Source of the DNA: Chitinophaga niabensis
GTDB lineage: Bacteria > Bacteroidota > Bacteroidia > Chitinophagales > Chitinophagaceae
Assembly (NCBI RefSeq): GCF_039545795.1
Contig: NZ_CP154260.1
Location: 3,415,001-3,479,000, forward strand
Length of the DNA: 64,000 nucleotides
Direction of reading: 5' to 3'
The notes beneath the pieces were generated by a model, which was given only the letters and a program-made list of their open reading frames with translations, did not search any database and was not told where the DNA came from. The translations under genes and the position numbers were made by a program. Positions 1-64,000 of the stretch are shown here, piece by piece; within the stretch, counting starts at the first letter, position 1, and every line of letters starts with the position of its first letter.

Positions 1-2408
1 GTGGTGTGTATCACTCCTGATGCACCGTTCCCCACCAGCCATATATCTGTTCCATCAACAGTGGCTACACCACGGGGAGCAACATTGCCCATGACGGATG
101 GATTGACCGTGGTAATATTGATGGTCCCATCATACTTAATAAGAGCAATGGCGCGGGAGGTGCTGCCTGTTATCCCTGTTTTGACAGTATACCCTGATAA
201 ACTGAGATAAGTTCCGTCCGCGGAGCGGTTCAATATCCCCTCTGCCATATCTTTTGCGGCCACATAAAAGTTGTAAGTGCTTAAGTCAATACTTTTCACA
301 AGGGCGCCCGTTACGTCAAATTCTTCTACGAATGCCTTGTTGGCCGTACCCGCTGTAGCGGCATGCGGCAATGAATCAAGCCTTAGCACGATTATATTGT
401 CCTGTGCAAATACGCTGTCAGGCTTTACTTTGTACAATGCGAGGCTACCGTAGGCTGCAATGCTTGCTGACCCTGTATATGTGTTGCCTGTAGCGTCTCT
501 GAAGGTTCCGGCTGGCAAGGCAAAGGATTGCCCGGCATTTGTTGCATTGTATTGGAACCATACGTTGTTCTCCAGGGTTTCCTCAAAAGGCAGTGAGTAA
601 GGTACGTATGTGCTGTTATTATCGTGACCATAACGTTGCGTCCATTCTGTTATGTGTTGCAGCCGGTTCTGATTGCCGGTAGTTTCTGTTGTAAATACCT
701 GCTTCGCCTGTCCATTCTGGGCACAGTAATAATTACTATCAATAGTGCCGAAGCTCGTGATTTCGGACTGGCTGGCATCCACGGCCCTGAGCAGGGTATC
801 GTTTTGGCCAAAGCCGAAAACGATATTATTCTTTACATCGTAATTACGCATGGGGCCGGCAGGATCATTGGTGGTCCATCGGGTGAAACGCAAATGGGTA
901 TTATTGCCAAAAAGGGTATTGTCGCGAACTGTGATCGCAGCGGCATTATTGAAATTGACACCGGTAAAACTCCTGGCGATGGTGTTATGGGAGATAGTGA
1001 TATTCGCCGATCCTTCATCGGTATAGATGGCAGCTGCCGGCGCATTTTGTTGTGAGGCAGGTATACCTTCCGGCGCTCTCTGACCATCTGAGAAAATATT
1101 TCCTTCAATCCTGTTGTTCAACTGGGTATTTTGGAAGCAATACACGGCTCCGCCATCATCGGTGCGCATACAGTAATTCAGCATCAGGTTATTTTTGAAA
1201 AGATGGTTGGCGCCGCTCCATATAATATGTCCATAACCCGTACTGTCGAAATAATTATTCCTGACGGTGACTGCATTGGCGCCGCCACCTATCCGTACGC
1301 TTGCATTCTGCTCGGGCGTCATACCGGTTGTAAGACCGGTGGCTTTAATAATACTATGCTCTATAACACTGCTGTCAGTTGCAAATAGGGATATCCCATG
1401 AAAGTTGCTGCCATATATGTAACAGTTATCTACCTGTACCTGGTTGGCCCTGAACAGGGAGATACCGCATTGCCCCGGATAGTAAATTCCGCAATTTTTA
1501 AACCGGATGTTCCTCATGAAAACAAATGTGTTTCCGTTCCCTTCGATCGTATTGGCGGCTGAGCCATTGCAGTCAATATCATCGATGATGATGTGGGATA
1601 CGCTCATCCCGAAACTGACGAGGTTTTGCCTGGCTGCTATTTCAATGAGGGAGCCTGTTGGGTTCCCGGTTGAATACAGATATACATAATTGTTCAGGGT
1701 ATCGCAATACCATTCGCCATCTGCATCCAGCGTGTTTAAATGATCCTGTATGTAATACCCCCAGTTGACTAGCGGCGTGTAGGCGGATGAGTTTTGATAA
1801 GTAATGCTGGTGCCGGAGTGGCTGGTGATAGTAGAGCTGACAAGGCTCCAATGATTGAACCGGATCACTACTTTGGCATTCGTCCAGTTGGGAGCGCCGG
1901 AAAGCGTATTGTCGCTGATAGATGTGCTGCCTGATACACCAGTGATGCTTTTGAAGCCATTGTTGGCGGCTGTTGCGTTCGGCCATCTTCCAATACGCAG
2001 CGGCTTGCCATTTTTAAAAACGTTATTGCATACATAGCCGGCGGGAGTATTATAGTATGCCCGCCAGATATTGCCTCCATAGAGCGTCCAGCCGGAGAGG
2101 GTATCCTTGCCATCCAGCATTGCTCTGGGGCCCGCCCCGTAGCTGGAAAATACAATGGGTAATACTGCGGTGCCGGATTTTGTGATGGTCAGCTTTTCCT
2201 TAAAAACATCCCCTCTTTTAAACAATATTGAATCTCCCGGTACAAGGCTGGCCATCATGCTATTGACTTTGGCTATTGTTTTCCAGGGTGAAGAAGGACT
2301 GGTGCCGGTATTGGTGTCGTTACCGGTATTGCTGACGTAATAGGTGGTGGCTGATACCAGTTGGCTGAATAGTAACTGCAGGACCAGTGGAAGGATGATC
2401 TTTTTCAT
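1..2408 (-). CDS. Secreted parallel beta-helix protein, 3' end outside window
   Basis: The minus-strand frame opens with ATG at 2408 and stays open to the first base, giving at least 802 residues. Residues 1-20 form a signal peptide (MKKIILPLVLQLLFS start). Right after it comes YYVSNTGNDTNTGTSP, the entry motif usual for secreted right-handed parallel beta-helix proteins of the polysaccharide-lyase type. Residues about 200-500 carry many short N-rich rungs such as VRNNYF, IEGNIF, ITISHNTI and VKNNIVFG, as expected for helix coils. A beta-sandwich-like part follows. It lies 24 nt downstream of the DUF4397 gene and is the last visible gene of the SusC/SusD operon, so it probably binds or cleaves the polysaccharide handled there (inference). 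The catalytic residues and substrate cannot be read from this. Confidence 0.85.
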   Translation of the reverse strand, partial: MKKIILPLVLQLLFSQLVSATTYYVSNTGNDTNTGTSPSSPWKTIAKVNSMMASLVPGDSILFKRGDVFKEKLTITKSGTAVLPIVFSSYGAGPRAMLDGKDTLSGWTLYGGNIWRAYYNTPAGYVCNNVFKNGKPLRIGRWPNATAANNGFKSITGVSGSTSISDNTLSGAPNWTNAKVVIRFNHWSLVSSTITSHSGTSITYQNSSAYTPLVNWGYYIQDHLNTLDADGEWYCDTLNNYVYLYSTGNPTGSLIEIAARQNLVSFGMSVSHIIIDDIDCNGSAANTIEGNGNTFVFMRNIRFKNCGIYYPGQCGISLFRANQVQVDNCYIYGSNFHGISLFATDSSVIEHSIIKATGLTTGMTPEQNASVRIGGGANAVTVRNNYFDSTGYGHIIWSGANHLFKNNLMLNYCMRTDDGGAVYCFQNTQLNNRIEGNIFSDGQRAPEGIPASQQNAPAAAIYTDEGSANITISHNTIARSFTGVNFNNAAAITVRDNTLFGNNTHLRFTRWTTNDPAGPMRNYDVKNNIVFGFGQNDTLLRAVDASQSEITSFGTIDSNYYCAQNGQAKQVFTTETTGNQNRLQHITEWTQRYGHDNNSTYVPYSLPFEETLENNVWFQYNATNAGQSFALPAGTFRDATGNTYTGSASIAAYGSLALYKVKPDSVFAQDNIIVLRLDSLPHAATAGTANKAFVEEFDVTGALVKSIDLSTYNFYVAAKDMAEGILNRSADGTYLSLSGYTVKTGITGSTSRAIALIKYDGTINITTVNPSVMGNVAPRGVATVDGTDIWLVGNGASGVIHT

Positions 2409-2432
2409 AAAACGTGGAGCGGCTTTGTGTTA

Positions 2433-3131
2433 TTAATACGGCTTTATATTATTGAGTATCTGCAATGTCAGGGCCGGTGTTCGGCCTACCAGGCCTCTGG
2501 CAATGAACGTATAGTTCCTGGTGGATGCCAGCCTGATACTTGCAGTGGCCCCTTTGACCGAGAGGGTGGCTGCATCTCTCACCTGGAAAACATACGATCC
2601 GGTATCCACCTCCATATATTCCGTGAAAGACTTGTAAGTAAGCGCTTTGGTCACTACCGGTCCACCTACCATGTAGAAGTCGGCGGCAGTCAAATTGGGA
2701 CTGAGATGGATAGCTCTTATCCGGGCTTTGCCGGCCGGGGCGGGAGTAAGATCATCAACGGTAGTAACGATAGCACCATCATCAGGTGTGCCGGTAAGAT
2801 ACAGGGTATTAACCGTTCCTTCGGCCAGGTTGAAATCGCCCTGGGCCAGCAGGCTTGAGTCGCTGCTCTTTTTAAATGCGATTTTTTTGTTGCCGGCGTT
2901 GACCACCAGGTTGGAAACAAGTGTGGTGTATCCGAATGCGCCCATGTTTATTTTCTGCCCGTTGAAATAGGCATCCGCTGTAATAGCGGGTGTGGAAGAA
3001 ACGGCATAAGAGTTGAACAACATCACCGTACTGGTGTTTATGTTCTCGTAGGTAACGCCTTCTTTTTTACAGGACCAAAACATGAAGGGCAGTACAAAGG
3101 CCAGCAGCCCATAAATATTTTTCGATTTCAT
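2433..3131 (-). CDS. DUF4397 lipoprotein
   Basis: The product is 232 residues. The N-terminal signal ends in a lipobox with Cys21 (FMFWSCKKE), so it should be lipidated and, with the acidic/lysine context usual in Bacteroidota, may reach the cell surface. The body (about 30-230) is a DUF4397-type pair of beta-rich repeats: 'VMLFNSYAVSS' and 'ARIRAIHLSPNLTAADFYM' mark the two repeat starts. DUF4397 proteins are extracellular and of unknown activity, often placed after susD. The gene starts 12 nt after susD and ends 24 nt before the beta-helix gene, so all are likely co-transcribed. It may act as an accessory surface glycan-binding protein; that role is inferred from position only. Confidence 0.8.
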   Translation of the reverse strand: MKSKNIYGLLAFVLPFMFWSCKKEGVTYENINTSTVMLFNSYAVSSTPAITADAYFNGQKINMGAFGYTTLVSNLVVNAGNKKIAFKKSSDSSLLAQGDFNLAEGTVNTLYLTGTPDDGAIVTTVDDLTPAPAGKARIRAIHLSPNLTAADFYMVGGPVVTKALTYKSFTEYMEVDTGSYVFQVRDAATLSVKGATASIRLASTRNYTFIARGLVGRTPALTLQILNNIKPY

Positions 3132-3143
3132 TGGTTGTGGTTT

Positions 3144-4682
3144 TTAATAGCCATTATTCTGGTTCCATCCATTAATATTAAGATCCTGCGGAGGCACCGG
3201 CAAAAGATAATGCCGCTCATGCACATTGCCGGCAGCCGGTTGTGAACTGGCCATCTGTACTTTTTCTACCAGCACTCCCCACCTGATCAGGTCCAGTCGC
3301 CTGCTGCCTTCTAAAATCAGCTCGATGGCGCGCTCCGCCATGAGGGCTTTATGAAATGCTTCCTTGTCGAGACCGGCCAGGTCAGGAAGCACCGTTCCAT
3401 CCGTTTTATGATCTGCCGGTCTTGCCCTGTACCGGATGGCATTGATCTGTTGATACGCTTCAGGCGTAGGCCCGTTGCTGATCTCGTTCAGTGCTTCGGC
3501 ATAGATCAGCTTGATATCATCCAGCCTGAGAAGGGGCCAGTTGGTAGAATGATTAAAAAAATGACTGGAGCCCGGGAGTTTCTGGTATTTGGCAATGCCA
3601 AAACTATTCTGATCATTCGAAGGTGTTCGCGTCCAGCCATTGAGATAGGAATAGTTAGCAATATTCCATTCCACCCGGGTATCTTTGAAATCGAGCGTAG
3701 CTACAAATTCCCGGTTGGCTCTTGCATAAGCCTCACCGCTTCCCTTAGTGGCGTTCGCTCCTCCTGATGCACCAAAAAAGTAGGGGAAGTTGGAGCCCCT
3801 TTCCGGCATTTTGAACTCTACAGAAAGGATCACTTCTTTATCATACACATCGGATGAGAGGTTTTTGAATACGGCAGTATAATCAGGGTTGAGCGCATAG
3901 ATGCCCGTGTTCTCCATATCAAGCACTTCTTTGGCTCTGTCCCGGGCCATCGCATAATACTTGCTGTCTCCTTTTACCATCTGCCCATCAGAAGATCTTC
4001 TCCAGCCGGCTTTTGTGATGTAAACCTGCGCGAGCAAAGCCTTTATAGCACCGTTGGTAAAGCGCCCCCCGTTGTTGGCTGCATTGGATAATTTATTGTC
4101 CGCCGCCAGCAGATCATCTTCAATCACCTGGTAGATCTCCTCCGCAGATACCCGTGGTTGTATCACTACAGGTTTGGTGGTGAGTTCGAGCTTCAGGGGC
4201 AGATCGCCATAAAGCCTCACGAGGTAGAAATAATACAGGGCCCGCAGCGCCCTTGCTTCCGCCAGCTTCGGTGCTACCCAGGCCTGGGCGTTCTCAAGGT
4301 TATTCAAGGTGCCAATCAGGCCGTTGCAGGCATTCATTCCTTTCCATAGATCGATCCACACATTCTGAGGGGCGAGGTCACTGCCTGATACCTGGAAGCT
4401 TTGAAACATGCCGAGCGCGGCTCCTGCAATATTTGCAGAGGGATGCACCAGGTCGTTCTGCACGGATAATAAATAGGAGAGCGTGTTCCTGAAAGTATTG
4501 CCGGTCTGCAAATAGCTGTAGGCGCCCAGCAGTGCAACGTCCGCGTCAGTGCTGGTCCGGGGAAAATTATCCGGCGTAAGGAATGAATAAGGTGTTTCTG
4601 TGAGTATTTTCCTGCAGCCCATAGTAGTGAACAGGCTGGCGATGATGAGCGTATATTTAATCAAGCGATCCATACTTATCAT
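3144..4682 (-). CDS. SusD/RagB-family outer-membrane lipoprotein (locus 1)
   Basis: The product is 512 residues with a lipobox around Cys23 (FTTMGCRKIL). The family is recognised from the TPR-rich SusD fold: the N-terminal 'AYSYLQTGNTFRNTLSYLLS' region, 'ARALRALYYFYLVRLYGDLPL' (about 140-160), 'LLRLDDIKLIYAEALNE' in the C-terminal half and 'ERAIELILEGSRRLDLIRWG' near the end. SusD proteins cap the paired SusC channel on the cell surface and capture the oligomeric substrate. It lies only 4 nt after susC, the normal pairing. Two in-frame ATGs (4682, 4673) are possible starts; both keep the signal peptide. The transported substrate is not deducible. Confidence 0.95.
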   Translation of the reverse strand: MISMDRLIKYTLIIASLFTTMGCRKILTETPYSFLTPDNFPRTSTDADVALLGAYSYLQTGNTFRNTLSYLLSVQNDLVHPSANIAGAALGMFQSFQVSGSDLAPQNVWIDLWKGMNACNGLIGTLNNLENAQAWVAPKLAEARALRALYYFYLVRLYGDLPLKLELTTKPVVIQPRVSAEEIYQVIEDDLLAADNKLSNAANNGGRFTNGAIKALLAQVYITKAGWRRSSDGQMVKGDSKYYAMARDRAKEVLDMENTGIYALNPDYTAVFKNLSSDVYDKEVILSVEFKMPERGSNFPYFFGASGGANATKGSGEAYARANREFVATLDFKDTRVEWNIANYSYLNGWTRTPSNDQNSFGIAKYQKLPGSSHFFNHSTNWPLLRLDDIKLIYAEALNEISNGPTPEAYQQINAIRYRARPADHKTDGTVLPDLAGLDKEAFHKALMAERAIELILEGSRRLDLIRWGVLVEKVQMASSQPAAGNVHERHYLLPVPPQDLNINGWNQNNGY

Positions 4683-4686
4683 ACTT

Positions 4687-7600
4687 TTAAAAGGTTGATT
4701 TAATCCCTATCGTGTAGGTCCTTGCCCGTGGATAATTATACAGGTCTGCGCCCGGCGTGATAATGGAATTGAAGTAATTCACTTCCGGATCGTAGCCGCT
4801 GTATTTGGTGAATGTGAACAGGTTCTCCGCGCTGACAAAGGTCTTCAGCTCTTTAAGGAATGTTCTTTTCAGAAAATTGCCGGAGAAGCTGTAGTTGAGC
4901 ATCAGGGTTTTCAGCCGGAAATATGAACCATCTTCTACCAGGTAGGATGTGTTTACATCCACCTCGGTAACCTGGGCTCCCCATTTAGGCATGTTTACAT
5001 AAGGCGTTTCAGGCGTCCAGCGGTTCATCATCACGGCAAGCCCACCCTGAAGGATTCCCGGCCTTTCCATCTCTGCCTTTCCGGAATTGAGGAGCTTATT
5101 GCCATAGGAATAAGTAAAGAGGATATCCAGGTCAAATCCTTTGTAGCTAAGTGTGTTGCTGATGCCACCAAAAAAATCCGGGTTACCATTTCCGATGATC
5201 GTTCTGTCATAGTTATCGATCTGCCCGTCAGGCACGCCTTTCGGGCCATTGACATCCTTGTATTTTTTTCCTCCCAAAATAGATACGCCTGGTTGCAGAG
5301 GCCCTGCCGCCAGTTCTTCCTGGGTATTGAATATGCCATCAAAAATAAACCCGTAAATAGCGCCCAGCGCTTCTCCTTTTTTCACGATATACTGTTCCGC
5401 GCGTCTGCCGAGTGTGCCTAGCGTGATAAAATCCTGACCTTCTGTTAGTGACAATACTTTGCTGCGGATAAGTGAAATGTTGAAGTTGGATACCCATCTG
5501 AACTTTCCGTCCAGGTTGACCGTATTCAGGTTTGCTTCGAGGCCCTGCACCTGTGCATTACCCACATTCCTGTAAACCGATGTATAGCCTGAGTAAAGCG
5601 ATATCGGGGCATTCAGCAAAAGATCTTTAGACAGCTTCCGGTAGACATCGGCTGTGATAGTGACCCTGTTTTTGAATAAACCGATGTCTATGCCCAGGTT
5701 CGTCTGTGTGTTGGTTTCCCAGCGCAGATCTTCATTTCCTATCTGTAACGGCGCCATCCCAACGCCCCAGCCTTCGTTTACTACTACGTTAGAAGAGCCG
5801 TAGGTTGTAAATGAGCTATATGGAGTTACTGACTGGTTGCCTGTAATGCCCCAGCTGGCGCGTAACTTCAGGCTGAGGATATCGTGGTACCGCTTCATGA
5901 ACGGCTCTTCCGAAAGTTTCCAGGAGCCTCCGGCAGAAGGGAAAAAGCCCCATTTATTCCGCATGAATTTAGAACTGCCATCTGCCCTGTAGCTAACAGT
6001 GAGATAGTATTTGCCTGCATAGTCATAATTTATCCTGCCCAGGAAGCTTTGCAGTCCGGCGTTCTGTTTAAAGGAAGTAGGCGTATGAATGGTGCGGCCC
6101 AATGACAGGTTATCCGCTCCCATGGACTGTATCGGAAAGTCCTGTGCGCCGGACGTATTGCGGGTAAGGATGTTGTTCTGTGTGGTGAACCCAACTACGG
6201 TGGAAGTATTATGCCTGCCTGCAAAACGTTTGTTGTAGGTAACCGTATTCTCATTGATCCAGTCTATTGTATTAATGGAAGTATGCTGCGCATAGCCGTT
6301 GTAAAGCCGCCCGATATTCGTAGTGGTGGGATAAAACGAATTGCTGATCTGTTGATTGTAGTTAAGCCCGCCGCTTACTTTCAGCGTGAGGTTTTTGGAA
6401 AGCTCGAAGGAAAGAAAAGAGTTGATCAATCCCGTGAACATCCGTCTCGCTATTCTTACCGTTGTAAGTTCGAGCAGGGGATTGCTGATGGAATTGGAAG
6501 TACCCGCCTGCCCGATCAGCTCCTGGTTTAGAAAAGCATCGAGGTTGTCGTTGGTCACAAAAGGACTGGCCCTCAGAACACCTTGCCCGATGCCTGTTTC
6601 GCCTGTAACACTGGGGCCTGTATGTTCGGTATTGGCAAGATAGATGTTCGTGCTGCTTGTTATCTTTCTGGTTACATTCACGATGGTGTTCAACCTCCCG
6701 GTGTACCGTGTAAAGTTGGTGCCAACTGCGATACCTTTCTGGTCCAGGAAACTGAAAGAGCCAGAAACTTTTACATCATTGGTGCCACCGGTGAACGACA
6801 GGTTGTGGGTTTGTTGCCAGCCCGTCCTGTACACTACGTCCTGCCAGTTAACACTGGTAGAATCTTTGTAGGTAGCCCAGTTGGCAAAAGAAACATCGCT
6901 GCCGGAACCTTCCGGCGTGGAAAGCCTGAAATGCTGCGCCTCTGCAAATTGCAGGGCATTGATAACCGGTAATTTTTTTACGATGCGCTGAAAACTGAAT
7001 ACCGGGTTGTAGCTGATGGTGAACTTCCCGGATTTGGCGGACTTTGTAGTGATGATCACCACGCCGTTTGCTCCTCTTGATCCGTAGATAGCAGTGGCGG
7101 ATGCATCTTTGAGTATTTCGATCGAAGCGATATCGTTCGAACTCAGATTGAGGTTGGAACCGCCAAATTGCGGGAACCCGTCAATCACATATAACGGCTC
7201 GTTGCTGGCCGATATGGAAGAGCCGCCACGGATACTGATATTGACTTCTGCGCCGGGAGCCCCATCGTTCGATACAACCTGTACACCGGCTGCACGGCCC
7301 TGCAATGCCTGGTTTAACGATATGTTGGTGTTTTTCTCAAGCTGCTCGCCGCTCACGGATGCCACGGAACCTGTAAGGTCTTCTCTCTTTCGCGTGCCAT
7401 AGCCGATCACTACAATATCATCCAGCCTGGAAATATTGGGTGTCAGCGTAACGTCCAGTTGGCCATTGCCGGCTACCGGCCTTTCCTGTGGCATAAATCC
7501 AACATAGGAGAACTGCAGGGTGGCCGGCTTATTGTTTACTAAAATGCGGTAACGACCGTCTGCATCTGTAATTGTATGATTGCTGGTGCCTTTTACAGAC

Positions 7601-8061
7601 ACTGTTGTGCCTGGCATGGGTTTTCCTTCTTCATCCCTTACAGTACCGCGTACAGTGTCTGTTGCAGGGGCGGCAGGCGGTAATGTATTTTCAGCTTTTT
7701 CTTTACGTTTGATGCTGATCACTTTGCTGCCAACGATCTCATACACCAAAGGCTGATTGGCAAAGATGAGGTTCAGCGTTGGCCGGAGAGCGGCATTTTT
7801 TACTTCGATGCTTACCGGCTTGCTCTCTTTTAATAGTTCATTGTCATAAAACACACTGAAGCCGCTTTGTTTTTTTATGGACTGCAAAACTTTTTTCAGT
7901 GTGGCTTCTTTTTCAGAAAGAGTAATGGACTGTGCCGCGCAAATACCTGACCAGCATAGCAAAGCAGCAAGAAGGAGAAATGAGATGATGCATCGCCATA
8001 CAGGCTGCACAAAAAAATTGCAGTAAGCAATTAAAACCATAAATTTGTCTTTTGGTTGCAA
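4687..8061 (-). CDS. SusC/RagA TonB-linked outer-membrane transporter with STN domain (locus 1)
   Basis: The product is 1124 residues. After a signal segment ending near residue 43 (ICAAQS) there is an STN domain (about 45-120, 'VLQSIKKQSGFSVFYDNELL'), a carboxypeptidase-regulatory-like domain (about 136-212, 'VRGTVRDEEGKPMPGTTVSVKG'-type start), the plug with 'VVIGYGTRKREDLTGSVASV' and 'ASATAIYGSRGANGVVIITT', and a 22-strand barrel ending in aromatic residues (IKSTF). The STN domain contacts the FecR anti-sigma factor in the periplasm, so substrate binding here should signal to the sigma factor at 9446-10021. It forms the import pair with the SusD protein 4 nt downstream. An alternative start is ATG at 8040. 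Confidence 0.95.
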   Translation of the reverse strand: MQPKDKFMVLIAYCNFFVQPVWRCIISFLLLAALLCWSGICAAQSITLSEKEATLKKVLQSIKKQSGFSVFYDNELLKESKPVSIEVKNAALRPTLNLIFANQPLVYEIVGSKVISIKRKEKAENTLPPAAPATDTVRGTVRDEEGKPMPGTTVSVKGTSNHTITDADGRYRILVNNKPATLQFSYVGFMPQERPVAGNGQLDVTLTPNISRLDDIVVIGYGTRKREDLTGSVASVSGEQLEKNTNISLNQALQGRAAGVQVVSNDGAPGAEVNISIRGGSSISASNEPLYVIDGFPQFGGSNLNLSSNDIASIEILKDASATAIYGSRGANGVVIITTKSAKSGKFTISYNPVFSFQRIVKKLPVINALQFAEAQHFRLSTPEGSGSDVSFANWATYKDSTSVNWQDVVYRTGWQQTHNLSFTGGTNDVKVSGSFSFLDQKGIAVGTNFTRYTGRLNTIVNVTRKITSSTNIYLANTEHTGPSVTGETGIGQGVLRASPFVTNDNLDAFLNQELIGQAGTSNSISNPLLELTTVRIARRMFTGLINSFLSFELSKNLTLKVSGGLNYNQQISNSFYPTTTNIGRLYNGYAQHTSINTIDWINENTVTYNKRFAGRHNTSTVVGFTTQNNILTRNTSGAQDFPIQSMGADNLSLGRTIHTPTSFKQNAGLQSFLGRINYDYAGKYYLTVSYRADGSSKFMRNKWGFFPSAGGSWKLSEEPFMKRYHDILSLKLRASWGITGNQSVTPYSSFTTYGSSNVVVNEGWGVGMAPLQIGNEDLRWETNTQTNLGIDIGLFKNRVTITADVYRKLSKDLLLNAPISLYSGYTSVYRNVGNAQVQGLEANLNTVNLDGKFRWVSNFNISLIRSKVLSLTEGQDFITLGTLGRRAEQYIVKKGEALGAIYGFIFDGIFNTQEELAAGPLQPGVSILGGKKYKDVNGPKGVPDGQIDNYDRTIIGNGNPDFFGGISNTLSYKGFDLDILFTYSYGNKLLNSGKAEMERPGILQGGLAVMMNRWTPETPYVNMPKWGAQVTEVDVNTSYLVEDGSYFRLKTLMLNYSFSGNFLKRTFLKELKTFVSAENLFTFTKYSGYDPEVNYFNSIITPGADLYNYPRARTYTIGIKSTF

Positions 8062-8108
8062 ATAATAATTAAGTCCTCACGACTTCTATGTTGTTGTACC
8101 AGATGTTG

Positions 8109-8140
8109 CCGGAAGTGCCTGATCTCACTTCCGGTTTTTT
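8109..8140 (+). terminator. Hairpin with T-run between fecR and susC (locus 1)
   Basis: CCGGAAGT (8109-8116) pairs with ACTTCCGG (8127-8134), followed on the plus strand by six T. It reads as an intrinsic terminator against the operon direction; in the operon (minus) sense it is an A-run followed by a stem-loop. Equivalent hairpins lie at the same position in the other two sigma/FecR/SusC loci of the window. Confidence 0.6.
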
Positions 8141-8211
8141 ATTGTATGACCTTTTCTTTCATAGTGGATGTTCTTTTTTGCATAGTAAGTGTAGTATTGA
8201 AATAACGTGGT

Positions 8212-9366
8212 TTATGGCATAACGATGAGCGTTTTGTGTTCTGCATCTATCGTAAAATGAATATTATTGATCTCGAACAATCTAAGCAATTCGGATAAGC
8301 TGGCGCTGCGCGGGATGTCGCCGGAAAACTCCCGCCGGGGAATATCCCCTCTGTATTCTACTTTTATATCGTACCATCGTTCCACCTGTCGCATGATCGT
8401 TTTCAGATCCGCATCCACGAAGGACTGTATGCCGTTTTTCCAGGCTACCACATGCTCGGTATCTACTTTGTCAACCACACTGATATTGTTCCCGGATGAT
8501 AAACGGCTTTGCTGACCCGGCTTTAGCACAACCCTTTCCCTGCCCCTGCTGAACCTCACAGAACCTTCCAGCAGCGTGGTTTCCAGTTTTGATTCATTTT
8601 CATAGGCCATCACGTTGAAATGAGTACCGAGCACTTCTATTGCCGCATCATTCACCTTCACGATGAATGGTCTGGTTTTGTCTCTTGCTACTTCAAAATA
8701 AACTTCGCCGGTAATTTCCACTTCTCTTAGGGTTGGGCCGAATGTGGAAGGGAACCTGACAGAGCTGGCGGCATTTAGCCACACCTCGCTGCCGTCCGGC
8801 AGGGAGAGTTTTTGTTGCCGGGCATTAGGTGTTTGCAGTGTATAATATTCAATGCTGCCGCTGGAGAGAGTGCTATCGAAGGCCAGCCCTTCATCTGTTT
8901 TAGCAACCGCATTTCCGGCAGCTACCTGTATATTGCCATTACTGAAGGTGTCAATTAAAATAGTTTTACCGTTGCTCAATGTAAGTACAGCGCCGACTGT
9001 TCCAGGTTTTATGTCGTTGGTAATGCTATGGGTGGGATCGATTTTCGCTTTTCTGTTGCCCATTAGAATATAAACGATGGATGATGTAATTAACAGAACA
9101 GCCGCAGCCGCTGTAAGCCTGCGCAGCAATGGATTCCGACTTTTCAATGGTACGACCGGTGTTCTTCGCGCATTGATCTGCTGCAGTACTCTTTTCCGGT
9201 GAGCTTCCCTGTCTGTAGCAATGCTTGCAGGCACATTCAAGGCATCATCTTCGGAAATGTTATTGTACCAGGCAGCATACTCTTCCTCTTCAGCGGGAGT
9301 TATGGTACCATTTAACCATTTTTCCGCCAGCAATAAGTAGCGCTCATTGTGTAAAGAGTCGTTCAT
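8212..9366 (-). CDS. FecR-family anti-sigma factor (locus 1)
   Basis: The product is 384 residues. It begins with a short cytoplasmic region that resembles the FecR N-terminal anti-sigma motif (about 10-50, 'LLAEKWLNGTITPAEEEEYAAW'), has one transmembrane segment (about 81-103, 'LTAAAAVLLITSSIVYILMG'), a FecR beta domain (about 180-280, 'LPDGSEVWLNAASSVRFPSTF', 'VEITGEVYFEVARD', 'TTLLEGSVRFSRG') and a C-terminal DUF4974 domain (about 310-384) that usually contacts the STN domain of SusC. It holds the sigma factor encoded at 9446-10021 in check until the transporter signals. The gene starts about 80 nt after the sigma gene on the same strand. Confidence 0.95.
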   Translation of the reverse strand: MNDSLHNERYLLLAEKWLNGTITPAEEEEYAAWYNNISEDDALNVPASIATDREAHRKRVLQQINARRTPVVPLKSRNPLLRRLTAAAAVLLITSSIVYILMGNRKAKIDPTHSITNDIKPGTVGAVLTLSNGKTILIDTFSNGNIQVAAGNAVAKTDEGLAFDSTLSSGSIEYYTLQTPNARQQKLSLPDGSEVWLNAASSVRFPSTFGPTLREVEITGEVYFEVARDKTRPFIVKVNDAAIEVLGTHFNVMAYENESKLETTLLEGSVRFSRGRERVVLKPGQQSRLSSGNNISVVDKVDTEHVVAWKNGIQSFVDADLKTIMRQVERWYDIKVEYRGDIPRREFSGDIPRSASLSELLRLFEINNIHFTIDAEHKTLIVMP

Positions 9367-9445
9367 AAGTGGAAAGCGTGTACATAATAGGCAATCGACA
9401 GGAACAAAACCCTATATGTGCGTGAAATTTTTTTTGGGGGGGCTG

Positions 9446-10021
9446 TTAGGGCAGGATAGTCAGCATGCTGGCTGTCAATTGATTAAAGGCTTTCCGCAGG
9501 GATTTTAGTGCCCGGGAGAGATTGGCCTCCACTGCCTTTTTTGATACATTCAGGCGGGCGGCGATTTCGTTTTGAGAAAGGCCTTCTTCCCGGCTTAGCT
9601 GGTAAGTAATACGGCATTTTTCCGGTAATGCCGACACCAGCCGGGATAATTTGTGCTTCAATTCCTTAAACCGGAGCCACTCTTCCGTATCACTACCCTG
9701 AGGTGGGTTGTGATGAACGGCGTATTGCTGGTACTCCATAGCCCGCTTTAGCTTTGCCTGCGCATTGATGACCTTGTATTTTATACTGACGGCCAGGTAA
9801 GGCTCCAGGCCGGTGGTGATGTCAAGCTCTTCCCTGCGTTTCCAAAGATCAAGAAAAACGTCCTGTACCATTTCCTCGGCAATGGCCAGATCACGAAACT
9901 TGATGCCGGCGATGAACAAAAGCCTGTCCCAATAACGATTGTACATGGCAGTAAATGCCTTGTCGTCTCCTTTTTTGAGCAGTTCAAGTAAGAGCGTATC
10001 GCTTTGGCAGTCGTAGTTCAT
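9446..10021 (-). CDS. ECF RNA polymerase sigma factor (locus 1)
   Basis: The product is 191 residues, normal for an extracytoplasmic-function sigma factor of the FecI-like Bacteroidota group. Region 2 covers about 20-85 ('AFTAMYNRYWDRLLFIAG', 'AEEMVQDVFLDLWKRREEL') and region 4 about 125-180 ('LPEKCRITYQLSREEGLSQ', 'NEIAARLNVSKKAVEANLSRALKSL'). It should direct RNA polymerase to the susC promoter of this locus when released by the FecR protein. ATG at 10021 gives a start directly before the conserved N-terminal helix. The gene is the first of the minus-strand operon; the 296 nt upstream hold only a tRNA-like remnant and its terminator. Confidence 0.95.
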   Translation of the reverse strand: MNYDCQSDTLLLELLKKGDDKAFTAMYNRYWDRLLFIAGIKFRDLAIAEEMVQDVFLDLWKRREELDITTGLEPYLAVSIKYKVINAQAKLKRAMEYQQYAVHHNPPQGSDTEEWLRFKELKHKLSRLVSALPEKCRITYQLSREEGLSQNEIAARLNVSKKAVEANLSRALKSLRKAFNQLTASMLTILP

Positions 10022-10175
10022 GAATGGAACGTGAAATAACCTGACAAATGTAATAGAATTTCGAGGAAAAAATCCTGGGCTACAAGGATGTATGATTTAT
10101 GCACCTGCCGGACCTCCGTTTGCTTACAGGGAGAAAGGTCTTATCTGTTACGAACACACGGGAATGATTAAGAGA

Positions 10176-10238
10176 TAAGCCGGAATTCCAGACACGGAAA
10201 AGATGCTACAGGTTCGAATCCCGGCAAAACCGATATAA
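10176..10238 (+). pseudogene. Degenerate tRNA-like remnant (possibly tRNA-Leu)
   Basis: GGTTCGAATCCCG (10211-10223) is a textbook T-arm loop, and GGAATTCCAGACACGG (10182-10197) resembles the D-arm of class II tRNAs such as tRNA-Leu. No anticodon arm lies between them, the T-stem pairs at only 3 of 5 positions and no matching 5' acceptor strand is visible. A plus-strand terminator follows immediately, as after a real tRNA gene. It could be a decayed gene or the scar of an integration event; function as a tRNA is excluded. Confidence 0.45.
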
Positions 10239-10240
10239 GA

Positions 10241-10271
10241 ACGCCCCAGCTGTTGCCAGGGCGTCTTTCTT
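10241..10271 (+). terminator. Intrinsic terminator after the tRNA-like remnant
   Basis: ACGCCC (10241-10246) pairs with GGGCGT (10259-10264) and is followed by CTTTCTTT on the plus strand. The direction fits transcription through the tRNA-like remnant rather than the minus-strand oxidoreductase gene ending at 10318, whose sense strand has no U-run after the stem. Confidence 0.6.
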
Positions 10272-10317
10272 TATTCAATTGACTTTCTATTAAAGTGAGT
10301 TATGAGCCTCTTTATCC

Positions 10318-11664
10318 CTAAAAAGTCCGGTATTCGCCTGATAGATATTTATTCGCTTCCTCTTCTTTGAAACGGGCATTTGCGCCATCCCAGTTAAGCG
10401 TTTGGTTCGGGAAGCGCGCTGCGATAACACCCAGTAAAATTACTTCCGTAAGTTTCGCCGCATAAGAGAACGGTGCACTGCACTTAGATTTGCCGAGACA
10501 AGCGTCCACAAATTCGTGATAGTGTTTGTCCCCCTCAATATCGTAGCTGACAGTAGGTTTACCGGCTTCTCCCGCGGAGTCGAATTTGTTCAGGTCTATT
10601 TTTTCGTACTTGTTGCTGACAATCAACCTAGGCAGCTGCATGAAATGGGGTAGCAATAAGCGTTGGCCATTTTCACCGATAAACATGGCTCCCTGGTCAG
10701 GCAGTGCATCTCCGCCGGGTAGCGCCAACTCATCCTGCAGTTCCGGCGCTCCTTTGCCATCATACCAAACCCACTCCAGGGTTTTGGCGGTATATTCCGT
10801 TCCGGGGAAAATGTAAGTCACATGGTTCTTTTCAGCATGCCCAAAGTCGTTGGGCTGACGAGATTCATTTTTCACCGTTAAAGGAACACTTAACTTCAAT
10901 GCATTGTACGGCGTATCGAAGATGTGAACGCCCATGTCACCTAAAGTACCACAGCCATAGTCAACACACCGGCGCCAGTTGCCCGGATGATAGAATCCAT
11001 TTTTATAGGGTCGTTCTTTAGCCGTACCCAGCCACAGGTTCCAATCCAGCCCTTCAGGCACAGGATCACTTCCTTCGGGCACCGGCCCATCATAGCCCCA
11101 AACTTTTGGTGACCATGCTATTACTTTTTTTACCTTTCCGATAATTCCTTTTTGAATGAGAATAGTAGCCAGTTTGTAATCATAGAAAGAGTGCACCTGG
11201 ATGCCCATTTGTGTGATCAGTTTCTTCTCAGCGGCCACTGCCTCCATTTTACGGGACTCTGAAATATAGTGCGTAAGGGGCTTCTGGCAATAGACATTTT
11301 TATTCATCTCCATCGCCATAAGTGATACGGGCGCATGTGCGTGATCGGGGGTTGACACTACAACAGCATCGATATCCCCTCCCATACTCCTGAACATTTC
11401 CCTGTAGTCTGCAAATATTCTGGCGTTGGGATATTTTGCCTTTACGGCCGCCAGCTTACTGGCGTCAACATCACAAAGCGCGACCACATCTACAGAAGGA
11501 TGGGATGCAATACTTTTCAGATCGTTAACGCCCATTGCACCCAGGCCTACCTGGGCAATCCTCAATTTCTTATCGGAGCTGAATGCCAGCGACCTGAACG
11601 GCAGCAAAAAAGCCAGACTTCCGGCTGCTGTGTTTTTAAGGAAACTTCTTCTATTCATGTTCAT
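10318..11664 (-). CDS. Tat-exported Gfo/Idh/MocA-family oxidoreductase
   Basis: The product is 448 residues. The start carries a twin-arginine signal (NRRSFLKNTAAGSLAFLLP), so the folded protein is probably exported with its nucleotide cofactor. The Rossmann domain opens with 'IAQVGLGAMG' near residue 36, and 'NKNVYCQKPLTHYISESRKM' supplies the family's Lys-Pro catalytic-site motif. The C-terminal half has the usual alpha/beta dimerisation fold ('GDMGVHIFDTPYNAL', 'ACLGKSKCSAPFSYAAKLTEV'). Bacteroidota Tat-type members act on sugars or glycosides by NAD-dependent oxidation; the substrate here is unknown. It is a single transcription unit between the tRNA-like remnant and tRNA-Pro. Start may be ATG at 11664 or 11658. 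Confidence 0.9.
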   Translation of the reverse strand: MNMNRRSFLKNTAAGSLAFLLPFRSLAFSSDKKLRIAQVGLGAMGVNDLKSIASHPSVDVVALCDVDASKLAAVKAKYPNARIFADYREMFRSMGGDIDAVVVSTPDHAHAPVSLMAMEMNKNVYCQKPLTHYISESRKMEAVAAEKKLITQMGIQVHSFYDYKLATILIQKGIIGKVKKVIAWSPKVWGYDGPVPEGSDPVPEGLDWNLWLGTAKERPYKNGFYHPGNWRRCVDYGCGTLGDMGVHIFDTPYNALKLSVPLTVKNESRQPNDFGHAEKNHVTYIFPGTEYTAKTLEWVWYDGKGAPELQDELALPGGDALPDQGAMFIGENGQRLLLPHFMQLPRLIVSNKYEKIDLNKFDSAGEAGKPTVSYDIEGDKHYHEFVDACLGKSKCSAPFSYAAKLTEVILLGVIAARFPNQTLNWDGANARFKEEEANKYLSGEYRTF

Positions 11665-11771
11665 GAGCCAGGGTTTCTATTGATTTTGGTAATTACCCAA
11701 ATATAATAAAGTAGAAAGAAAAACTACCATTATTATGTATTCGTCACCTATCGGGTAAATAAGTAAAATAT

Positions 11772-11779
11772 TATATTTG
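11772..11779 (+). promoter_or_regulatory. Possible -7 box for the tRNA-Pro gene
   Basis: TATATTTG matches the Bacteroidota -7 consensus TAnnTTTG and lies 61 nt before the tRNA on the same strand. No convincing -33 TTG sits 19-20 nt upstream, so this is tentative. The rest of 11665-11840 is AT-rich and shows no gene. Confidence 0.35.
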
Positions 11780-11840
11780 ACCAGCTACACCTGAAAAATT
11801 CTGGAATTTCTGTGCAAGGACTAAATCTACGCAATGTTTA

Positions 11841-11914
11841 CGGGATATAGCGCAGCCCGGTAGCGCGCTTTGTTCGGGACGAAGGAGCCGCTGGTTCGAA
11901 TCCAGTCATCCCGA
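11841..11914 (+). tRNA. tRNA-Pro (anticodon CGG)
   Basis: A full cloverleaf folds: acceptor CGGGATA with CATCCCG, D-arm GCGC/GCGC, anticodon stem CTTTG/CGAAG around the loop TTCGGGA (anticodon CGG, reading CCG), and T-arm GCTGG/CCAGT around TTCGAAT. The discriminator is A at 11914, and CCA is not encoded. One defect stands out: the last acceptor pair (A at position 7 against C at 66) is a mismatch, where G-C would be expected. All other arms are intact, so it is probably functional. Confidence 0.9.
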
Positions 11915-11984
11915 CGAAAAAAAGGAATGGAAATGTGTTCTTTTCTTTATTCTTTACTTATTTAGAACTTCCCAGCGAAAATAG

Positions 11985-12008
11985 AAAAAGCGGTCAAAAC
12001 CGCCTTTT
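11985..12008 (-). terminator. Bidirectional intrinsic terminator
   Basis: AAAAGCGGT (11986-11994) pairs with ACCGC-C-TTTT (11999-12008) around a CAAA loop. U-runs are present in both senses. It lies 42 nt beyond the stop of the minus-strand SDR / SnoaL-like operon and 70 nt beyond tRNA-Pro, so it can serve both. Confidence 0.65.
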
Positions 12009-12050
12009 GCTCTTTGCAGTATAAGAAGCGCCACGTATTTTATTATACAG

Positions 12051-12374
12051 CTAGCTCGTTACTTTTAAAGTTTGAATAAGTCCATCTTTTATATCAAAAT
12101 GAAATTTTAAGATAATCGGACTTCCATCAAATGTTCCTGAACACTCTGCAGATAAAACGCTTGTTTTACCTTCATGAGCTATTGACAGAGGCTTCATTAC
12201 CGATTTATACTTTTTATTTGCTTCTTCGATCCACTCCTGGATAGCTTTTCTTCCAGTATGCGTTTTCCCTTCGTCAAACGCAACGGCTGTTTCTGTAAAA
12301 CAGTTAGCATAAGCCAGACTGTCGTATTGGTTTTGAGCCGTTACTAAGTCAGTTATTACTTTTGGTAAATTCAT
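12051..12374 (-). CDS. SnoaL-like (NTF2-fold) protein
   Basis: The product is 107 residues, the usual size of a single NTF2-like/SnoaL-like domain. Visible hallmarks are an N-terminal helix with 'AQNQYDSLAYANCFTETAVAFD', the loop 'EGKTHTGRKAIQEWIEEANKKY' and the closing strands 'LKFHFDIKDGLIQTLKV'. Such small proteins bind or isomerise hydrophobic small molecules, or serve as accessory subunits; no catalytic residue set can be assigned. It lies 22 nt downstream of the SDR gene on the same strand, so both are probably expressed together from the promoter shared with the divergent HxlR regulator. Confidence 0.75.
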   Translation of the reverse strand: MNLPKVITDLVTAQNQYDSLAYANCFTETAVAFDEGKTHTGRKAIQEWIEEANKKYKSVMKPLSIAHEGKTSVLSAECSGTFDGSPIILKFHFDIKDGLIQTLKVTS

Positions 12375-12396
12375 GATTTGTTTTTTTTATTGGATA

Positions 12397-13179
12397 TTAA
12401 ATTGTTGGTAGTGTGCCGCCATCGATGACGAATTCTGTCCCTGTTAGATAGTTCGCTTTCGGAGAAACCAGAAACCCAACCAGTTCAGCTACTTCTTCGG
12501 GCTCTGCTGGTCTTCCGAAGGGTATTCCACCCAAGGCATCTATAACGCTTTGTTGAGCCTCCTCAATAGAACAATTTGAACTATGGGCGATCCGTTCCAA
12601 AAAATATTTGACATTTTCAGTCCTGATCCATCCTGGAGAAACTGTCAGTACCCGCACCCCTTTAGGAGTCACCTCTTTCGATAACCCTTTGCTGTAATTG
12701 ATCAGGCCAGCCTTAGCTGCCGCATATGGAAGCGTTGCATCATATAAGGGAAGCCGCCCCTGGATAGAAGCAATATGAATGATCACCCCGTTTTTCTGCT
12801 CAAGCATTTGCGGTAAAAATCCACGGTCTAATCTCACTGGTGCCAGTAGATTTGTTTGCAGGGTTTTCTCCCAGTCTTTATCGGTTAAAACCGCAAAACC
12901 ACCTCCCGGGGTTTCCGACGCTCCCAGGTTATTTATAAGGATGTCGAGTTTTTTGTGTTTTGACAAGACTTCGTCCACCACTTTTTGTGTTCCCGGTTCC
13001 GTACTCAGATCTGCTGAAATAAAATGCAGGTTTTTGGTTAGATTTTCAGGTGCGTTCCTTGCGGTAATAATAACAGTTGCGCCAGCCTGTAGCAGCCTTT
13101 CTGCAATTGCCCTTCCGGCTCCCTTTGTTCCTCCTGTTACCAATGCAATTTTACCATTTAACTCATTGTTGTAATTCAT
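12397..13179 (-). CDS. Short-chain dehydrogenase/reductase (SDR), HxlR-linked
   Basis: The product is 260 residues from ATG at 13179, a typical classical SDR. The cofactor motif is 'ALVTGGTKGAGRAIAERL', followed by 'INNLGAS' and the catalytic 'IASIQGRLPLYDATLPYAAAKAGL'-region with Tyr-x-x-x-Lys (YAAAK); the C-terminus has 'EFVIDGGTLPTI'. It should use NAD(P)H on a carbonyl or alcohol substrate. A longer reading from 13317 exists, but its first 46 residues look like translated promoter DNA and would overlap the divergent regulator's start, so 13179 is preferred (AAAAGAAAACAGT precedes it). A palindrome at 13258-13273, 78 nt upstream, is the probable operator. Confidence 0.9.
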   Translation of the reverse strand: MNYNNELNGKIALVTGGTKGAGRAIAERLLQAGATVIITARNAPENLTKNLHFISADLSTEPGTQKVVDEVLSKHKKLDILINNLGASETPGGGFAVLTDKDWEKTLQTNLLAPVRLDRGFLPQMLEQKNGVIIHIASIQGRLPLYDATLPYAAAKAGLINYSKGLSKEVTPKGVRVLTVSPGWIRTENVKYFLERIAHSSNCSIEEAQQSVIDALGGIPFGRPAEPEEVAELVGFLVSPKANYLTGTEFVIDGGTLPTI

Positions 13180-13257
13180 ACTGTTTTCTTTTAAAATTGA
13201 TACTGCAATTTCAGACGTATGAGCTGCTAAAACAATTACGGGGAATCGAATTGCATA

Positions 13258-13273
13258 GGGATAAATTTGTCCC
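13258..13273. promoter_or_regulatory. Putative HxlR operator palindrome, copy 1
   Basis: GGGATAAATTTGTCCC is a 16-bp palindrome with one imperfect pair. It sits 78 nt from the SDR ATG (minus) and 38 nt from the hxlR ATG (plus). The same motif, GGGANAAATTTNTCCC, recurs at 43715-43730 and 45126-45141 near the second HxlR gene with matching distances. Binding by HxlR is inferred. Confidence 0.65.
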
Positions 13274-13311
13274 ATATTGTATTTATAAGAACAATAGGTT
13301 AATTTTATACA

Positions 13312-13725
13312 ATGCACGAAAGAAAAACTCCTTTAAATTTGAATTGCGGCCTTGACCTGATAGGCGAGGTTTTGTATGGCAAATGGAAGATCCGTTTACT
13401 TTGGTTTATTAACGAAGGGCATAAACGTCCGAGTGAATTGCAAAGAAAAATCCCAGATGCATCACGAAGAGTTTTGAATGTACAGTTAAACGAACTTGAA
13501 GCTCACGACTTAATTAAAAAGAAAGTGTTCGCAGCGGCTCCTCCCAAAGTGGAATATTCTATGACACCTTTTGGAAAAACAATAATTCCTATCATCGGGG
13601 CTTTAGGTAAATGGGGCGATGAAAACGAGAAAAGATTACGTGATCTTATCCTGAATAGTAAAATAAAACTGCATGCAGAGAATTATAACAGTATTAAACA
13701 ACGTAAAGCCATCAAATACGATTAA
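13312..13725 (+). CDS. HxlR-family transcriptional regulator, copy 1
   Basis: The product is 137 residues with a winged helix-turn-helix covering about 10-105: 'NLNCGLDLIGEVLYGKWKI', 'RPSELQRKIPDASRRVLNVQL' and the wing 'VEYSMTPFGKTIIPII'. The Cys near the N-terminus (NLNCGL) is the position often used for redox or electrophile sensing in this family. HxlR proteins commonly regulate a divergently transcribed oxidoreductase; here that is the SDR at 12397-13179. A palindrome lies 38 nt upstream of the ATG. A -7-like TAATTTTA (13300-13307) ends only 4 nt before the ATG, so the mRNA could be almost leaderless. The start fits the family N-terminus. Confidence 0.9.
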   Translation: MHERKTPLNLNCGLDLIGEVLYGKWKIRLLWFINEGHKRPSELQRKIPDASRRVLNVQLNELEAHDLIKKKVFAAAPPKVEYSMTPFGKTIIPIIGALGKWGDENEKRLRDLILNSKIKLHAENYNSIKQRKAIKYD

Positions 13726-13925
13726 GCAATTTAATTCAATACATCCATCTCTTCACTTCTACTGATTAGTATAAAAACTCCTTTTGTCAAAACAACCCAA
13801 AATACAGCGCTAAAGATATAGCTGCATTAAATGTATTATCCGACAAGTGGAAAAAATGCATAATATGGATTCAATGGGTACTTTACTTAGAGATGATGTA
13901 GGCTTTGTTATTGTTGGCGGTAAGT

Positions 13926-14999
13926 TCATTTTTCTCTTGCAGCAATCAATTTATCTAAAAACTTTAAGTAAAGATCTGTTGAAGTTTGCCTGCCATAATC
14001 ATATTTAGTTTTGAATGCGATTACTAAATCAAGTTTTGGTAAGACAGTTATAAATTGTCCGTATGCACCTGTAGCAGAATATGCATTTTGATACGCTCCT
14101 TTGTTATAAGGCCCATCCCAAATCCACCATAAGTAGCCATAACCAAAATGATAATAAGCCGTCCCTTCTTCAACAGCCTTCCTGTAAGGTGAAACAACAG
14201 AAGTTGTTCTTTTTACCCAGTCTGCCGGAATAATTTGCTCATCTTTCCATTTTCCGTTTCTCAACATCAAATAGCCGATTCTTGCCATATCTCTCGTTGA
14301 AAACCAAATATGATAAGCTAAGTATTTTGATCTTGTACTATCGCCAGTTTTGCGTTGCTCATTTATGTTCCAATCCTGCATTTTTAAAGGTTTTGCAAAC
14401 ATTGAATCAATGAGTTGATAAATAGTTTTACCTGTCCGCTGCTCCAAAATATACCCTGCAACATTAAAATCCCAGTTGTTATATAGCCAAAACTCACCTG
14501 GTTTAACACGTCCTCGTTTTGGCGCCATTGCCGATGCATCCCCCTCATTACTTGCGGCATGATAAACACCGGAACGGGCTGTAAGCAAATCTTTTATAGT
14601 AGCCTTTTTTTCTTCCGGCAACAAACCACCAACATCTTCAATATGCAACCGTTCAATTGTGGTTGAAAGATCAATTTCCCCACTTTCCACAAAAGGTCCG
14701 TACAACATTGACAAGATACTTTTTCTGCAGGATGCTATATAGCTTGTTTCTTTTGTATCGCCATAATCAAAAAGAATTTTTCCTGATTGGATTACAACTA
14801 CGCCCGTCGCGTTTGTACTGTCAATAATGTATAACTTTAGCTTATTCAAACTTTCATTATTCCAACCATTTTTTGCCACGTTGGTTTCTGATTGCCACGA
14901 GCTATCGGGATATATATAATTGTCACTAGAACTGCTTTTTTCTTGTTGACCAAAAGCGAGGTGAGAAATAAATATTGCCAACAATAAAAGTCTTTGCAT
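13926..14999 (-). CDS. Beta-lactamase-family serine hydrolase (class C/esterase type)
   Basis: The product is 357 residues with a signal peptide (MQRLLLLAIFISHLAFG). The nucleophile motif SxxK is Ser90-Cys-Arg-Lys93 ('SYIASCRKSILSM') and the second motif Tyr-x-Asn is Tyr173-Asn174-Asn175 ('FWLYNNWDFNV'). Overall layout resembles the class C beta-lactamase/6-aminohexanoate-dimer hydrolase group ('ISTTIERL'-type loop, 'ARSGVYHAAS', 'DMARIGYLMLRNGKW'). Such proteins act as esterases, amidases or peptidases in the periplasm; true beta-lactam hydrolysis is not shown. It is a single gene. The 200 nt between it and the HxlR gene contain only short reading frames. Confidence 0.85.
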   Translation of the reverse strand: MQRLLLLAIFISHLAFGQQEKSSSSDNYIYPDSSWQSETNVAKNGWNNESLNKLKLYIIDSTNATGVVVIQSGKILFDYGDTKETSYIASCRKSILSMLYGPFVESGEIDLSTTIERLHIEDVGGLLPEEKKATIKDLLTARSGVYHAASNEGDASAMAPKRGRVKPGEFWLYNNWDFNVAGYILEQRTGKTIYQLIDSMFAKPLKMQDWNINEQRKTGDSTRSKYLAYHIWFSTRDMARIGYLMLRNGKWKDEQIIPADWVKRTTSVVSPYRKAVEEGTAYYHFGYGYLWWIWDGPYNKGAYQNAYSATGAYGQFITVLPKLDLVIAFKTKYDYGRQTSTDLYLKFLDKLIAAREK

Positions 15000-15071
15000 T
15001 GCTTTGTAAATTTTGAACTGGCTAAAATACGCTACTTTGAAATAGCAGAAATCATTTATAATGATTTATGC

Positions 15072-15767
15072 TCAACAGATCATCAACAATCTATGCTGTC
15101 CAGACTCCTTTGGTGCACGGTGAAGACAAGGAGGAACCTGACTTTCAGGATGATCAACCGCCAACCTCCACAGGTTACCGAGGCCTAAGCTTATTGTGCG
15201 CGCGGTAGGTTCAGCCTGATAGTGCAGATCAAAAAAATGTTCACTTAAAAATGCTTCAAAACCTTCATCCGCTCCCTGATACAGCTTTTTGAGTTCATCA
15301 CGTATTTCTGGAATAAGCACCTTCTTTTTGCCCTGAGAATTTGGTAATATTTCACTCGGCTCGCCATAGTAAGTGCATAAAAAGGTATCAGTGGGTATAG
15401 GAGAGCGATCTACATGAAAAGAATAAACATCCGTTGGCAAAAACGGGAAGGTATCATCCCGATCATAATGGTTGATCACATTAAGGATTGGAGATGCGCC
15501 ATGAGCCTTCAAAGCATTCAAGTCATTCAGAAGAATTTCACGGGCGAGCTGCCCTTGTTCACTCAACTGAAGTTCACAAAGTTCTTCCTGTTCAATTACC
15601 GTTATGTTTCCACTTAGCACTACCTTTTTAATAATCTCAGAAAAATCACCTGTTAACTTACGCGTCCAGCAAATCGCATTGATTATCCCACTAAATGGCG
15701 TAGCTACAAGATCATTAAAACTCGTGACACAGTGAACCTGATTCTCAGCGCGAGATAGATCTATCAT
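15072..15767 (-). CDS. DUF1826-like protein
   Basis: From ATG at 15767 the product is 231 residues. Two conserved blocks resemble DUF1826: 'YSFHVDRSPIPTDTFLCTYYG' (split motif FHVDR...CTY.G, about 115-135) and the C-terminal 'VPPCLHRAPKESGQHRLLM' with an HRxP motif. The spaced His/Asp residues suggest a cupin- or dioxygenase-like metal site, but DUF1826 has no established activity. A frame from TTG at 15845 would add 26 hydrophobic residues, but it runs through a strong terminator hairpin (15825-15856), so the ATG is preferred. The gene is not obviously co-transcribed with its neighbours. Confidence 0.6.
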   Translation of the reverse strand: MIDLSRAENQVHCVTSFNDLVATPFSGIINAICWTRKLTGDFSEIIKKVVLSGNITVIEQEELCELQLSEQGQLAREILLNDLNALKAHGASPILNVINHYDRDDTFPFLPTDVYSFHVDRSPIPTDTFLCTYYGEPSEILPNSQGKKKVLIPEIRDELKKLYQGADEGFEAFLSEHFFDLHYQAEPTARTISLGLGNLWRLAVDHPESQVPPCLHRAPKESGQHRLLMIC

Positions 15768-15820
15768 AACCGTAAAGATAACAACAAAAGCCAACAGATA
15801 GTGTCCGGCCCTGAGCCAAT

Positions 15821-15856
15821 GCAAAACAGCGCCATTTGAAGACAAAAGGCGCTGTT
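15821..15856 (-). terminator. Strong intrinsic terminator
   Basis: On the minus strand AACAGCGCC and GGCGCTGTT form a perfect 9-bp stem (arms 15848-15856 and 15825-15833) followed by TTTTGC. It lies 5 nt past the stop of the membrane-protein gene at 15862-16350 and separates it from the DUF1826-like gene. Confidence 0.85.
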
Positions 15857-15861
15857 CCTCA

Positions 15862-16350
15862 CTATAAAGCCCTATTAATCTTCCTTTGCTTCCGGAATTG
15901 ATAAATAGACCCGGCTATAAATAGTATTAAAATAGCAAAGAGTGTTCTTCCTATTACAGGGTCGCTGATATCCTTTGCCAATGGATGCCCGACCGGAATA
16001 CGGGTAAATGTTTCATTGACTGTTGGAAGCATTGACAGGAAGAAACTAAACGACAGAAAGAAATTTTCAAAATAACGGGCTTTGTTACTTTCTCTCTTTC
16101 GGGAAACAAGGGAATAGGCTGCTACGATCAGAATAATGATCAGTATAGAAAAAGCATGCCCCGGGTTAAATCCACCCTTCCTGGATATTCCCAACGCTGT
16201 TAATGACGTAACAAGCGTGCAATAAAAATAGACTTTGCCTGTAATTTGTCTTAAGTCAATTTTACCATATCGCACAAATGCTATCAATGCAGCGATAATG
16301 GCAATAACGCCTATAGCCGTATGAAAGATCCCTAAATTTGATAGTCCCAT
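15862..16350 (-). CDS. DUF2306-like membrane protein
   Basis: The product is 162 residues with about four transmembrane helices: 'IFHTAIGVIAIIAALIAFV', 'GKVYFYCTLVTSLTALGI', 'HAFSILIIILIVAAYSLV' and 'TLFAILILFIAGSIYQF'. The pattern of a first-helix His, a Gly-Lys-x-Tyr start of helix 2 and 'GGFNPGHAFS' before helix 3 resembles DUF2306 inner-membrane proteins, which have conserved His residues and no proven function. It begins 19 nt after the OsmC-family gene on the same strand, so the two probably form an operon that ends at the terminator 15821-15856. Confidence 0.65.
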   Translation of the reverse strand: MGLSNLGIFHTAIGVIAIIAALIAFVRYGKIDLRQITGKVYFYCTLVTSLTALGISRKGGFNPGHAFSILIIILIVAAYSLVSRKRESNKARYFENFFLSFSFFLSMLPTVNETFTRIPVGHPLAKDISDPVIGRTLFAILILFIAGSIYQFRKQRKINRAL

Positions 16351-16369
16351 AATTTTAAGATTTAATGAA

Positions 16370-16786
16370 TTAAGACACCATATGGGCCTCTGAACTAACA
16401 GGTATCCTCAGCACTTTCGATATCAGACAATTCTGCTCAGCACTTTTGGTAATGGCTTCAAATTCATTGGCGGTAATGCCTGGTACAGTGGCGGTGATAG
16501 AAAGATGTATACCTGTGATATCCAGGCCTTCCATGGATAAAATCGCCTCCGTATCCAATGACTCAGGGCTCAATCCCTTTTCTGTCAATGCAAAACAAAC
16601 TGCCATTGTAAAGCACCCGGCATGCGCTGCCGCCAACAATTCTTCGGGATTGGTGCCTTTTCCTTCTCCTGTAAAACGAGTCTTGAAACTGTAGTTTGTT
16701 TTGTTTAAAACTTCACTTTGTGTGGCTAATTCGCCCTTGCCTTCTTTTAGACTACCCGTCCAATGCGCTTTTGCTGTACGTTTCAT
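16370..16786 (-). CDS. OsmC-family peroxiredoxin
   Basis: The product is 138 residues, the normal length of OsmC/Ohr proteins. Both redox cysteines are visible: Cys58 in 'LLAAAHAGCFTMAVC' and Cys120 in 'SAEQNCLISKVL'. 'NPEELLAAAHAGCF' is the OsmC-type signature. The protein is expected to reduce organic hydroperoxides in the cytoplasm using the two Cys residues. It is followed at 19 nt by the DUF2306-like membrane gene and preceded, 86 nt away, by an AraC regulator on the same strand that may or may not control it. Confidence 0.92.
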   Translation of the reverse strand: MKRTAKAHWTGSLKEGKGELATQSEVLNKTNYSFKTRFTGEGKGTNPEELLAAAHAGCFTMAVCFALTEKGLSPESLDTEAILSMEGLDITGIHLSITATVPGITANEFEAITKSAEQNCLISKVLRIPVSSEAHMVS

Positions 16787-16872
16787 TTTTTCCTGTATTA
16801 AAATTTGATTGCCGATATTGACAATGCAAAATTGAAATACAAAAACCGGAGGGGTTTGGCGAATCGGGTCAA

Positions 16873-17727
16873 TTATTTGGTATTTTGGTTCAAGCGGTAC
16901 TGAGTGGGCGTTGCACCGTATTTATCGTGAAAGCTTTTTGTGAAATTTGCCAGATCATTAAATCCGCATTCAAAAGCAATGTCTGTAATGCGGTTATCAG
17001 ATGCTAAAAGCAGATCAGCAGCCTTTTCAAGCCTTTGGGTCTTAATATAATTTGCAGGCGTATCATTATACAATTTTGCAAATTCTCTTTTAAATGAAGA
17101 AACGCTTAAGTTGGTTTTACGTGCCAGATCTTCAACACCAACCTGTAGAAAAAGATTCGCTTCTATTATTTGTTTGAAAGTATAGGTAGCCGGCGAAAAA
17201 AGCTGGGACAATACTACTTGTATGGTTTCTGCATTTCGTGTTTGTGATAGCAACAAGATGATCTCCTTCAATTTCAAAATTAAAATATCATCATTTATCA
17301 AAGAGGGATTTTCAAAATAAAACAACAGGCCTTCAATATATTTCTGTATCAAAAAATCATTATTTATTCTTTCGCTTGCCAGGTTGGATATTGCATTACG
17401 GGGCTGTTGAAGCAATAGGGGAAGTTCTCTTTCATAGATCTTTTTTAAGATATCCGGATGGAAAGTAACTATCACAATTTCACCGTTGGTGTTTAAATCA
17501 GAATTGTGTATCCTGCTTCCGGAATGGATGCAATTTAGAAACAATGAATAATTAGTGGGAATATTGATATGCTCATCATCAAACTGATATTGCATCTCAC
17601 CTGCTAACATATATAAAAAGCAGGCTTGTTCTGAAACAGGGAAAGCAAATTCAAAAGGTGGTTTTAATACCACCTTTTGAATGAACGATCTTCCAAACAG
17701 ATCAATCTTTTTATAGTCAATCACCAT
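16873..17727 (-). CDS. AraC-family transcriptional regulator
   Basis: The product is 284 residues. The N-terminal part (about 1-165) is a cupin-like sensor domain ('VSEQACFLYMLAGEMQYQFDDEHINI'-region), and the C-terminus (about 185-280) holds two helix-turn-helix motifs: 'VGVEDLARKTNLSVSSFKREF' (split) and 'RITDIAFECGFNDLANFTKSF', ending in 'KYGATPTQYR'. It is a typical one-component AraC activator. Its target cannot be read directly; the downstream OsmC-type gene on the same strand is a candidate. The bound ligand is unknown. Confidence 0.9.
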   Translation of the reverse strand: MVIDYKKIDLFGRSFIQKVVLKPPFEFAFPVSEQACFLYMLAGEMQYQFDDEHINIPTNYSLFLNCIHSGSRIHNSDLNTNGEIVIVTFHPDILKKIYERELPLLLQQPRNAISNLASERINNDFLIQKYIEGLLFYFENPSLINDDILILKLKEIILLLSQTRNAETIQVVLSQLFSPATYTFKQIIEANLFLQVGVEDLARKTNLSVSSFKREFAKLYNDTPANYIKTQRLEKAADLLLASDNRITDIAFECGFNDLANFTKSFHDKYGATPTQYRLNQNTK

Positions 17728-17750
17728 CTTCTATCATTAAACTGTTGATA

Positions 17751-17788
17751 AAGAACGGATTTTTTATTGAAAGATTTGCCCCGTTCTT
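17751..17788 (-). terminator. Possible terminator after GAPDH
   Basis: On the minus strand AAGAACGG and CCGTTCTT form an 8-bp stem with a 22-nt loop, followed by TAT. It lies about 48 nt past the GAPDH stop and before the AraC gene. The long loop makes it weaker than the others listed. Confidence 0.4.
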
Positions 17789-17835
17789 ATGCCCCTGTCG
17801 CTTTTCACCACTGGAATTTCGGGCAGGTTTATGAC

Positions 17836-18846
17836 TCAGGCCTCTACAAGGCGGTTCACCTTACCAGCCAGTTCAACCGTCATTTCGGCCAGCCTGTTGG
17901 AAATGCCTACTTCATTATCGTACCAGGATACAATTTTCACCAGTTTGTCGATTGAACGGGTTAAGGTGCCATCAACAATAGAAGAGTGCGTATTACCCAG
18001 TATATCAGCCGATACTAATGGCTCTTCAGTATACTCCAGTACGCCTTTCAATGTAGTGGCTGCATGGTGTTTTAGAAATTCATTGATCTCCTGGGCAGAT
18101 GCACGCTTCATCAGGTTCAGCGACATATCGGCTATTGAACCATCGATCACAGGTACACGGTAGGAAAAACCATCCATCTTTCCTTTCAGTCCGGGTAACA
18201 CTTCACCAATCGCCTTCGCAGCACCGGTGGTGGTGGGAATGATGGATTGCGTGGCCGCCCTTGCCCTTCTGAAATCTTTATGTGGTCCGTCCTGCAGCAT
18301 CTGGTCCATGGTAAATGCATGCACCGTGCTCATGAAGCCCGATTCAATACCATATTCTTTATCGATCAGGTATAATACCGGCGCTATACAGTTAGTGGTG
18401 CATGAGGCTGTAGAAAGGATTTCATCCTCTTCTGTGATCTGGTCGTTATTCACGCCCATTACAATTGTTTTCACATTACCGGTGGCAGGTGCAGTGATCA
18501 ATACTTTTTTTGCGCCGGCTGTGATATGTAATTGTGCGCCTTCTCTCTGCGTAAAACGGCCGGTTGATTCAATCACCACATCTATCTGCAGATCCTTCCA
18601 TGGCAATTTTTCCGGAGCACGCTCACTCAGCAATAAGATCTTCTGGTCATTCACCACAATATATTGATCCTGTAACGCTACGGTACCGGCAAACTTTCCG
18701 TGCGAGGTGTCGTATTTAAAAAGATGCGTTAACAGTTGACTGTCTGTAAGGTCATTGATGGCCACTACTTCTATGCCTTTCTTGTTCAGCAACGCTCTTA
18801 AGGTCATTCTGCCGATGCGTCCGAATCCATTAATAGCTACTTTCAT
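17836..18846 (-). CDS. gap: Glyceraldehyde-3-phosphate dehydrogenase, type I
   Basis: The product is 336 residues, full length. It starts with the NAD-binding 'VAINGFGRIGR', has the catalytic Cys149 in 'ASCTTNC' and His176 in 'STVHAFTMDQ', the 'RRARAATQSIIPTTTGAAKA' block and 'SWYDNEVGISNR' near the end. The enzyme phosphorylates and oxidises glyceraldehyde-3-phosphate in glycolysis. Some positions differ from the most common forms: Met instead of Asn after HAFT, and Val instead of Trp in YDNEWG. It lies only 17 nt downstream of a GlxA-type regulator gene on the same strand, unusual for a housekeeping glycolytic gene, so it may be an accessory, regulated isozyme (inference). Confidence 0.95.
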   Translation of the reverse strand: MKVAINGFGRIGRMTLRALLNKKGIEVVAINDLTDSQLLTHLFKYDTSHGKFAGTVALQDQYIVVNDQKILLLSERAPEKLPWKDLQIDVVIESTGRFTQREGAQLHITAGAKKVLITAPATGNVKTIVMGVNNDQITEEDEILSTASCTTNCIAPVLYLIDKEYGIESGFMSTVHAFTMDQMLQDGPHKDFRRARAATQSIIPTTTGAAKAIGEVLPGLKGKMDGFSYRVPVIDGSIADMSLNLMKRASAQEINEFLKHHAATTLKGVLEYTEEPLVSADILGNTHSSIVDGTLTRSIDKLVKIVSWYDNEVGISNRLAEMTVELAGKVNRLVEA

Positions 18847-18863
18847 AATATTATATTTTTAAG

Positions 18864-19856
18864 TTAATTCTCTATTGCGTGCATAGAAGTTCTGAAAGAA
18901 CGGCGGTAATCGCTGGGGGACATATTCATGTGCCTGATGAATGTGCGGCGCATGGATATCAATCCGCCCATTCCACATTTCTCTGCGATCTGGTCTATGC
19001 TCAGATCGCTGTCTTCCAGGTACCGGCGTGCCACTTCAACCCGTACTTTCTCTACAAATTTGGCAGGCGTAACGCCGGTTTCTTTCAGGAATACCCGGGC
19101 GAAATTGCGTACGCTCATATTGCTATGCTGTGCCAGGTGCTCTATACTCAGGTCTTCTTCCAGGTGCCGGATCATCCAGGTATATAACTTTCCGCCCATG
19201 GAGTTTTCCTGCCGGTATATTTCAGGCAGTCTGCTAAACTGCGCCTGGTACCCGGGCCGCTTCAGGGGCAATATCAGCTTGCGTGCAATATGCAATGCCA
19301 CTTCCGGGCCATGGTCTTCTTCCACCAATGCAAGCGCCAGATCAATGCCAGAGGATACGCCTCCCGAAGTATATATATTGGCATCGCGGGTAAAGAAAGG
19401 ATCGGTATCCACCTTTATCCCGGGATAACGCTGCTGAAATTGCTGGCTGTATTCCCAATGGGTGGTAGCTTGTTTCCCATCCAGAACACCTGCTTCAGCC
19501 AGGGCATAAGCGCCTAAGCAAACAGAACAGATGCGGTTGAGCTTCGGATAGATGTCCTTCAGCCATCTGAAAAAACGCTCCCCATTCTCCAGCAATGGCA
19601 TGGAGAAACCAGCTATGATGAGTGTATCAATGGGTTGAGAGATGGTGGTTACCGTAACAGCGCAGTGTAGATCTATACCACTTTTTGTAGGGATCTTTTT
19701 TGTATTAAGCGGTGAGGCGAGTAATATCTCGTATCCACCGTTACCATCCAGTATTCTGTCCGCCGCGGCAAATACATCAGAGGGGCCGGCTACATCAAGG
19801 AGGAAGATCCCCGGCATGGGTACAACAATTATTAGTTTCTTTTTCGTCCTCGCCAT
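18864..19856 (-). CDS. GlxA-family regulator (DJ-1/PfpI domain plus AraC HTH)
   Basis: The product is 330 residues. The N-terminal domain (about 8-185) is DJ-1/PfpI-like, with the nucleophile-elbow region 'ICSVCLGAYALAEAGVLDGK' and 'YTSGGVSSGIDLALALVEE'. The C-terminal AraC domain (about 220-320) has 'SIEHLAQHSNMSVRNFARVF' and 'DQIAEKCGMGGLISMRRTF'. GlxA-type regulators sense small metabolites through the amidotransferase-like domain and activate nearby genes. Here the next gene, 17 nt downstream, is GAPDH, so co-transcription is likely. It diverges from the locus 2 sigma factor across 175 nt. Confidence 0.93.
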   Translation of the reverse strand: MARTKKKLIIVVPMPGIFLLDVAGPSDVFAAADRILDGNGGYEILLASPLNTKKIPTKSGIDLHCAVTVTTISQPIDTLIIAGFSMPLLENGERFFRWLKDIYPKLNRICSVCLGAYALAEAGVLDGKQATTHWEYSQQFQQRYPGIKVDTDPFFTRDANIYTSGGVSSGIDLALALVEEDHGPEVALHIARKLILPLKRPGYQAQFSRLPEIYRQENSMGGKLYTWMIRHLEEDLSIEHLAQHSNMSVRNFARVFLKETGVTPAKFVEKVRVEVARRYLEDSDLSIDQIAEKCGMGGLISMRRTFIRHMNMSPSDYRRSFRTSMHAIEN

Positions 19857-20031
19857 AATGCAAAAATAGGACGAATCCCGGATGGCTCAAATGACATATT
19901 TTATACAATTTCGGCCATATGCTACTTATCACGTTCCATCCATATTAAACGGGCTTGCGTAAGTAGCTCCGTTTCTCTTTTTCGTCACTTTTGGGTATTA
20001 TTGTGCCTGAAATGCAACCAAAGTTATGTGA

Positions 20032-20628
20032 ATGGCCGTAACGGCAATATACCAGTTTTCGGAAGAAAGGGAGTTATTTGACCGGGTGGCGGAGGGTGAC
20101 GAAGATGCTTTTAACGCAATCTACCAGCACTTTATGCAGCTCCTGAGCGGAGCAATCCTTCAACTTGTTAAATATGAACCTGATGTGGCAGAAGTGCTGC
20201 AAGAGGCCTTTGTGCGCGTATGGCTCAATCGTGACAAAATACCAGGTATAGAAAACCCCGGCGGCTGGGTACGCCGCATCATCATTAATGAATGCTACCG
20301 GCTATTAAAGAAAAATAACCTGCGCTACCAACTCCACTCAGCTAAGGCCGGCATGCAGGGCGAAGCTACCTCTGCTTCGCATGCAGAACACCGGCTGGTA
20401 TTGGACGAAACCCAAAAGATCATTCAGGCTGCCTTGTCCGAACTATCGCCCCGGCAGTTTACTATTTACCGCCTCAGCCGCGAGCAGGGTAAACGAAGCC
20501 CGGAAATAGCGCAGTTGCTAGGCCTCTCACCTGATTATGTAAAGAAAACTCTCGCCACCGCCCTGCAAAAGATCCGCAAAAAATTACTGGATGCCGGTAA
20601 ACTTTTACCCGCTGGTTTATTTTATTAA
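20032..20628 (+). CDS. ECF RNA polymerase sigma factor (locus 2)
   Basis: The product is 198 residues. Region 2 spans about 25-95 ('AFNAIYQHFMQLLSGAIL', 'VAEVLQEAFVRVWLNRDKI') and region 4 about 135-190 ('ALSELSPRQFTIYRLSREQG', 'SPEIAQLLGLSPDYVKKTLA'). It is the first gene of a plus-strand series that runs to about 36277. By family behaviour it is held by the FecR protein encoded next and, once released, drives the SusC/SusD/peptidase genes. The start ATG at 20032 lies directly before the conserved N-terminal segment. Confidence 0.95.
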   Translation: MAVTAIYQFSEERELFDRVAEGDEDAFNAIYQHFMQLLSGAILQLVKYEPDVAEVLQEAFVRVWLNRDKIPGIENPGGWVRRIIINECYRLLKKNNLRYQLHSAKAGMQGEATSASHAEHRLVLDETQKIIQAALSELSPRQFTIYRLSREQGKRSPEIAQLLGLSPDYVKKTLATALQKIRKKLLDAGKLLPAGLFY

Positions 20629-20689
20629 ATTTTTTTTGCCGGATACCCCCCTTTTTCATTTTCAAAGGTTAATGATAATAGAAACAGCT

Positions 20690-21850
20690 ATGGAACAGCA
20701 ACGATTTACCTATTTACTGGACCGCCTGGCCGATAATTCGATGACCGGCGAAGAAAAAGAAGAGATGATGCAATATCTGCAGGCGCATCCCGGAGATGAC
20801 ATGGCTGCAGAAGCAGGAGAAGCTTTTCTGGCTGCATATGAAAACACTGCTACAGACTTTACACCTTACCAGCATATTGCCCGCGATATTACCTCGCTGG
20901 ACCAGGCACCTGCCCGCCGTACCGGTTTATTGGCCGTATTGCGGCCACGCAGGGTGGCAGCAGCAGCAATTGTATTGATATTGGCAACAGGCGCCTATAC
21001 CTGGCTAAATAAGCCTGTAAATAAACCACAGGTGGCTCAAAGCTTAGACGTGCAGCCTGGCCTGGAAGGAGCTATACTCACCCGTGGAGACGGCAGCACC
21101 ATAGTGCTGGATAGCCTTCATGCCGGTGAAATAAAAGAAGATAATGGCGCCCGCGTACAGTTGCAGCATGGGCAGTTATCGTATGCAGCTGCAACTGCCA
21201 ACCAGGAAGCAACTATTTATAATACCGTTACAACTCCCTACGCAAGAACCTTCCGCCTTCTGCTGCAGGATGGTACATGGATATGGCTCAATGCCGGCAG
21301 CTCCGTCACTTACCCGGTGGTGTTTACCGGTAAGGAAAGAAAAGTAAAAGTCACCGGCGAAGCTTATTTCGAAGTGGCCAAAGCTGCCGGCAAACCATTT
21401 GTGGTAAATGTAAATGACCGTGCGGAAGTAGAAGTGCTGGGCACACATTTTAATGTAAATGCCTATGCGGACGAAGCCGCCATTAAAACGGCGCTGCTTG
21501 AAGGTACCGTGCGTGTACGCACCGGCAAAGCCAATACAGCAGTGCTGAAACCAGGCCAGCAGGCGGTGATCAATGATGGGGAGATGGAAGTAGTGCCCGC
21601 CGATCCTGAAGAAGTAAGCGCCTGGAGAAACGGGCTGTTCCACTTCAGAAAAGCAACTATACCGGAAATGTTACGCCAGATAGCACGCTGGTATGATGTA
21701 GAAGTACGCTTCGAAGGCGGTGTGCCGGAACGTACATTTTCGGGCGACATAGAACGCAAACTCAGCCTGCAGCAGGTATTAGCAATTTTACGCGTAACAC
21801 GCATCAACTATACTATAGACAATCAAAAACAAATCACGATCAGGAATTAA
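20690..21850 (+). CDS. FecR-family anti-sigma factor (locus 2)
   Basis: From ATG at 20690 the product is 386 residues (an in-frame ATG at 20672 is also possible; a longer frame from 20591 overlaps the sigma gene and is unlikely). It has an N-terminal anti-sigma motif ('FTYLLDRLADNSMTGEEKEEM'-region), one transmembrane segment (about 82-100, 'VAAAAIVLILATGAYTWL'), a FecR domain ('LQDGTWIWLNAGSSVTYPVVF' region, 'VKVTGEAYFEVAKA', 'TALLEGTVRVRTG') and a C-terminal DUF4974 domain ('MLRQIARWYDVEVRFEG'). It links the STN domain of the SusC protein at 22032 to the sigma factor. Confidence 0.93.
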   Translation: MEQQRFTYLLDRLADNSMTGEEKEEMMQYLQAHPGDDMAAEAGEAFLAAYENTATDFTPYQHIARDITSLDQAPARRTGLLAVLRPRRVAAAAIVLILATGAYTWLNKPVNKPQVAQSLDVQPGLEGAILTRGDGSTIVLDSLHAGEIKEDNGARVQLQHGQLSYAAATANQEATIYNTVTTPYARTFRLLLQDGTWIWLNAGSSVTYPVVFTGKERKVKVTGEAYFEVAKAAGKPFVVNVNDRAEVEVLGTHFNVNAYADEAAIKTALLEGTVRVRTGKANTAVLKPGQQAVINDGEMEVVPADPEEVSAWRNGLFHFRKATIPEMLRQIARWYDVEVRFEGGVPERTFSGDIERKLSLQQVLAILRVTRINYTIDNQKQITIRN

Positions 21851-21898
21851 CGGGGGATCTTACAATATCGATAAGCCTTAAAACCGTCAACTAGAGAA

Positions 21899-21972
21899 GT
21901 TCCGGTAGCCGGAACAAAAGCATTCAGTCATTAAAAAACCGGGGATCAGATTGGACCCTGCCCCGGTTTATT
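21899..21972 (+). other. Two stem-loops between fecR and susC (locus 2)
   Basis: GTTCCGG-TAG-CCGGAAC (21899-21915) is a compact 7-bp hairpin. AAACCGGGG (21936-21944) pairs with CCCCGGTTT (21961-21969). The second is preceded by an A-run and followed by TTTATT, so it could act as a terminator or attenuator in the operon direction. Similar hairpins sit between fecR and susC in loci 1 and 3. Confidence 0.6.
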
Positions 21973-22031
21973 AAGATCGAATGCTTACAGGGAAAATACT
22001 GCTTAAATATCAACCTTAACACTGCAAAAGT

Positions 22032-25000
22032 ATGCAAATTCAGGCGTTTTGCGGCACGTTTCTCCTGTGCGGGAAACGATGGCCGTTGTTATCAACCAAA
22101 TTAATGTTAGTCATGAAACTAACAACGATCTTAATACTGGGGGCATTCCTGCACCTCAGCGCTGCTACAAAGGCGCAAGTTGTAAATTACACGGCAAAGG
22201 CTGTGAGGCTGGAGCAGGCTTTTGATGCCATCAAAAAGCAAACGGGGTATGTATTCTTTTATGATGATGCGGATATTAAAACCGCACAACCCGTTAGTGT
22301 AGAACTAAAAGGGGCCAGTCTGCGCGATGCATTGGCAGCGCTGCTGAACAAACAACCTTTTTCTTACCAGATACAAGGCAATACCATAGTAGTAACAGCT
22401 TTGCCCAAACTGCAACCAATATATCCGCAAATACTGCAGGATAAAAGCCCGGTACGCGGCGTGATCATCAATAATGTGGGATCTGTACTCGTAGGCGCTA
22501 CCGTGTCTGTAAAAGGTAAAAAGCAAACAGTATTTACCGATACTGAAGGCCGTTTCACTATTAACGCAGATGATAACGATGTGCTGGAATTCAGCTACGT
22601 TGGTTATTCCCGGATGGAGATCCCCGTAAGTAAGGCCGCATCGATGACGGCCGGGCAATCAGCCGCAATATCCGGCAGCCTTATCTCCAAAACAGCTACG
22701 GGTGAATTATCGATTATGCTGCAATTGCAAATTACCTCCCTGGGCGAGACGGTTGTAACCGGTTACCAGACACTTAAAAAATCCAGTATAGCCGGGGCCA
22801 TAAGTTCTGTAAAGGCAGAAGAATTATATTTGAATGGTATTAATACGATCGAACAGGCACTGCAAGGCAAACTGCCCGGCGTAGTTATTACCAGCAACTC
22901 AGGCCTTACCGGCACCCGGCAGAAAACAAGGGTGCGCGGTACCTCCACACTACTGGGCACGCAGGAGCCGGTGTGGGTGGTAGATGGTATCATCCAGGAA
23001 GATCCCCTGCCGTTTAAAGCTTCTACGCTTAGTGCCCTGGGCGAAATCACCACAGACAACTTTGATTATATCCGCGACTTCGTAGGCACTTCTATCGGCT
23101 GGCTGAACCCGAACGATATTGAAGATATCACCGTATTAAAAGATGCTTCTGCTACTGCGATCTACGGTGTAAGGGCTGCTAACGGCGTGATTGTGATCAC
23201 TACCAAAAAAGGAAAAATAGGCCCGGCCACCATTTCCTACTCGGTGAATGCAAGCATCACGGAAAAGGTTAACTACAGCCGCCTGGAGATGATGAACTCC
23301 CAACAACGGGTAGCTGTATCAAAAGAAATATATGAGCGCGGCCTTATTTCCAATAGCCTGAACAATAATGTAGGATATGCCGGCGCAGTATCCGATTACC
23401 TGAACAAACGTATTACTGCTGAAGAATTTGAACAAAAGGTAGCCCGCATGGAAACGGTGAATACGGATTGGTTCGACCTGGCGTTCCGCATGCCCTTCAG
23501 CATGAATCATAACCTGAGCATTTCCGGCGGTAATGCTAACACCCGATATTATGCTTCCTTCGGCTACAATTCTACCAATGGTACAGCCATCGGAAATGAT
23601 AGCAAAGGTTACACCGGCAACGTGAACATCACTTCCCGGCTTACGAGCAAGCTGAATGTATCCATGCGTTTATCTGCATCGAAGAAAACGGTAAATGGTT
23701 TTTACCAGGTAAATCCTTACAGCTACGCTGCCAAAATTAACCGTGCGCTGGAGGCATACGATGAATCCGGCCAACTGGCGTATTACAATGCAGAGAATGG
23801 CTTCCGCTATAATTTTCTCAATGAAAGGGATAACACCGGACTAAACAATAATACCCTCGCCGCAAACACCAGTATTGATGTGAATTACGACATTCTGCCC
23901 GGGTTGCGTTTCCAGACAATGTTCGGCTATAACACCACCGTGGTTGAAGGTTATTCCTACGCTACCGAGCGCACATCTTACATCGCCAAATTCCGCAATT
24001 TTGAATATGGCTCCGCCAAACCTACAGACGCCGCCTATATTAACAGCCGCTTGCCTGTAGGGGGAGAGCTGAACGAAAACCGCAATACCGTGGGCGCCTG
24101 GAACTGGCGCAACAGTCTTTCCTACTCCAAGGTGTTCGCGCAAAAACATGCGCTTACCGTAATGGCGGGACAGGAAGCCAGCAGCAGCCGGACAACAGGC
24201 GCAACAGGTACCACTTACGGTTACCTGCATACACGCGGGAAATCATTTGCTATTGTGCCGCTGACTTATACCGCAGCTAAAACGCCGAACCCGTTATATA
24301 CCGATATGCAGGCCTCCAGGAAGAATACAGACCGCCTGATAAACAATATGGGCCTGTATGCTACCGTAAACTATGTATACGATAACCGTTACGTACTGAA
24401 TGCCAGCATTCGTTCCGATGCCTCCAACCGTTTTGGCCAGTATACAGGCGAAAAGTTTAATCCCGTATGGGCCGGCGGTGTCCGGTGGAATGCAGCCAAT
24501 GAAAAATGGTTCGACCGCAGCAATTGGCTGGCCGACCTTAGCCTGCGCGCCAGCTTTGGCTATCAGCGTAATATTGTGGCGAATGTAAGTCCCGACCTGA
24601 TCGTGCGCATCCCTACCGGCGCAGCAAGCAATATTGTTGACCAGTTTACGGGGGAGGACATGCTCACGCTCAGCAAGCTGCCATACGCAGATCTCCGTTG
24701 GGAAAAGAATACCTCCGCCAACTTCGGCATCAACCTGAGCCTGTTCCATGGCAAAGTGCAAGCAGGTGTTGATTACTATATGAAGAAAGGCCGCGATCTG
24801 ATCAGTAACCTGAACGTACCAGTGGAATATGGCGTAGAAACAATGCCTGTAAACGGTGGCGATATGCTGAACCAGGGTATCGAGATCAGCGCAAGCTTTA
24901 CACCGGTACGCACCCGCGACTTCACCTGGAACATAGGGGTGAACAGTGCCAAAAACTTCAATGAAATACAGCGTACAGGTACGCAGCAGATCAACTGGAA

Positions 25001-25700
25001 AACCGCAGTAAGCGGCAACTATTACAAAGCAGGCTATCCTGTTTCCGGCTTCTGGGCGTTCGACTATACCGGTATTAACAGCGCCAACGGTTACCCCCTG
25101 TTTAACACTGCCGTAAAACAGAAGGGCGATTCGCTGAACGATCCTACTTCTTACATGCGTTATATGGGTAAACTTGATCCCGACTTTACCGCAGGACTCA
25201 GTATGACCTTCCGCTATAAACGCTTCTCCCTGTCTACCGGGCTAAATCTCCAGGTGGGCGGTAAACGTTTCCTGCTACCAGTGTATAATACCACTACGGG
25301 CAGATTGCCTAACGAATACGAAAATCTCTCGGCCGAACTGGTAAAAAGGTGGACGCCGGACAACAAAACTGCCATGTATCCCGGCCTGCCTGATTACACC
25401 GTGCCTGCTTTCCTGCTGCCGGATAAACGCACATACACCCAGGCATACGAAATGTATAACAATAGCAGCGCACGCGTGGTAAATGCTTCTTCACTTCAAT
25501 GCAACAACCTGGCAGTAAACTACAGCATGCCTGAAGTGCTGGCCCGTAAATTAAAGTGTCAGAATATCACTGTCAGCGGCGGCGTAACGCAGCTGTTTTC
25601 GATTGTAAGCAAAGATTACAGGGGAAGGGACCCGGAAGTGGCTACCGGCCAGCAACCGCGTACCAAAACGTACACTATGTCGCTTTCCGCCAGTTTCTAA
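22032..25700 (+). CDS. SusC/RagA TonB-linked outer-membrane transporter with STN domain (locus 2)
   Basis: The product is 1222 residues. A long N-terminal leader precedes the signal core (MKLTTILILGAFLHLSAA), then an STN domain (about 55-115, 'DAIKKQTGYVFFYDDADIKT'), a carboxypeptidase-regulatory-like domain (about 145-235), a plug ('VVTGYQTLKKSSIAGAI', 'KDASATAIYGVRAANGVIVI') and a barrel ending in 'MSLSASF'. The STN domain connects it to the FecR protein encoded upstream. With its SusD partner it should import oligomers; the peptidases encoded downstream suggest peptides as the cargo, as in the RagAB system of Porphyromonas (family knowledge; the assignment here is inference). Confidence 0.95.
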   Translation: MQIQAFCGTFLLCGKRWPLLSTKLMLVMKLTTILILGAFLHLSAATKAQVVNYTAKAVRLEQAFDAIKKQTGYVFFYDDADIKTAQPVSVELKGASLRDALAALLNKQPFSYQIQGNTIVVTALPKLQPIYPQILQDKSPVRGVIINNVGSVLVGATVSVKGKKQTVFTDTEGRFTINADDNDVLEFSYVGYSRMEIPVSKAASMTAGQSAAISGSLISKTATGELSIMLQLQITSLGETVVTGYQTLKKSSIAGAISSVKAEELYLNGINTIEQALQGKLPGVVITSNSGLTGTRQKTRVRGTSTLLGTQEPVWVVDGIIQEDPLPFKASTLSALGEITTDNFDYIRDFVGTSIGWLNPNDIEDITVLKDASATAIYGVRAANGVIVITTKKGKIGPATISYSVNASITEKVNYSRLEMMNSQQRVAVSKEIYERGLISNSLNNNVGYAGAVSDYLNKRITAEEFEQKVARMETVNTDWFDLAFRMPFSMNHNLSISGGNANTRYYASFGYNSTNGTAIGNDSKGYTGNVNITSRLTSKLNVSMRLSASKKTVNGFYQVNPYSYAAKINRALEAYDESGQLAYYNAENGFRYNFLNERDNTGLNNNTLAANTSIDVNYDILPGLRFQTMFGYNTTVVEGYSYATERTSYIAKFRNFEYGSAKPTDAAYINSRLPVGGELNENRNTVGAWNWRNSLSYSKVFAQKHALTVMAGQEASSSRTTGATGTTYGYLHTRGKSFAIVPLTYTAAKTPNPLYTDMQASRKNTDRLINNMGLYATVNYVYDNRYVLNASIRSDASNRFGQYTGEKFNPVWAGGVRWNAANEKWFDRSNWLADLSLRASFGYQRNIVANVSPDLIVRIPTGAASNIVDQFTGEDMLTLSKLPYADLRWEKNTSANFGINLSLFHGKVQAGVDYYMKKGRDLISNLNVPVEYGVETMPVNGGDMLNQGIEISASFTPVRTRDFTWNIGVNSAKNFNEIQRTGTQQINWKTAVSGNYYKAGYPVSGFWAFDYTGINSANGYPLFNTAVKQKGDSLNDPTSYMRYMGKLDPDFTAGLSMTFRYKRFSLSTGLNLQVGGKRFLLPVYNTTTGRLPNEYENLSAELVKRWTPDNKTAMYPGLPDYTVPAFLLPDKRTYTQAYEMYNNSSARVVNASSLQCNNLAVNYSMPEVLARKLKCQNITVSGGVTQLFSIVSKDYRGRDPEVATGQQPRTKTYTMSLSASF

Positions 25701-25720
25701 CCATTAAATGAGGATCAACA

Positions 25721-27250
25721 ATGAAAAAGATATTGATATACCTGCTGCCAGTTTGCCTGTTGGCCGCATCCTGTAAAAAATTCCTGGAAGAAACAAGTCC
25801 GGATGAGATCCGTCCTTCTTCCACCGAAGATCTGTATGCTTTTATGATCAGCGATGCCTATCCGTATGCTGCCTCGTTGGAATTCTTCTCGGATATGCTC
25901 ACAGACGATGTGAAAAGTTACGGCATGCCCCGCAACAGTAATGGCACAATTAACACTGCCTATTCCAGTTTTTATGAAAACGGCAAAGGCGTATTCGCCT
26001 TCGATCCGCTGGAACTGGAAGGTTCAACCGGTACTGCTTCTACTGCGCTGGACGCCTGGAAGAACTATTACAGCCGCATTAAAGGCTGCAACATAGTGAT
26101 CGACTATGCCGCCAAAGTAAAAGGAAGTGATCAGGCGAAAGATGCGCTTCGCGGCCAGGCATTGGTATTGCGTGGCTTTTATTACCTGAAGCTGGCCCAG
26201 TTATATTGCCTGCCTTATAATGGCGCCGGCGTTCAACCGGAAACTGCATTGGGACTGCCCCTGATCCTCACCATGCAGGTGAGCGATGAGCACGTAGGCC
26301 GCAGCACTCTCCAAGCCACCTTTAACCAGATTGAGAAAGACATGGTAGATGGCGCAGCATTGCTGAAGGCTAACTTCACAGCCCCTACTCCTTTCCGCCT
26401 CAGCCACATCGCCGCTTATGCGTTGTTGTCCCGCTTCTACCTGTACCGTGGCATGGATGCCGATATGGACAAAGTGATCGAATACGCCGATGAGGTGATC
26501 GCGGAAAGACCCGCTCTTACGCTCCTGAAAGGTTTTGTTACATCCAATACCAGCCTGAACACGGTAGGTATTTATGACCAGACGGCCAGCACAGAGGTAT
26601 TGTGGCAGTATGGATTTAACTCCAAAGGCATTAGTACATTTATGCCTGCTACCGGCACGTACACCAGCTTCCATGCTCCCTATGCAGTGTCTGATGAACT
26701 GCGGAACATATACGAGAAGGGTAATGGAACCGATAATAAAGGAGACCTCCGTTACGCGCTGAACTTTGCGAAGTATACCGTAAGCGGCGCTGAGTTTCCC
26801 TCCCGCAGCCTGAAAATAGGTTTGAATGGTACGGCCGGGGATAAAGGCATTCGCACTGGCGAAGTGTATATCACCCGCGCTGAAGCCTGCGCCCGCAGGT
26901 TTAAAAAGTCCGGTCAGGATGCAGACCGTGTGCAGGCCCTCAGCAACCTGAACACACTGCGTTTGAGCCGCTACGACACACGTACGGCAGCGTATACGCC
27001 AGTTTCTTTCACAGATGCGGACGCGCTGCTCAGGTTCTGTACAGACGAACGCCGGCGCGAGATGAGCCTGGAAGAGGGCAGCCGCTGGGCAGATATCAAA
27101 CGTCAGGGATTATCTGTTACCCACAACTTCATTGATGCGGAAGGCAACAGTACCATATATACGTTACCGGCCAACAGCCCGCTGTATGCGCTGCCCATCC
27201 CTGTCACCGCTATCAGCAGGAACAATAATCTCGTACCTAATCCCCGCTAA
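25721..27250 (+). CDS. SusD/RagB-family outer-membrane lipoprotein (locus 2)
   Basis: The product is 509 residues with a lipobox around Cys18 (CLLAASCKKF). SusD features include 'YYSRIKGCNIVIDYAAKVKG', 'ALRGQALVLRGFYYLKLAQLY', 'RLSHIAAYALLSRFYLYRG' and 'RTGEVYITRAEACAR' followed by 'TDERRREMSLEEGSRWADIK'. It lies 20 nt after susC. As the cell-surface lid of the SusC channel it would select the substrate. The unusual feature is the set of peptidase genes that follows in the same direction, which points to peptide rather than glycan capture. Confidence 0.95.
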   Translation: MKKILIYLLPVCLLAASCKKFLEETSPDEIRPSSTEDLYAFMISDAYPYAASLEFFSDMLTDDVKSYGMPRNSNGTINTAYSSFYENGKGVFAFDPLELEGSTGTASTALDAWKNYYSRIKGCNIVIDYAAKVKGSDQAKDALRGQALVLRGFYYLKLAQLYCLPYNGAGVQPETALGLPLILTMQVSDEHVGRSTLQATFNQIEKDMVDGAALLKANFTAPTPFRLSHIAAYALLSRFYLYRGMDADMDKVIEYADEVIAERPALTLLKGFVTSNTSLNTVGIYDQTASTEVLWQYGFNSKGISTFMPATGTYTSFHAPYAVSDELRNIYEKGNGTDNKGDLRYALNFAKYTVSGAEFPSRSLKIGLNGTAGDKGIRTGEVYITRAEACARRFKKSGQDADRVQALSNLNTLRLSRYDTRTAAYTPVSFTDADALLRFCTDERRREMSLEEGSRWADIKRQGLSVTHNFIDAEGNSTIYTLPANSPLYALPIPVTAISRNNNLVPNPR

Positions 27251-27261
27251 CTTCTTACAAC

Positions 27262-28200
27262 ATGAAACTGAAGCTATATATACTCGCCGCTTTCACTTTA
27301 CTGGCTGCCGCCTGCAATAAAGAAGAAACACTGACCGCTTCCGGCGAAAGCGGTGCCTATAAACTGCCGCAGGGCAATCACGACTTCGATGCAACCATCA
27401 AAAACTACCATGATAAATACGGTAGCTACCTGCTGTACCAGTTCTCCAACCGCGATTCCTACTGGACGCCCACAGGCTGGAAAAATGCGGTGTACGACAC
27501 TGTAAACAAACGCTGGAGCGCGGGCTTCCTGGTGAAACCGGCTGAAGAAACATATATACCAAAACAGCTGCAGATCATTGACCGGCTCTGGTTCCGTTTT
27601 TACCCTGATAAATTCCTGAAGGAGTTTCTGCCGGGAAAAATACTCCTTTGCTCAGCAGTAGACTCTGTATATCTCGGTTATGACTTTACCACCATCCCCA
27701 CAACTGTCATCAAACTGGAAAAGTCTGTGGCGGCATGGTTCAACTACGATGGCATCAGCGTAAACTTCGGTAACGCAAAGGTGACCGCTATGACACCGCA
27801 GGATTCCGGCATCTTTGTATGGAAGGTGAACACGCTCTTCATGCAAAGTATCGCTTCGCGCAAGCAGATAGCAGCCACTGCTGATTTTTCTAAAGTGACG
27901 AGTTATGCCACAGCATTTACCACGCAGGCAGCAGCTTATGCCGCCGGTTCAATCACGGATTATTACGCGTCTACCGCACAGGCGGATTGGGAACAATATA
28001 TCCTGGCCATGACGGGTTATCCGGAGTCCGTATTGAATACCAGTGCACCTAATACCGTACGTTCATATGTGGGCATCTTACATCCAACAAAGGATACGAA
28101 CGGTAAGATCAGGCAACGTTACAACCTTGTACGCAACTATTTTATCAATAATTACAACGTAGACCTGCAGGCGATCGGTAACACCGCTATCGCCAGATAA
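27262..28200 (+). CDS. Lipoprotein resembling SusD-linked zinc metallohydrolases, without HExxH
   Basis: The product is 312 residues with a lipobox (LLAAACNKEE, Cys18). 'FYPDKFLKEFLPGKILLCS' and a C-terminal 'YAAGSITDYYASTAQADWEQYI' resemble the 'substrate import-associated zinc metallohydrolase' lipoproteins that accompany SusC/SusD pairs. In those proteins a HExxH site precedes the second block; here the corresponding stretch reads 'LFMQSIASRKQIAATADF' and contains no His or Glu pair. The protein may therefore bind substrate without cleaving it. The family assignment comes from recollected sequence features, not a search. It starts 11 nt after susD and is probably co-transcribed. Confidence 0.55.
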   Translation: MKLKLYILAAFTLLAAACNKEETLTASGESGAYKLPQGNHDFDATIKNYHDKYGSYLLYQFSNRDSYWTPTGWKNAVYDTVNKRWSAGFLVKPAEETYIPKQLQIIDRLWFRFYPDKFLKEFLPGKILLCSAVDSVYLGYDFTTIPTTVIKLEKSVAAWFNYDGISVNFGNAKVTAMTPQDSGIFVWKVNTLFMQSIASRKQIAATADFSKVTSYATAFTTQAAAYAAGSITDYYASTAQADWEQYILAMTGYPESVLNTSAPNTVRSYVGILHPTKDTNGKIRQRYNLVRNYFINNYNVDLQAIGNTAIAR

Positions 28201-28278
28201 CTCATATTTTTTCATCCTGATTGATATGCAGCCAGCACTGTATACAGGCCATTTATTGCAACAACGGAAATCTGAACA

Positions 28279-30744
28279 ATGAATATATTACACACTTTTT
28301 TATTAACCGCCATACTCGTTCCTGCGTCCGCATTTGTGCGGGCGCAGCATGCGGGTGGAAGTGAAGGACTGCCGCCGCTCCGGGAGTATATTAAGCCGGA
28401 CGCGCAACGTTATGCAGGGATGTGCAACATCTATGTACAGAACGGCCGTTATCTGATGGAAGTCCCCGATTCGCTGGAAGGCCGCGACATCCTGACGGCC
28501 ATCACCATCATACAAGGATCGGCGCAAAAGGAACGCAGCGCAGATAAACGTTACGGTTACTCCGGTGATGCGGTGTATGAGTCTGTATTCCGTTTCCGGC
28601 GCGCCTCGGGGAACCGTATGACCATGGTGCAACCCTTGTTCCTGAATACACAGGATACCAGTGCCCCTTCTTACCGCGCTGCAACGTCATCGCTGTTGCC
28701 GGTCATGCTTTCTTTTGAAGTGAAAGCAAAAGACGAACATGCTGTGCTGATCGACTTTACGGAAGCCTTTAAAGGGGATATAGACCTGTTTTCGCTCCGG
28801 GGTGCTAAAGACGAACTGGGCATTGGAGAATTACAGCCGGAAAAATCATTTATTAAAAGTGTGACCTGCTTCCCGGGCAATATCAATTTCCGTTCGGTGA
28901 AAAGTTATGGCCCCGGTGCGCCGCCTCCCGGTGCTACAGGTGATGGCAAACCCGGCACTGACCGCGCACCGAAGAAACCCGGCGATGCCACCGTATGGGA
29001 AGTAGGCGCATCCTGGATACTGTTGCCTGAAACGCCGATGCACAAACGCTTCATGGACGAAAGAGTAGGTTACTTCACCAAAAGTATCCGCGACCTGGGC
29101 CATTACCCCAATAACCCGCACCCTGTACAACTGGCTACCCGCTGGAATTTGCAGCCTAAGCCGGAGGACATGCAGCGTTACCTTCGCGGCGAACTTGTAG
29201 AGCCCGCCAAACCAATTGTTTTTTATATCGACAGGGACACACCGGAATACCTGGTGCCTTATTTCATTGACGGTGTAAACGAATGGCGCCGTGCCTTTGA
29301 AAAGGCAGGTTTTAAAAATGCCATTACCGCCAGGCCGGAACCGCCTGCCGATGATACTACCTATTCGCTTGAAGACGTTCGTTATTCCTATATCTCTTAC
29401 AAAGCCTCCCCTATTCCTAACGCCTATGGCCCTTCGGTATGCGACCCGCGTTCCGGTGAGATCATCAGCTCAAGAGTGGCCGTGTTCCATAATATCATGG
29501 ACCTGATCCAGCGCTGGTATTTTGCCATGTGCGCCACCAACGATCCCGCCGCCCGGCAATTCCCGCTCAGCCGGGAAGTAATGGGCCGGCTGGTAAAAAA
29601 CGTGATCACACATGAAGTAGGCCATGCCCTGGGCCTGCGGCATAATTTTGCGGGCAGCTCCACTTACGATGTGGATAGTATCCGCAACCCTGCCTTTGTA
29701 AAAGCTAATGGTTTTGGCGCCTCCGTGATGGATTATATGCGCTTTAACTACGTAGTGCAGCCTGAAGATAAAATGCCCGTGGACCTGTTGCTGCCAAACA
29801 TCGGCGTATACGACCTGTTCGCCATCGAATGGGGATACCGCTGCCTGCCGCAGTTACCCTCTCCCAAAGCGGAAGCAGATTCGCTTGAACGCTGGGTGAC
29901 TGCAAAACGTAAGGATGAGCGGCTGCTGTTCGGCAAAGAGACTGATCTTTTCGATCCCCGCTTCCAGTCGGAAGATGTGGGTAGCAATGCTGCAAAAGCC
30001 GGCGAACTGGGTATGAAAAACCTGCGTCTCGCCATGTCGCATTTCGATAAATGGATGACCACCATGAAGGCGGACGATGTATACTACAGTCAGCAGTACC
30101 GCAGTATGCTGGGCCGGTATCACAATTATCTGAACCATGCCCTGCGTACACTCGGCGGCCGTTATAACTCTGAAGATGCGTTACCTGCCGAAGACCGGCC
30201 TCCTTATGTACCGGTGAGCAGAGCACGCCAGGAAGAAGTAGTGGAATTCCTGGAGAAGTATATCCTGCATTATCCTGACTGGCTCTTTCCGCCCGACATC
30301 ACGAAAAAAGCTGGTTTTATATTCGAACGGGATGGTGCGGAACCATTTGCCGTTGCACTCTCCAGATTTTTCATGGCCTATTCCCGCATCCTGCAGAATC
30401 AAGTAGTTGCAGGTGATAAGGCTTATAAAGCCAGCGAACTATTTGACCATTTGTATAACAACATCTATGGCAAATTGGCGAAAGGTCAGCCGGCAAGTGA
30501 GTTTGACAGGCTATTGCAGCGCACCCTGCTCGCCAGCATGATATCAAACGCAGCATCCAAAACGGGCTTTTCCAAAGACGTGTCTGTGCAACTGCTGGTG
30601 CTTATTGAAAAAGTACAGGCAGGCTGTAAAGCGGGTAAGCCGCTGGCAAAGGAAGTGCTTACTAAAGCGCATCTGCAATCACTATCAGACATGATAAATA
30701 TTTGGAAAACCGGTACAGGCCAGAGTTTAATGGCAATTAAATAA
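28279..30744 (+). CDS. Zinc-dependent metalloprotease (metzincin type, DUF5117/DUF5118)
   Basis: The product is 821 residues with a signal peptide (MNILHTFLLTAILVPASAFVRA). The N-terminal 400 residues match the DUF5118/DUF5117 layout; the catalytic site is HEVGHALGLRH at residues 445-455, an extended HExxHxxGxxH metzincin motif (His445, Glu446, His449, His455), with a Met-turn at 'ASVMDYMRFNY'. It should be a secreted or periplasmic protease. Its stop codon overlaps the start of the next gene by one base (TAATG), so translation is probably coupled. With the SusC/SusD pair upstream it would process captured protein or peptides. Confidence 0.92.
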   Translation: MNILHTFLLTAILVPASAFVRAQHAGGSEGLPPLREYIKPDAQRYAGMCNIYVQNGRYLMEVPDSLEGRDILTAITIIQGSAQKERSADKRYGYSGDAVYESVFRFRRASGNRMTMVQPLFLNTQDTSAPSYRAATSSLLPVMLSFEVKAKDEHAVLIDFTEAFKGDIDLFSLRGAKDELGIGELQPEKSFIKSVTCFPGNINFRSVKSYGPGAPPPGATGDGKPGTDRAPKKPGDATVWEVGASWILLPETPMHKRFMDERVGYFTKSIRDLGHYPNNPHPVQLATRWNLQPKPEDMQRYLRGELVEPAKPIVFYIDRDTPEYLVPYFIDGVNEWRRAFEKAGFKNAITARPEPPADDTTYSLEDVRYSYISYKASPIPNAYGPSVCDPRSGEIISSRVAVFHNIMDLIQRWYFAMCATNDPAARQFPLSREVMGRLVKNVITHEVGHALGLRHNFAGSSTYDVDSIRNPAFVKANGFGASVMDYMRFNYVVQPEDKMPVDLLLPNIGVYDLFAIEWGYRCLPQLPSPKAEADSLERWVTAKRKDERLLFGKETDLFDPRFQSEDVGSNAAKAGELGMKNLRLAMSHFDKWMTTMKADDVYYSQQYRSMLGRYHNYLNHALRTLGGRYNSEDALPAEDRPPYVPVSRARQEEVVEFLEKYILHYPDWLFPPDITKKAGFIFERDGAEPFAVALSRFFMAYSRILQNQVVAGDKAYKASELFDHLYNNIYGKLAKGQPASEFDRLLQRTLLASMISNAASKTGFSKDVSVQLLVLIEKVQAGCKAGKPLAKEVLTKAHLQSLSDMINIWKTGTGQSLMAIK

Positions 30745-33008
30745 TGATAACACCAGGAACGATGTATAGAAGGATTTTGACAATAGCGGCCTGCATCGCC
30801 GTATTAACTACTTCGGCACAGGACGTGCCGAAAGGGCCGATGCCGTTTGATAAGTTTCAGACAAAAGATGTGAAAACTATAGATGGAGACTTCCCCATAT
30901 ACCAGCGCGGCAAGAATTACTATATGGAAATTCCTGGCCGGAGCCTGGATAAGGATATTCTCGTAATGGGTTACGTGCGCCGGGGGAATGCCTCCGCCAT
31001 TTCGAAGTCTTCGGGCATCGTACGTTTCAGCAAAGGCATTAATGATCATCTCGATGTAACCCGTCCCATGTTTAGCGAAGGCGCTTCCGGCGATGTGAAT
31101 GGTGATATGGAACCGGTGATCAAAAAGTCCGGCAGGGTTCCGGTAAACTACGGCTACCGGATAGAGGCGCTGGGCAGGGAAAAGAACAGTTATATTATTG
31201 ATATTACACGCCAGATCACAGAGACCGGTGACTGGTTCGGATTTAATGATCTCTCTTTCCTGAACCATCCTGATCCGCAACGTTCCTACGTGCAAAGCAT
31301 CTCGCCGGAAAACAAAGGCGTGCGCTTTATCGTAGAACGCTCACAAACGGATTACATGGGCAGTACAGGAGGCCCTAAAAAGCCGAACAATTCCAGCTAC
31401 GAAATTGAACTGTTGTTCAGCGAACTGTCCGGCGAAAAAATGCCACGCAAAATAGCGCAGGAAAATTCCGGCTTTGAAACCTTCAGTTTTACCGATTACG
31501 GCAAAGTAGCTTATACAGCCCGTAAAACGGAGTTCATTCGTAAATGGGATATCCGTCCGGGCAAACAGAGAAAAGGGCTGGCTTCGCCTGTTAAGCCTAT
31601 TACGGTGGTAATAGATCCATTGACGCCGGACTTCTACCGCAGTTATATTAAAGCCGGTATACTGGCCTGGAACAAAGCTTTCCATGCCGCAGGTTACCGG
31701 GATGTACTGGAAGTATCAGTAGATGGCGATCTGCAACTGGCACCGGGTAAGATCATCGTGAACTGGGGTAATGCGTATACGAACGTATTGAACGCCACCG
31801 TAGACAATCCCGAAACCGGTGAGATCATGATGGCCCGCATCAACCTCACCGCAGCCGTCACAGACGACCTCATGCTGAAATACCTGGTACAATGCGGAGC
31901 TGCAGACAACCGCATTATCAAAGATTTTAAACACCGCGAAATAGCCGGTTCCATTATTCAATGGCAGATCACCCGCGCCATGGGTAAGGTGCTGGGATTA
32001 AAAGAAAACCTTGCAGCCAGCACGCATTATACACCTGCCCAGCTTCGTGATATAACATCGCTGAAGAACAATGGTATCAGCGCCTCCGTGATGGACGACC
32101 TGGGCTTCAATTACCTGGTGCAGCCGGGCGATCAGGTACCTGCTGAACTACTACTGCCACGCATTGGAGCGGACGATATCGCTGCTATCAGATGGGCCTA
32201 TGGTACGGAACCGAAACCCGGTTATACATGGCTGCCTGAAGGCAATACTGATCCTTTCACCCGTCATGGCGATCTATCATCTGATATTACCGAAGCTTCC
32301 ATTCTTGGGATTAAGAACCTGGAGAGGCTGTACCCGCAACTAAAAACAGTATCCGCACAGCTGGACGGCACCATTGACCTGTTCAACGTGAACGGTTCCC
32401 TGTACGGCGCACTTCAACGGGAGTACTACAAATACGTGACCGATGTATTGTCACAGATCGGCGGCGCAGCCGATCGTAAAACAGGACGTGTAACAGTACC
32501 GGTTTCACAACAGCGCAAGGCGCTTGGCTTTTTATCCACCTATGTATTTAACGGAGTGCCTGCCTGGATGAATGAACGGCTGTCCCCCAGCGGCAAAGTG
32601 CTGGATGTAGAGGATTGGATGGTGCGCCTGCAGGAAACAGCGCTCACCAGGCTTACCAGCCCGGAAGTACTGGGCGCCCTGGCGCAGCAGGACGGCCTGG
32701 ATGCAGCTGAAGTATTCGCATTCATCGATAAAACGGTGTTTAAATCATTCAATAAGAATACGGCTCTTACACCTGCTGAACGGGCCATACAGCTCAATTT
32801 CATCTATAATCTTTCACAGGCTGCCTTTAAAGCCAATATCAGCAATGGATTAAGCGATGGTAACGTGTTGCTGCATTACTATCTCACCAGTACTGCACAA
32901 AAACTCGCACAACTCGGAGAAGAACATACTGACCTGCTGAGCCGTGAAAACTATCGTCTCATGAAAATGAAAGTAGACAAGGAATTTTTCAGTAAAATAA
33001 AAGTCTGA
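30744..33008 (+). CDS. Metalloprotease paralogue with all zinc ligands replaced (pseudoenzyme)
   Basis: The product is 754 residues and parallels the preceding protease over its length: an N-terminal DUF5118-like start, 'VVIDPLTPDFYRSYIKAGILA' in place of the partner's 'DRDTPEYLVPYFIDGVNEW', and a Met-turn 'SASVMDDLGFNYLVQPGD'. At the active-site position it reads RAMGKVLGLKE (residues 411-421) instead of HEVGHALGLRH: His to Arg, Glu to Ala, His to Lys and His to Glu. Zinc binding and catalysis by this site are therefore not possible. The reading frame is intact and in the operon (TAATG coupling), so it is not a decayed gene; a binding, inhibitory or partner role is inferred. Confidence 0.85.
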   Translation: MITPGTMYRRILTIAACIAVLTTSAQDVPKGPMPFDKFQTKDVKTIDGDFPIYQRGKNYYMEIPGRSLDKDILVMGYVRRGNASAISKSSGIVRFSKGINDHLDVTRPMFSEGASGDVNGDMEPVIKKSGRVPVNYGYRIEALGREKNSYIIDITRQITETGDWFGFNDLSFLNHPDPQRSYVQSISPENKGVRFIVERSQTDYMGSTGGPKKPNNSSYEIELLFSELSGEKMPRKIAQENSGFETFSFTDYGKVAYTARKTEFIRKWDIRPGKQRKGLASPVKPITVVIDPLTPDFYRSYIKAGILAWNKAFHAAGYRDVLEVSVDGDLQLAPGKIIVNWGNAYTNVLNATVDNPETGEIMMARINLTAAVTDDLMLKYLVQCGAADNRIIKDFKHREIAGSIIQWQITRAMGKVLGLKENLAASTHYTPAQLRDITSLKNNGISASVMDDLGFNYLVQPGDQVPAELLLPRIGADDIAAIRWAYGTEPKPGYTWLPEGNTDPFTRHGDLSSDITEASILGIKNLERLYPQLKTVSAQLDGTIDLFNVNGSLYGALQREYYKYVTDVLSQIGGAADRKTGRVTVPVSQQRKALGFLSTYVFNGVPAWMNERLSPSGKVLDVEDWMVRLQETALTRLTSPEVLGALAQQDGLDAAEVFAFIDKTVFKSFNKNTALTPAERAIQLNFIYNLSQAAFKANISNGLSDGNVLLHYYLTSTAQKLAQLGEEHTDLLSRENYRLMKMKVDKEFFSKIKV

Positions 33009-33015
33009 TCAACAT

Positions 33016-34104
33016 ATGAAAAGAATAATAGGATGTTTGCTGCTGTTAACCGCACTGAAAGCCCCCGCGCAAAACAGGGAGATCACTTTCGCGCACAGTG
33101 ATGTACCGGCCGTATTGGCCAGGGCAAAAGCAGAAGGAAAGATGGTTTTCGTAGACTGTTACACAGAATGGTGCGTGCCCTGCAAATACATGTCTAAGCA
33201 GGTGTTTACACAGGACAGCGTGGCTGATTTTTTTAATGATCATTTCATCAACCTGAAAATGGATATGGAAAAGGGAGAAGGGCCTGCGATGCTCAAACAG
33301 TACGCAGTAGGTGCTTTTCCAACCTTTCTGTTGCTGGATGGTGATGGTAAGCTCGTGTACAAGTTTGTTGGCGGCATGGATGCTGCTCCTTTCTTGGAAA
33401 AGATACGCGAAGGTATGAATCCCGCTAACCGCATTGCCTCCATGCTGCGCCGTTACAATGAAGGTGACCGCTCACACGAACTGATGCGCGACTACATTTG
33501 GGAAGCTCTGAAGATGAAAGAAGTGCCCCGCGCCAAAGAACTCGAACACGAATACTTTAACATGCTTACCTCAAAGCAGAAGGCTGCAAAGGAAAACTGG
33601 TTCATGTTCGGCGAAAACAATTACTCCCGTGAACTGTCTGACATGAACAGCGAGAACTTTAATTACCTGGTGGAACACTGGCGTGATTTTGCTGCCGTAC
33701 AGGGTAAACAGGTGGTGAACGATAAGATCTCAGGCGTTTTCCGCAAGCTAACAGGTTACACCTTCAGAGGCTGGTACCAGAAAAGTTTTGCTTACAATAA
33801 AACTGATTTTGACCGCTACCGTAAACAGATCAAAGGCACGCAACTACCGGACAAAAAAGATCTGCTTGTGATGATGGACATGGCTCAGGCAGCATGCGAA
33901 AAAGATTCTATCAAAGTACTGAACCTGATGGCGGACAATATCGGCAAGTTCGAAAGCAAGAACATCGACATCACTTTCGATTTCCTTTCCCTCTTCCCCA
34001 GTCACAGAAGAAATAATGCGCCACGCTGGAGAGAAGTGATGGAAGCCGTGGCCGCTAATTCTAAAAACCCGAACCTGACCCGCCATGTTAAGTCGCTGTT
34101 ATAA
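33016..34104 (+). CDS. Thioredoxin-family protein
   Basis: The product is 362 residues with a signal peptide (MKRIIGCLLLLTALKAPAQ). A thioredoxin-like domain covers about 20-135, with the active site Cys53-Val-Pro-Cys56 ('CYTEWCVPCKYMSKQVF') and the cis-Pro region 'VGAFPTFLLLDGDGKLVYKFVG'. The C-terminal 220 residues are helical and of unknown role. A periplasmic thiol-disulfide function is likely, for example opening disulfides in imported peptides. It starts 7 nt after the pseudoprotease gene and overlaps the next gene by 20 nt. Confidence 0.85.
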   Translation: MKRIIGCLLLLTALKAPAQNREITFAHSDVPAVLARAKAEGKMVFVDCYTEWCVPCKYMSKQVFTQDSVADFFNDHFINLKMDMEKGEGPAMLKQYAVGAFPTFLLLDGDGKLVYKFVGGMDAAPFLEKIREGMNPANRIASMLRRYNEGDRSHELMRDYIWEALKMKEVPRAKELEHEYFNMLTSKQKAAKENWFMFGENNYSRELSDMNSENFNYLVEHWRDFAAVQGKQVVNDKISGVFRKLTGYTFRGWYQKSFAYNKTDFDRYRKQIKGTQLPDKKDLLVMMDMAQAACEKDSIKVLNLMADNIGKFESKNIDITFDFLSLFPSHRRNNAPRWREVMEAVAANSKNPNLTRHVKSLL

Positions 34105-36277
34105 ATTGTTGCTGGCAGCGCTGTTGTTGCCCTGCACGCTGTTCGCTCAGCAGGAAGATGCCGCGCTGCATTTCGATGCACCCAACCTGGCCAAACAATT
34201 CGGCTCTATGGGTATAGTACCATTTTTCGTGAACAAGCAGGACAAGTTCTGGTTTGTAGCGTCAGACAGTTCTGAAAGAAATTACTACTACATCGACCCG
34301 GCAACGAAAACCCGCCGTAATATGTCAGACCGAACAGTATTAGCCGGCTTGCTAAGCAAACAACGCAATTTGCTGGTCGATACTGCCGCCATCAAAATCG
34401 ATGGCCCGGGTATTGGGAATGAAAGAGGCATTAACGTTGAGTACAAAGGCGATCGCTATCTGTACGAGTTCCTCTCTGGCAACCTTGTGCCTGCCGCGCG
34501 CGCCAATGCGCCGCAAGGTAAATGGCTTACTGGATTATCACCAGACAAGCGATGGCAGCTATATTCCCGTGCGCATAATCTTTTTCTAAGACGTTGTGCG
34601 GACAGTGCGGAATACCAGTTGAGCCGCGATGCTGCGCTGTATTATTCCTTTCACATTAATGACGATGATACCACCGTACAGCGCGAATCCGCGTCCGAAG
34701 CGAACTGGATTAAAGGCACATCACAGTTTTATGTAGTGCGTAAAGACCGCCGGAAGGTGGGAACGATGTCTGTGCTACATACTTTGTATATGCCACGCCC
34801 GCGCCTGGAAACATATAAGTACGAACTACCCGGCGATAAAGACGTGACACAGTTCGAACTGTTTATCGGCGATACGGCCCGTAAAGCACTGCACCGCGTC
34901 AATGCTGAACGCTGGAAAGACCAGGAGCTGGAAGTCATATACGCCGGCAACCGCATCTTCTTCCTGCGTAAAAAACGTACCCGCGATGAGATCGAATTGT
35001 GTACCGTGGATCCGCATACGGCAGAGGTAAAGGTGTTGCTCCACGAAGTAAGCCGGCCTTTCATTAATGAGGACCTCTTCAAAGTACATATCCTGAACGA
35101 TGGAAAGGATATCCTCTGGTGGTCCGACCGCAGCGGCTGGGGGCATTACTACCTGTACGATGGCAATGGCCAGTTGCAACAGGCCGTTACCAGTGGAGAA
35201 TGGACAGCAGGAAAGATCGCGAAAATTGATACAACAGGCCGTAAGCTATATTTTTATGGCTACGGTCAGCGGCAGGGCATAAATCCCTATTACGCCTTTG
35301 TTTACAGCGTACGTTTCTCAGGTAAAGAGTTAACCCTGCTCACGCCGGAGAACGCTACCCATAGCGTATTTATCGGCCCGGAAGGCAAGTACATGGTAGA
35401 CACCTATTCCCGTATCGATCTGGAACCACGCATAGTAGTACGGTCTACCAAAGGTGCATTGATCATGGACGCCTGGAAGCCCGATCTCCGCCGCCTCTAC
35501 CGTTACGGTTGGAAGCAGCCGGAGATGTTCAGGATAAAAGCGGCAGACGGCATAACCGATATTTATGGGCTGATGTGGAAACCATTCGATTTTGATCCCA
35601 GCCGCAAGTATCCCGTTATTTCGCAGGTATATCCAGGTCCGCAAACAGAAACAGTATGGTCTGAATTTACTGTGCTGGATCGTTACAATAATACCTCACT
35701 TGCGCAGAACGGCTTCGTAGTTGTATGCATGGGCCATCGTGGTGGGTCACCTTACCGCTCAAAGGCCTATTACACCTATGGTTACAATAACCTGCGCGAT
35801 TATGCACTGGAAGACGACAGGGCCGGCCTTAGTCAGCTGGGTAAGCGTTATGCATTTATCGATACCACAAGAGTTGGCATATTCGGCCACTCCGGTGGTG
35901 GCATGATGGCCGTGGCGGCAATCTGCACTTATCCTGATTTTTATAAAGTAGCCGTAGCCTCTTCAGGAAATCATGATAACCGCATTTACAATCGTACATG
36001 GGGCGAAACCTATCAGGGCATTGATTCCGGCTTCCGCTTCCAGGTGAAGCTAAACCAGGACCTTGCAAAAGGGCTGAAAGGGCATTTGTTGCTGGTCACA
36101 GGCGAAGTGGATGCCAACGTGCATCCCGGCAATACGTACCGAATGATCAATGCGCTTATTCAGGCAGGAAAACAATTTGATATGCTGGTACTCCCCGGGC
36201 AGAGCCATGCATACGAAGGGCTGTATAAAAACCATTTTCAGCAGCGGTTAAGAAATTTTTTCAGGCAATATCTTTAG
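34085..36277 (+). CDS. S9-family prolyl oligopeptidase / dipeptidyl peptidase IV
   Basis: The product is 730 residues with a signal peptide (LLLAALLLPCTLFAQ). The N-terminal two thirds form the DPP-IV-type beta-propeller; the C-terminal hydrolase domain has the nucleophile Ser603 in 'FGHSGGGMMA', Asp676 in 'VTGEVDANVHP' and His708 in 'PGQSHAYEG', a complete triad. Such enzymes remove dipeptides from peptide N-termini, usually in the periplasm. The gene overlaps the thioredoxin gene by 20 nt and closes the sigma/FecR/SusC/SusD/peptidase series, which supports a peptide-utilisation role for locus 2. Confidence 0.93.
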   Translation: MLSRCYKLLLAALLLPCTLFAQQEDAALHFDAPNLAKQFGSMGIVPFFVNKQDKFWFVASDSSERNYYYIDPATKTRRNMSDRTVLAGLLSKQRNLLVDTAAIKIDGPGIGNERGINVEYKGDRYLYEFLSGNLVPAARANAPQGKWLTGLSPDKRWQLYSRAHNLFLRRCADSAEYQLSRDAALYYSFHINDDDTTVQRESASEANWIKGTSQFYVVRKDRRKVGTMSVLHTLYMPRPRLETYKYELPGDKDVTQFELFIGDTARKALHRVNAERWKDQELEVIYAGNRIFFLRKKRTRDEIELCTVDPHTAEVKVLLHEVSRPFINEDLFKVHILNDGKDILWWSDRSGWGHYYLYDGNGQLQQAVTSGEWTAGKIAKIDTTGRKLYFYGYGQRQGINPYYAFVYSVRFSGKELTLLTPENATHSVFIGPEGKYMVDTYSRIDLEPRIVVRSTKGALIMDAWKPDLRRLYRYGWKQPEMFRIKAADGITDIYGLMWKPFDFDPSRKYPVISQVYPGPQTETVWSEFTVLDRYNNTSLAQNGFVVVCMGHRGGSPYRSKAYYTYGYNNLRDYALEDDRAGLSQLGKRYAFIDTTRVGIFGHSGGGMMAVAAICTYPDFYKVAVASSGNHDNRIYNRTWGETYQGIDSGFRFQVKLNQDLAKGLKGHLLLVTGEVDANVHPGNTYRMINALIQAGKQFDMLVLPGQSHAYEGLYKNHFQQRLRNFFRQYL

Positions 36278-36429
36278 GCCATGTCGTCCTGTACGGGAGA
36301 ACCAGGCAGATGGTAACATTTGCCTGCCCCGGCAGGCTCAAAAAGTATGAGACAAACCCCTTCCTCCTGATGATGAAATGTTTACTTTTGGGAAAACCAT
36401 TCAACTTCTCATTTAAAACCCATAAGAGC

Positions 36430-37293
36430 ATGAAACGAAGGCATTTTTTACAGACGATCAGTTTGGGGGCAGCAGGTTTGTACACAAAAGATCTGTTTGG
36501 CGGAGCATCAAAAGCAAAATCCATGGCCCTGCAATTATACACAGTGAGGGACGCTGTTGCCAAAGACTTAGAAGGAACTTTAGCAAAAGTGGCTGCGTTG
36601 GGTTATACTGAACTGGAAATTTACGGTTATGATGGCACCTTTTTCGGAAAAACACCCGCTGAATTCAAATCTATATTGGCAAATGCCGGTATAAAGGTGA
36701 TTAGTTCGCATCACCTTACCGGATTGAAGGAAAAAGCAAAAGGATCCCTAACCGATGGATGGGATAAAGCGGTGGAAGACTTAAATTTTATTGGCGCTAA
36801 ATACATGGCCTGCGCGTACTTATTCGACAACGAAAGAACGCCGGAAATCTATGCATCACTCCCGGATCTGCTGAGCAGATCCGGCGAAAAAACTGCTGCC
36901 GCAGGCATTCAGTTTGCCTATCATAATCACGACTTCGAATTTGAAAAATACAAGGACACGCTTTTATATGATCATTTAATCAAAAACACACCTGCGGATC
37001 TGGTAAAGATGGAATTGGATCTTTACTGGATTGTAAAAGCAGGGCATGATCCCATTGACTATTTCGGAAGATATCCGGGGCGGTTTCCGTTATGGCATGT
37101 AAAGGATATGGAAGCCGGTACCGGCGATATAACAGAAGTGGGGCATGGAAAAATTGACTTTGATAAAATTTTTGCAGCCCGGGATAAGGCAGGATTAAAA
37201 AAATGGTTTGTTGAACAGGACACCAGCAAAGGAGATGTTTTCGAAAGTATTAAAGCAAGCCACGATTACCTGGCAAAGAAGAAATACACTTAG
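36430..37293 (+). CDS. Sugar phosphate isomerase/epimerase (xylose-isomerase-like TIM barrel)
   Basis: From ATG at 36430 the product is 287 residues; a longer frame from 36310 adds 40 residues that look like untranslated leader. It opens with an export signal of Tat appearance (MKRRHFLQTISLGAAGLY). The AP-endonuclease-2/xylose-isomerase-like TIM barrel is marked by 'ALQLYTVRDAVAKDLEGTL', 'AYHNHDFEFE', 'MELDLYWIVKAGHDP' and 'WHVKDMEAGT', which provide the usual His/Glu/Asp metal-binding positions. The substrate is probably a sugar or inositol-like compound. Two mutually exclusive hairpins lie in its leader (36303-36337). Confidence 0.85.
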   Translation: MKRRHFLQTISLGAAGLYTKDLFGGASKAKSMALQLYTVRDAVAKDLEGTLAKVAALGYTELEIYGYDGTFFGKTPAEFKSILANAGIKVISSHHLTGLKEKAKGSLTDGWDKAVEDLNFIGAKYMACAYLFDNERTPEIYASLPDLLSRSGEKTAAAGIQFAYHNHDFEFEKYKDTLLYDHLIKNTPADLVKMELDLYWIVKAGHDPIDYFGRYPGRFPLWHVKDMEAGTGDITEVGHGKIDFDKIFAARDKAGLKKWFVEQDTSKGDVFESIKASHDYLAKKKYT

Positions 37294-37301
37294 TTTTATA
37301 A

Positions 37302-37337
37302 AGCCTTGCAATGTTTATCAGTAAACATTGCAAGGCT
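37302..37337. other. Perfect 16-bp stem-loop downstream of the isomerase gene
   Basis: AGCCTTGCAATGTTTA (37302-37317) pairs perfectly with TAAACATTGCAAGGCT (37322-37337) around TCAG. It begins 8 nt after the stop codon. There is no U-run on either strand, so it is a poor rho-independent terminator and may rather protect the mRNA 3' end. The rest of 37338-37534 shows no gene. Confidence 0.7.
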
Positions 37338-37534
37338 CAACGATAGTCTTTGATATCTTTCATTTGTCACCCAATTGTATCAAAACCTCTACTCTCCTAT
37401 TGCAGAGAGATCACTCCTGACATGCAAATGTCATATTAAGTCCCTTCGTTATACAGCCTGCGCCGGGAAATATTAGATTCAAAGTACGTGTGATAAGCTA
37501 CCGTGTATTTTGTTTACCTACCAAAATCAACCCA

Positions 37535-39400
37535 ATGCGTATTTATTTGCTACTCTTCCTGGCAACGGCATGGTGCTGCCTGTATATGGCGCCGCCGGCA
37601 AAAGCCCAAAGCAGCAATGCTGCTCCTTCCCAACACCTTGTGTTCAGTTTCCCAGGTGATGCTTCATTAAAGATGATGAAAGTAAAGATCACCCAAACCG
37701 CCTACACATCGTACTTTTCGGTGTTCAACTGGAGTGGTGGTTATGCTGGCCTGCAACACACGCCGGACAGTTCATCCGGCTCCGCCAAGATCCTGATCGC
37801 TTCCCAGTGGGATCCCAATACAGCAGGAGGCGTGTTGGCGCGGCAGGCATACCTCGGCGCAGGCACCATCTATAGCCGCTTTGGAGGCGAAGGTGATGGC
37901 GCCAAAACCATCAATCCTTACAACTGGACACTCAACACCTGGTACAACTTTGTGATCAGGGCATGGAAACTGAACGGAGAACTTTTTATCGGCACCTTTG
38001 TGCAGAATCTCAGCAACAATCAATGGTTCCACACCTCTACGCTCGCCATTCCCACACGCACTACCTTTTTAGGCGCAGGGTCAGGGGCATTCCTGGAAAA
38101 CTGGCACGGCAGCGATCCGCGTTTTGATGGAAGATTCGTACGTAAAGCCTACTTCAAGGATTGCTGGAACCGGACAGATGCAGGCGTATGGCAAAAATCC
38201 AGCAGCCGCTACTTCAGTTGTAATGCAAATGATGCATACCGCAATGGCATTTACGATTTGGCTTACAATGCCGGATTCGACAGCGGAGAAGATGCCTATT
38301 TCATGGAACATGGCGGCAATGTAACGCCCAGCGCAGCCTTCAATGGCGGCCGCACACTAAACCTGCCCGACCAGACCAATCAGGCCAGTACGCCTGCGCT
38401 TACCATTGGTGAAGTAAGCACTGTAAGCGCATCTTATAATGCTGGTGTTGTAACCGTCAACTGGACGAACAGTAGCACCAAAAGCCCGCAGTTCTCTTCT
38501 ACAGTTGAGATCCGGAACGCCTCCAATACAGTGGTAGGATCTTCAACAGAAACACTGCCGCAGAAACGCAGTGCGGTGATCTCCGGCACATTATCAGCCG
38601 GCACCTATACTGCCCGTGTTACCATCACGGATATATTCGGTGGTGTATCCACTGCCCAAACCACCACCTTCACAGTGGGTTCCGGCGGGATCTCCGGCAA
38701 CTGGTATAAGATCAAAAATGTTCACAGCGGAAAATACCTTGGAATAGAGAACAGCAGCACCGCTAACCTCGCTTATATTGCTCAGTACACGAATAGCAGC
38801 AGCAACAACCTGCAGTGGAAACTGGTTTCACAGGGAAACAATTACGTGCTGGTAAACCGCAATAGCAGCAAGGCGATAGATATTGCAAACAGCGATCAAA
38901 CTTCCGGTGTACAGATCATTCAGTACACTGTTACCAACGGCCTCAACCAGCAATGGCAGCTGGTATCTGCCGGATCAGGCTCCTACCTCATCCGCACCGC
39001 CATGAGCAGCGGGAATATCATCGACAATCCCGGGAGCAGTTCAGCAGACGGTACTAAAATGATCCTTTATGCGGCAAACGGTGCCACGGGTACGCCGAAC
39101 CAGCGTTGGCTACTGGAAGATCAGGGTGTAGCTGCTACGATGCAAACACTTTCCTACATAAAACCCGGTGTTACTGAAGCAACTGCCCTGAAGGTTTCTC
39201 CCAATCCTGCATCCTCATTCGTGTATGTGGACCTTCCCGCTAAAGGCAAAGAGATCAAAGTATTTAACATGAGCGGAGTATTAGCGAAAGTAATAAAGGG
39301 AGATCTGTCCGGGAAAGTACTGGTAGATATATCCGGCCTTGACGCTGGAATGTATATTGTTCAGTTTGAAGGAAAACAGGTGAGGTTTATTAAACAATGA
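37535..39400 (+). CDS. DUF3472 / ricin-type lectin protein with T9SS C-terminal domain
   Basis: From ATG at 37535 the product is 621 residues with a signal peptide (MRIYLLLFLATAWCCLYMA). The order is: a DUF3472-type region (about 30-290, 'SVFNWSGGYAGLQHTPDSS', 'FLGAGSGAFLENW'), a fibronectin-like segment (about 290-390), a ricin-B-type lectin domain (about 395-530, 'WYKIKNVHSGKYLGIENSS' and repeated 'QW' motifs) and a C-terminal type IX sorting domain ('LKVSPNPASSFVYVDLPA', ending in 'VRFIKQ'). It should be secreted by T9SS and bind or process extracellular carbohydrate. The catalytic activity, if any, is unknown. A terminator follows the stop. Confidence 0.85.
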   Translation: MRIYLLLFLATAWCCLYMAPPAKAQSSNAAPSQHLVFSFPGDASLKMMKVKITQTAYTSYFSVFNWSGGYAGLQHTPDSSSGSAKILIASQWDPNTAGGVLARQAYLGAGTIYSRFGGEGDGAKTINPYNWTLNTWYNFVIRAWKLNGELFIGTFVQNLSNNQWFHTSTLAIPTRTTFLGAGSGAFLENWHGSDPRFDGRFVRKAYFKDCWNRTDAGVWQKSSSRYFSCNANDAYRNGIYDLAYNAGFDSGEDAYFMEHGGNVTPSAAFNGGRTLNLPDQTNQASTPALTIGEVSTVSASYNAGVVTVNWTNSSTKSPQFSSTVEIRNASNTVVGSSTETLPQKRSAVISGTLSAGTYTARVTITDIFGGVSTAQTTTFTVGSGGISGNWYKIKNVHSGKYLGIENSSTANLAYIAQYTNSSSNNLQWKLVSQGNNYVLVNRNSSKAIDIANSDQTSGVQIIQYTVTNGLNQQWQLVSAGSGSYLIRTAMSSGNIIDNPGSSSADGTKMILYAANGATGTPNQRWLLEDQGVAATMQTLSYIKPGVTEATALKVSPNPASSFVYVDLPAKGKEIKVFNMSGVLAKVIKGDLSGKVLVDISGLDAGMYIVQFEGKQVRFIKQ

Positions 39401-39409
39401 TCTTAAAGA

Positions 39410-39434
39410 AAAACCGGGCAGATTGCCCGGTTTT
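39410..39434. terminator. Bidirectional intrinsic terminator
   Basis: AAAACCGGGCA (39410-39420) pairs perfectly with TGCCCGGTTTT (39424-39434) around GAT, with U-runs in both senses. It lies between the convergent T9SS-cargo and lipoprotein genes and can terminate both. Confidence 0.9.
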
Positions 39435-39459
39435 AAATGTCCTTTCCAGGGAAAGATCT

Positions 39460-40413
39460 TTACCAGGCCGGAATATTAAACTCCATATAATCATCGAAGT
39501 AAACGGTTGGATTGGACCCCATGGAGCTGTTTACGAGGATAATGTTGCTAAATGTTTTGCTGTAGGAAGCCACCTTTGTTCCGTTACCGAGAAATGCCGT
39601 TACCGTGGCAGTATAGTTATGGATCTTAGATTGATCATACGTTGCGTTAGTTGAAGAAGGCACCCGCATGGATATTGTTCCGCTCAATGGAGCTGGCGGA
39701 TAGAATGTCTGGGTTCTGCCCAATGCACTTAATTCCAGGTAATCATAATAACGGTAAGTAGGGTTATTGACCAGTACCTCTATATCAGCATCTATATTTA
39801 CACTCACCTGCTGCCCGCCGCCGGGGCCGCCGCTCTCGGAATAACCAAAAATGTTATCGAAAAAGTTATTGTCTGTGCTCCACAAAGTGGCGGAGGCCCT
39901 GTCTGATTCAGTAGTAGGGCTGAGCAACATCCTGGCCCGTACCTGGATATTTCCCTGAGGCATCATGCCGGAGCTCAGATCGAATTGCCAATAAATGGAG
40001 CCAGGCAGAAAAACACCGGGCAAAGTATCGATACGTAATGCCGTATATTCCGGAATGGTAGGATGATAATTATACCAGCGGCTCATGGGTGCACCATTGG
40101 GATATACCTTTCTCCATTGTACATGAAAGTAGGGAGTAAGCGAATAACCGGAACTTCCCAGCAAGGGCTCAATGTTATTCAGGATCCGGAAACTGCGATA
40201 CACCTGCGGCATGGGAGAATACGTTTCATTTACAGACTGCGCAGGCCAGTTAGTACCGGTTGTTCCCCATTCCGGATAATCATCTTCGTAAGTGGAGGAA
40301 GTAGTGGCCAGGAGTTCCGGTTTCTGCTTTTCAACCGGCAGATCATCCGTTTTCCGGCTGCAGGCATAGCATAATAATAAAAGGCAAGATAATAGGGCAA
40401 GGATCTTTTTCAT
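39460..40413 (-). CDS. Lipoprotein of unknown function
   Basis: From ATG at 40413 the product is 317 residues with a lipobox at Cys18 (LLLLCYACSRKTDD). I do not recognise the family. The body is beta-rich with many aromatic and Ser/Thr residues ('YSLTPYFHVQWRKVYPNGAPM', split; 'MRVPSSTNATYDQSKIHNY'), as in extracellular or carbohydrate-facing proteins, and ends with 'VYFDDYMEFNIPAW'. A longer frame to 40518 would overlap the divergent flavin-reductase leader and is rejected. It is a single gene convergent with the ricin-type protein. Confidence 0.75.
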   Translation of the reverse strand: MKKILALLSCLLLLCYACSRKTDDLPVEKQKPELLATTSSTYEDDYPEWGTTGTNWPAQSVNETYSPMPQVYRSFRILNNIEPLLGSSGYSLTPYFHVQWRKVYPNGAPMSRWYNYHPTIPEYTALRIDTLPGVFLPGSIYWQFDLSSGMMPQGNIQVRARMLLSPTTESDRASATLWSTDNNFFDNIFGYSESGGPGGGQQVSVNIDADIEVLVNNPTYRYYDYLELSALGRTQTFYPPAPLSGTISMRVPSSTNATYDQSKIHNYTATVTAFLGNGTKVASYSKTFSNIILVNSSMGSNPTVYFDDYMEFNIPAW

Positions 40414-40517
40414 AGCGGGTAACTTTATACGTAATATAGCAAGTCGTCCGGAAAAGCAGCGTTGAAAAAACGTCAAAAAATTGAGACGATTTGCACCATA
40501 GAAACTTACCTTTAACA

Positions 40518-41177
40518 ATGATGGAAAGTGAACAAAAGAAAATATTGATTATCAACGGATCGATCAGAGGCACCGAAGGGAACTCCCATGCGCTCTCAAA
40601 GATGGCTGAAGCCAATTTAACGGATCAGGGTATTTCAAACGCCATTTTCACCCTTACAGACCCCAAACCAACGATAAGAGAAGTATACGACCTGATCAGC
40701 AGCTATGATGGCTTCCTGGTTGTAACGGGCGTTTACTGGAATAACTGGAGCTCCCCATTACAAAGGTTCATTGAAATAGTCACCACCTTCGAAAACAGTC
40801 CTGCATTTTTCGGCAAGCCGGTAGCATGTGCGGTTACAATGGATTCAGTAGGAGGTATTGAGGTGGCAGGCAGGATACATGCCGTATTCTCAGGGCTTGG
40901 ATGCTGGAGCCCACCCTGCTCCACGGTAGTTATTTCACGCATCGGGCAGGAAGCCATTCAGGCCTCAGCAGCGCCTGCAAATGAAGATGTATGGCGTACG
41001 GATGATATGGAGATCGTGCTAAAGAATCTCGTTACGGCTACATCATTAAAAAATGATGCATGGGCATCATGGCCACATATAGAATTGAAGATCCCGGACC
41101 AGCCCTGGCCGGAACATGGTCCTTTGGATCTGGGCACGCCGAAGTTTATCACCAACCCTTCACGGCGCCACCCTTAA
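40518..41177 (+). CDS. NAD(P)H-dependent FMN reductase / flavodoxin-like protein
   Basis: From ATG at 40518 the product is 219 residues (a TTG start at 40491 is less likely). 'KILIINGSIRGTEGNSHALSK' is the phosphate-binding loop typical of NADPH-dependent FMN reductases, and 'LVVTGVYWNNWSSPLQRFIE' corresponds to the flavin-contacting segment. It should use NAD(P)H to reduce FMN or a small substrate. Its last 29 nt overlap the 3' end of the convergent metQ gene. Placement next to a methionine-type transporter is consistent with sulfur-compound metabolism, but that link is inference. Confidence 0.85.
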   Translation: MMESEQKKILIINGSIRGTEGNSHALSKMAEANLTDQGISNAIFTLTDPKPTIREVYDLISSYDGFLVVTGVYWNNWSSPLQRFIEIVTTFENSPAFFGKPVACAVTMDSVGGIEVAGRIHAVFSGLGCWSPPCSTVVISRIGQEAIQASAAPANEDVWRTDDMEIVLKNLVTATSLKNDAWASWPHIELKIPDQPWPEHGPLDLGTPKFITNPSRRHP

Positions 41178-41955
41178 ATGCTTTCGCTGCTGCCTGTACA
41201 ACTGCTTCAGACTGATAAGCCTTCACGAAGTTCTTCACTTTTTCAAGGTCCTTATTATCCTCTCTGGCAGCAATCACATTCACGTAAGGAGATTCTTTCT
41301 CTTCTTTCAATAATCCCAGTTCAGCCGGGTCTAATCCAGCCTGTGCAGCAAAATTATTATTGATGATCGCAACAGTCACTTCTTTATCGTCTAATACACG
41401 GGGTAGTTGTGGCGCTTCGATCTCCACCAGTTTCAGCTGCTTCGGATTCTCAGTGATATCGGTTATTTTAGGAAGCAGGCCTACGCCCTCTTTTAATTTC
41501 AGCAGGCCATTCTTCTGCAGCAACAGCAGCGAACGTCCTCCATTGGTAGGGTCATTAGGAATGGCAATGGTGCTGCCTGGCTGTAGCTCATCGATGTTCT
41601 TTATCTTTTTGGAATAAGCCACAATGGGATACACAAATGTTTTACCTACTACAGCCAGCTTATACCCTCTTTGTTTGGATTGTGCTTCCAGGTAAGGCAC
41701 ATGCTGAAAAGCATTCACATCAATATCGCCTTGATTAAGTGCTTCGTTGGGCACTACATAATCATTGAAGGCAATTAATTCCACATCCAGGTTATACTTT
41801 TCTTTTGCTTCTTTTTTAGCAGCCTCCGCTATTTCTCTTTCGGGCCCTGAAGTAATACCTACTTTGATATGGTTAGGATCATCACTGGCGGAACTACCGC
41901 AGGATGCAAACAAAACCAATGCAGCAATGGCTGTGATAAATGGAGATCTTTTCAT
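41149..41955 (-). CDS. metQ: Methionine ABC transporter substrate-binding lipoprotein MetQ
   Basis: From ATG at 41955 the product is 268 residues with a lipobox (ALVLFASCGSS, Cys19). NlpA/MetQ features are 'HIKVGITSGPEREIAEAAKK', 'VELIAFNDYVVPNEALNQG', 'DVNAFQHVPYLEAQSKQRGY' and 'IAIPNDPTNGGRSLLLLQ'. It captures D/L-methionine or a related amino acid and delivers it to MetI/MetN. The gene begins 1 nt after metI ends, in the order metN, metI, metQ on the minus strand. Its 3' end overlaps the convergent flavin reductase gene by 29 nt. Confidence 0.93.
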   Translation of the reverse strand: MKRSPFITAIAALVLFASCGSSASDDPNHIKVGITSGPEREIAEAAKKEAKEKYNLDVELIAFNDYVVPNEALNQGDIDVNAFQHVPYLEAQSKQRGYKLAVVGKTFVYPIVAYSKKIKNIDELQPGSTIAIPNDPTNGGRSLLLLQKNGLLKLKEGVGLLPKITDITENPKQLKLVEIEAPQLPRVLDDKEVTVAIINNNFAAQAGLDPAELGLLKEEKESPYVNVIAAREDNKDLEKVKNFVKAYQSEAVVQAAAKAFKGGAVKGW

Positions 41956-41956
41956 C

Positions 41957-42613
41957 TTATCTATGATTGAATTTTTTAGAAAGTCTGTCGCCGGTGAACT
42001 GAATAACAAATACCAACACTACCAAAAGCACCAGTACCGTGTTCATAATAAAAGTATCATAACCAATGTAGCCATACTGATAACCGATCTGGCCCAATCC
42101 CCCTGCACCTACTGCTCCTCCCATGGCGGAATAACCCACCAGTGTAATAAGCGTAATGGTCGCATTATTGATCAGGGAAGGCAATGCTTCAGGTAACAAT
42201 ACTTTTGTAACGATCTGAAAGGGACTTGCCCCCATGGCTCTTGCCGCTTCTATCAATCCATACGGCACTTCCAGCAGGCTGTTTTCCACCAGCCTGGCTA
42301 TAAATGGAGCGGCCCCGATACTCAATGGCACCAGTGCGGCACGAACACCGATAGATGTACCTACAATACTGCGTGTAAAAGGGATCATCCAAACAATCAA
42401 AATGATGAAAGGAATAGACCTGAATACATTGATCAGCGCTGAAAGGATACGATGATACAATGTATTCTCCAGCAACTGCCCCTTCCTGGTAAGGAACAGC
42501 ACAATGCCCGCGGGCAGGCCCATTACAAAGCCGAAAAATCCTGAAGTGAACGTCATAAAAATCGTTTCCCAAAGACCTTTCAGCAATAACGAATTAGTAG
42601 CTGGATCAAACAT
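41957..42613 (-). CDS. metI: Methionine ABC transporter permease MetI
   Basis: The product is 218 residues with five or six transmembrane helices. The permease EAA-type coupling loop is visible in 'ENSLLEVPYGLIEAARAMGAS', followed by 'FQIVTKVLLPEALPSLI'. 'LVGYSAMGGAVGAGGLGQIGY' is a MetI-type signature. It forms the membrane channel of the MetNIQ importer. The gene overlaps the end of metN by 8 nt, indicating coupled translation, and is followed after 1 nt by metQ. Confidence 0.95.
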   Translation of the reverse strand: MFDPATNSLLLKGLWETIFMTFTSGFFGFVMGLPAGIVLFLTRKGQLLENTLYHRILSALINVFRSIPFIILIVWMIPFTRSIVGTSIGVRAALVPLSIGAAPFIARLVENSLLEVPYGLIEAARAMGASPFQIVTKVLLPEALPSLINNATITLITLVGYSAMGGAVGAGGLGQIGYQYGYIGYDTFIMNTVLVLLVVLVFVIQFTGDRLSKKFNHR

Positions 42614-43622
42614 ATCCTCTGATTGTATTTTTTATGCCATGTTGATTGAAATACTGAAGGGCTTTATTATTATCAGGCCCTGTTCCCTGCAGATGAAGTA
42701 ACACTTTACCGAAGCTGGTTGTTCCTACATTTTCGATATCTACCTTAATCAGCTTATAAGATACCTGCAATTGCGTGATCAATTCATCAAAGGAAATATT
42801 CCCGGTCAGCTCCAGCTCCAGCAGCGGATTCAGCCCTTCTGCATGGGCTGGCTTCAATTTAACATACAGGTCCTGCGGCACAGGTATATTATCTGTTTGA
42901 ATAAATTGCTGCAGTATGGGGTGTTTGTTTTCTGTAAGCAATTGTGCCAGTGTACCTTTGGCAACCAGTTTACCATGATCGATCACGGCAATATGATTAC
43001 AGATCGCTTTCACTACGCCCATCTCATGCGTGATCAGCAGGATGGTGATCTTCAGGCGTTGATTGATATCCCTGAGCAACTGCAGAATAGATTGGGTAGT
43101 AGCGGGGTCCAGGGCGCTCGTGGCCTCATCACATAAAAGCAGATGGGGATCATTGGCCAAAGCCCTCGCAATAGCTACCCTTTGTTTCTGCCCGCCGGAA
43201 AGGCTTTTAGGATATTCACCGGCTTTGTCTTCAAGCCCCACTATCTTCAACAACTCCCTCACCTTCTTTTCTATCCGTGAAGGATCCGCTTTGTCAAGTT
43301 CTAAGGGTAAAGCCACATTATCAAATACCGTTCTGGAAGAAAGCAGGTTAAAGTGCTGAAAGATCATGCCGATCTTTTTGCGTTGCTGCGCAAGCGTTTT
43401 GCTATCGAGCTGCATCAGGTCAGTGCCATTGATCAGGATCTGCCCGCCGTCAGCCCTTTCCAACAGGTTCACGCATCTGATGAGCGTGCTCTTGCCAGCT
43501 CCTGAGCTGCCAATAATGCCTACGATATCACCTTCCGCAATGTCTATATTGATATCATCCAGCGCCTTGAAAGGCTGATGCCGTTGCAGGAAGGTTTTTG
43601 AAATATTTCTTATCTGGATCAT
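42606..43622 (-). CDS. metN: Methionine ABC transporter ATPase MetN with NIL domain
   Basis: From ATG at 43622 the product is 338 residues. Walker A is GSSGAGKST (residues 38-46), the ABC signature LSGGQKQR (141-148) and Walker B LLLCDEATSALD (161-172). The C-terminal NIL domain (about 260-335) is the regulatory domain through which MetN senses methionine. It powers import through MetI. The upstream region carries a terminator-like hairpin just before the ATG, an inverted repeat shared with the TonB-receptor promoter, and a consensus promoter. Confidence 0.95.
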   Translation of the reverse strand: MIQIRNISKTFLQRHQPFKALDDINIDIAEGDIVGIIGSSGAGKSTLIRCVNLLERADGGQILINGTDLMQLDSKTLAQQRKKIGMIFQHFNLLSSRTVFDNVALPLELDKADPSRIEKKVRELLKIVGLEDKAGEYPKSLSGGQKQRVAIARALANDPHLLLCDEATSALDPATTQSILQLLRDINQRLKITILLITHEMGVVKAICNHIAVIDHGKLVAKGTLAQLLTENKHPILQQFIQTDNIPVPQDLYVKLKPAHAEGLNPLLELELTGNISFDELITQLQVSYKLIKVDIENVGTTSFGKVLLHLQGTGPDNNKALQYFNQHGIKNTIRGYV

Positions 43623-43631
43623 AAAAGAAAA

Positions 43632-43652
43632 TCCCCGGTTCATACCCGGGGA
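43632..43652 (-). promoter_or_regulatory. Terminator-like hairpin in the metN leader
   Basis: On the minus strand TCCCCGG and CCGGGGA form a 7-bp stem around GTATGAA, followed by TTTTCTTTT and then the metN ATG at 43622. It lies between the predicted promoter and metN, so it could attenuate transcription or limit ribosome access. No known riboswitch core was recognised. Confidence 0.5.
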
Positions 43653-43657
43653 CCAAA

Positions 43658-43680
43658 TAGTCTACCGCAAAAGTAGACTA
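43658..43680. promoter_or_regulatory. Inverted repeat A, copy 1 (metN promoter)
   Basis: TAGTCTAC (43658-43665), a 7-nt spacer and GTAGACTA (43673-43680) form a perfect inverted repeat ending 35 nt before the metN ATG. The same arrangement with a 7-nt spacer occurs at 45185-45207 before the TonB-receptor gene. It overlaps the metN -7 box, consistent with a repressor operator. The binding protein is unknown. Confidence 0.75.
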
Positions 43681-43699
43681 TTAATCTATTATGCCCAAA
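43668..43699 (-). promoter_or_regulatory. Predicted metN promoter
   Basis: On the minus strand a -33 TTTG (43699-43696) and a -7 TACTTTTG (43675-43668) are separated by 20 nt, close to the Bacteroidota consensus TTTG-N19-TAnnTTTG. The -7 box lies inside inverted repeat A. Confidence 0.55.
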
Positions 43700-43713
43700 T
43701 CAACTAATTCCAT

Positions 43714-43731
43714 AGGGAAAAATTTTTCCCT
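43714..43731. promoter_or_regulatory. Putative HxlR operator palindrome, copy 2
   Basis: AGGGAAAAATTTTTCCCT is a perfect 18-bp palindrome. Its 16-bp core ends 38 nt before the hxlR ATG at 43769, the same distance as at the first HxlR gene (13258-13273 to 13312). It also lies about 92 nt upstream of metN. Confidence 0.7.
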
Positions 43732-43768
43732 GGCCCCTACTTCCGTCACAAGTTTTAACTTTGGAGCT

Positions 43769-44173
43769 ATGTACGAAAAAAAGATACCCGAAATGCTGGA
43801 TTGTGGCCTGGCTGTAGCCCTGAAAGTAATAGGCGGCAAATGGAAATCCTGGATCATGGATTGCATCAAACGCGGCGTTAGGCGCCCAAGCGCCATCCAC
43901 CGCGAGATGGATGTGATCGCTCCCCGGGTTATTAACCTGCACCTGAAGGAGTTAGAGGAATATGGGATTATTTACAAAGAAGTGTTTGCCGATATTCCCG
44001 CCAGGGTAGAATACCACTTTACCGAAGTGGGCGAAAGCCTGTTGCCGGTACTTGAGCAGCTGGAAACCTGGGGTAATACACACAAGGAATACATTCATCG
44101 TAACAATCGCGTGTATACACCCGGCTCCTGCCAGTTCCTCCCGGAAAACGCACATGCTTCCTTAAATAGCTGA
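43769..44173 (+). CDS. HxlR-family transcriptional regulator, copy 2
   Basis: From ATG at 43769 the product is 134 residues. The winged helix shows 'MLDCGLAVALKVIGGKWKSWI', split by the family's GGKWK signature, then 'RPSAIHREMDVIAPRVINLHL' and the wing 'RVEYHFTEVGESLLPVLEQL'. A Cys lies near the N-terminus as in copy 1, suggesting the two belong to one subfamily. A frame from 43691 exists but would place the palindrome inside coding sequence; GGAG before 43769 and the family N-terminus favour the shorter form. TAACTTTG (43756-43763) resembles a -7 box only 5 nt before the ATG. Its 3' end overlaps the convergent dehydrogenase by 12 nt. Confidence 0.9.
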   Translation: MYEKKIPEMLDCGLAVALKVIGGKWKSWIMDCIKRGVRRPSAIHREMDVIAPRVINLHLKELEEYGIIYKEVFADIPARVEYHFTEVGESLLPVLEQLETWGNTHKEYIHRNNRVYTPGSCQFLPENAHASLNS

Positions 44174-45046
44174 TTTCCGCATTACTTTGATGATAGCCGC
44201 ATGTTCTTCGCCACCATAACCCGCATCCACGGCACGCTGGAACAGGTTGGCCGCGAATACAGGCAGATCCGCACTGATACCGGCCTCTTTTGAATGCTGC
44301 ACCAGCAGGTGAAGATCTATAGCGGTGGTATTGATGGTACTTTCCGGCTCGTTAAAACGCCCTTCCTGGATCACTTTACCCATATGTATTGATTCTGTAG
44401 CCAGTATGGGGGAAATATTCGCGATCAGTGTACCAAATGCATCCGGCCGTAGCCCTGCATTTTCACAGATGAGTGCACCATGGCAAAAGCCTACCCAGTT
44501 ACCCGCCAGGTACGCCATTACAGCATTAAAAAGCACCGCAGAAGCACCGGCCTCCTCTCCTACATGGTCAACCGTACCAGCCAGGGCCTGTAAAGTAGCC
44601 TCATACTGCTTAAATGATGCGCTGGCACCGGCTATGGTGATGGTGGCTTCACTGGTTCCGATCTGCCGCGGCCAGGACATGATATCTCCATTCAGCGAAG
44701 TTCCACCCTGTTGCTGCACCCAGGCATCAAATTCACCCGCTTCCTTAGGCGTACCGGTACTTAACTGCACCACAGTTCTGCCACGCAATACAGCGGCATC
44801 TGCAGTATGTAGTATTGACCGGGTGATCTTATAATCGGACACGCATATCACCAGCAGCGGACTGGCAGCAATTGCTGCCGAAAGGTCCGTTACCAGCACC
44901 GCCCCTCTTTCAATAAGCGGAGCTGCCTTTGATGTATCCCTGTTCCATACCGTTACCCTGAAACCTTTTGCAACCAATGCGCCGGCAATGGCAGCGCCCA
45001 TTGAGCCAAGACCTATCACTGTTACTTTTTCTCCTGTCATGATCAT
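44162..45046 (-). CDS. 6PGDH-like NAD(P)-dependent oxidoreductase, imine-reductase type
   Basis: The product is 294 residues. The Rossmann domain begins 'VTVIGLGSMGAAIAGALVAKG' (split motif GLGSMG), with 'WNRDTSKAAPL' supplying the NADPH-preferring region, and 'STGTPKEAGEF' following. 'NGDIMSWPRQIGTSEATITIAG' and 'FNAVMAYLAGNWVGFCHG' resemble NADPH-dependent imine reductases / reductive aminases rather than 3-hydroxyisobutyrate dehydrogenases. It would reduce a C=N or C=O bond. The ATG lies 79 nt from a palindrome at 45126-45141, the same geometry as the SDR gene at 12397-13179. Confidence 0.85.
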   Translation of the reverse strand: MIMTGEKVTVIGLGSMGAAIAGALVAKGFRVTVWNRDTSKAAPLIERGAVLVTDLSAAIAASPLLVICVSDYKITRSILHTADAAVLRGRTVVQLSTGTPKEAGEFDAWVQQQGGTSLNGDIMSWPRQIGTSEATITIAGASASFKQYEATLQALAGTVDHVGEEAGASAVLFNAVMAYLAGNWVGFCHGALICENAGLRPDAFGTLIANISPILATESIHMGKVIQEGRFNEPESTINTTAIDLHLLVQHSKEAGISADLPVFAANLFQRAVDAGYGGEEHAAIIKVMRKSAI

Positions 45047-45124
45047 TCCATTTTTAGTTTGAGATAATGCTGCAAATTACCCCCGCTAAAACCCGCCACC
45101 AATAAGGGAAAAAAGATTCAGGTA

Positions 45125-45142
45125 GGGGAAAAATTTATCCCT
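45125..45142. promoter_or_regulatory. Putative HxlR operator palindrome, copy 3
   Basis: GGGGAAAAATTTATCCCT differs from the perfect palindrome at 43714-43731 at two of 18 positions. Its core is 79 nt from the dehydrogenase ATG (minus) and 103 nt from the TonB-receptor ATG (plus). A further half-site AGGGAAAAAAG lies at 45104-45114. Confidence 0.65.
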
Positions 45143-45184
45143 CCCTCAAAAAAAATATGAAAAGTTAACAATACTATAATATAT

Positions 45185-45207
45185 TTGTCTACAATTCCAG
45201 TAGACTA
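45185..45207. promoter_or_regulatory. Inverted repeat A, copy 2 (TonB-receptor promoter)
   Basis: TTGTCTAC (45185-45192), a 7-nt spacer and GTAGACTA (45200-45207) match the repeat before metN. It ends 37 nt before the receptor ATG. A -7-like TATATTTG (45180-45187) overlaps its left arm, so a bound protein would block transcription. Confidence 0.7.
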
Positions 45208-45244
45208 TATAGACTAATCAACTCAACCTATATTAAAAACGATC

Positions 45245-47806
45245 ATGAAAAAAGTACTTCCCCTCCTTTTCCTTACTACCCTGCTGGTCAATGCCGCAAT
45301 TGCACAAAAAGTAATTAAGGGTGTTGTAAAGGGTGAAAAAGGATCCCCTGTACCCGGCGCCACCATTAGCCTGCGGGGTTCAACCAATCATGCCATTGCA
45401 GATAACAAGGGGCAATTTAGCCTTCAGACTTACGCACCATTCCCGGTTACCCTTGCTGTTACCTCCATTGGCTTTGTAACCCGTGAAGTTGAAGTAACTG
45501 AGCAAAACCTGAGCTCAGTGGAAGTTATCCTGGTGGTAGACAACCGCCAGCTCAATGAAATTTCCGTTACAGCCCGGCGCCGTAATGAAAAGATCCAAAG
45601 TGTACCCATTGCTATATCTGTTGTACGCGGTGGTGCAATTGAGGATGCCGGTGCCTTTAACGTAAACAGGGTGAAAGAGCTGATCCCTACCGTACAACTC
45701 TATTCTTCCAATCCGCGTAATACCACACTCAACATCCGCGGTCTAGGTTCTACCTTCGGCCTTACCAATGATGGTATTGATCCCGGTGTTGGTTTTTACC
45801 TGGATGGTGTTTATTATGCACGCCCTGCTGCCACTACACTGGACTTTGTTGATATAGAACAGATCGAAGTACTGCGTGGCCCGCAAGGCACATTGTTCGG
45901 TAAGAACACTACAGCAGGTGCACTGAACATCACTACCCGTAAACCTACTTTCTCACCAGCTGCCACTGCAGAAGTAAGCTTTGGTAACTACGGATACATA
46001 CAGGCAAAAGCCTCGGTTAATGGTAAGATCGCCAACAAACTGGCCGGCAGGCTTTCCTTCTCCGGGACACAACGCGATGGTACTATCTATAATGTAGCTT
46101 CCCAGAAATACATCAATGATATCAATAACCTCGGTGGACGGTTGCAGTTGCTATACACACCCAGTGACAATGTGAGCATCACATTTGCCGCAGACGCAGC
46201 GCAACAACGCCCTGAAGGATATGCACAGGTAATTGCAGGTGTTGTAACAACAAAACGTCCCGCTTACCGGCAGTTTAATGCGATCATCGCAGATCTTAAT
46301 TACAAACTGCCCAGCCTTAATGCTTTTGACCGCCTGGTGGATCACAATACCACCTGGCGTTCCGGTAACGACTTAGGTGGCGTATCGTTAAACGTAGACG
46401 CAAAGATCGGCAACGGTACATTAACTTCCACCACTGCCTACCGCTACTGGAACTGGGATCCATCCAACGACCGTGATTTCACAGGATTATCTGTATTATC
46501 ATTATCACAGGCTACTTCCAAACACAAGCAATGGTCGCAGGAAGTACGGTATGCCGGTAACTTCTCTTCCAAACTGAGTGGTGTGATCGGTGTGTTCGTG
46601 ATCGGGCAGGACCTTAAAACAGCCCCCGTACATATAGAAGAATCCGGCGATGCACAATGGCGTTTTTCACAAAGCACCACCAGCGAATTATGGAAAACAC
46701 CGGGATTGCTGGACGGATATGGCATCCGCACTACCTCCCGCCTGCAAACACTGAGCGCCGCAGTATTCGGGCAATTAGACTGGGCTATCACCCCCAAACT
46801 GCACGTACTGCCAGGTCTGCGTTATAACTATGACGACAAAAAGGTTGACTTCAACCGTAAAACATATGGTGGTCTGCAAACCACAGATCCTGCATTAATT
46901 GCATTAAAGAACATTGTTTATACTGACCAGGTATTTAATGCCAAAACGGACGATACCAATCTTACCGGTCAGTTGACAGTTGCTTTCAAAGCTAATGGCA
47001 ACATCAATACTTACGCTACTTTCTCAACAAGTTATAAACCTGTTGGATTGAACCTTGGCGGGCTTCCAACCGCCAGTGGCCAGCCGATGCTGGAACTGGC
47101 GCAGATCAAACCTGAATACGTACAGCATTACGAAATAGGTATTAAAACAACACCATCTGCTTCCTCTACCCTGAACCTGGCTATCTTCAACACGGATATC
47201 AGGGATTTCCAGACGCAGGTACAAACAGCCGAACTCGGTGTAAACCGTGGTTACCTGGCCAATGCCGAAAAGGTACAGGTACGTGGTGCTGAACTGGACG
47301 GTAATATCCGGTTCAATAACAACTTTTCTATCTTCGGTGCAGTAGCTTATACAGATGGTAAATACAAATCTTTCAAAAATGCACCGGTGCCGTTAGAAGA
47401 AACCGGCGGTACAAGTGCATTTAAAGATATCTCCGGCGGCAGGCTGCCAGGTATTTCCAAATGGAGCGGTTCACTGGGTGGTGAATTATCTACAGGTGGT
47501 AAGTTCCTCGCCCAGGGCGGAAGATACTTCCTGGCACTGGATGGATACTATCGCTCTGAATTTTCTTCCAGTCCCTCTCCCTCGCCGTTCCTGAATGTGG
47601 ATGGTTATGCGATCTTCAATGGCAGGCTCGGCTTCCGCGCAGCAAAAGGAGTATCTGTATTTATCTGGGGACGTAACCTGTTCAACACAGATTACTACGA
47701 ACAATTACTGGTAGCCGCCGGTAATGCAGGGCAATATGCTGGTGTGCTGGGTGATCCCAGAACATACGGAATAACGCTTCGTTATAATTTCAGTCCTGCT
47801 AACTAA
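45245..47806 (+). CDS. TonB-dependent outer-membrane receptor (classical type)
   Basis: The product is 853 residues with a signal peptide (LPLLFLTTLLVNAAIAQK). A carboxypeptidase-regulatory-like domain (about 22-100, 'IKGVVKGEKGSPVPGATISL') precedes the plug (about 110-230, 'VPIAISVVRGGAIEDAG', 'QIEVLRGPQGTLFGKNTTAGA') and a TonB barrel that ends in Phe-rich sequence ('GITLRYNFSPAN'). It is smaller than SusC, lacks an STN domain and has no SusD partner, so it belongs with siderophore/cobalamin/small-molecule receptors. The shared operator with metN suggests it is the outer-membrane gate for a compound then taken by MetNIQ (inference). Confidence 0.93.
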   Translation: MKKVLPLLFLTTLLVNAAIAQKVIKGVVKGEKGSPVPGATISLRGSTNHAIADNKGQFSLQTYAPFPVTLAVTSIGFVTREVEVTEQNLSSVEVILVVDNRQLNEISVTARRRNEKIQSVPIAISVVRGGAIEDAGAFNVNRVKELIPTVQLYSSNPRNTTLNIRGLGSTFGLTNDGIDPGVGFYLDGVYYARPAATTLDFVDIEQIEVLRGPQGTLFGKNTTAGALNITTRKPTFSPAATAEVSFGNYGYIQAKASVNGKIANKLAGRLSFSGTQRDGTIYNVASQKYINDINNLGGRLQLLYTPSDNVSITFAADAAQQRPEGYAQVIAGVVTTKRPAYRQFNAIIADLNYKLPSLNAFDRLVDHNTTWRSGNDLGGVSLNVDAKIGNGTLTSTTAYRYWNWDPSNDRDFTGLSVLSLSQATSKHKQWSQEVRYAGNFSSKLSGVIGVFVIGQDLKTAPVHIEESGDAQWRFSQSTTSELWKTPGLLDGYGIRTTSRLQTLSAAVFGQLDWAITPKLHVLPGLRYNYDDKKVDFNRKTYGGLQTTDPALIALKNIVYTDQVFNAKTDDTNLTGQLTVAFKANGNINTYATFSTSYKPVGLNLGGLPTASGQPMLELAQIKPEYVQHYEIGIKTTPSASSTLNLAIFNTDIRDFQTQVQTAELGVNRGYLANAEKVQVRGAELDGNIRFNNNFSIFGAVAYTDGKYKSFKNAPVPLEETGGTSAFKDISGGRLPGISKWSGSLGGELSTGGKFLAQGGRYFLALDGYYRSEFSSSPSPSPFLNVDGYAIFNGRLGFRAAKGVSVFIWGRNLFNTDYYEQLLVAAGNAGQYAGVLGDPRTYGITLRYNFSPAN

Positions 47807-47828
47807 AGTATTGACTCAACTATATAAT

Positions 47829-47870
47829 AGAACCCTTCAGATGATTGCATGCTGAAGGGTTCTTTATTTT
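47829..47870 (+). terminator. Strong intrinsic terminator after the TonB receptor
   Basis: AGAACCCTTCAG (47829-47840) pairs perfectly with CTGAAGGGTTCT (47852-47863), followed by TTATTTT. It terminates the receptor gene. The stop codon of the convergent frameshifted VOC gene (47869-47871) lies at the end of its T-run. Confidence 0.92.
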
Positions 47871-48310
47871 AAGGATGTTTCCCATCAGGTAATTTTCCAG
47901 TTGCTGTCCAGTCTGAATACCGTGTTTCCTCAGATACATTTGTTTCGCTTTCAAATAATAGATTATAGCCATCCGGATCTGTCAGTTTGATCACCCATAA
48001 TCCATTTTCCACAACAGGTTCATTTACATCTATTCCTTTTGATCTGAATGTATAGAAGGCAATGGTATCACTACATAAAACAAACACCCACACCCTTTTT
48101 ATACTCAGTATATTCACCCGTTTTCATATGTTCCTGCAGCATAATGGAAGCGTTGCCAAATTGCAGCCAGCACCATTCTATCCTGTCTGCAGGCACCTGC
48201 TTGATCTCCAATTCAAAACCAACTTTATCTATATAAAAAACCAGGGAGGCCTCCATATTCGCCACCATGAAAAAAGGCACAGCCTGCTTAACATTAGGTT
48301 CGGGGTTCAT
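47869..48310 (-). pseudogene. Glyoxalase/bleomycin-resistance (VOC) protein with a frameshift
   Basis: Two overlapping minus-strand frames together give one VOC-fold protein of about 146 residues. The first (from ATG 48310) carries the N-terminal module 'VPFFMVANMEASLVFYIDKVG' and ends in a stop after 'GVGVCFM'; the second continues in another frame with 'CSDTIAFYTFRSKGIDVNEPV' and 'LWVIKLTDPDGYNLLFESE', a typical VOC C-terminus. Removing one T from the TTTT run near 48078-48081 would join them (Cys-Leu-Cys-Ser-Asp). It is either a recent one-base insertion that disables the gene or a sequence error. Function of intact relatives is metal-dependent small-molecule modification or binding. Confidence 0.8.
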
Positions 48311-48389
48311 AGTCAATCAGTTTTCGGTTGTCACTTAATTTACTAAAAAAAATTCCGGGTAAGATGGAGCATCTGAAAATGGTTTATTT

Positions 48390-48695
48390 TTAATCAAGTT
48401 GTATGATCATCAGGGCATTGGCGGGATCAATATCAAACCAGCCTTGCCTGTCATCTTCCGGCCAGCATTCTTTTATATCCAGATTTCTCGTATACCGGCT
48501 CAGCGATTTATCTCCCAGCCTGAGTATTAATTTATATTTCGACTGCCCGTCTTTACCCACAAAGGCCGTAAGCCATATTTCCCTTTGATCTTTTAAATAC
48601 CTTGGAGACATTACGCCATCGCACCAAAGTCCACTGCCTTCCAGTGCATCACAAACTTTATATTCAAGGAAGTCTAAAAAGGACTGATCAAACAT
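48390..48695 (-). CDS. Small protein of unknown function
   Basis: The product is 101 residues, acidic, with several Trp and Cys residues ('GSGLWCDGVMSPRYLKDQREI', split; 'DIKECWPEDDRQGWFDIDP'). I do not recognise the family. No signal peptide or membrane segment is visible, so it is probably cytoplasmic. It begins 4 nt after the DUF1444-like gene on the same strand, so the pair is probably co-expressed. Its size and composition resemble immunity-type proteins of polymorphic toxin systems, but there is no toxin gene nearby to support this. Confidence 0.65.
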   Translation of the reverse strand: MFDQSFLDFLEYKVCDALEGSGLWCDGVMSPRYLKDQREIWLTAFVGKDGQSKYKLILRLGDKSLSRYTRNLDIKECWPEDDRQGWFDIDPANALMIIQLD

Positions 48696-48699
48696 GGCA

Positions 48700-49503
48700 T
48701 TATTCTAAAGGGTATTTACCTTCTGCCTCTACTCCATCATCTGAAAATTTTAGTATCTCTGTTGTAACAGGATAACCAGATTGTTTATACTCATCCACGA
48801 CTACCCGCCCGATTCGCTCAGCAAAAAAATCCAGGTCCTTTTCAGAAAACAAATAACAAAAATCCCTAACCGGAATTACAGCATAGAATGGAAAGCCAAA
48901 ATCAGCGCTGATCTTTTGTTTCAATGCCGGGGCAAAAAGCAATGCCCCTTTCAGCGTTTCATGTTTCAACTCGAAGAGGCCCAGTTTTCGGTCCTCTATT
49001 ATTTGAAAAGTAATAACTGTTTCAGCCAATAAACGATCTGCATTCAGGTTGGCCTGTTCTACCAACTCAGGCACTGTAATATTCCAGGTTTCCAGATCAC
49101 GTGAACTTAACCAGGTATTTCTACCTTCACTGGAATGAATATATACTTTACTAAATTCATCCGTCACTTTATGATGTATAAAGTCGTTGAATTCAAAATC
49201 ATTGGGGAATAGCGAAACATAGATATCTCTCTTCACTTCCTCCCATTCTGAAGGAAGTTCCTCATTATAGGAGACCAATGTTTGTACGAAATCTTTAATA
49301 TGGTTTTCATCTTTATCACGCTCATAATTCTTCCTCAAATTATCCAGGCTAACCCTTAATGTCAGCTCTCCCAATTTAACGTCAATAAGTTCGGTTTCAT
49401 CAACCTTATCTATTTTTAGTCCTTGCTTCTCTAATTCTTTTTTAAAGAGATCAAATACAATATCTCCTTTCTTCTTTCCGAAGCCAAATAACCTGATTGC
49501 CAT
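48700..49503 (-). CDS. DUF1444-like protein
   Basis: The product is 267 residues without signal peptide. It starts with a hydrophilic module (about 1-60, 'FKKELEKQGLKIDKVDETELI'), and the central and C-terminal parts match the layout of DUF1444 (YtpQ-like) proteins: 'SLFPNDFEFNDFIHHK' and 'PFYAVIPVRDFCYLFSEKDLD', where relatives have an A-V-P-x-R-D block. DUF1444 has no known activity. It is followed 4 nt later by the small acidic protein gene. The two may function together. Confidence 0.6.
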   Translation of the reverse strand: MAIRLFGFGKKKGDIVFDLFKKELEKQGLKIDKVDETELIDVKLGELTLRVSLDNLRKNYERDKDENHIKDFVQTLVSYNEELPSEWEEVKRDIYVSLFPNDFEFNDFIHHKVTDEFSKVYIHSSEGRNTWLSSRDLETWNITVPELVEQANLNADRLLAETVITFQIIEDRKLGLFELKHETLKGALLFAPALKQKISADFGFPFYAVIPVRDFCYLFSEKDLDFFAERIGRVVVDEYKQSGYPVTTEILKFSDDGVEAEGKYPLE

Positions 49504-49614
49504 AATTATGCTTTAGAGGATTGCTGAATGTACGAAAATTATCTAGCGCAATAAAAAGGGGCAAACCACGGTGATTTACTCTTTTTCATTTAGTTAGCAA
49601 AAATTCCTCAGCTC

Positions 49615-50661
49615 CTAGGGATGTGCTGCCCTGTAGGCATTGAATGCCCCCTGGCTGAGATTCCTGCGCGCGGTCAGCACTTCCACCACAGCAGGGTCTG
49701 TATCAGGGCGCAAAGCCCCATTGTTCAGGATGGCACCGGGTACTTCAAATCTTTTCACCACTACATCACTGGCTGCGTCCACAGAGGTCCTGGCATTCGT
49801 TAAAGTATTGTACACACCGGCAAAACGGCCCTGCAATTCCGTGACGAGATAATCTATCTGCGCATCCATGTTAAAAAGGATATTAGCGCCGGACGTCATA
49901 CCACAATACTGGTGCTCAAACAATCCGCTACGCCGGGTGCCGGTGGTCCACTGCGCTATGCCCACACCAGGCAGCAAAGGACCTACCTGGTTAGGTGTAC
50001 CGCGGTTCATGATCTGGTCAGGCGTGAAATCGTGCATAGCATGATCTGATCCTTCTGCACGCATGGGCGTACCGGCAGCACTGCCTTCTATCCTGTTGGG
50101 AATAACACCGGATTCTGCCCGGAGGTTGCCCACCATACCTGCTGCGCCGTTCACCGGGAAGTGGTATTCATTGATCAGTCTTTCCATGGCATACAACACC
50201 GGGTCTGCTATCGTACGTTGCTCCCAGCTGAGTATAGGCCCCCTGGATGCCACATGTGTGGCCAGTGTTTGTACCCTTGGGTCCGCAATAGTAACATCTG
50301 TAAGGATACATAACAGGGGATCTTCCCGGCGTTCATCAAATTCCCGGGAGAAAAGTGCACGCTCACAGAAAAGGGCAGCAGCCATCAGCTCTGCATTTCT
50401 CCGTGGATTATTGGTAAGCGGGTCTATTCCCACAAATCCGCAGGACTTCCAGACTTCCACTCCCCGCCACTCTGAATCCGTTAACGGTGCGCTCAACGTG
50501 CTGCCCGCGGCAGGCGTTGCAGGTGCTGCAGTGGCAGCCTGTTTTTGAATAACAGGTGGGGCACTGAAAAAATTGTTAACAGGTGAAAAGAACGTATTGC
50601 CGGACGATGAGGTCTGTGCAGGCTGATCACTCTTGCCGGGGGCTTTTTTTGGGGTAGACAT
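49615..50661 (-). CDS. Phage-tail-lysozyme-domain protein with injection-system-like N-terminus
   Basis: The product is 348 residues. There is no signal peptide; the first 45 residues are low-complexity and contain 'FFSPVNNFFSAPPVIQKQ', which resembles the FF..P..IQ leader of proteins associated with extracellular contractile injection systems (often ahead of a DUF4157 domain, absent here). Residues about 155-300 are a phage tail lysozyme-type domain, with a probable catalytic Glu183 in 'AAGMVGNLRAESG' and 'GVGIAQWTTGTRR'. It should cleave peptidoglycan. No tail, sheath or baseplate genes lie in the window, so it would be an orphan cargo or effector (inference). It diverges from the Crp-type regulator. 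Confidence 0.7.
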   Translation of the reverse strand: MSTPKKAPGKSDQPAQTSSSGNTFFSPVNNFFSAPPVIQKQAATAAPATPAAGSTLSAPLTDSEWRGVEVWKSCGFVGIDPLTNNPRRNAELMAAALFCERALFSREFDERREDPLLCILTDVTIADPRVQTLATHVASRGPILSWEQRTIADPVLYAMERLINEYHFPVNGAAGMVGNLRAESGVIPNRIEGSAAGTPMRAEGSDHAMHDFTPDQIMNRGTPNQVGPLLPGVGIAQWTTGTRRSGLFEHQYCGMTSGANILFNMDAQIDYLVTELQGRFAGVYNTLTNARTSVDAASDVVVKRFEVPGAILNNGALRPDTDPAVVEVLTARRNLSQGAFNAYRAAHP

Positions 50662-50716
50662 ACTGTAACTTTAACATCAGGAAGTTACTAATTTTAAACG
50701 GGAAAAGCAAAGCTTC

Positions 50717-51307
50717 ATGAAAACGGAACTCCTCCTGCAAAACATCAAAGCGCACATCAGCCTGGATAAAGAAGAAACCGAATTCTTCCTGCGCCTCATT
50801 AAACCAAACACCATCAAAAGAAAAGACTTTCTGTTAAAACAGGGAGAGATCTGCAGGTACGAAAGCTTCATCACAAAAGGCTGCCTGCGGGTATATACGC
50901 TGGACAATAACGGTGTGGAACATGTGGTGATGTTTGGTGTAGAGAACTGGTGGGTCAGCGATCTTCGCAGCTTTCTGATGCAAACACCTGCACAATATAT
51001 GATTGATGCCCTGGAAGACACGGAAGTACTGCAAATATCCAAACCGGACATCGATCGGTTATATGAAAGGGTCCCAAAATTTGAACGTTTCTTCAGGATC
51101 ATTTTACAAAATGCTTTTGTAGCTCACCAGCAGCGTATCGAACAAAACCTTTCTTCTTCAGCGGAAGAACGTTATCGCTTTTTTACAGAGAAATACCCGC
51201 ATATGGACCAGCGCATACCGCAAAAGCAGATCGCATCCTACCTGGGCATCACCCCTGTTTTCCTGAGTATACTCAGGAGGAAACAGCTAAAAAATAAACT
51301 ACTTTAA
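50717..51307 (+). CDS. Crp/Fnr-family transcriptional regulator
   Basis: The product is 196 residues. The cyclic-nucleotide-binding-like beta roll covers about 15-120 ('DFLLKQGEICRYESFITKGCL', split), lacking the full cAMP-binding signature, as is usual for Bacteroidota members. The C-terminal helix-turn-helix is 'IPQKQIASYLGITPVFLSIL' near 165-190. It starts 55 nt from the divergent lysozyme gene and may control it or the downstream SnoaL-like gene (36 nt after the stop). Effector unknown. Confidence 0.9.
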   Translation: MKTELLLQNIKAHISLDKEETEFFLRLIKPNTIKRKDFLLKQGEICRYESFITKGCLRVYTLDNNGVEHVVMFGVENWWVSDLRSFLMQTPAQYMIDALEDTEVLQISKPDIDRLYERVPKFERFFRIILQNAFVAHQQRIEQNLSSSAEERYRFFTEKYPHMDQRIPQKQIASYLGITPVFLSILRRKQLKNKLL

Positions 51308-51342
51308 TTTCCGGCACAACAGGAATAAGTTGCTTTGTATGT

Positions 51343-51801
51343 ATGAAACTATTGCAGACAGTGGCTTTATTACTATTGATTTCCTCCTGTTCCCAACAGG
51401 CGAACAACAAAAGGATCATAGAACGGTATTACAACGAAGTATGGAACGAAGGAAAACTGGAAGTCTTAGATGAACTCTTAAGTGAAGATTATATCAACCA
51501 TACTCCCAGCACGCCTAACCCTCCTCCCGGCCCTGATGGGTTAAAACCCATCATTCAGGCTATCAGGAAAGGCTTCCCCGACCTGCACTACGAAATACAG
51601 GATATCATTGTAACAGAAGGCAAAGCTGTTGCCCGGGTGATCATGACCGGCACACAAACGGATACGCTGTTTGGCATGCCGCCTACCGGAAGAAAGATCA
51701 CCGTAAACCAGATCAATATTGAACAGATAGAGAACGGAAAGATCACCCAGCACTGGCGGGTGACGGATGAACTAACGATGATGAAACAACTGGGAAGATA
51801 A
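51343..51801 (+). CDS. SnoaL-like (ester cyclase) lipoprotein
   Basis: The product is 152 residues with a lipobox (LLLISSCSQQ, Cys16). A SnoaL-like polyketide-cyclase fold is indicated by 'IIERYYNEVWNEGKLEVLDEL' (split), 'DYINHTPS', 'GPDGLKPIIQAIRKGFPDL' and 'ITQHWRVTDELTMMKQLG'. Relatives catalyse ester cyclisation or bind small hydrophobic molecules; the periplasmic or surface location here is given by the lipobox. It follows the Crp-type regulator by 36 nt on the same strand and is probably co-transcribed with it. Confidence 0.88.
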   Translation: MKLLQTVALLLLISSCSQQANNKRIIERYYNEVWNEGKLEVLDELLSEDYINHTPSTPNPPPGPDGLKPIIQAIRKGFPDLHYEIQDIIVTEGKAVARVIMTGTQTDTLFGMPPTGRKITVNQINIEQIENGKITQHWRVTDELTMMKQLGR

Positions 51802-51936
51802 ACTCACTTCCTGGAATTTCCCACAGCCTGCTATAGATCAGGCATAAGGCAAGGTGGGATAACAACCATAAAGAAAACAAAGCCTAAACCCTGTCCAAAA
51901 CCACCCCCAGGTCCCTCATTTGCCTTCAATAAAACA

Positions 51937-52013
51937 AGATAAGCCGTATATAAGCCGTATATGACCCGTATATAAGTCATAGATAAGCCGTCCCTTATAG
52001 ATACGGCTTATCT
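51937..52013 (+). repeat. Five phased 11-bp repeats plus an inverted copy
   Basis: AGATAAGCCGT (51937-51947) is followed without gaps by ATATAAGCCGT, ATATGACCCGT, ATATAAGTCAT and AGATAAGCCGT (51981-51991). After 11 further bases comes the exact reverse complement ACGGCTTATCT (52003-52013), so the last direct copy and it form an 11-bp hairpin. The 11-bp period keeps all copies on one DNA face. The array is 88 nt before the ATG of the next gene. The rest of 51802-52101 shows no gene. Confidence 0.9.
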
Positions 52014-52101
52014 ACAGTTTATAAATAAATTAGGTATGAATATACTTATCTTGTACCTTGCATGGGTTATACCTCATTTTATCACCAAAACAGTTAAACC
52101 C

Positions 52102-52893
52102 ATGGCTTTTTTATCGAACGGCCCCGAATTCACCGGCTCTCTTGGCAACATGTCCTTCTACAAAATGAAGGGAACAGACAAGATCGTAGTCCGCAAAAAA
52201 GGAGGTGCCTCCAAAGAACAGATCAAAACGTTACCGGCTTTTGCCCGCACCCGGGAGAACAATGCGGAATTCAGTGGCTGCGCCAATACCGTTAAAAGCA
52301 TCCGCAACGCACTCTTTCCCTTAAACAAACTGGCGGATTACAATTTCACACCAACGCTCACCACGCTGGCGAAGAACATTCAACTCCTGGACAATGTGAA
52401 TGAAAGAGGAAAACGCGCGGTTAATTTCTCACAATACCGCTACCTGCTGGAAGGATTCCAGCTGAATAAGGACATCATTTTTGATTCCGTGGTGAAGTAT
52501 CCATTGAAAGGGACTATTGAGCGGGAAACCGGCAGCGCGACAATAGACATTCCTCATCTTCATCCGCAACTGAACCTGGAATTCCCATGGAAAGCCCCGC
52601 TTTATCGTTTCGTGATAGGATTTGGTGTGTTTACAGACAGTGCATACAATGGAGCAAATTACAAGGATAAGATCATCCTTCCCAGGGCAAACACTGTTTA
52701 TACAGACTGGCAACCGGTGCAGCAGGCATTCGAAGCGCAGGTTTTTACACTGCAGTTAAACAGTCTTTCAGGAATTGATGATACAAAGAGCATGCTGCTA
52801 TCCATCGGTATTCAAATGGGTACGCCCATTACGAATGCATTCATACAGGAAGTAAAATATGCAAGCTGTGCAAAGATCCTCACAGTAGGATAA
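52102..52893 (+). CDS. Conserved protein of unknown function with 'GSLGNMSFY' N-terminus
   Basis: From ATG at 52102 the product is 263 residues; a longer frame from 52036 would have an uncharacteristic N-terminus. There is no signal peptide. The N-terminus reads 'FTGSLGNMSFYKMKGTDKIVV' (split) and 'RKKGGASKEQIKTLPAFART', a block I recall as repeated in multi-copy hypothetical proteins of Chitinophaga relatives, but no function is known. The rest is beta-rich without recognisable catalytic motif. It lies downstream of the 11-bp repeat array and ends 2 nt before the convergent bestrophin gene. Confidence 0.75.
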   Translation: MAFLSNGPEFTGSLGNMSFYKMKGTDKIVVRKKGGASKEQIKTLPAFARTRENNAEFSGCANTVKSIRNALFPLNKLADYNFTPTLTTLAKNIQLLDNVNERGKRAVNFSQYRYLLEGFQLNKDIIFDSVVKYPLKGTIERETGSATIDIPHLHPQLNLEFPWKAPLYRFVIGFGVFTDSAYNGANYKDKIILPRANTVYTDWQPVQQAFEAQVFTLQLNSLSGIDDTKSMLLSIGIQMGTPITNAFIQEVKYASCAKILTVG

Positions 52894-52895
52894 AA

Positions 52896-53801
52896 TTATA
52901 ATAAATACTGCCCGTCAATCGCCTCCACCGGAGAAGGCAAAGGCTCATGCCCCAGCATCTCCAGGAGGTTGATCTCAATCGTCCGCGTGATGCTATCCAG
53001 CGGCAGGCTCATCATGTTCTGTTCAAAAGGGTTCATGATACTGATCCCGTTCTGATGTGTTACATGGAATACAAATCCGAACAGCCATCCGAAAATAACG
53101 GACCAGTAGCCTATTGATTCTGCAAGCATCAGGGTGTTCATGATCACAAAGATCCAGATGAATACACGGGTGAAGAAAAGATAACTCGGTGGGAAGGCGG
53201 TATTGCGGATACGTTCACATTTGCCCATATCATTACAATGGTTCATCAGCAATTGATTCATATCCCTGAAAAGGAAACCATCTATCGCGCCCTGTTCACG
53301 TAACAGCTGCAGATCTGCTGCCTGGATATCAAGGATGGCATTTGGGATATTACTGCTGTTAGCTACATTTTCTGCTTCCTGCCTGCTGAGATAACCCTCA
53401 TAATAGGGATCGCCGGTTTTACGCAAATTGGCTTTGAGTGCATATAAGAAACCGATGTGGCGGAAGATCATCCTGCGGGCTACATGTGGCGCTTCGTCAC
53501 TGGCGCTCTGATCACAAAAATGCAACAGGTTGCGGCCCCAGGAACGGGAATCATTCACCAGTGAGCCCCAGATCTGCCGGCCTTCCCACCAGCGCCCATA
53601 TGCCTGGTTATTATTAAAGCCAATGAAAAATGCGATGGCTGTTCCCAACACAGTGCTGAAGGTAACGGGGATGGCTACATGCCGTTTCAGCCAGTAGGTG
53701 TCTGCTATATAAGCCAATGTACAAAAGAACAGTATCAACAGGTCCAGCCGCCAGGTAAGGCGGGAGATCTGTACAAATGTGAGTTTATCTCTTAGCAACA
53801 T
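52896..53801 (-). CDS. Bestrophin-family anion channel
   Basis: The product is 301 residues. Bestrophin/UPF0187 features are present: 'WRLDLLILFFCTLAYIADTYW' (split) as first helix, 'TVLGTAIAFFIGFNNNQAYGRW' (split) and 'WEGRQIWGSLVNDSRSWGRN', which include the conserved NNxAYxRWWEGR segment, and two C-terminal membrane helices ('VFIWIFVIMNTLMLAES'). Bacterial homologues form pentameric chloride-type channels in the inner membrane. It is a single gene, convergent with the hypothetical protein 2 nt away. Confidence 0.93.
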   Translation of the reverse strand: MLLRDKLTFVQISRLTWRLDLLILFFCTLAYIADTYWLKRHVAIPVTFSTVLGTAIAFFIGFNNNQAYGRWWEGRQIWGSLVNDSRSWGRNLLHFCDQSASDEAPHVARRMIFRHIGFLYALKANLRKTGDPYYEGYLSRQEAENVANSSNIPNAILDIQAADLQLLREQGAIDGFLFRDMNQLLMNHCNDMGKCERIRNTAFPPSYLFFTRVFIWIFVIMNTLMLAESIGYWSVIFGWLFGFVFHVTHQNGISIMNPFEQNMMSLPLDSITRTIEINLLEMLGHEPLPSPVEAIDGQYLL

Positions 53802-54129
53802 AGTGCAGGCAGTATTTAGGATTACTTACATAAGTTACACTAAAAATAATAATTGATCATTTTTTGCATATCTCCTCCTGCATGTGCTTTCTACCTTTAA
53901 AATAAAAATGAAGCTGCTGGTATATTTCTTTTTTATGCCCTGCAACCAACGTTAAGTTTTCAGAAAAGAAAACTCCCATTATTCAAAAAAATTTCGTATC
54001 TTATATAGGTCATAGAAATACATTGAATTCAGTTCCCTCTTTTTCGCATTCGCGTACCATTTCTTCCAAGCTTGTTTTAACATATTGAATTTGCTGCGTT
54101 TTTATCTCATTCACGGTAAATTCATCAAC
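53802..54129. other. Intergenic stretch without recognisable gene
   Basis: These 328 nt separate the bestrophin and desaturase genes, which diverge. The sequence is AT-rich and must contain both promoters. I see no RNA gene, strong hairpin or repeat. A TTG-initiated extension of the desaturase (from 54085) is possible but not favoured. Confidence 0.6.
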
Positions 54130-54855
54130 ATGCTAATACTCATTTTTTTTGTCATACACTGGTATGCGGCACTTTTTGCACAGACATTCTTCCAGCACAG
54201 ATATACTTCCCATGGCGCGTTTAAAATGAGCCCGTTCTGGGAAAAGGTCTTCTACCTTTTCTCTTACTTCTCCCAGGGCTCTTCTTATATGAGCGCCAGG
54301 GCTTATGGCATCATGCACCGCATGCACCATGCTTATACAGATACAGAGAAAGATCCGCATTCTCCCAAATATTCACCCAATGTATTTGCCATGATGTGGC
54401 GGGCAAGGATGGCTTATCAGCGTATCGTAAAAGGGAAATCAAAAGACAGTGAACACTTCAGCAAAGGGCTGCCGGACTGGCCAACATTCGATAAGTGGGC
54501 AGGATCTTTTTTCAGCCGCATGTTATGGGTGCTGGGATATACAGCTATATACATACTGTTCGCGCCCTCTTTCTGGTTCTTCTTCTTATTGCCCATCACC
54601 ATTGCCATGAGTGCCATACACGGGGCTATCATTAACTGGTATGCACACAAATACGGATACAAGAACTATGAACTGAAGAACACTTCCACCAACCTGTTAA
54701 AACCGGATCTCCTCATGCTGGGTGAATCTTACCATAACAACCATCACAAACATCCCTCTCATGTGAATTTTGGTACAAAGTGGTATGAATTTGATCCGGT
54801 GTATCCTGTTATCCGTGTTTTGAACTGGCTGCATGTCATCCGCCTTGCACAATAA
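54130..54855 (+). CDS. Fatty-acid (acyl-CoA) desaturase
   Basis: From ATG at 54130 the product is 241 residues. The three His boxes of membrane desaturases are present: HRYTSH (residues 23-28), HRMHH (62-66) and HNNHH (201-205), the last inside 'ESYHNNHHKHPSH'. Membrane helices lie around 1-20, 35-55, 130-170. The enzyme would introduce a double bond into fatty acyl chains using a di-iron centre. At 241 residues it is at the short end for the family. A terminator follows 4 nt after the stop. Confidence 0.93.
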   Translation: MLILIFFVIHWYAALFAQTFFQHRYTSHGAFKMSPFWEKVFYLFSYFSQGSSYMSARAYGIMHRMHHAYTDTEKDPHSPKYSPNVFAMMWRARMAYQRIVKGKSKDSEHFSKGLPDWPTFDKWAGSFFSRMLWVLGYTAIYILFAPSFWFFFLLPITIAMSAIHGAIINWYAHKYGYKNYELKNTSTNLLKPDLLMLGESYHNNHHKHPSHVNFGTKWYEFDPVYPVIRVLNWLHVIRLAQ

Positions 54856-54859
54856 AAAT

Positions 54860-54890
54860 GGCCCGTGGGTTAACTCACGGGCCTGCTTTC
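54860..54890 (+). terminator. Intrinsic terminator after the desaturase
   Basis: GGCCCGTG (54860-54867) pairs with CACGGGCC (54876-54883), followed by TGCTTTC. It lies between the convergent desaturase and discoidin-lipoprotein genes. Confidence 0.75.
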
Positions 54891-54907
54891 ATACAAACGG
54901 TAATATT

Positions 54908-55432
54908 TTATTTACCGGCAAACGCTTCTATTTCTGCTATAAAGTTATTCTTCACCGGCCCCTCCAATGCAGTGAGCCGTAGGTACCGTATGGTAACAGA
55001 AGAACTCACCGGGAAACTTTGGGCTGTTTTAGTAGCACCGATGAATACAAGGTTATCGCCCATTAAACTCCAGGTGTTACCATCCGTACTTCCTTCCAGT
55101 TTAAACTTAGTCATGGCATTGGCATTGTTCTGCCTTGCGGTGATCTCTATGGATACCAGTTTGATGGCTGTTTTCATATCGATCCTTATCCAATGTGGGT
55201 AGGGAGGATTTGTTACAGAATAATCAGAATGCCAGTAGGTGGCTATCTTACCATCCAGCAGCATGGAAGCTCCCGCAGCTTCTGCGGTGGTTTCTTCACT
55301 GGAAGCCGTGGCCGTCCATGTACTGCGATCTGCTTTTATAACGGTGGACCTGTCCTGGAAGGTGACTACTTCTGCTTTGCCACAGGCGCTCAGCACAGCG
55401 GCCATCAGCAGGATATATACATTACTTTTCAT
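54908..55432 (-). CDS. F5/8-type-C (discoidin) domain lipoprotein (locus 3)
   Basis: From ATG at 55432 the product is 174 residues with a lipobox (LLMAAVLSACGKAE, Cys17). Residues about 35-172 form a discoidin / F5-8 type C domain: 'STWTATASSEETTAEAAGASML' (split), 'DGKIATYWHSDYS', 'PHWIRIDMKTAIKLVSIEI' and 'VTIRYLRLTALEGP'. Such domains bind carbohydrates. It starts 4 nt after susD and closes locus 3, so it is probably a surface glycan-binding protein that works with the SusC/SusD pair. A longer frame from 55462 would overlap susD. Confidence 0.9.
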   Translation of the reverse strand: MKSNVYILLMAAVLSACGKAEVVTFQDRSTVIKADRSTWTATASSEETTAEAAGASMLLDGKIATYWHSDYSVTNPPYPHWIRIDMKTAIKLVSIEITARQNNANAMTKFKLEGSTDGNTWSLMGDNLVFIGATKTAQSFPVSSSVTIRYLRLTALEGPVKNNFIAEIEAFAGK

Positions 55433-55436
55433 TTGC

Positions 55437-56945
55437 TTACGGGTTTTGAGTGAGGTTAGCATTTACCAGTCTTTCACGGTTGGGAATGAAATAGATCACC
55501 CTGTTATCCGTTGGCTGAATGGTTTGTGTGATATTGGTGGAAGGTGTGTTGTTCAGGGAATGCGTGCCGGGATAATTCCTTTCCAGCGGGCGGTTATTCC
55601 TGAACAGATCATAAGCACGGTGGCCTTCGAAGGCCAGTTCCAGCCTGCGTTCATCTATCACAACATCTAATGCTGTTCTGCCTTCCAGTGCGATGCTCGC
55701 TAAGGTGGGCAATGCAGCACCACTAAGACCGGCGCGCTGGCGGAGTACATTCACATCGTCCAGTGCCAGTTGCGCAGCACCTGATTTGGCATGGGCCTCT
55801 GCGCGGATCAGGTACATTTCTGCAAGGCGCAGGTATACCGGAGAACTCAGGTTGGTAAGCCCTTCCTGGTAATTGTATTTGTTGATGTAATACATGGGCG
55901 TATTAGGCACCAGCCGCGTATTCATACGCACATCCGGAGCAGGCACTGTATAAGGCCAGGCTAGCACAGGGCCGGCATTTGTATAAGGAGAAATGAAAGC
56001 ATGCCGCAGGTCAGCCGGTTGTTTATCCACGAAATCCACGAACTGTTTGCTGGCATAGATCTCTCCCCAGCCGGTTTGCCCCTGGCCGCCTTCACTGTAA
56101 TACATAGAACCGATGGCGCTGAAGTCGCGGTTCTCTGTTTTGATATGGCGGATGCAGAAAATGGTTTCTTTGTTCTCCTCCGGCACACCGCGGAAATAAT
56201 TTTTATAGGCATCTCCGGTGAGCAGGCCGTAACGGGGAGAAGTGATCAGCTTATTGGCATACTCGATAGCTTTTGGATGATCTTCTTTGTAAAGGTACAC
56301 GCGGCTGAGTAAAGCCCAGGCTACTTCTTTGGAAGCGAAGTTATTGTTCTTGGCTTCCGTCATCAGGTCTGCCGCTTTCAGCAGGTCTGCTATCACCAGG
56401 TCATATACCTCTTTCACGGTATTACGTGCAGGGAATTCTTCCTTGGTATCTTCCTTTACAATAGGCACTGCCGGGCCTGCTCCTGCGCCCTGGGGATAAG
56501 GTCTTCCAAAAACGCGCACGAGGTTGAAGTACATCATGGCACGGAGGTAAAGGTTCTCCCCTTTCAGCTGGCGAAGTAAAACGGAAGCATCATCCGGCAC
56601 AAAGGAGATCACTTTATTGGCAGAGTTGATCACAAAATAGGATTGTTGCCATACGTTGTTCACATGGCTCATATCCACTAAGTGCGTATAACGGTAGGCG
56701 TTGGACAAAGCATCTGAAGAAGCCTGCCCCTGGGCAATATTATCTCCCTGGTATTCTGTGAGGAAGTGAATGCTCCGCACATAGTTGGGATTCTTCAGTA
56801 CTGCGTAGGTACCAATGGTGGCAGACTTTACATCGTCCACATTCTTCAATGCCTCGTTTTCATTTTTGGCGGTGGATGGTTCGTAGTACTTCTTACAGGC
56901 CATAGTGGCGGTAAGCAGGAATATGAATATGATTGATGATTTCAT
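55437..56945 (-). CDS. SusD/RagB-family outer-membrane lipoprotein (locus 3)
   Basis: The product is 502 residues with a lipobox (LLTATMACKKYY, Cys17). SusD features are 'NLYLRAMMYFNLVRVFGRPYP' (split), 'AWALLSRVYLYKEDHPKAIEY' (split), 'YLRLAEMYLIRAEAHAKSG' and 'VIDERRLELAFEGHRAYDLFR' (split). It lies 10 nt after susC and 4 nt before the discoidin lipoprotein. As the lid of the outer-membrane channel it binds the oligomeric substrate on the cell surface; the discoidin partner suggests glycan. Confidence 0.95.
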   Translation of the reverse strand: MKSSIIFIFLLTATMACKKYYEPSTAKNENEALKNVDDVKSATIGTYAVLKNPNYVRSIHFLTEYQGDNIAQGQASSDALSNAYRYTHLVDMSHVNNVWQQSYFVINSANKVISFVPDDASVLLRQLKGENLYLRAMMYFNLVRVFGRPYPQGAGAGPAVPIVKEDTKEEFPARNTVKEVYDLVIADLLKAADLMTEAKNNNFASKEVAWALLSRVYLYKEDHPKAIEYANKLITSPRYGLLTGDAYKNYFRGVPEENKETIFCIRHIKTENRDFSAIGSMYYSEGGQGQTGWGEIYASKQFVDFVDKQPADLRHAFISPYTNAGPVLAWPYTVPAPDVRMNTRLVPNTPMYYINKYNYQEGLTNLSSPVYLRLAEMYLIRAEAHAKSGAAQLALDDVNVLRQRAGLSGAALPTLASIALEGRTALDVVIDERRLELAFEGHRAYDLFRNNRPLERNYPGTHSLNNTPSTNITQTIQPTDNRVIYFIPNRERLVNANLTQNP

Positions 56946-56955
56946 GTGTTAGTTT

Positions 56956-59900
56956 TTAGAACCCGATGTTTACACCCAACAGGTATTTTTTGCTGATAGG
57001 ATATTTAGTACCGGAAACACCTTTGGTGGCGCCACCTGCGGTCACAAAAGATACTTCAGGGTCCATACCGGAGAAGTGTGTACCCGTCCAGAGATTATCG
57101 CCGCTGAGGAATACCCTGATGCTGCCGATCTTTAATTTCTGCAATACACTTTCCGGAAGGTTGTACCCCAGGGTGATGTTACGCAGGCGGATGTAACTAC
57201 CGTCTTCCAGGAAACGGGAAGAGGGCTCGTTGGCTGCTTTATTACCTCCCAGCAATGGTTTGGGATGCGTGGCAATATCGCCGGGTTTGGACCATCTGCT
57301 CCAGCCATCAGCCAATACCATCTGGTTGTAACTGTCGTAGATACCATCTGAATCAAAGAACTGGCGGGAACTGTTGAACACCTGGTTGCCTTTTACAAAA
57401 TTGAAGAAAGCGCTCAGGGACAAACCTTTCCAGCTGAAAGTGTTCAGCATACCACCGGTGAACTTAGGCGCAGAGGAAGTACCTGTATATTGAAGTGTAG
57501 CCGCATTGTATGAATTGGTGTAAGTGAGATAGGTTTTACCATCTGCATCGGTAATGATCTTTTCCCATAAAGGATCACCATTGGCGGGGTCCACACCGGC
57601 CCAGATACGCATGTACCATTTATCCATATCCTCGCCAAGCCCTACAGGCTGATTGCTTCCGGGCGAAGCAAACTTATCCTTGCCATTCAGCTTGAGTACT
57701 TCATTCCTGTTAAAAGCCATGTTAAAACTGGTCTCCCATTTGAACTCGCCCGTAAGGTTACGGGTATTGAGCGTGAACTCTATCCCGCGGTTACGCATGG
57801 AACCAATGTTCTCCATGATGTTGGAATAACCACTGGTAAGCGGTAAGGGTTTCAGCATCAGGAGTGAACGTGCCTGCTTGTCATACACGTCTATATTCAG
57901 ATCGATGCGTTTAAAGAAACTGATATCCAGCCCGAGATTATTCACGCGGATCTTTTCCCAGGTAAGATTGGGATTGGCTTTCTGGGAAGGATAGGAACCG
58001 GATTGCCCTGCATAGGAAGCAGACTGATCATAAGTATACAATCCCAGGGAGCGGTAATTGTCTGAAGGAGGGTTACCCACCGTACCATGGCTACCACGTA
58101 TTTTCAGGAAAGTGATCGTGTTATTACCTGCCATGAACATTTCATTGCTAATGATCCAGGAAGCACCCAGCTGATAGAAATTACCACCCGGTGTATTGTT
58201 CCCGAATTTGGAAGAGATATCATGTACATAGGAAGCCAGGAAGAAATACCGGTTGTTGAAATTGTAATCTGCCTGTGCCAGCCATTTGGTAAAGCTGTAT
58301 TCGCTACGGCCGCCGGTAGGTGTTGTTTTGGCTTCCGTGGCGGTGGACATGGCAGTCATGCCCGCAGGGAGGCCACGGCCGGATATACCATTCTCATCAC
58401 CGTAATATTTCTCTGCCTCACCTACACCTAACAACGTGAGATTATGATCTCCGAAGTTATTTTCATAACGGAGCCTGTTAGAGCTGAGCAGGGTATTGTT
58501 GTAACTGATGTTGTGCATCAGCAGCCCTTTATCCGCTGTTCCCTCTTTGGAACGCTGATCATAATACTCAGTTGATTTATAATTATAAATATTAGCCCTG
58601 TTATAGCTGGATAGGGTGATATGTTTGGTGATAGCATAATCCAGGTTCAGGTCACCGTTAAAGCTCATTGCGCGGTTGAAGGACAGATTATATTGCAGGG
58701 AATGCAGGAAATTCTGCTGCTCCCTTCCCAGCCAACCGGTACCACTGCCGAAACGGGGCGTACCATCTGCATTGTAAGGTTTATCCCAGGGCAGATAGGT
58801 ATATGCGCCGTAGAGTGTGCTGCTGTGGTGGTTATTATTCTTGAGGTATTCTCCGTTCAGGAGTACTGCCATCTTGATCTTATCCGTGAGCTTATGCGTT
58901 ATGTTCACCCGGAAGTTATAGGCGGTTCTGCTATTGGTGAGCAGGGTACCTTCTTCTTTATAATAATTACCTGCCGCGTAGAACTGTGTTTTTTCACTAC
59001 CACCTGAAGCAGAGAGTGTATAACTCTGCGTCATGGCCCTGCGGAAAGCAATGTCCTGCCAGTCCGTATCTGTTTTCAACACGGTGTCTGAGCGGGTGGT
59101 AAAAGTTTTCTGGTAATCATATAACTGCTGGGAGTTCATGAGTTTGAACTTGCCGTTATTGGCTTCATTAAAACCCACCACGCTGCTCAGCTCTATCCTT
59201 GTTTTACCGGCTTTACCCTGGCGGGTGGTAACAATGATCACACCATTGGCAGCACGGCTTCCATAAAGACCGGTAGCCGCGGCATCTTTCAGGATAGTAA
59301 CAGACTCTACATCATTGGGATTAAAAGTGCCTCCGATATTACCATCTACTACGATCAGCGGGTTGATACCGGCAGCCAGTGTACCCTGGCCACGGATCAC
59401 CACATTCACGGCAGCAGCAGGATCTCCGGAAGGGGCGCTTACAACCACACCGGAAGCTTTACCCTGTAAAAGACTGTTGAGGTTATTGGAAGTAACGTCC
59501 CGCAGTTTTTCACGGGAAACGGTAGCTACTGCGCTGGAAAGATATTTTACGTTCTTGGAAGAATAGCCTACTACCGTTACGCCTTCAATATCCTTACTGG
59601 CGGGTATCAACTGAAGATTGATGGTTGTTTTGCCCTGGATGGCCACTTCCTTTGTTTCAAAACCAATGTAAGAAACAATGAGATGTGCATCTTCGGGTAT
59701 ATTGGAAATGCTGAACACTCCATCTGAGTTGGTGGTAGCACCTTTGGGCGAGCCCTTTACTTTTACGGATACGCCGGGCAGCGGTACACCTCTGTCATCT
59801 GTAATACGGCCGCTGACAGTCACGGGCGACATATCCGGCAATTCATCCACCGGTTTACGGGAGATGATGATCACCTTATCCTCTATGGTATAATCCAGTA

Positions 59901-60276
59901 GCTGGCCCTGCAGCACTACTTTCAGGAAGGCTTCCAGTGGCTGGTCTTTGGCCTGCACATTAATACTGGCGCCATCCCGAAGGATGGTTTTATTATAGAA
60001 GAATACATAGCCAGTTTGTTGTTTAACAACGGCAAATACTTTAGAGAGTGGTACATCTTTTCCGGAAAATGTAACAGTCTGTGAGCGGGTGCTGGCGCTC
60101 ACGTGCATACAAACGGCAAAGAGGAAAACAGTAGTGATCTTCATCGTGTTCACGATTGTTGTAAAGCAGGGCCGCCGATACGGTACCGGAGCTGACCTTA
60201 CCTCGCTTAGTTTTTTGGTTGCGCCCTCCTGCTTAAGGCAATAGAAGGCATACTTACAAAAAGTGTAGAAATTCAT
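56956..60276 (-). CDS. SusC/RagA TonB-linked outer-membrane transporter with STN domain (locus 3)
   Basis: The product is 1106 residues. After a long leader and signal core (MKITTVFLFAVCMHVSAST) come an STN domain (about 70-125, 'VFAVVKQQTGYVFFYNKTILR' split), a carboxypeptidase-regulatory-like domain (about 152-225, 'VSGRITDDRGVPLPGVSVKVK' split), a plug ('VVGYSSKNVKYLSSAVATVS', 'AAATGLYGSRAANGVIIVTT') and a barrel ending in 'KKYLLGVNIGF'. Its STN domain should signal to the FecR protein at 60475-61635. Its leader shares an ATCAACCT...CAAAAGTATG block with the susC of locus 2. Confidence 0.95.
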   Translation of the reverse strand: MNFYTFCKYAFYCLKQEGATKKLSEVRSAPVPYRRPCFTTIVNTMKITTVFLFAVCMHVSASTRSQTVTFSGKDVPLSKVFAVVKQQTGYVFFYNKTILRDGASINVQAKDQPLEAFLKVVLQGQLLDYTIEDKVIIISRKPVDELPDMSPVTVSGRITDDRGVPLPGVSVKVKGSPKGATTNSDGVFSISNIPEDAHLIVSYIGFETKEVAIQGKTTINLQLIPASKDIEGVTVVGYSSKNVKYLSSAVATVSREKLRDVTSNNLNSLLQGKASGVVVSAPSGDPAAAVNVVIRGQGTLAAGINPLIVVDGNIGGTFNPNDVESVTILKDAAATGLYGSRAANGVIIVTTRQGKAGKTRIELSSVVGFNEANNGKFKLMNSQQLYDYQKTFTTRSDTVLKTDTDWQDIAFRRAMTQSYTLSASGGSEKTQFYAAGNYYKEEGTLLTNSRTAYNFRVNITHKLTDKIKMAVLLNGEYLKNNNHHSSTLYGAYTYLPWDKPYNADGTPRFGSGTGWLGREQQNFLHSLQYNLSFNRAMSFNGDLNLDYAITKHITLSSYNRANIYNYKSTEYYDQRSKEGTADKGLLMHNISYNNTLLSSNRLRYENNFGDHNLTLLGVGEAEKYYGDENGISGRGLPAGMTAMSTATEAKTTPTGGRSEYSFTKWLAQADYNFNNRYFFLASYVHDISSKFGNNTPGGNFYQLGASWIISNEMFMAGNNTITFLKIRGSHGTVGNPPSDNYRSLGLYTYDQSASYAGQSGSYPSQKANPNLTWEKIRVNNLGLDISFFKRIDLNIDVYDKQARSLLMLKPLPLTSGYSNIMENIGSMRNRGIEFTLNTRNLTGEFKWETSFNMAFNRNEVLKLNGKDKFASPGSNQPVGLGEDMDKWYMRIWAGVDPANGDPLWEKIITDADGKTYLTYTNSYNAATLQYTGTSSAPKFTGGMLNTFSWKGLSLSAFFNFVKGNQVFNSSRQFFDSDGIYDSYNQMVLADGWSRWSKPGDIATHPKPLLGGNKAANEPSSRFLEDGSYIRLRNITLGYNLPESVLQKLKIGSIRVFLSGDNLWTGTHFSGMDPEVSFVTAGGATKGVSGTKYPISKKYLLGVNIGF

Positions 60277-60352
60277 ACTTTTGTAACGATTTTAGGTTGA
60301 TTAATAAGAATGTCTTGCCAGACCTTTTATGAAAGAAGCCTGAAATTATCCG

Positions 60353-60379
60353 CAGGGAAATGTTTGCAGCATTTCCCTG
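60353..60379. other. Stem-loop between fecR and susC (locus 3)
   Basis: CAGGGAAATG (60353-60362) pairs perfectly with CATTTCCCTG (60370-60379), followed on the plus strand by TTTCT. In the operon (minus) sense an A-rich stretch precedes it. It matches in position the hairpins of loci 1 and 2. Confidence 0.7.
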
Positions 60380-60474
60380 TTTCTATTTCCGGCCTGTCAT
60401 TGCGTTTTATTCATAACAATACTTTCCTTGCGCCACCTGTGGCGGAGGATCCTTTAGGTTCTATATGTTGATGT

Positions 60475-61635
60475 TTACGGTTGTACGATGAGCCTGCGCC
60501 CCTGTTCGATCCTGAATTTAACGTCGACTTTGGTTAATATTTTCGTCACCTGTGATAATTGTAATGTTCTGGGCAGTTCTCCCTCAAACTGCTGCTCTGG
60601 TATTTTTCCTTCGTAAATAACTTCCAGATCGTACCAGCGGGCCAGTTCCCGCATTACTTCCGGCAGGCTGGCGCCGCGGAAATTAAAGAAACCTGCTTTC
60701 CATGCCGTTACCTGTTCCAGGTTAGCATGCTCCACAATGCTGAGTTCTCCACTATTACTGATCTGTGCCTGCTGGCCGGGCGATAATAAACGGACCTGCT
60801 CATGTGAACGGATGCGCACAGACCCTTCCAGCAAAGTAGTGTGAATACTGGCTTCATCTTCATAAGCATTCACGTTGAACTGTGTTCCTACAACACGTAT
60901 ATCTGCATGTTCATTGATCTGTACAATAAAAGGCTGGGCCGTGTTCCTGTTCACTTCAAAGAATGCCTCTCCTGTTATTTCCACTTTACGCTCCTTACCG
61001 GAGAATACCGTGGGGAAACGAAGGGAGGAAGCCGCATTCAGCCATACTTTTGTTCCATCCGGTAATACCAGCTGAAACTTACGGCCACGGGGTGTGGTGA
61101 TGGTATTGTAACTGATGGCCTCAGCATCTTCCGCATGATAAAGCAGGCTGCCATTATTCAATACTACCTGTGTACCATTCTGTTTTGCTACAAGCCCGTT
61201 ACCCAGGGAATCCAGCACAATGGTTTTGCCGTTTGCGAGCGTGAGGATGGCGCCTTCTTTACCCGGGTTAACGTCGTGTGAACCCTTGGGTGCATTCACC
61301 ACCGGCCCCTTACCTGACCTTTGCTGTAAACCATACCATGCACCGCCGGCTATGCAAAGCACTAATATGGCGGCCGCGGCAGCCCACCAGCGTGGTCTGC
61401 GGGAAATTTCTATCTCTTCTGCAGGGGATTGCTGTAATATACGGTCCACCATACGGTCTTTTTCCCCGGTGCTCAGCATGGTTTCCGCTTTTAGCGAATC
61501 CCAGGCATCCTTTAACAAAGGGTTCATCTCATCCGGGCCCACCTCTTCCAGCAGATGCAGGAACTCTTCCTTTTCTGCGGGTGTGCACTGGTTTTGCATC
61601 CAGCGTTCGAATAATTCAGGTAGTCTTGAATTCAT
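60475..61635 (-). CDS. FecR-family anti-sigma factor (locus 3)
   Basis: The product is 386 residues. It has an N-terminal anti-sigma region (about 5-60, 'LFERWMQNQCTPAEKEEFLHL'), one transmembrane segment (about 84-105, 'WWAAAAAILVLCIAGGAWYGL' split), a FecR domain ('LPDGTKVWLNAASSLRFPTVF' split, 'VEITGEAFFEVNRN', 'TTLLEGSVRIRSH') and a C-terminal DUF4974 domain ('VMRELARWYDLEVIYEGKIP'). It sits about 60 nt after the sigma gene and precedes susC, the standard signalling arrangement. Confidence 0.95.
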   Translation of the reverse strand: MNSRLPELFERWMQNQCTPAEKEEFLHLLEEVGPDEMNPLLKDAWDSLKAETMLSTGEKDRMVDRILQQSPAEEIEISRRPRWWAAAAAILVLCIAGGAWYGLQQRSGKGPVVNAPKGSHDVNPGKEGAILTLANGKTIVLDSLGNGLVAKQNGTQVVLNNGSLLYHAEDAEAISYNTITTPRGRKFQLVLPDGTKVWLNAASSLRFPTVFSGKERKVEITGEAFFEVNRNTAQPFIVQINEHADIRVVGTQFNVNAYEDEASIHTTLLEGSVRIRSHEQVRLLSPGQQAQISNSGELSIVEHANLEQVTAWKAGFFNFRGASLPEVMRELARWYDLEVIYEGKIPEQQFEGELPRTLQLSQVTKILTKVDVKFRIEQGRRLIVQP

Positions 61636-61694
61636 AGTGGTATAATAGGAACAACTAAAGTTTGAAAAAGGGGCTATTGGGCAGGAAAAAAATT

Positions 61695-62303
61695 TCAGAG
61701 CCTGCTTAAAAGTAATGCCATCAACAGCAGATCAGGATGCCTGACCACATATTGCATAATAGATTGCGTAGCATACCGGATGTATTTTTTAACCGTTTCC
61801 CGGGAGAGGTCCATTTCCTGTGCAATTTCCTGGTACTTTTTGCCCTGTTTGCGGCTCAGGAGCCATGCCTTTTGCTGTTGGGCAGGTAGCTGTGCAATCG
61901 CCTGCTCTACAAGGCCCAGGCTGGCCTCCATGTCCTGCGGCTCCGTTTCAGGATAACGGGTCAGCTCCCACTCATCCAGGTGTTTTCTTTCCCTGGCTAT
62001 CTTTTTCAGGGCATTCAGCGCATGATTACGGGCAATAACAAAAAGGTAGGTACGGAAATTACGGATGCTGCATAAGGTTTCACGGGCCATCCAGATCTGG
62101 AGGAAGATATCCTGCACTACTTCTTCCGCCAGTTCCTTTGACCTGGTAAGTTGCCAGATGTAAGTATGAAGGTGATCTGCATATTGATGGAACAGCGCAC
62201 GGAAAGCACTTTCACTGCCCTGTGATACTTCCTGTAAGAGTGGTTCACTGATATCTACAACCTTATTACGCAATGTTAGCTCTTTGTTGGCGGTTGTAAA
62301 CAT
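61695..62303 (-). CDS. ECF RNA polymerase sigma factor (locus 3)
   Basis: From ATG at 62303 the product is 202 residues (a GTG at 62330 would add nine residues). Region 2 is about 30-100 ('AFRALFHQYADHLHTYIWQL', 'LAEEVVQDIFLQIWMARETL') and region 4 about 135-190 ('QLPAQQQKAWLLSRKQGKKYQ' split, 'IAQEMDLSRETVKKYIRYAT'). It heads the minus-strand locus 3 and should be released from the FecR protein on substrate sensing. It diverges from the DUF1330 gene. Confidence 0.95.
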   Translation of the reverse strand: MFTTANKELTLRNKVVDISEPLLQEVSQGSESAFRALFHQYADHLHTYIWQLTRSKELAEEVVQDIFLQIWMARETLCSIRNFRTYLFVIARNHALNALKKIARERKHLDEWELTRYPETEPQDMEASLGLVEQAIAQLPAQQQKAWLLSRKQGKKYQEIAQEMDLSRETVKKYIRYATQSIMQYVVRHPDLLLMALLLSRL

Positions 62304-62367
62304 ATCAAAAAAAGCGGGTGCGCGTAACACAGGGCTTTAAAAATATTTCCGCTATCTTGTTAATACT

Positions 62368-62670
62368 ATGATCTACATCACGCAACTCATTTATGTAAAG
62401 CCCGGCCAGGAAGCCGTTTTCGATGAATTTGAAAATGTGGCCATTCCCATTGTGGCCAGGTATAATGGCCGTATGCTCTTCCGGATAAGGCCAACCCAGG
62501 AGAACCATATTATGCAACCGGTTGAAGCGCCCTATGAGATACACCTGGCCACATTTAACAGTGAAGCTGATTTTGAGGACTTCAAGGCAGACAAGGAACG
62601 CGCAAAGTTCCTGCACCTGAAAGATGCTTCCATTGAAAAGATGCTGCTGATAAAAGGAACTACGTTATAA
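62368..62670 (+). CDS. DUF1330-like small protein
   Basis: The product is 100 residues, the usual size of a dimeric alpha/beta-barrel domain. 'YITQLIYVKPGQEAVFDEFEN' (split), 'IVARYNGRMLFRIRP' and 'EIHLATFNSEADFEDFKAD' follow the DUF1330/ABM-like layout, where an N-terminal strand, a helix and the 'ARYNGR' turn are conserved. No function is established for DUF1330. It stands between the divergent locus 3 sigma factor and the downstream GntR regulator, 71 nt before the latter. Confidence 0.75.
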   Translation: MIYITQLIYVKPGQEAVFDEFENVAIPIVARYNGRMLFRIRPTQENHIMQPVEAPYEIHLATFNSEADFEDFKADKERAKFLHLKDASIEKMLLIKGTTL

Positions 62671-62741
62671 CATCGAATTTGGTTCGCAAATGTTTTGTTT
62701 AAACATATAGACATTTATCGAAAAAGCAATAGTTTTGCGAC

Positions 62742-63470
62742 ATGAAACTGAAGATCAATCACAATAGCCATACCCCTTTACATATCCAGGCAGAAGAGTT
62801 GTTACGCAAGCTGATAGCGGAAGAAGAATACCAGAACGGGAAGATGTTGCCGAATGAAGTAGATCTCTCCAAACAACTGGCTATTTCAAGGTCCACCCTC
62901 CGGATGGCACTCAATAAACTGGTGTATGAAGGCCTGCTGATCAGGAAAAAAGGGGTGGGTACTAAAGTGGCTGAAATGGCGGTAAGCTCCAAGTCTATGA
63001 ACTGGCTGAGCTTTTCGCAGGAAATGGCGGCACGCGGTATTGTGATCAAAGATTATGAAATGCATCTTACCTGGGTGTTCCCGGATGAAAAGATTGCCAA
63101 CTTCTTTGAAATAGGAACAGATAAAAAAATACTGAAACTGGAAAGGCTCAGGGGTAAACCGGAATGGCCCTTCGTTTACTTCATCTCCTATTTTCATCCC
63201 CGCGTTGGATTAACCGGCGAAGAAGATTTCAGGCGCCCGCTGTATGAGATCTTTGAAAAAGATCATTCCGTGATCGCCACTTTATCCAAGGAAGAGATCA
63301 GCGCAACTGCTGCAGATAATTTTATTGCATCCAAACTTGGCGTAGACAACGGCAGCCCCATCCTGTTCCGCAAGCGTTATGTATTTGACCAGGGAGAACG
63401 CCCTATTGAATATAATCTTGGTTATTACCGGGCAGACAGTTTTGTATATGCTGTAGAAAGCAGGCGCTAA
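62742..63470 (+). CDS. GntR-family regulator with UTRA domain
   Basis: The product is 242 residues. The N-terminal winged helix (about 10-75) is 'PLHIQAEELLRKLIAEEEY', 'MLPNEVDLSKQLAISRSTLRM' (split) and 'LVYEGLLIRKKGVGTKVAE'; the C-terminal UTRA ligand-binding domain (about 95-238) has 'KILKLERLRGKPEWPFVYFIS' (split) and 'GSPILFRKRYVFDQGERPIEY' (split). UTRA regulators usually sense phosphosugars. A perfect palindrome TGTTTAAACA (62696-62705) lies 36 nt before the ATG and may be its operator. The convergent ROK gene suggests control of sugar or amino-sugar use. Confidence 0.93.
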   Translation: MKLKINHNSHTPLHIQAEELLRKLIAEEEYQNGKMLPNEVDLSKQLAISRSTLRMALNKLVYEGLLIRKKGVGTKVAEMAVSSKSMNWLSFSQEMAARGIVIKDYEMHLTWVFPDEKIANFFEIGTDKKILKLERLRGKPEWPFVYFISYFHPRVGLTGEEDFRRPLYEIFEKDHSVIATLSKEEISATAADNFIASKLGVDNGSPILFRKRYVFDQGERPIEYNLGYYRADSFVYAVESRR

Positions 63471-63509
63471 TGCCAGTATTTTTATACATCCCCGCAGAAG
63501 GTAAATGTA

Positions 63510-64000
63510 CTAATACCAGTAACTGGCAGCGCCCAGCAGCGCAGCTTTCTCCCCCAGTTCGGATAATACGATCTCCACATCTTTCATCTGCTGCCGCAGG
63601 CTATGCAGGAAATGCGCGTGTGCATGGGATATATTTCCACCCAATACAATCATGGCAGGCCTGGGCGTTACCTGTTGCAGGAACATCCCCAGGTTCTCAC
63701 TGAATTCCCGGAACACGGTTGCTGCTGCAACTGATGTAGCGGCCAATGCAGCGATGTTCTTTACATTCTCTTCTTTTATTCCACTCAAAGCTTCATAGCG
63801 GGCAATGAACCACCTGGTGCTGAAGTGCTCTTCTGCTCTTGATCCCAGGAAGGGGGTGTTCCAGAAACCGGCATCTTCAGCATGACCATTAGTGGCAATG
63901 GCAGAGCCAAAACCAGTACCCAATGTAAGACCTATCACGGGACGTTGTTCTTTTACCGCACCATTAAAAAGTTCTCCCTGCAAAAAACAGGCAGCATCGT
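63510..64000 (-). CDS. ROK-family sugar kinase/regulator, 5' part outside window
   Basis: The minus-strand frame is open at the right edge and ends at a TAG at 63510-63512, giving at least 163 residues. 'DAACFLQGELFNGAVKEQRP' continues into 'VIGLTLGTGFGSAIATNG', the ROK phosphate-binding and substrate region, and 'RPAMIVLGGNISHAHAHFLHS' (split) is the second ATP-site block. Relatives phosphorylate glucose, N-acetylglucosamine or related sugars; whether this one is a kinase or a regulator depends on the missing N-terminus. The zinc-binding Cys motif of ROK kinases is not visible in the present part. It is convergent with the GntR gene. Confidence 0.85.
   Translation of the reverse strand, partial: DAACFLQGELFNGAVKEQRPVIGLTLGTGFGSAIATNGHAEDAGFWNTPFLGSRAEEHFSTRWFIARYEALSGIKEENVKNIAALAATSVAAATVFREFSENLGMFLQQVTPRPAMIVLGGNISHAHAHFLHSLRQQMKDVEIVLSELGEKAALLGAASYWY

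Follow-up and report, generated by a model that had tools for sequence, protein, structure and literature searches.

A 16-bp palindrome as a probable operator of cysteine-containing HxlR-family regulators beside reductase genes in Chitinophaga niabensis and other Bacteroidota

Two HxlR cassettes in the window

The window, a stretch of 64,000 nucleotides of the Chitinophaga niabensis genome, contains two cassettes in which a gene of the HxlR family accompanies an oxidoreductase gene (Table 1). The products of hxlR1 and hxlR2, P0001 (90 bits) and P0002 (76.1 bits), both score above the PF01638 cut-off of 20.8 and are HxlR-like winged helix-turn-helix proteins. An earlier note on this DNA had placed a 16-bp palindrome at 13258-13273, 43715-43730 and 45126-45141, and GGGANAAATTTNTCCC indeed occurs there in exact form. 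No further copy with up to two mismatches was found in the window, and shuffled windows held a mean of 0.29 copies, with three copies reached in none of 100. The hxlR2/IRED cassette carries two separate sites, here called O1, and not one common site.

The distances given in the earlier note, 38 nt from the site to the ATG of both HxlR genes and 78 or 79 nt to that of the oxidoreductase genes, can be read directly on the sequence from the ATGs at 13312 (hxlR1), 43769 (hxlR2), 13179 (SDR, 78 nt) and 45046 (IRED-like, 79 nt). These start codons are choices: in the mechanical list of open reading frames, the start of hxlR2 is 43691 and that of the SDR frame 13317, and we used the homology-based starts 43769 and 13179. 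The IRED-like gene has a second in-frame ATG at 45040, 85 nt from the site.

Table 1. Coordinates of genes, palindromes and predicted promoter elements of the two cassettes in the window
Feature	Position	Strand	Remarks
SDR oxidoreductase (P0003), target gene	12397..13179	-	PF00106/PF13561
SDR gene -7-like element GAAATTG, predicted	13206..13212	-	TTG at +50
SDR gene -33 TTG, predicted	13233..13235	-	+23 from O1
Candidate second half-site O2, TCCCCG on minus strand	13239..13244	-	TCC 17 bp from that of O1, vs 19 in most SDR relatives
O1, cassette A, GGGATAAATTTGTCCC	13258..13273		Between divergent SDR gene and hxlR1; kept in relatives
hxlR1 -33 TTG, predicted	13277..13279	+	+4 from last base of O1; inferred
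hxlR1 -7 element TAATTTTA, predicted	13300..13307	+	20 nt after TTG, 4 nt before ATG; inferred
hxlR1 (P0001), HxlR family, Cys12	13312..13725	+	PF01638, 90 bits; HxlR/HypR structure matches
O1, cassette B, hxlR2 side, GGGAAAAATTTTTCCC	43715..43730		Exact match
hxlR2 -7 element TAACTTTG, predicted	43756..43763	+	5 nt before ATG
hxlR2 (P0002), HxlR family, Cys12	43769..44173	+	PF01638, 76.1 bits
Imine-reductase/reductive-aminase-like NAD(P) oxidoreductase (P0004), target gene	44162..45046	-	PF03446 + PF21761 RedAm-like_C; 6PGDH-type; convergent with hxlR2
IRED-like gene -7 element TAATTTG, predicted	45073..45079	-	TTG at +51
IRED-like gene -33 TTG, predicted	45100..45102	-	+24 from O1
Candidate O2 of IRED-like gene	45106..45121	-	20 bp from O1; end abuts target -33
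O1, cassette B, IRED-like gene side, GGGAAAAATTTATCCC	45126..45141		Exact match

A second palindrome, GTCTAC-N7-GTAGAC, lies at window positions 43660-43678 and 45187-45205. These are the promoters of the two genes that flank the HxlR/IRED cassette, one for a metN-like ABC transporter (with a NIL domain by Pfam) and the other for a TonB-dependent receptor. The number expected in the window by shuffles was 0.00; the genome holds 6 copies, all exactly N7, a count that alone is not above the control of 5. One copy stands just 5' of a gene that by eye encodes an O-acetylhomoserine sulfhydrylase (L289). From its sequence context, this palindrome is a candidate methionine/sulfur operator.

Occurrence in the genome and among relatives

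The 7,201,998-base genome contains five exact GGGANAAATTTNTCCC sites, four of them in three HxlR cassettes. The site of the third cassette is at 404349; its distance is 83 nt to the HxlR gene there and 84 nt to a divergently oriented RND efflux gene. The fifth site (6267729-6267744; L005:1501-1516) belongs to a GC-extended, terminator-like hairpin 3' of a gene named by eye as that of DNA polymerase I (polA); the same hairpin match appears in another genome (G026; L061) and is a false positive of the motif. PF01638 has 19 matches in the genome, and inspection of the upstream DNA of 18 of them revealed the site in four, three exact and one (L019) with two mismatches, while the best upstream match of the other 14 had 4-6 mismatches. 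The four site-bearing proteins have a common start, M(Y/H)xxKxP...(C/Y)G. The fourth member of this group (L019/L188, genome position 5630644) carries a variant of the site, GGGACAAATAATTCCC, next to a divergent gene whose product looks by eye like an alpha/beta hydrolase. That four paralogues of a single cell share one operator type hints at possible cross-regulation. A wider regulon within this genome was considered and rejected: AGGGANAAATTTNTCCCT with up to two mismatches retrieves only the four O1 sites, the L019 site and the polA hairpin, and with up to three mismatches it yields 54 sites, no more than the control of 61.

Within the genus Chitinophaga, 33 of 79 genomes carry the site, with 49 sites vs 6 for the reversed pattern, and 39 of the 49 (35 of 44 in relatives and 4 of 5 in the own genome) belong to HxlR cassettes. 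The remaining ten comprise five within long open reading frames, two polA hairpins, one site before an IRED-like gene (L037) and two that could be assigned to no class (L054, L063). Equal frequency of the motif away from HxlR genes, which the earlier note had named as evidence against its proposal of one operator class with a small regulon, is not what these counts show; both the own genome and its relatives support that proposal. In a family sample of 294 genomes, 22 match, spanning 13 of 101 genera, against 2 control hits. Outside the genus, 18 of the 21 family sites are located at the GGGANAAATTTNTCCC-linked HxlR group, one (L099) stands at an IRED-like gene alone, and two (L073, L079) lie in open reading frames. 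The IRED-like genes at L037:1501-1516 and L099:1502-1517 have O1, O2 and a correctly spaced promoter; no HxlR gene was found within 1.5 kb of either in the 3-kb loci examined, which suggests regulation from elsewhere in the genome.

When all of GTDB was scanned for AGGGANAAATTTNTCCCTAT, 79 loci were obtained. By their titles, 67 belong to Bacteroidota, in genera such as Dyadobacter, Spirosoma, Larkinella, Chryseobacterium, Pedobacter, Mucilaginibacter, Hymenobacter and Flavobacterium. An HxlR gene lies within 1.5 kb at 58 of the 79 loci and at 57 of the 67 in Bacteroidota. Among the ten Bacteroidota loci without a near HxlR gene, five (L106, L110, L111, L137 and L154, with the site at the end of the locus in L110, L137 and L154) have an SDR or Old-Yellow-Enzyme (OYE) gene at the site, and five (L103, L107, L141, L169 and L176) have neither. 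No HxlR gene was found at 11 of the 12 non-Bacteroidota loci, and about 8 chance matches are expected by a rough estimate from base counts. At L168:1531-1546, from Limosilactobacillus vaginalis, the palindrome separates a gene judged by eye to encode a nitroreductase from a divergent gene of a different HxlR subfamily, whose ATG follows at 32 nt; this site may be due to chance or may represent an operator type shared beyond Bacteroidota.

To avoid circularity, we also searched from the protein side. P0001 matched in 7 of 148 Bacteroidota genomes at E 1e-25, the own genome included, and all eight SDR- or OYE-type homologues in the six other genomes have the site, at 37-38 or 47-50 nt and with at most one mismatch. 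More distant HxlR paralogues from another Bacteroidota lineage (L189, L190) carry CGCACAAATTTGTGCG at 29 nt, with the same core and other arms. In the genus, the 200 nt upstream contain the site, with no more than two mismatches, in 37 of 70 P0002 homologues (own included; 30 as returned and 40 hand-picked among the matches listed); many others have a palindrome of similar core and different arms, and some have no recognisable palindrome. Only 2 of 72,556 records of a plasmid collection contain a close P0001 homologue, both from Spirosoma. At L049/L102 and L152, the hxlR frames are apparently disrupted and the operators intact. As judged from these sequences, the GGGANAAATTTNTCCC site recurs across Bacteroidota at genes of a single HxlR group, and the neighbouring gene is mostly of SDR, Old-Yellow-Enzyme or reductive-aminase-like type.

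Partner genes, promoter geometry and operator arms

The neighbours were tallied for 120 non-redundant sites, a set that excludes coding, terminator and duplicate sites as well as the 12 non-Bacteroidota loci (L005, L006, L032, L053, L054, L061, L062, L067 and L069 were left out). These neighbours comprise 64 SDR, 15 OYE, 9 IRED-like, 3 small SnoaL-like or related, 2 RND and 2 Zn-ADH-like genes (by eye) and scattered others; Pfam confirmed representatives of the SDR, OYE (PF00724), IRED-like and RND types. As a rule, a given type of enzyme is accompanied by an HxlR type of its own. Regulation of the two Zn-ADH-like genes adjoining a site was considered and rejected, as an O2 and a promoter of the target type are absent there.

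Bacteroidota promoters have the -7 consensus TAnnTTTG. The fixed geometry proposed in the earlier note is real, but its reference is the core promoters and not the ATG: in close relatives of hxlR2 the site-to-ATG distance is 37 or mostly 46-51 nt, whereas the distances to the -7 element and to the target promoter are near-constant. Redundancy was removed from the promoter sets, on the hxlR side and on the target side, at 85% identity. The palindrome varies hardly at all across 54 SDR-type and 15 OYE-type hxlR promoters (the hxlR-side repeat with later loci covers 57 SDR-type promoters). Beyond the site, the -7 element of hxlR follows at 24-26 nt in 108 of 128 promoters with a good -7, counted with ties assigned towards position 26 in a set enriched by motif searches. 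A -33 TTG at +3/+4 from O1 was found in 47 of 57 SDR-type hxlR promoters and in none of the 15 of OYE type (one has it at +5), and it was looked for adjoining O1 at hxlR2 of the window and is absent; hence, blocking of the hxlR -33 is not general. At SDR-type promoters and at hxlR2 of the window the ATG follows the -7 element by 4-5 nt, while the OYE-type ATG lies about 11 nt further. Because this gap is so short, the sequence suggests that the hxlR messages of the SDR type and of hxlR2 are leaderless, and the gap together with the position of the -7 element accounts for the 38 nt in the earlier note.

On the side of the target genes, with positions counted from the last base of O1, the -33 TTG is found at +23 in 42 of 42 SDR promoters, 13 of 13 OYE promoters and the single RND promoter of the non-redundant set; in all eight IRED-type promoters it falls within +22 to +24; the -7 TTG is found at +51 in 39 of 42 SDR and 13 of 13 OYE promoters. 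Beside the target -33 lies a degenerate second site, O2, usually 18-20 bp from O1. Its TCC stands exactly 19 bp from the TCC of O1 in 32 of 42 SDR promoters, 10 of 13 OYE promoters and the RND promoter, and 18-20 bp away in 8 of 8 IRED-type promoters. The shift is 17 bp in cassette A, vs 19 in most SDR relatives, and 20 bp at the IRED-like gene of the window. In a binomial comparison with 1/64, in which promoters count as independent and shared ancestry is ignored, the probabilities are ~2e-49 for SDR and ~2e-16 for OYE promoters. In cassette A, O1 and O2 occupy the gap between the back-to-back -33 elements. An inverted repeat is therefore found at a fixed place relative to both promoters, as is characteristic of the operator of an autoregulated regulator with an adjacent target.

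The core of the palindrome is similar throughout, while its outer three bases vary by HxlR clade (GGG, TGG, CGG, CCG, CTG, GTG and CGC). A scan of 79 genomes for the TGG variant, based on DNA only, yielded five sites, all before HxlR genes of the RPNEL clade, and the corresponding scan for CGG yielded 20 sites against a control of 0; each of the 20 precedes, by 38-58 nt, an HxlR gene that belongs to the wider group. Since these variant sites all precede HxlR genes, the arms are tied to HxlR and not to an outside factor. In the clade MQxYERKTP (7 rows), no site of the O1 type was found within 110 or 400 nt, and L208 and L255 have no recognised site.

At one position of the recognition helix, assigned by alignment, D or E goes with C as the first arm base in 9 of 9 cases, and other residues do so in 2 of 61. 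A one-residue code fared poorly on closer inspection: the 20 CGG sites (3 of them from the first set) belong to 13 D but 7 N proteins, 12 of the 13 D-type genes also have a GGG-like site, as do L240, L246 and L249, and a tree of 70 of 83 rows, those with an accepted operator, shows only ~3 changes, with one pair on well-supported branches. The single residue may at most be part of a code. In the two-site D-type genes (L266, L268-L273, L276, L281, L282, L284 and L285), the CGG palindrome lies 54-58 nt and the GGG-like site, with 1-2 mismatches, 16-20 nt before the ATG.

HxlR proteins and possible modes of regulation

A Cys at the position of HxlR Cys11/HypR Cys14, the residue of thiol-sensing MarR/DUF24 proteins, is present in 138 of 141 operator-bearing proteins; the exceptions are the RND-linked L001 and L060 and a relative, L224. 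In the RND-linked protein (L001:1064-1417, also L060), Tyr replaces the conserved Cys and the perfect operator and O2 are kept; due to this replacement its signal may be sensed differently. The solved structures closest to P0001 are 7bze/7bzd (HxlR; E ~1e-22), followed by 4a5m (HypR). Bacillus subtilis HxlR, a formaldehyde-responsive activator whose Cys11 aligns with the conserved Cys, requires a Lys for its Cys11-Lys13 formaldehyde crosslink (PMC7835342). The Lys two residues after the Cys that marks formaldehyde-sensing HxlR was found in 0 of the 141 proteins, which have L, M, I, N, V or H instead. B. subtilis HypR (YybR) likewise has its Cys14 aligned, acts positively and has a regulon that includes the flavin disulfide reductase HypO (PMC6943732); oxidation activates it and does not release it.

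Comparable regulators are YodB and CatR of B. subtilis and QsrR of Staphylococcus aureus, Firmicutes proteins that respond to quinones via such a Cys and control reductases (PMC6798810). They have the HxlR/DUF24 fold (YodB and QsrR are among the structure matches) and the N-terminal Cys, and they act as paralogues over several reductases in electrophile detoxification (PMC6798810). Unlike the proteins studied here, they belong to another phylum with another promoter type, and the targets of the proteins studied here are SDR, OYE, reductive-aminase-like and RND genes; the likeness to these three regulators and to HypR concerns fold, Cys and targets. By analogy, the Bacteroidota cassettes may sense electrophiles or oxidants, with the regulator repressing its own gene and that of a clearing enzyme, and the neighbouring enzyme probably clears reactive compounds.

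We therefore consider it probable, on the strength of sequence and arrangement, that GGGANAAATTTNTCCC, in many cases extended to ATAGGGATAAATTTATCCCTAT, serves as operator O1 for one group of Bacteroidota HxlR/DUF24 proteins, which contain the Cys, are autoregulated and repress reductase genes. The sites and their linkage to HxlR genes, the promoter geometry, the Cys and the clade-specific arms are observed, and from them we infer binding, repression, Cys sensing and an inducer as follows. A HxlR dimer on O1, just upstream of or against the hxlR core promoter, would repress its own gene, and a weaker O2, usually 18-20 bp away, would end against the target -33. Together, O1 and O2 would cover the gap between the back-to-back promoters, so that both would be repressed. 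The conserved N-terminal Cys would react with an electrophilic or oxidising compound and the protein would leave the DNA, whereupon the reductase (SDR, OYE or reductive-aminase-like) or efflux pump would be made and the compound removed. Several observations point against this model: the hxlR -33 does not always adjoin O1, O2 is degenerate, the two Zn-ADH-like genes lack an O2 and promoter of this kind, the RND-linked HxlR lacks the Cys, and some members are siteless.

The main rival is that the HxlR proteins are activators of the target gene and O1 an upstream activating site, as for B. subtilis HxlR and HypR, and we regard it as unlikely. O1 does lie upstream of the target -33, whose TTG begins 22-24 positions beyond it, a place also used by activators; the OYE-type hxlR genes and hxlR2 of the window lack a -33 TTG beside O1, as do promoters that need help; and the closest solved relatives, HxlR (PMC7835342) and HypR (PMC6943732), both act positively. 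However, -33 and -7 elements can be recognised in the target promoters and their spacing is constant, so that these promoters look usable without an activator, and O2 runs into the target -33, which suits blocking.

That another transcription factor binds the palindrome, with the HxlR genes as mere members of its regulon, appears quite improbable. It would fit the common operator of the four HxlR paralogues of the own genome, even though measured pairs are 47-49% identical, and the O1 and O2 of the two IRED-like genes (L037, L099) with no HxlR within 1.5 kb, but the variant arms follow HxlR clades, and all TGG (5 of 5) and CGG (20 of 20) sites of the DNA-only scans precede HxlR genes. An origin of the palindrome as a transcription terminator, selfish repeat or chance repeat can practically be set aside. 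The genomic copy at 6267729 is indeed a hairpin after the DNA polymerase I gene, and five genus sites lie inside long open reading frames; nevertheless, the sites at HxlR genes lie in promoter regions at near-constant distance to the -7 and -33 elements, and both this geometry and the reversed-pattern control contradict a terminator or chance origin for them.

Among the titles and abstracts listed in searches of an open-access library, none describes such a Bacteroidota HxlR operator, and the main text of one Bacteroides regulon paper contains no HxlR; an HxlR regulon is mentioned in a table of a paper on lactic acid bacteria. Returning to HxlR repressors acting at O1, a broader picture can be offered tentatively, at somewhat less than even chances: a large HxlR/DUF24 stress-sensor network in Bacteroidota with a common operator plan, that is, an AT-rich core and tandem sites beside fixed promoters, whose arms would be rewritten by clade together with the protein. 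As several paralogues in one cell have the same arms, they would cross-regulate one another's enzymes. The palindrome and its promoters provide, in one block of less than 50 bp, a testable DNA-level handle on a family of stress-sensing regulators from Bacteroidota that live in soil or with plants. The operator predicts regulons from sequence alone, its variants are a natural series in which shifts in the DNA target of a winged helix can be read out, and it connects a possible class of inducers with enzymes of biocatalytic interest, namely those of the reductive-aminase-like, OYE and SDR types.
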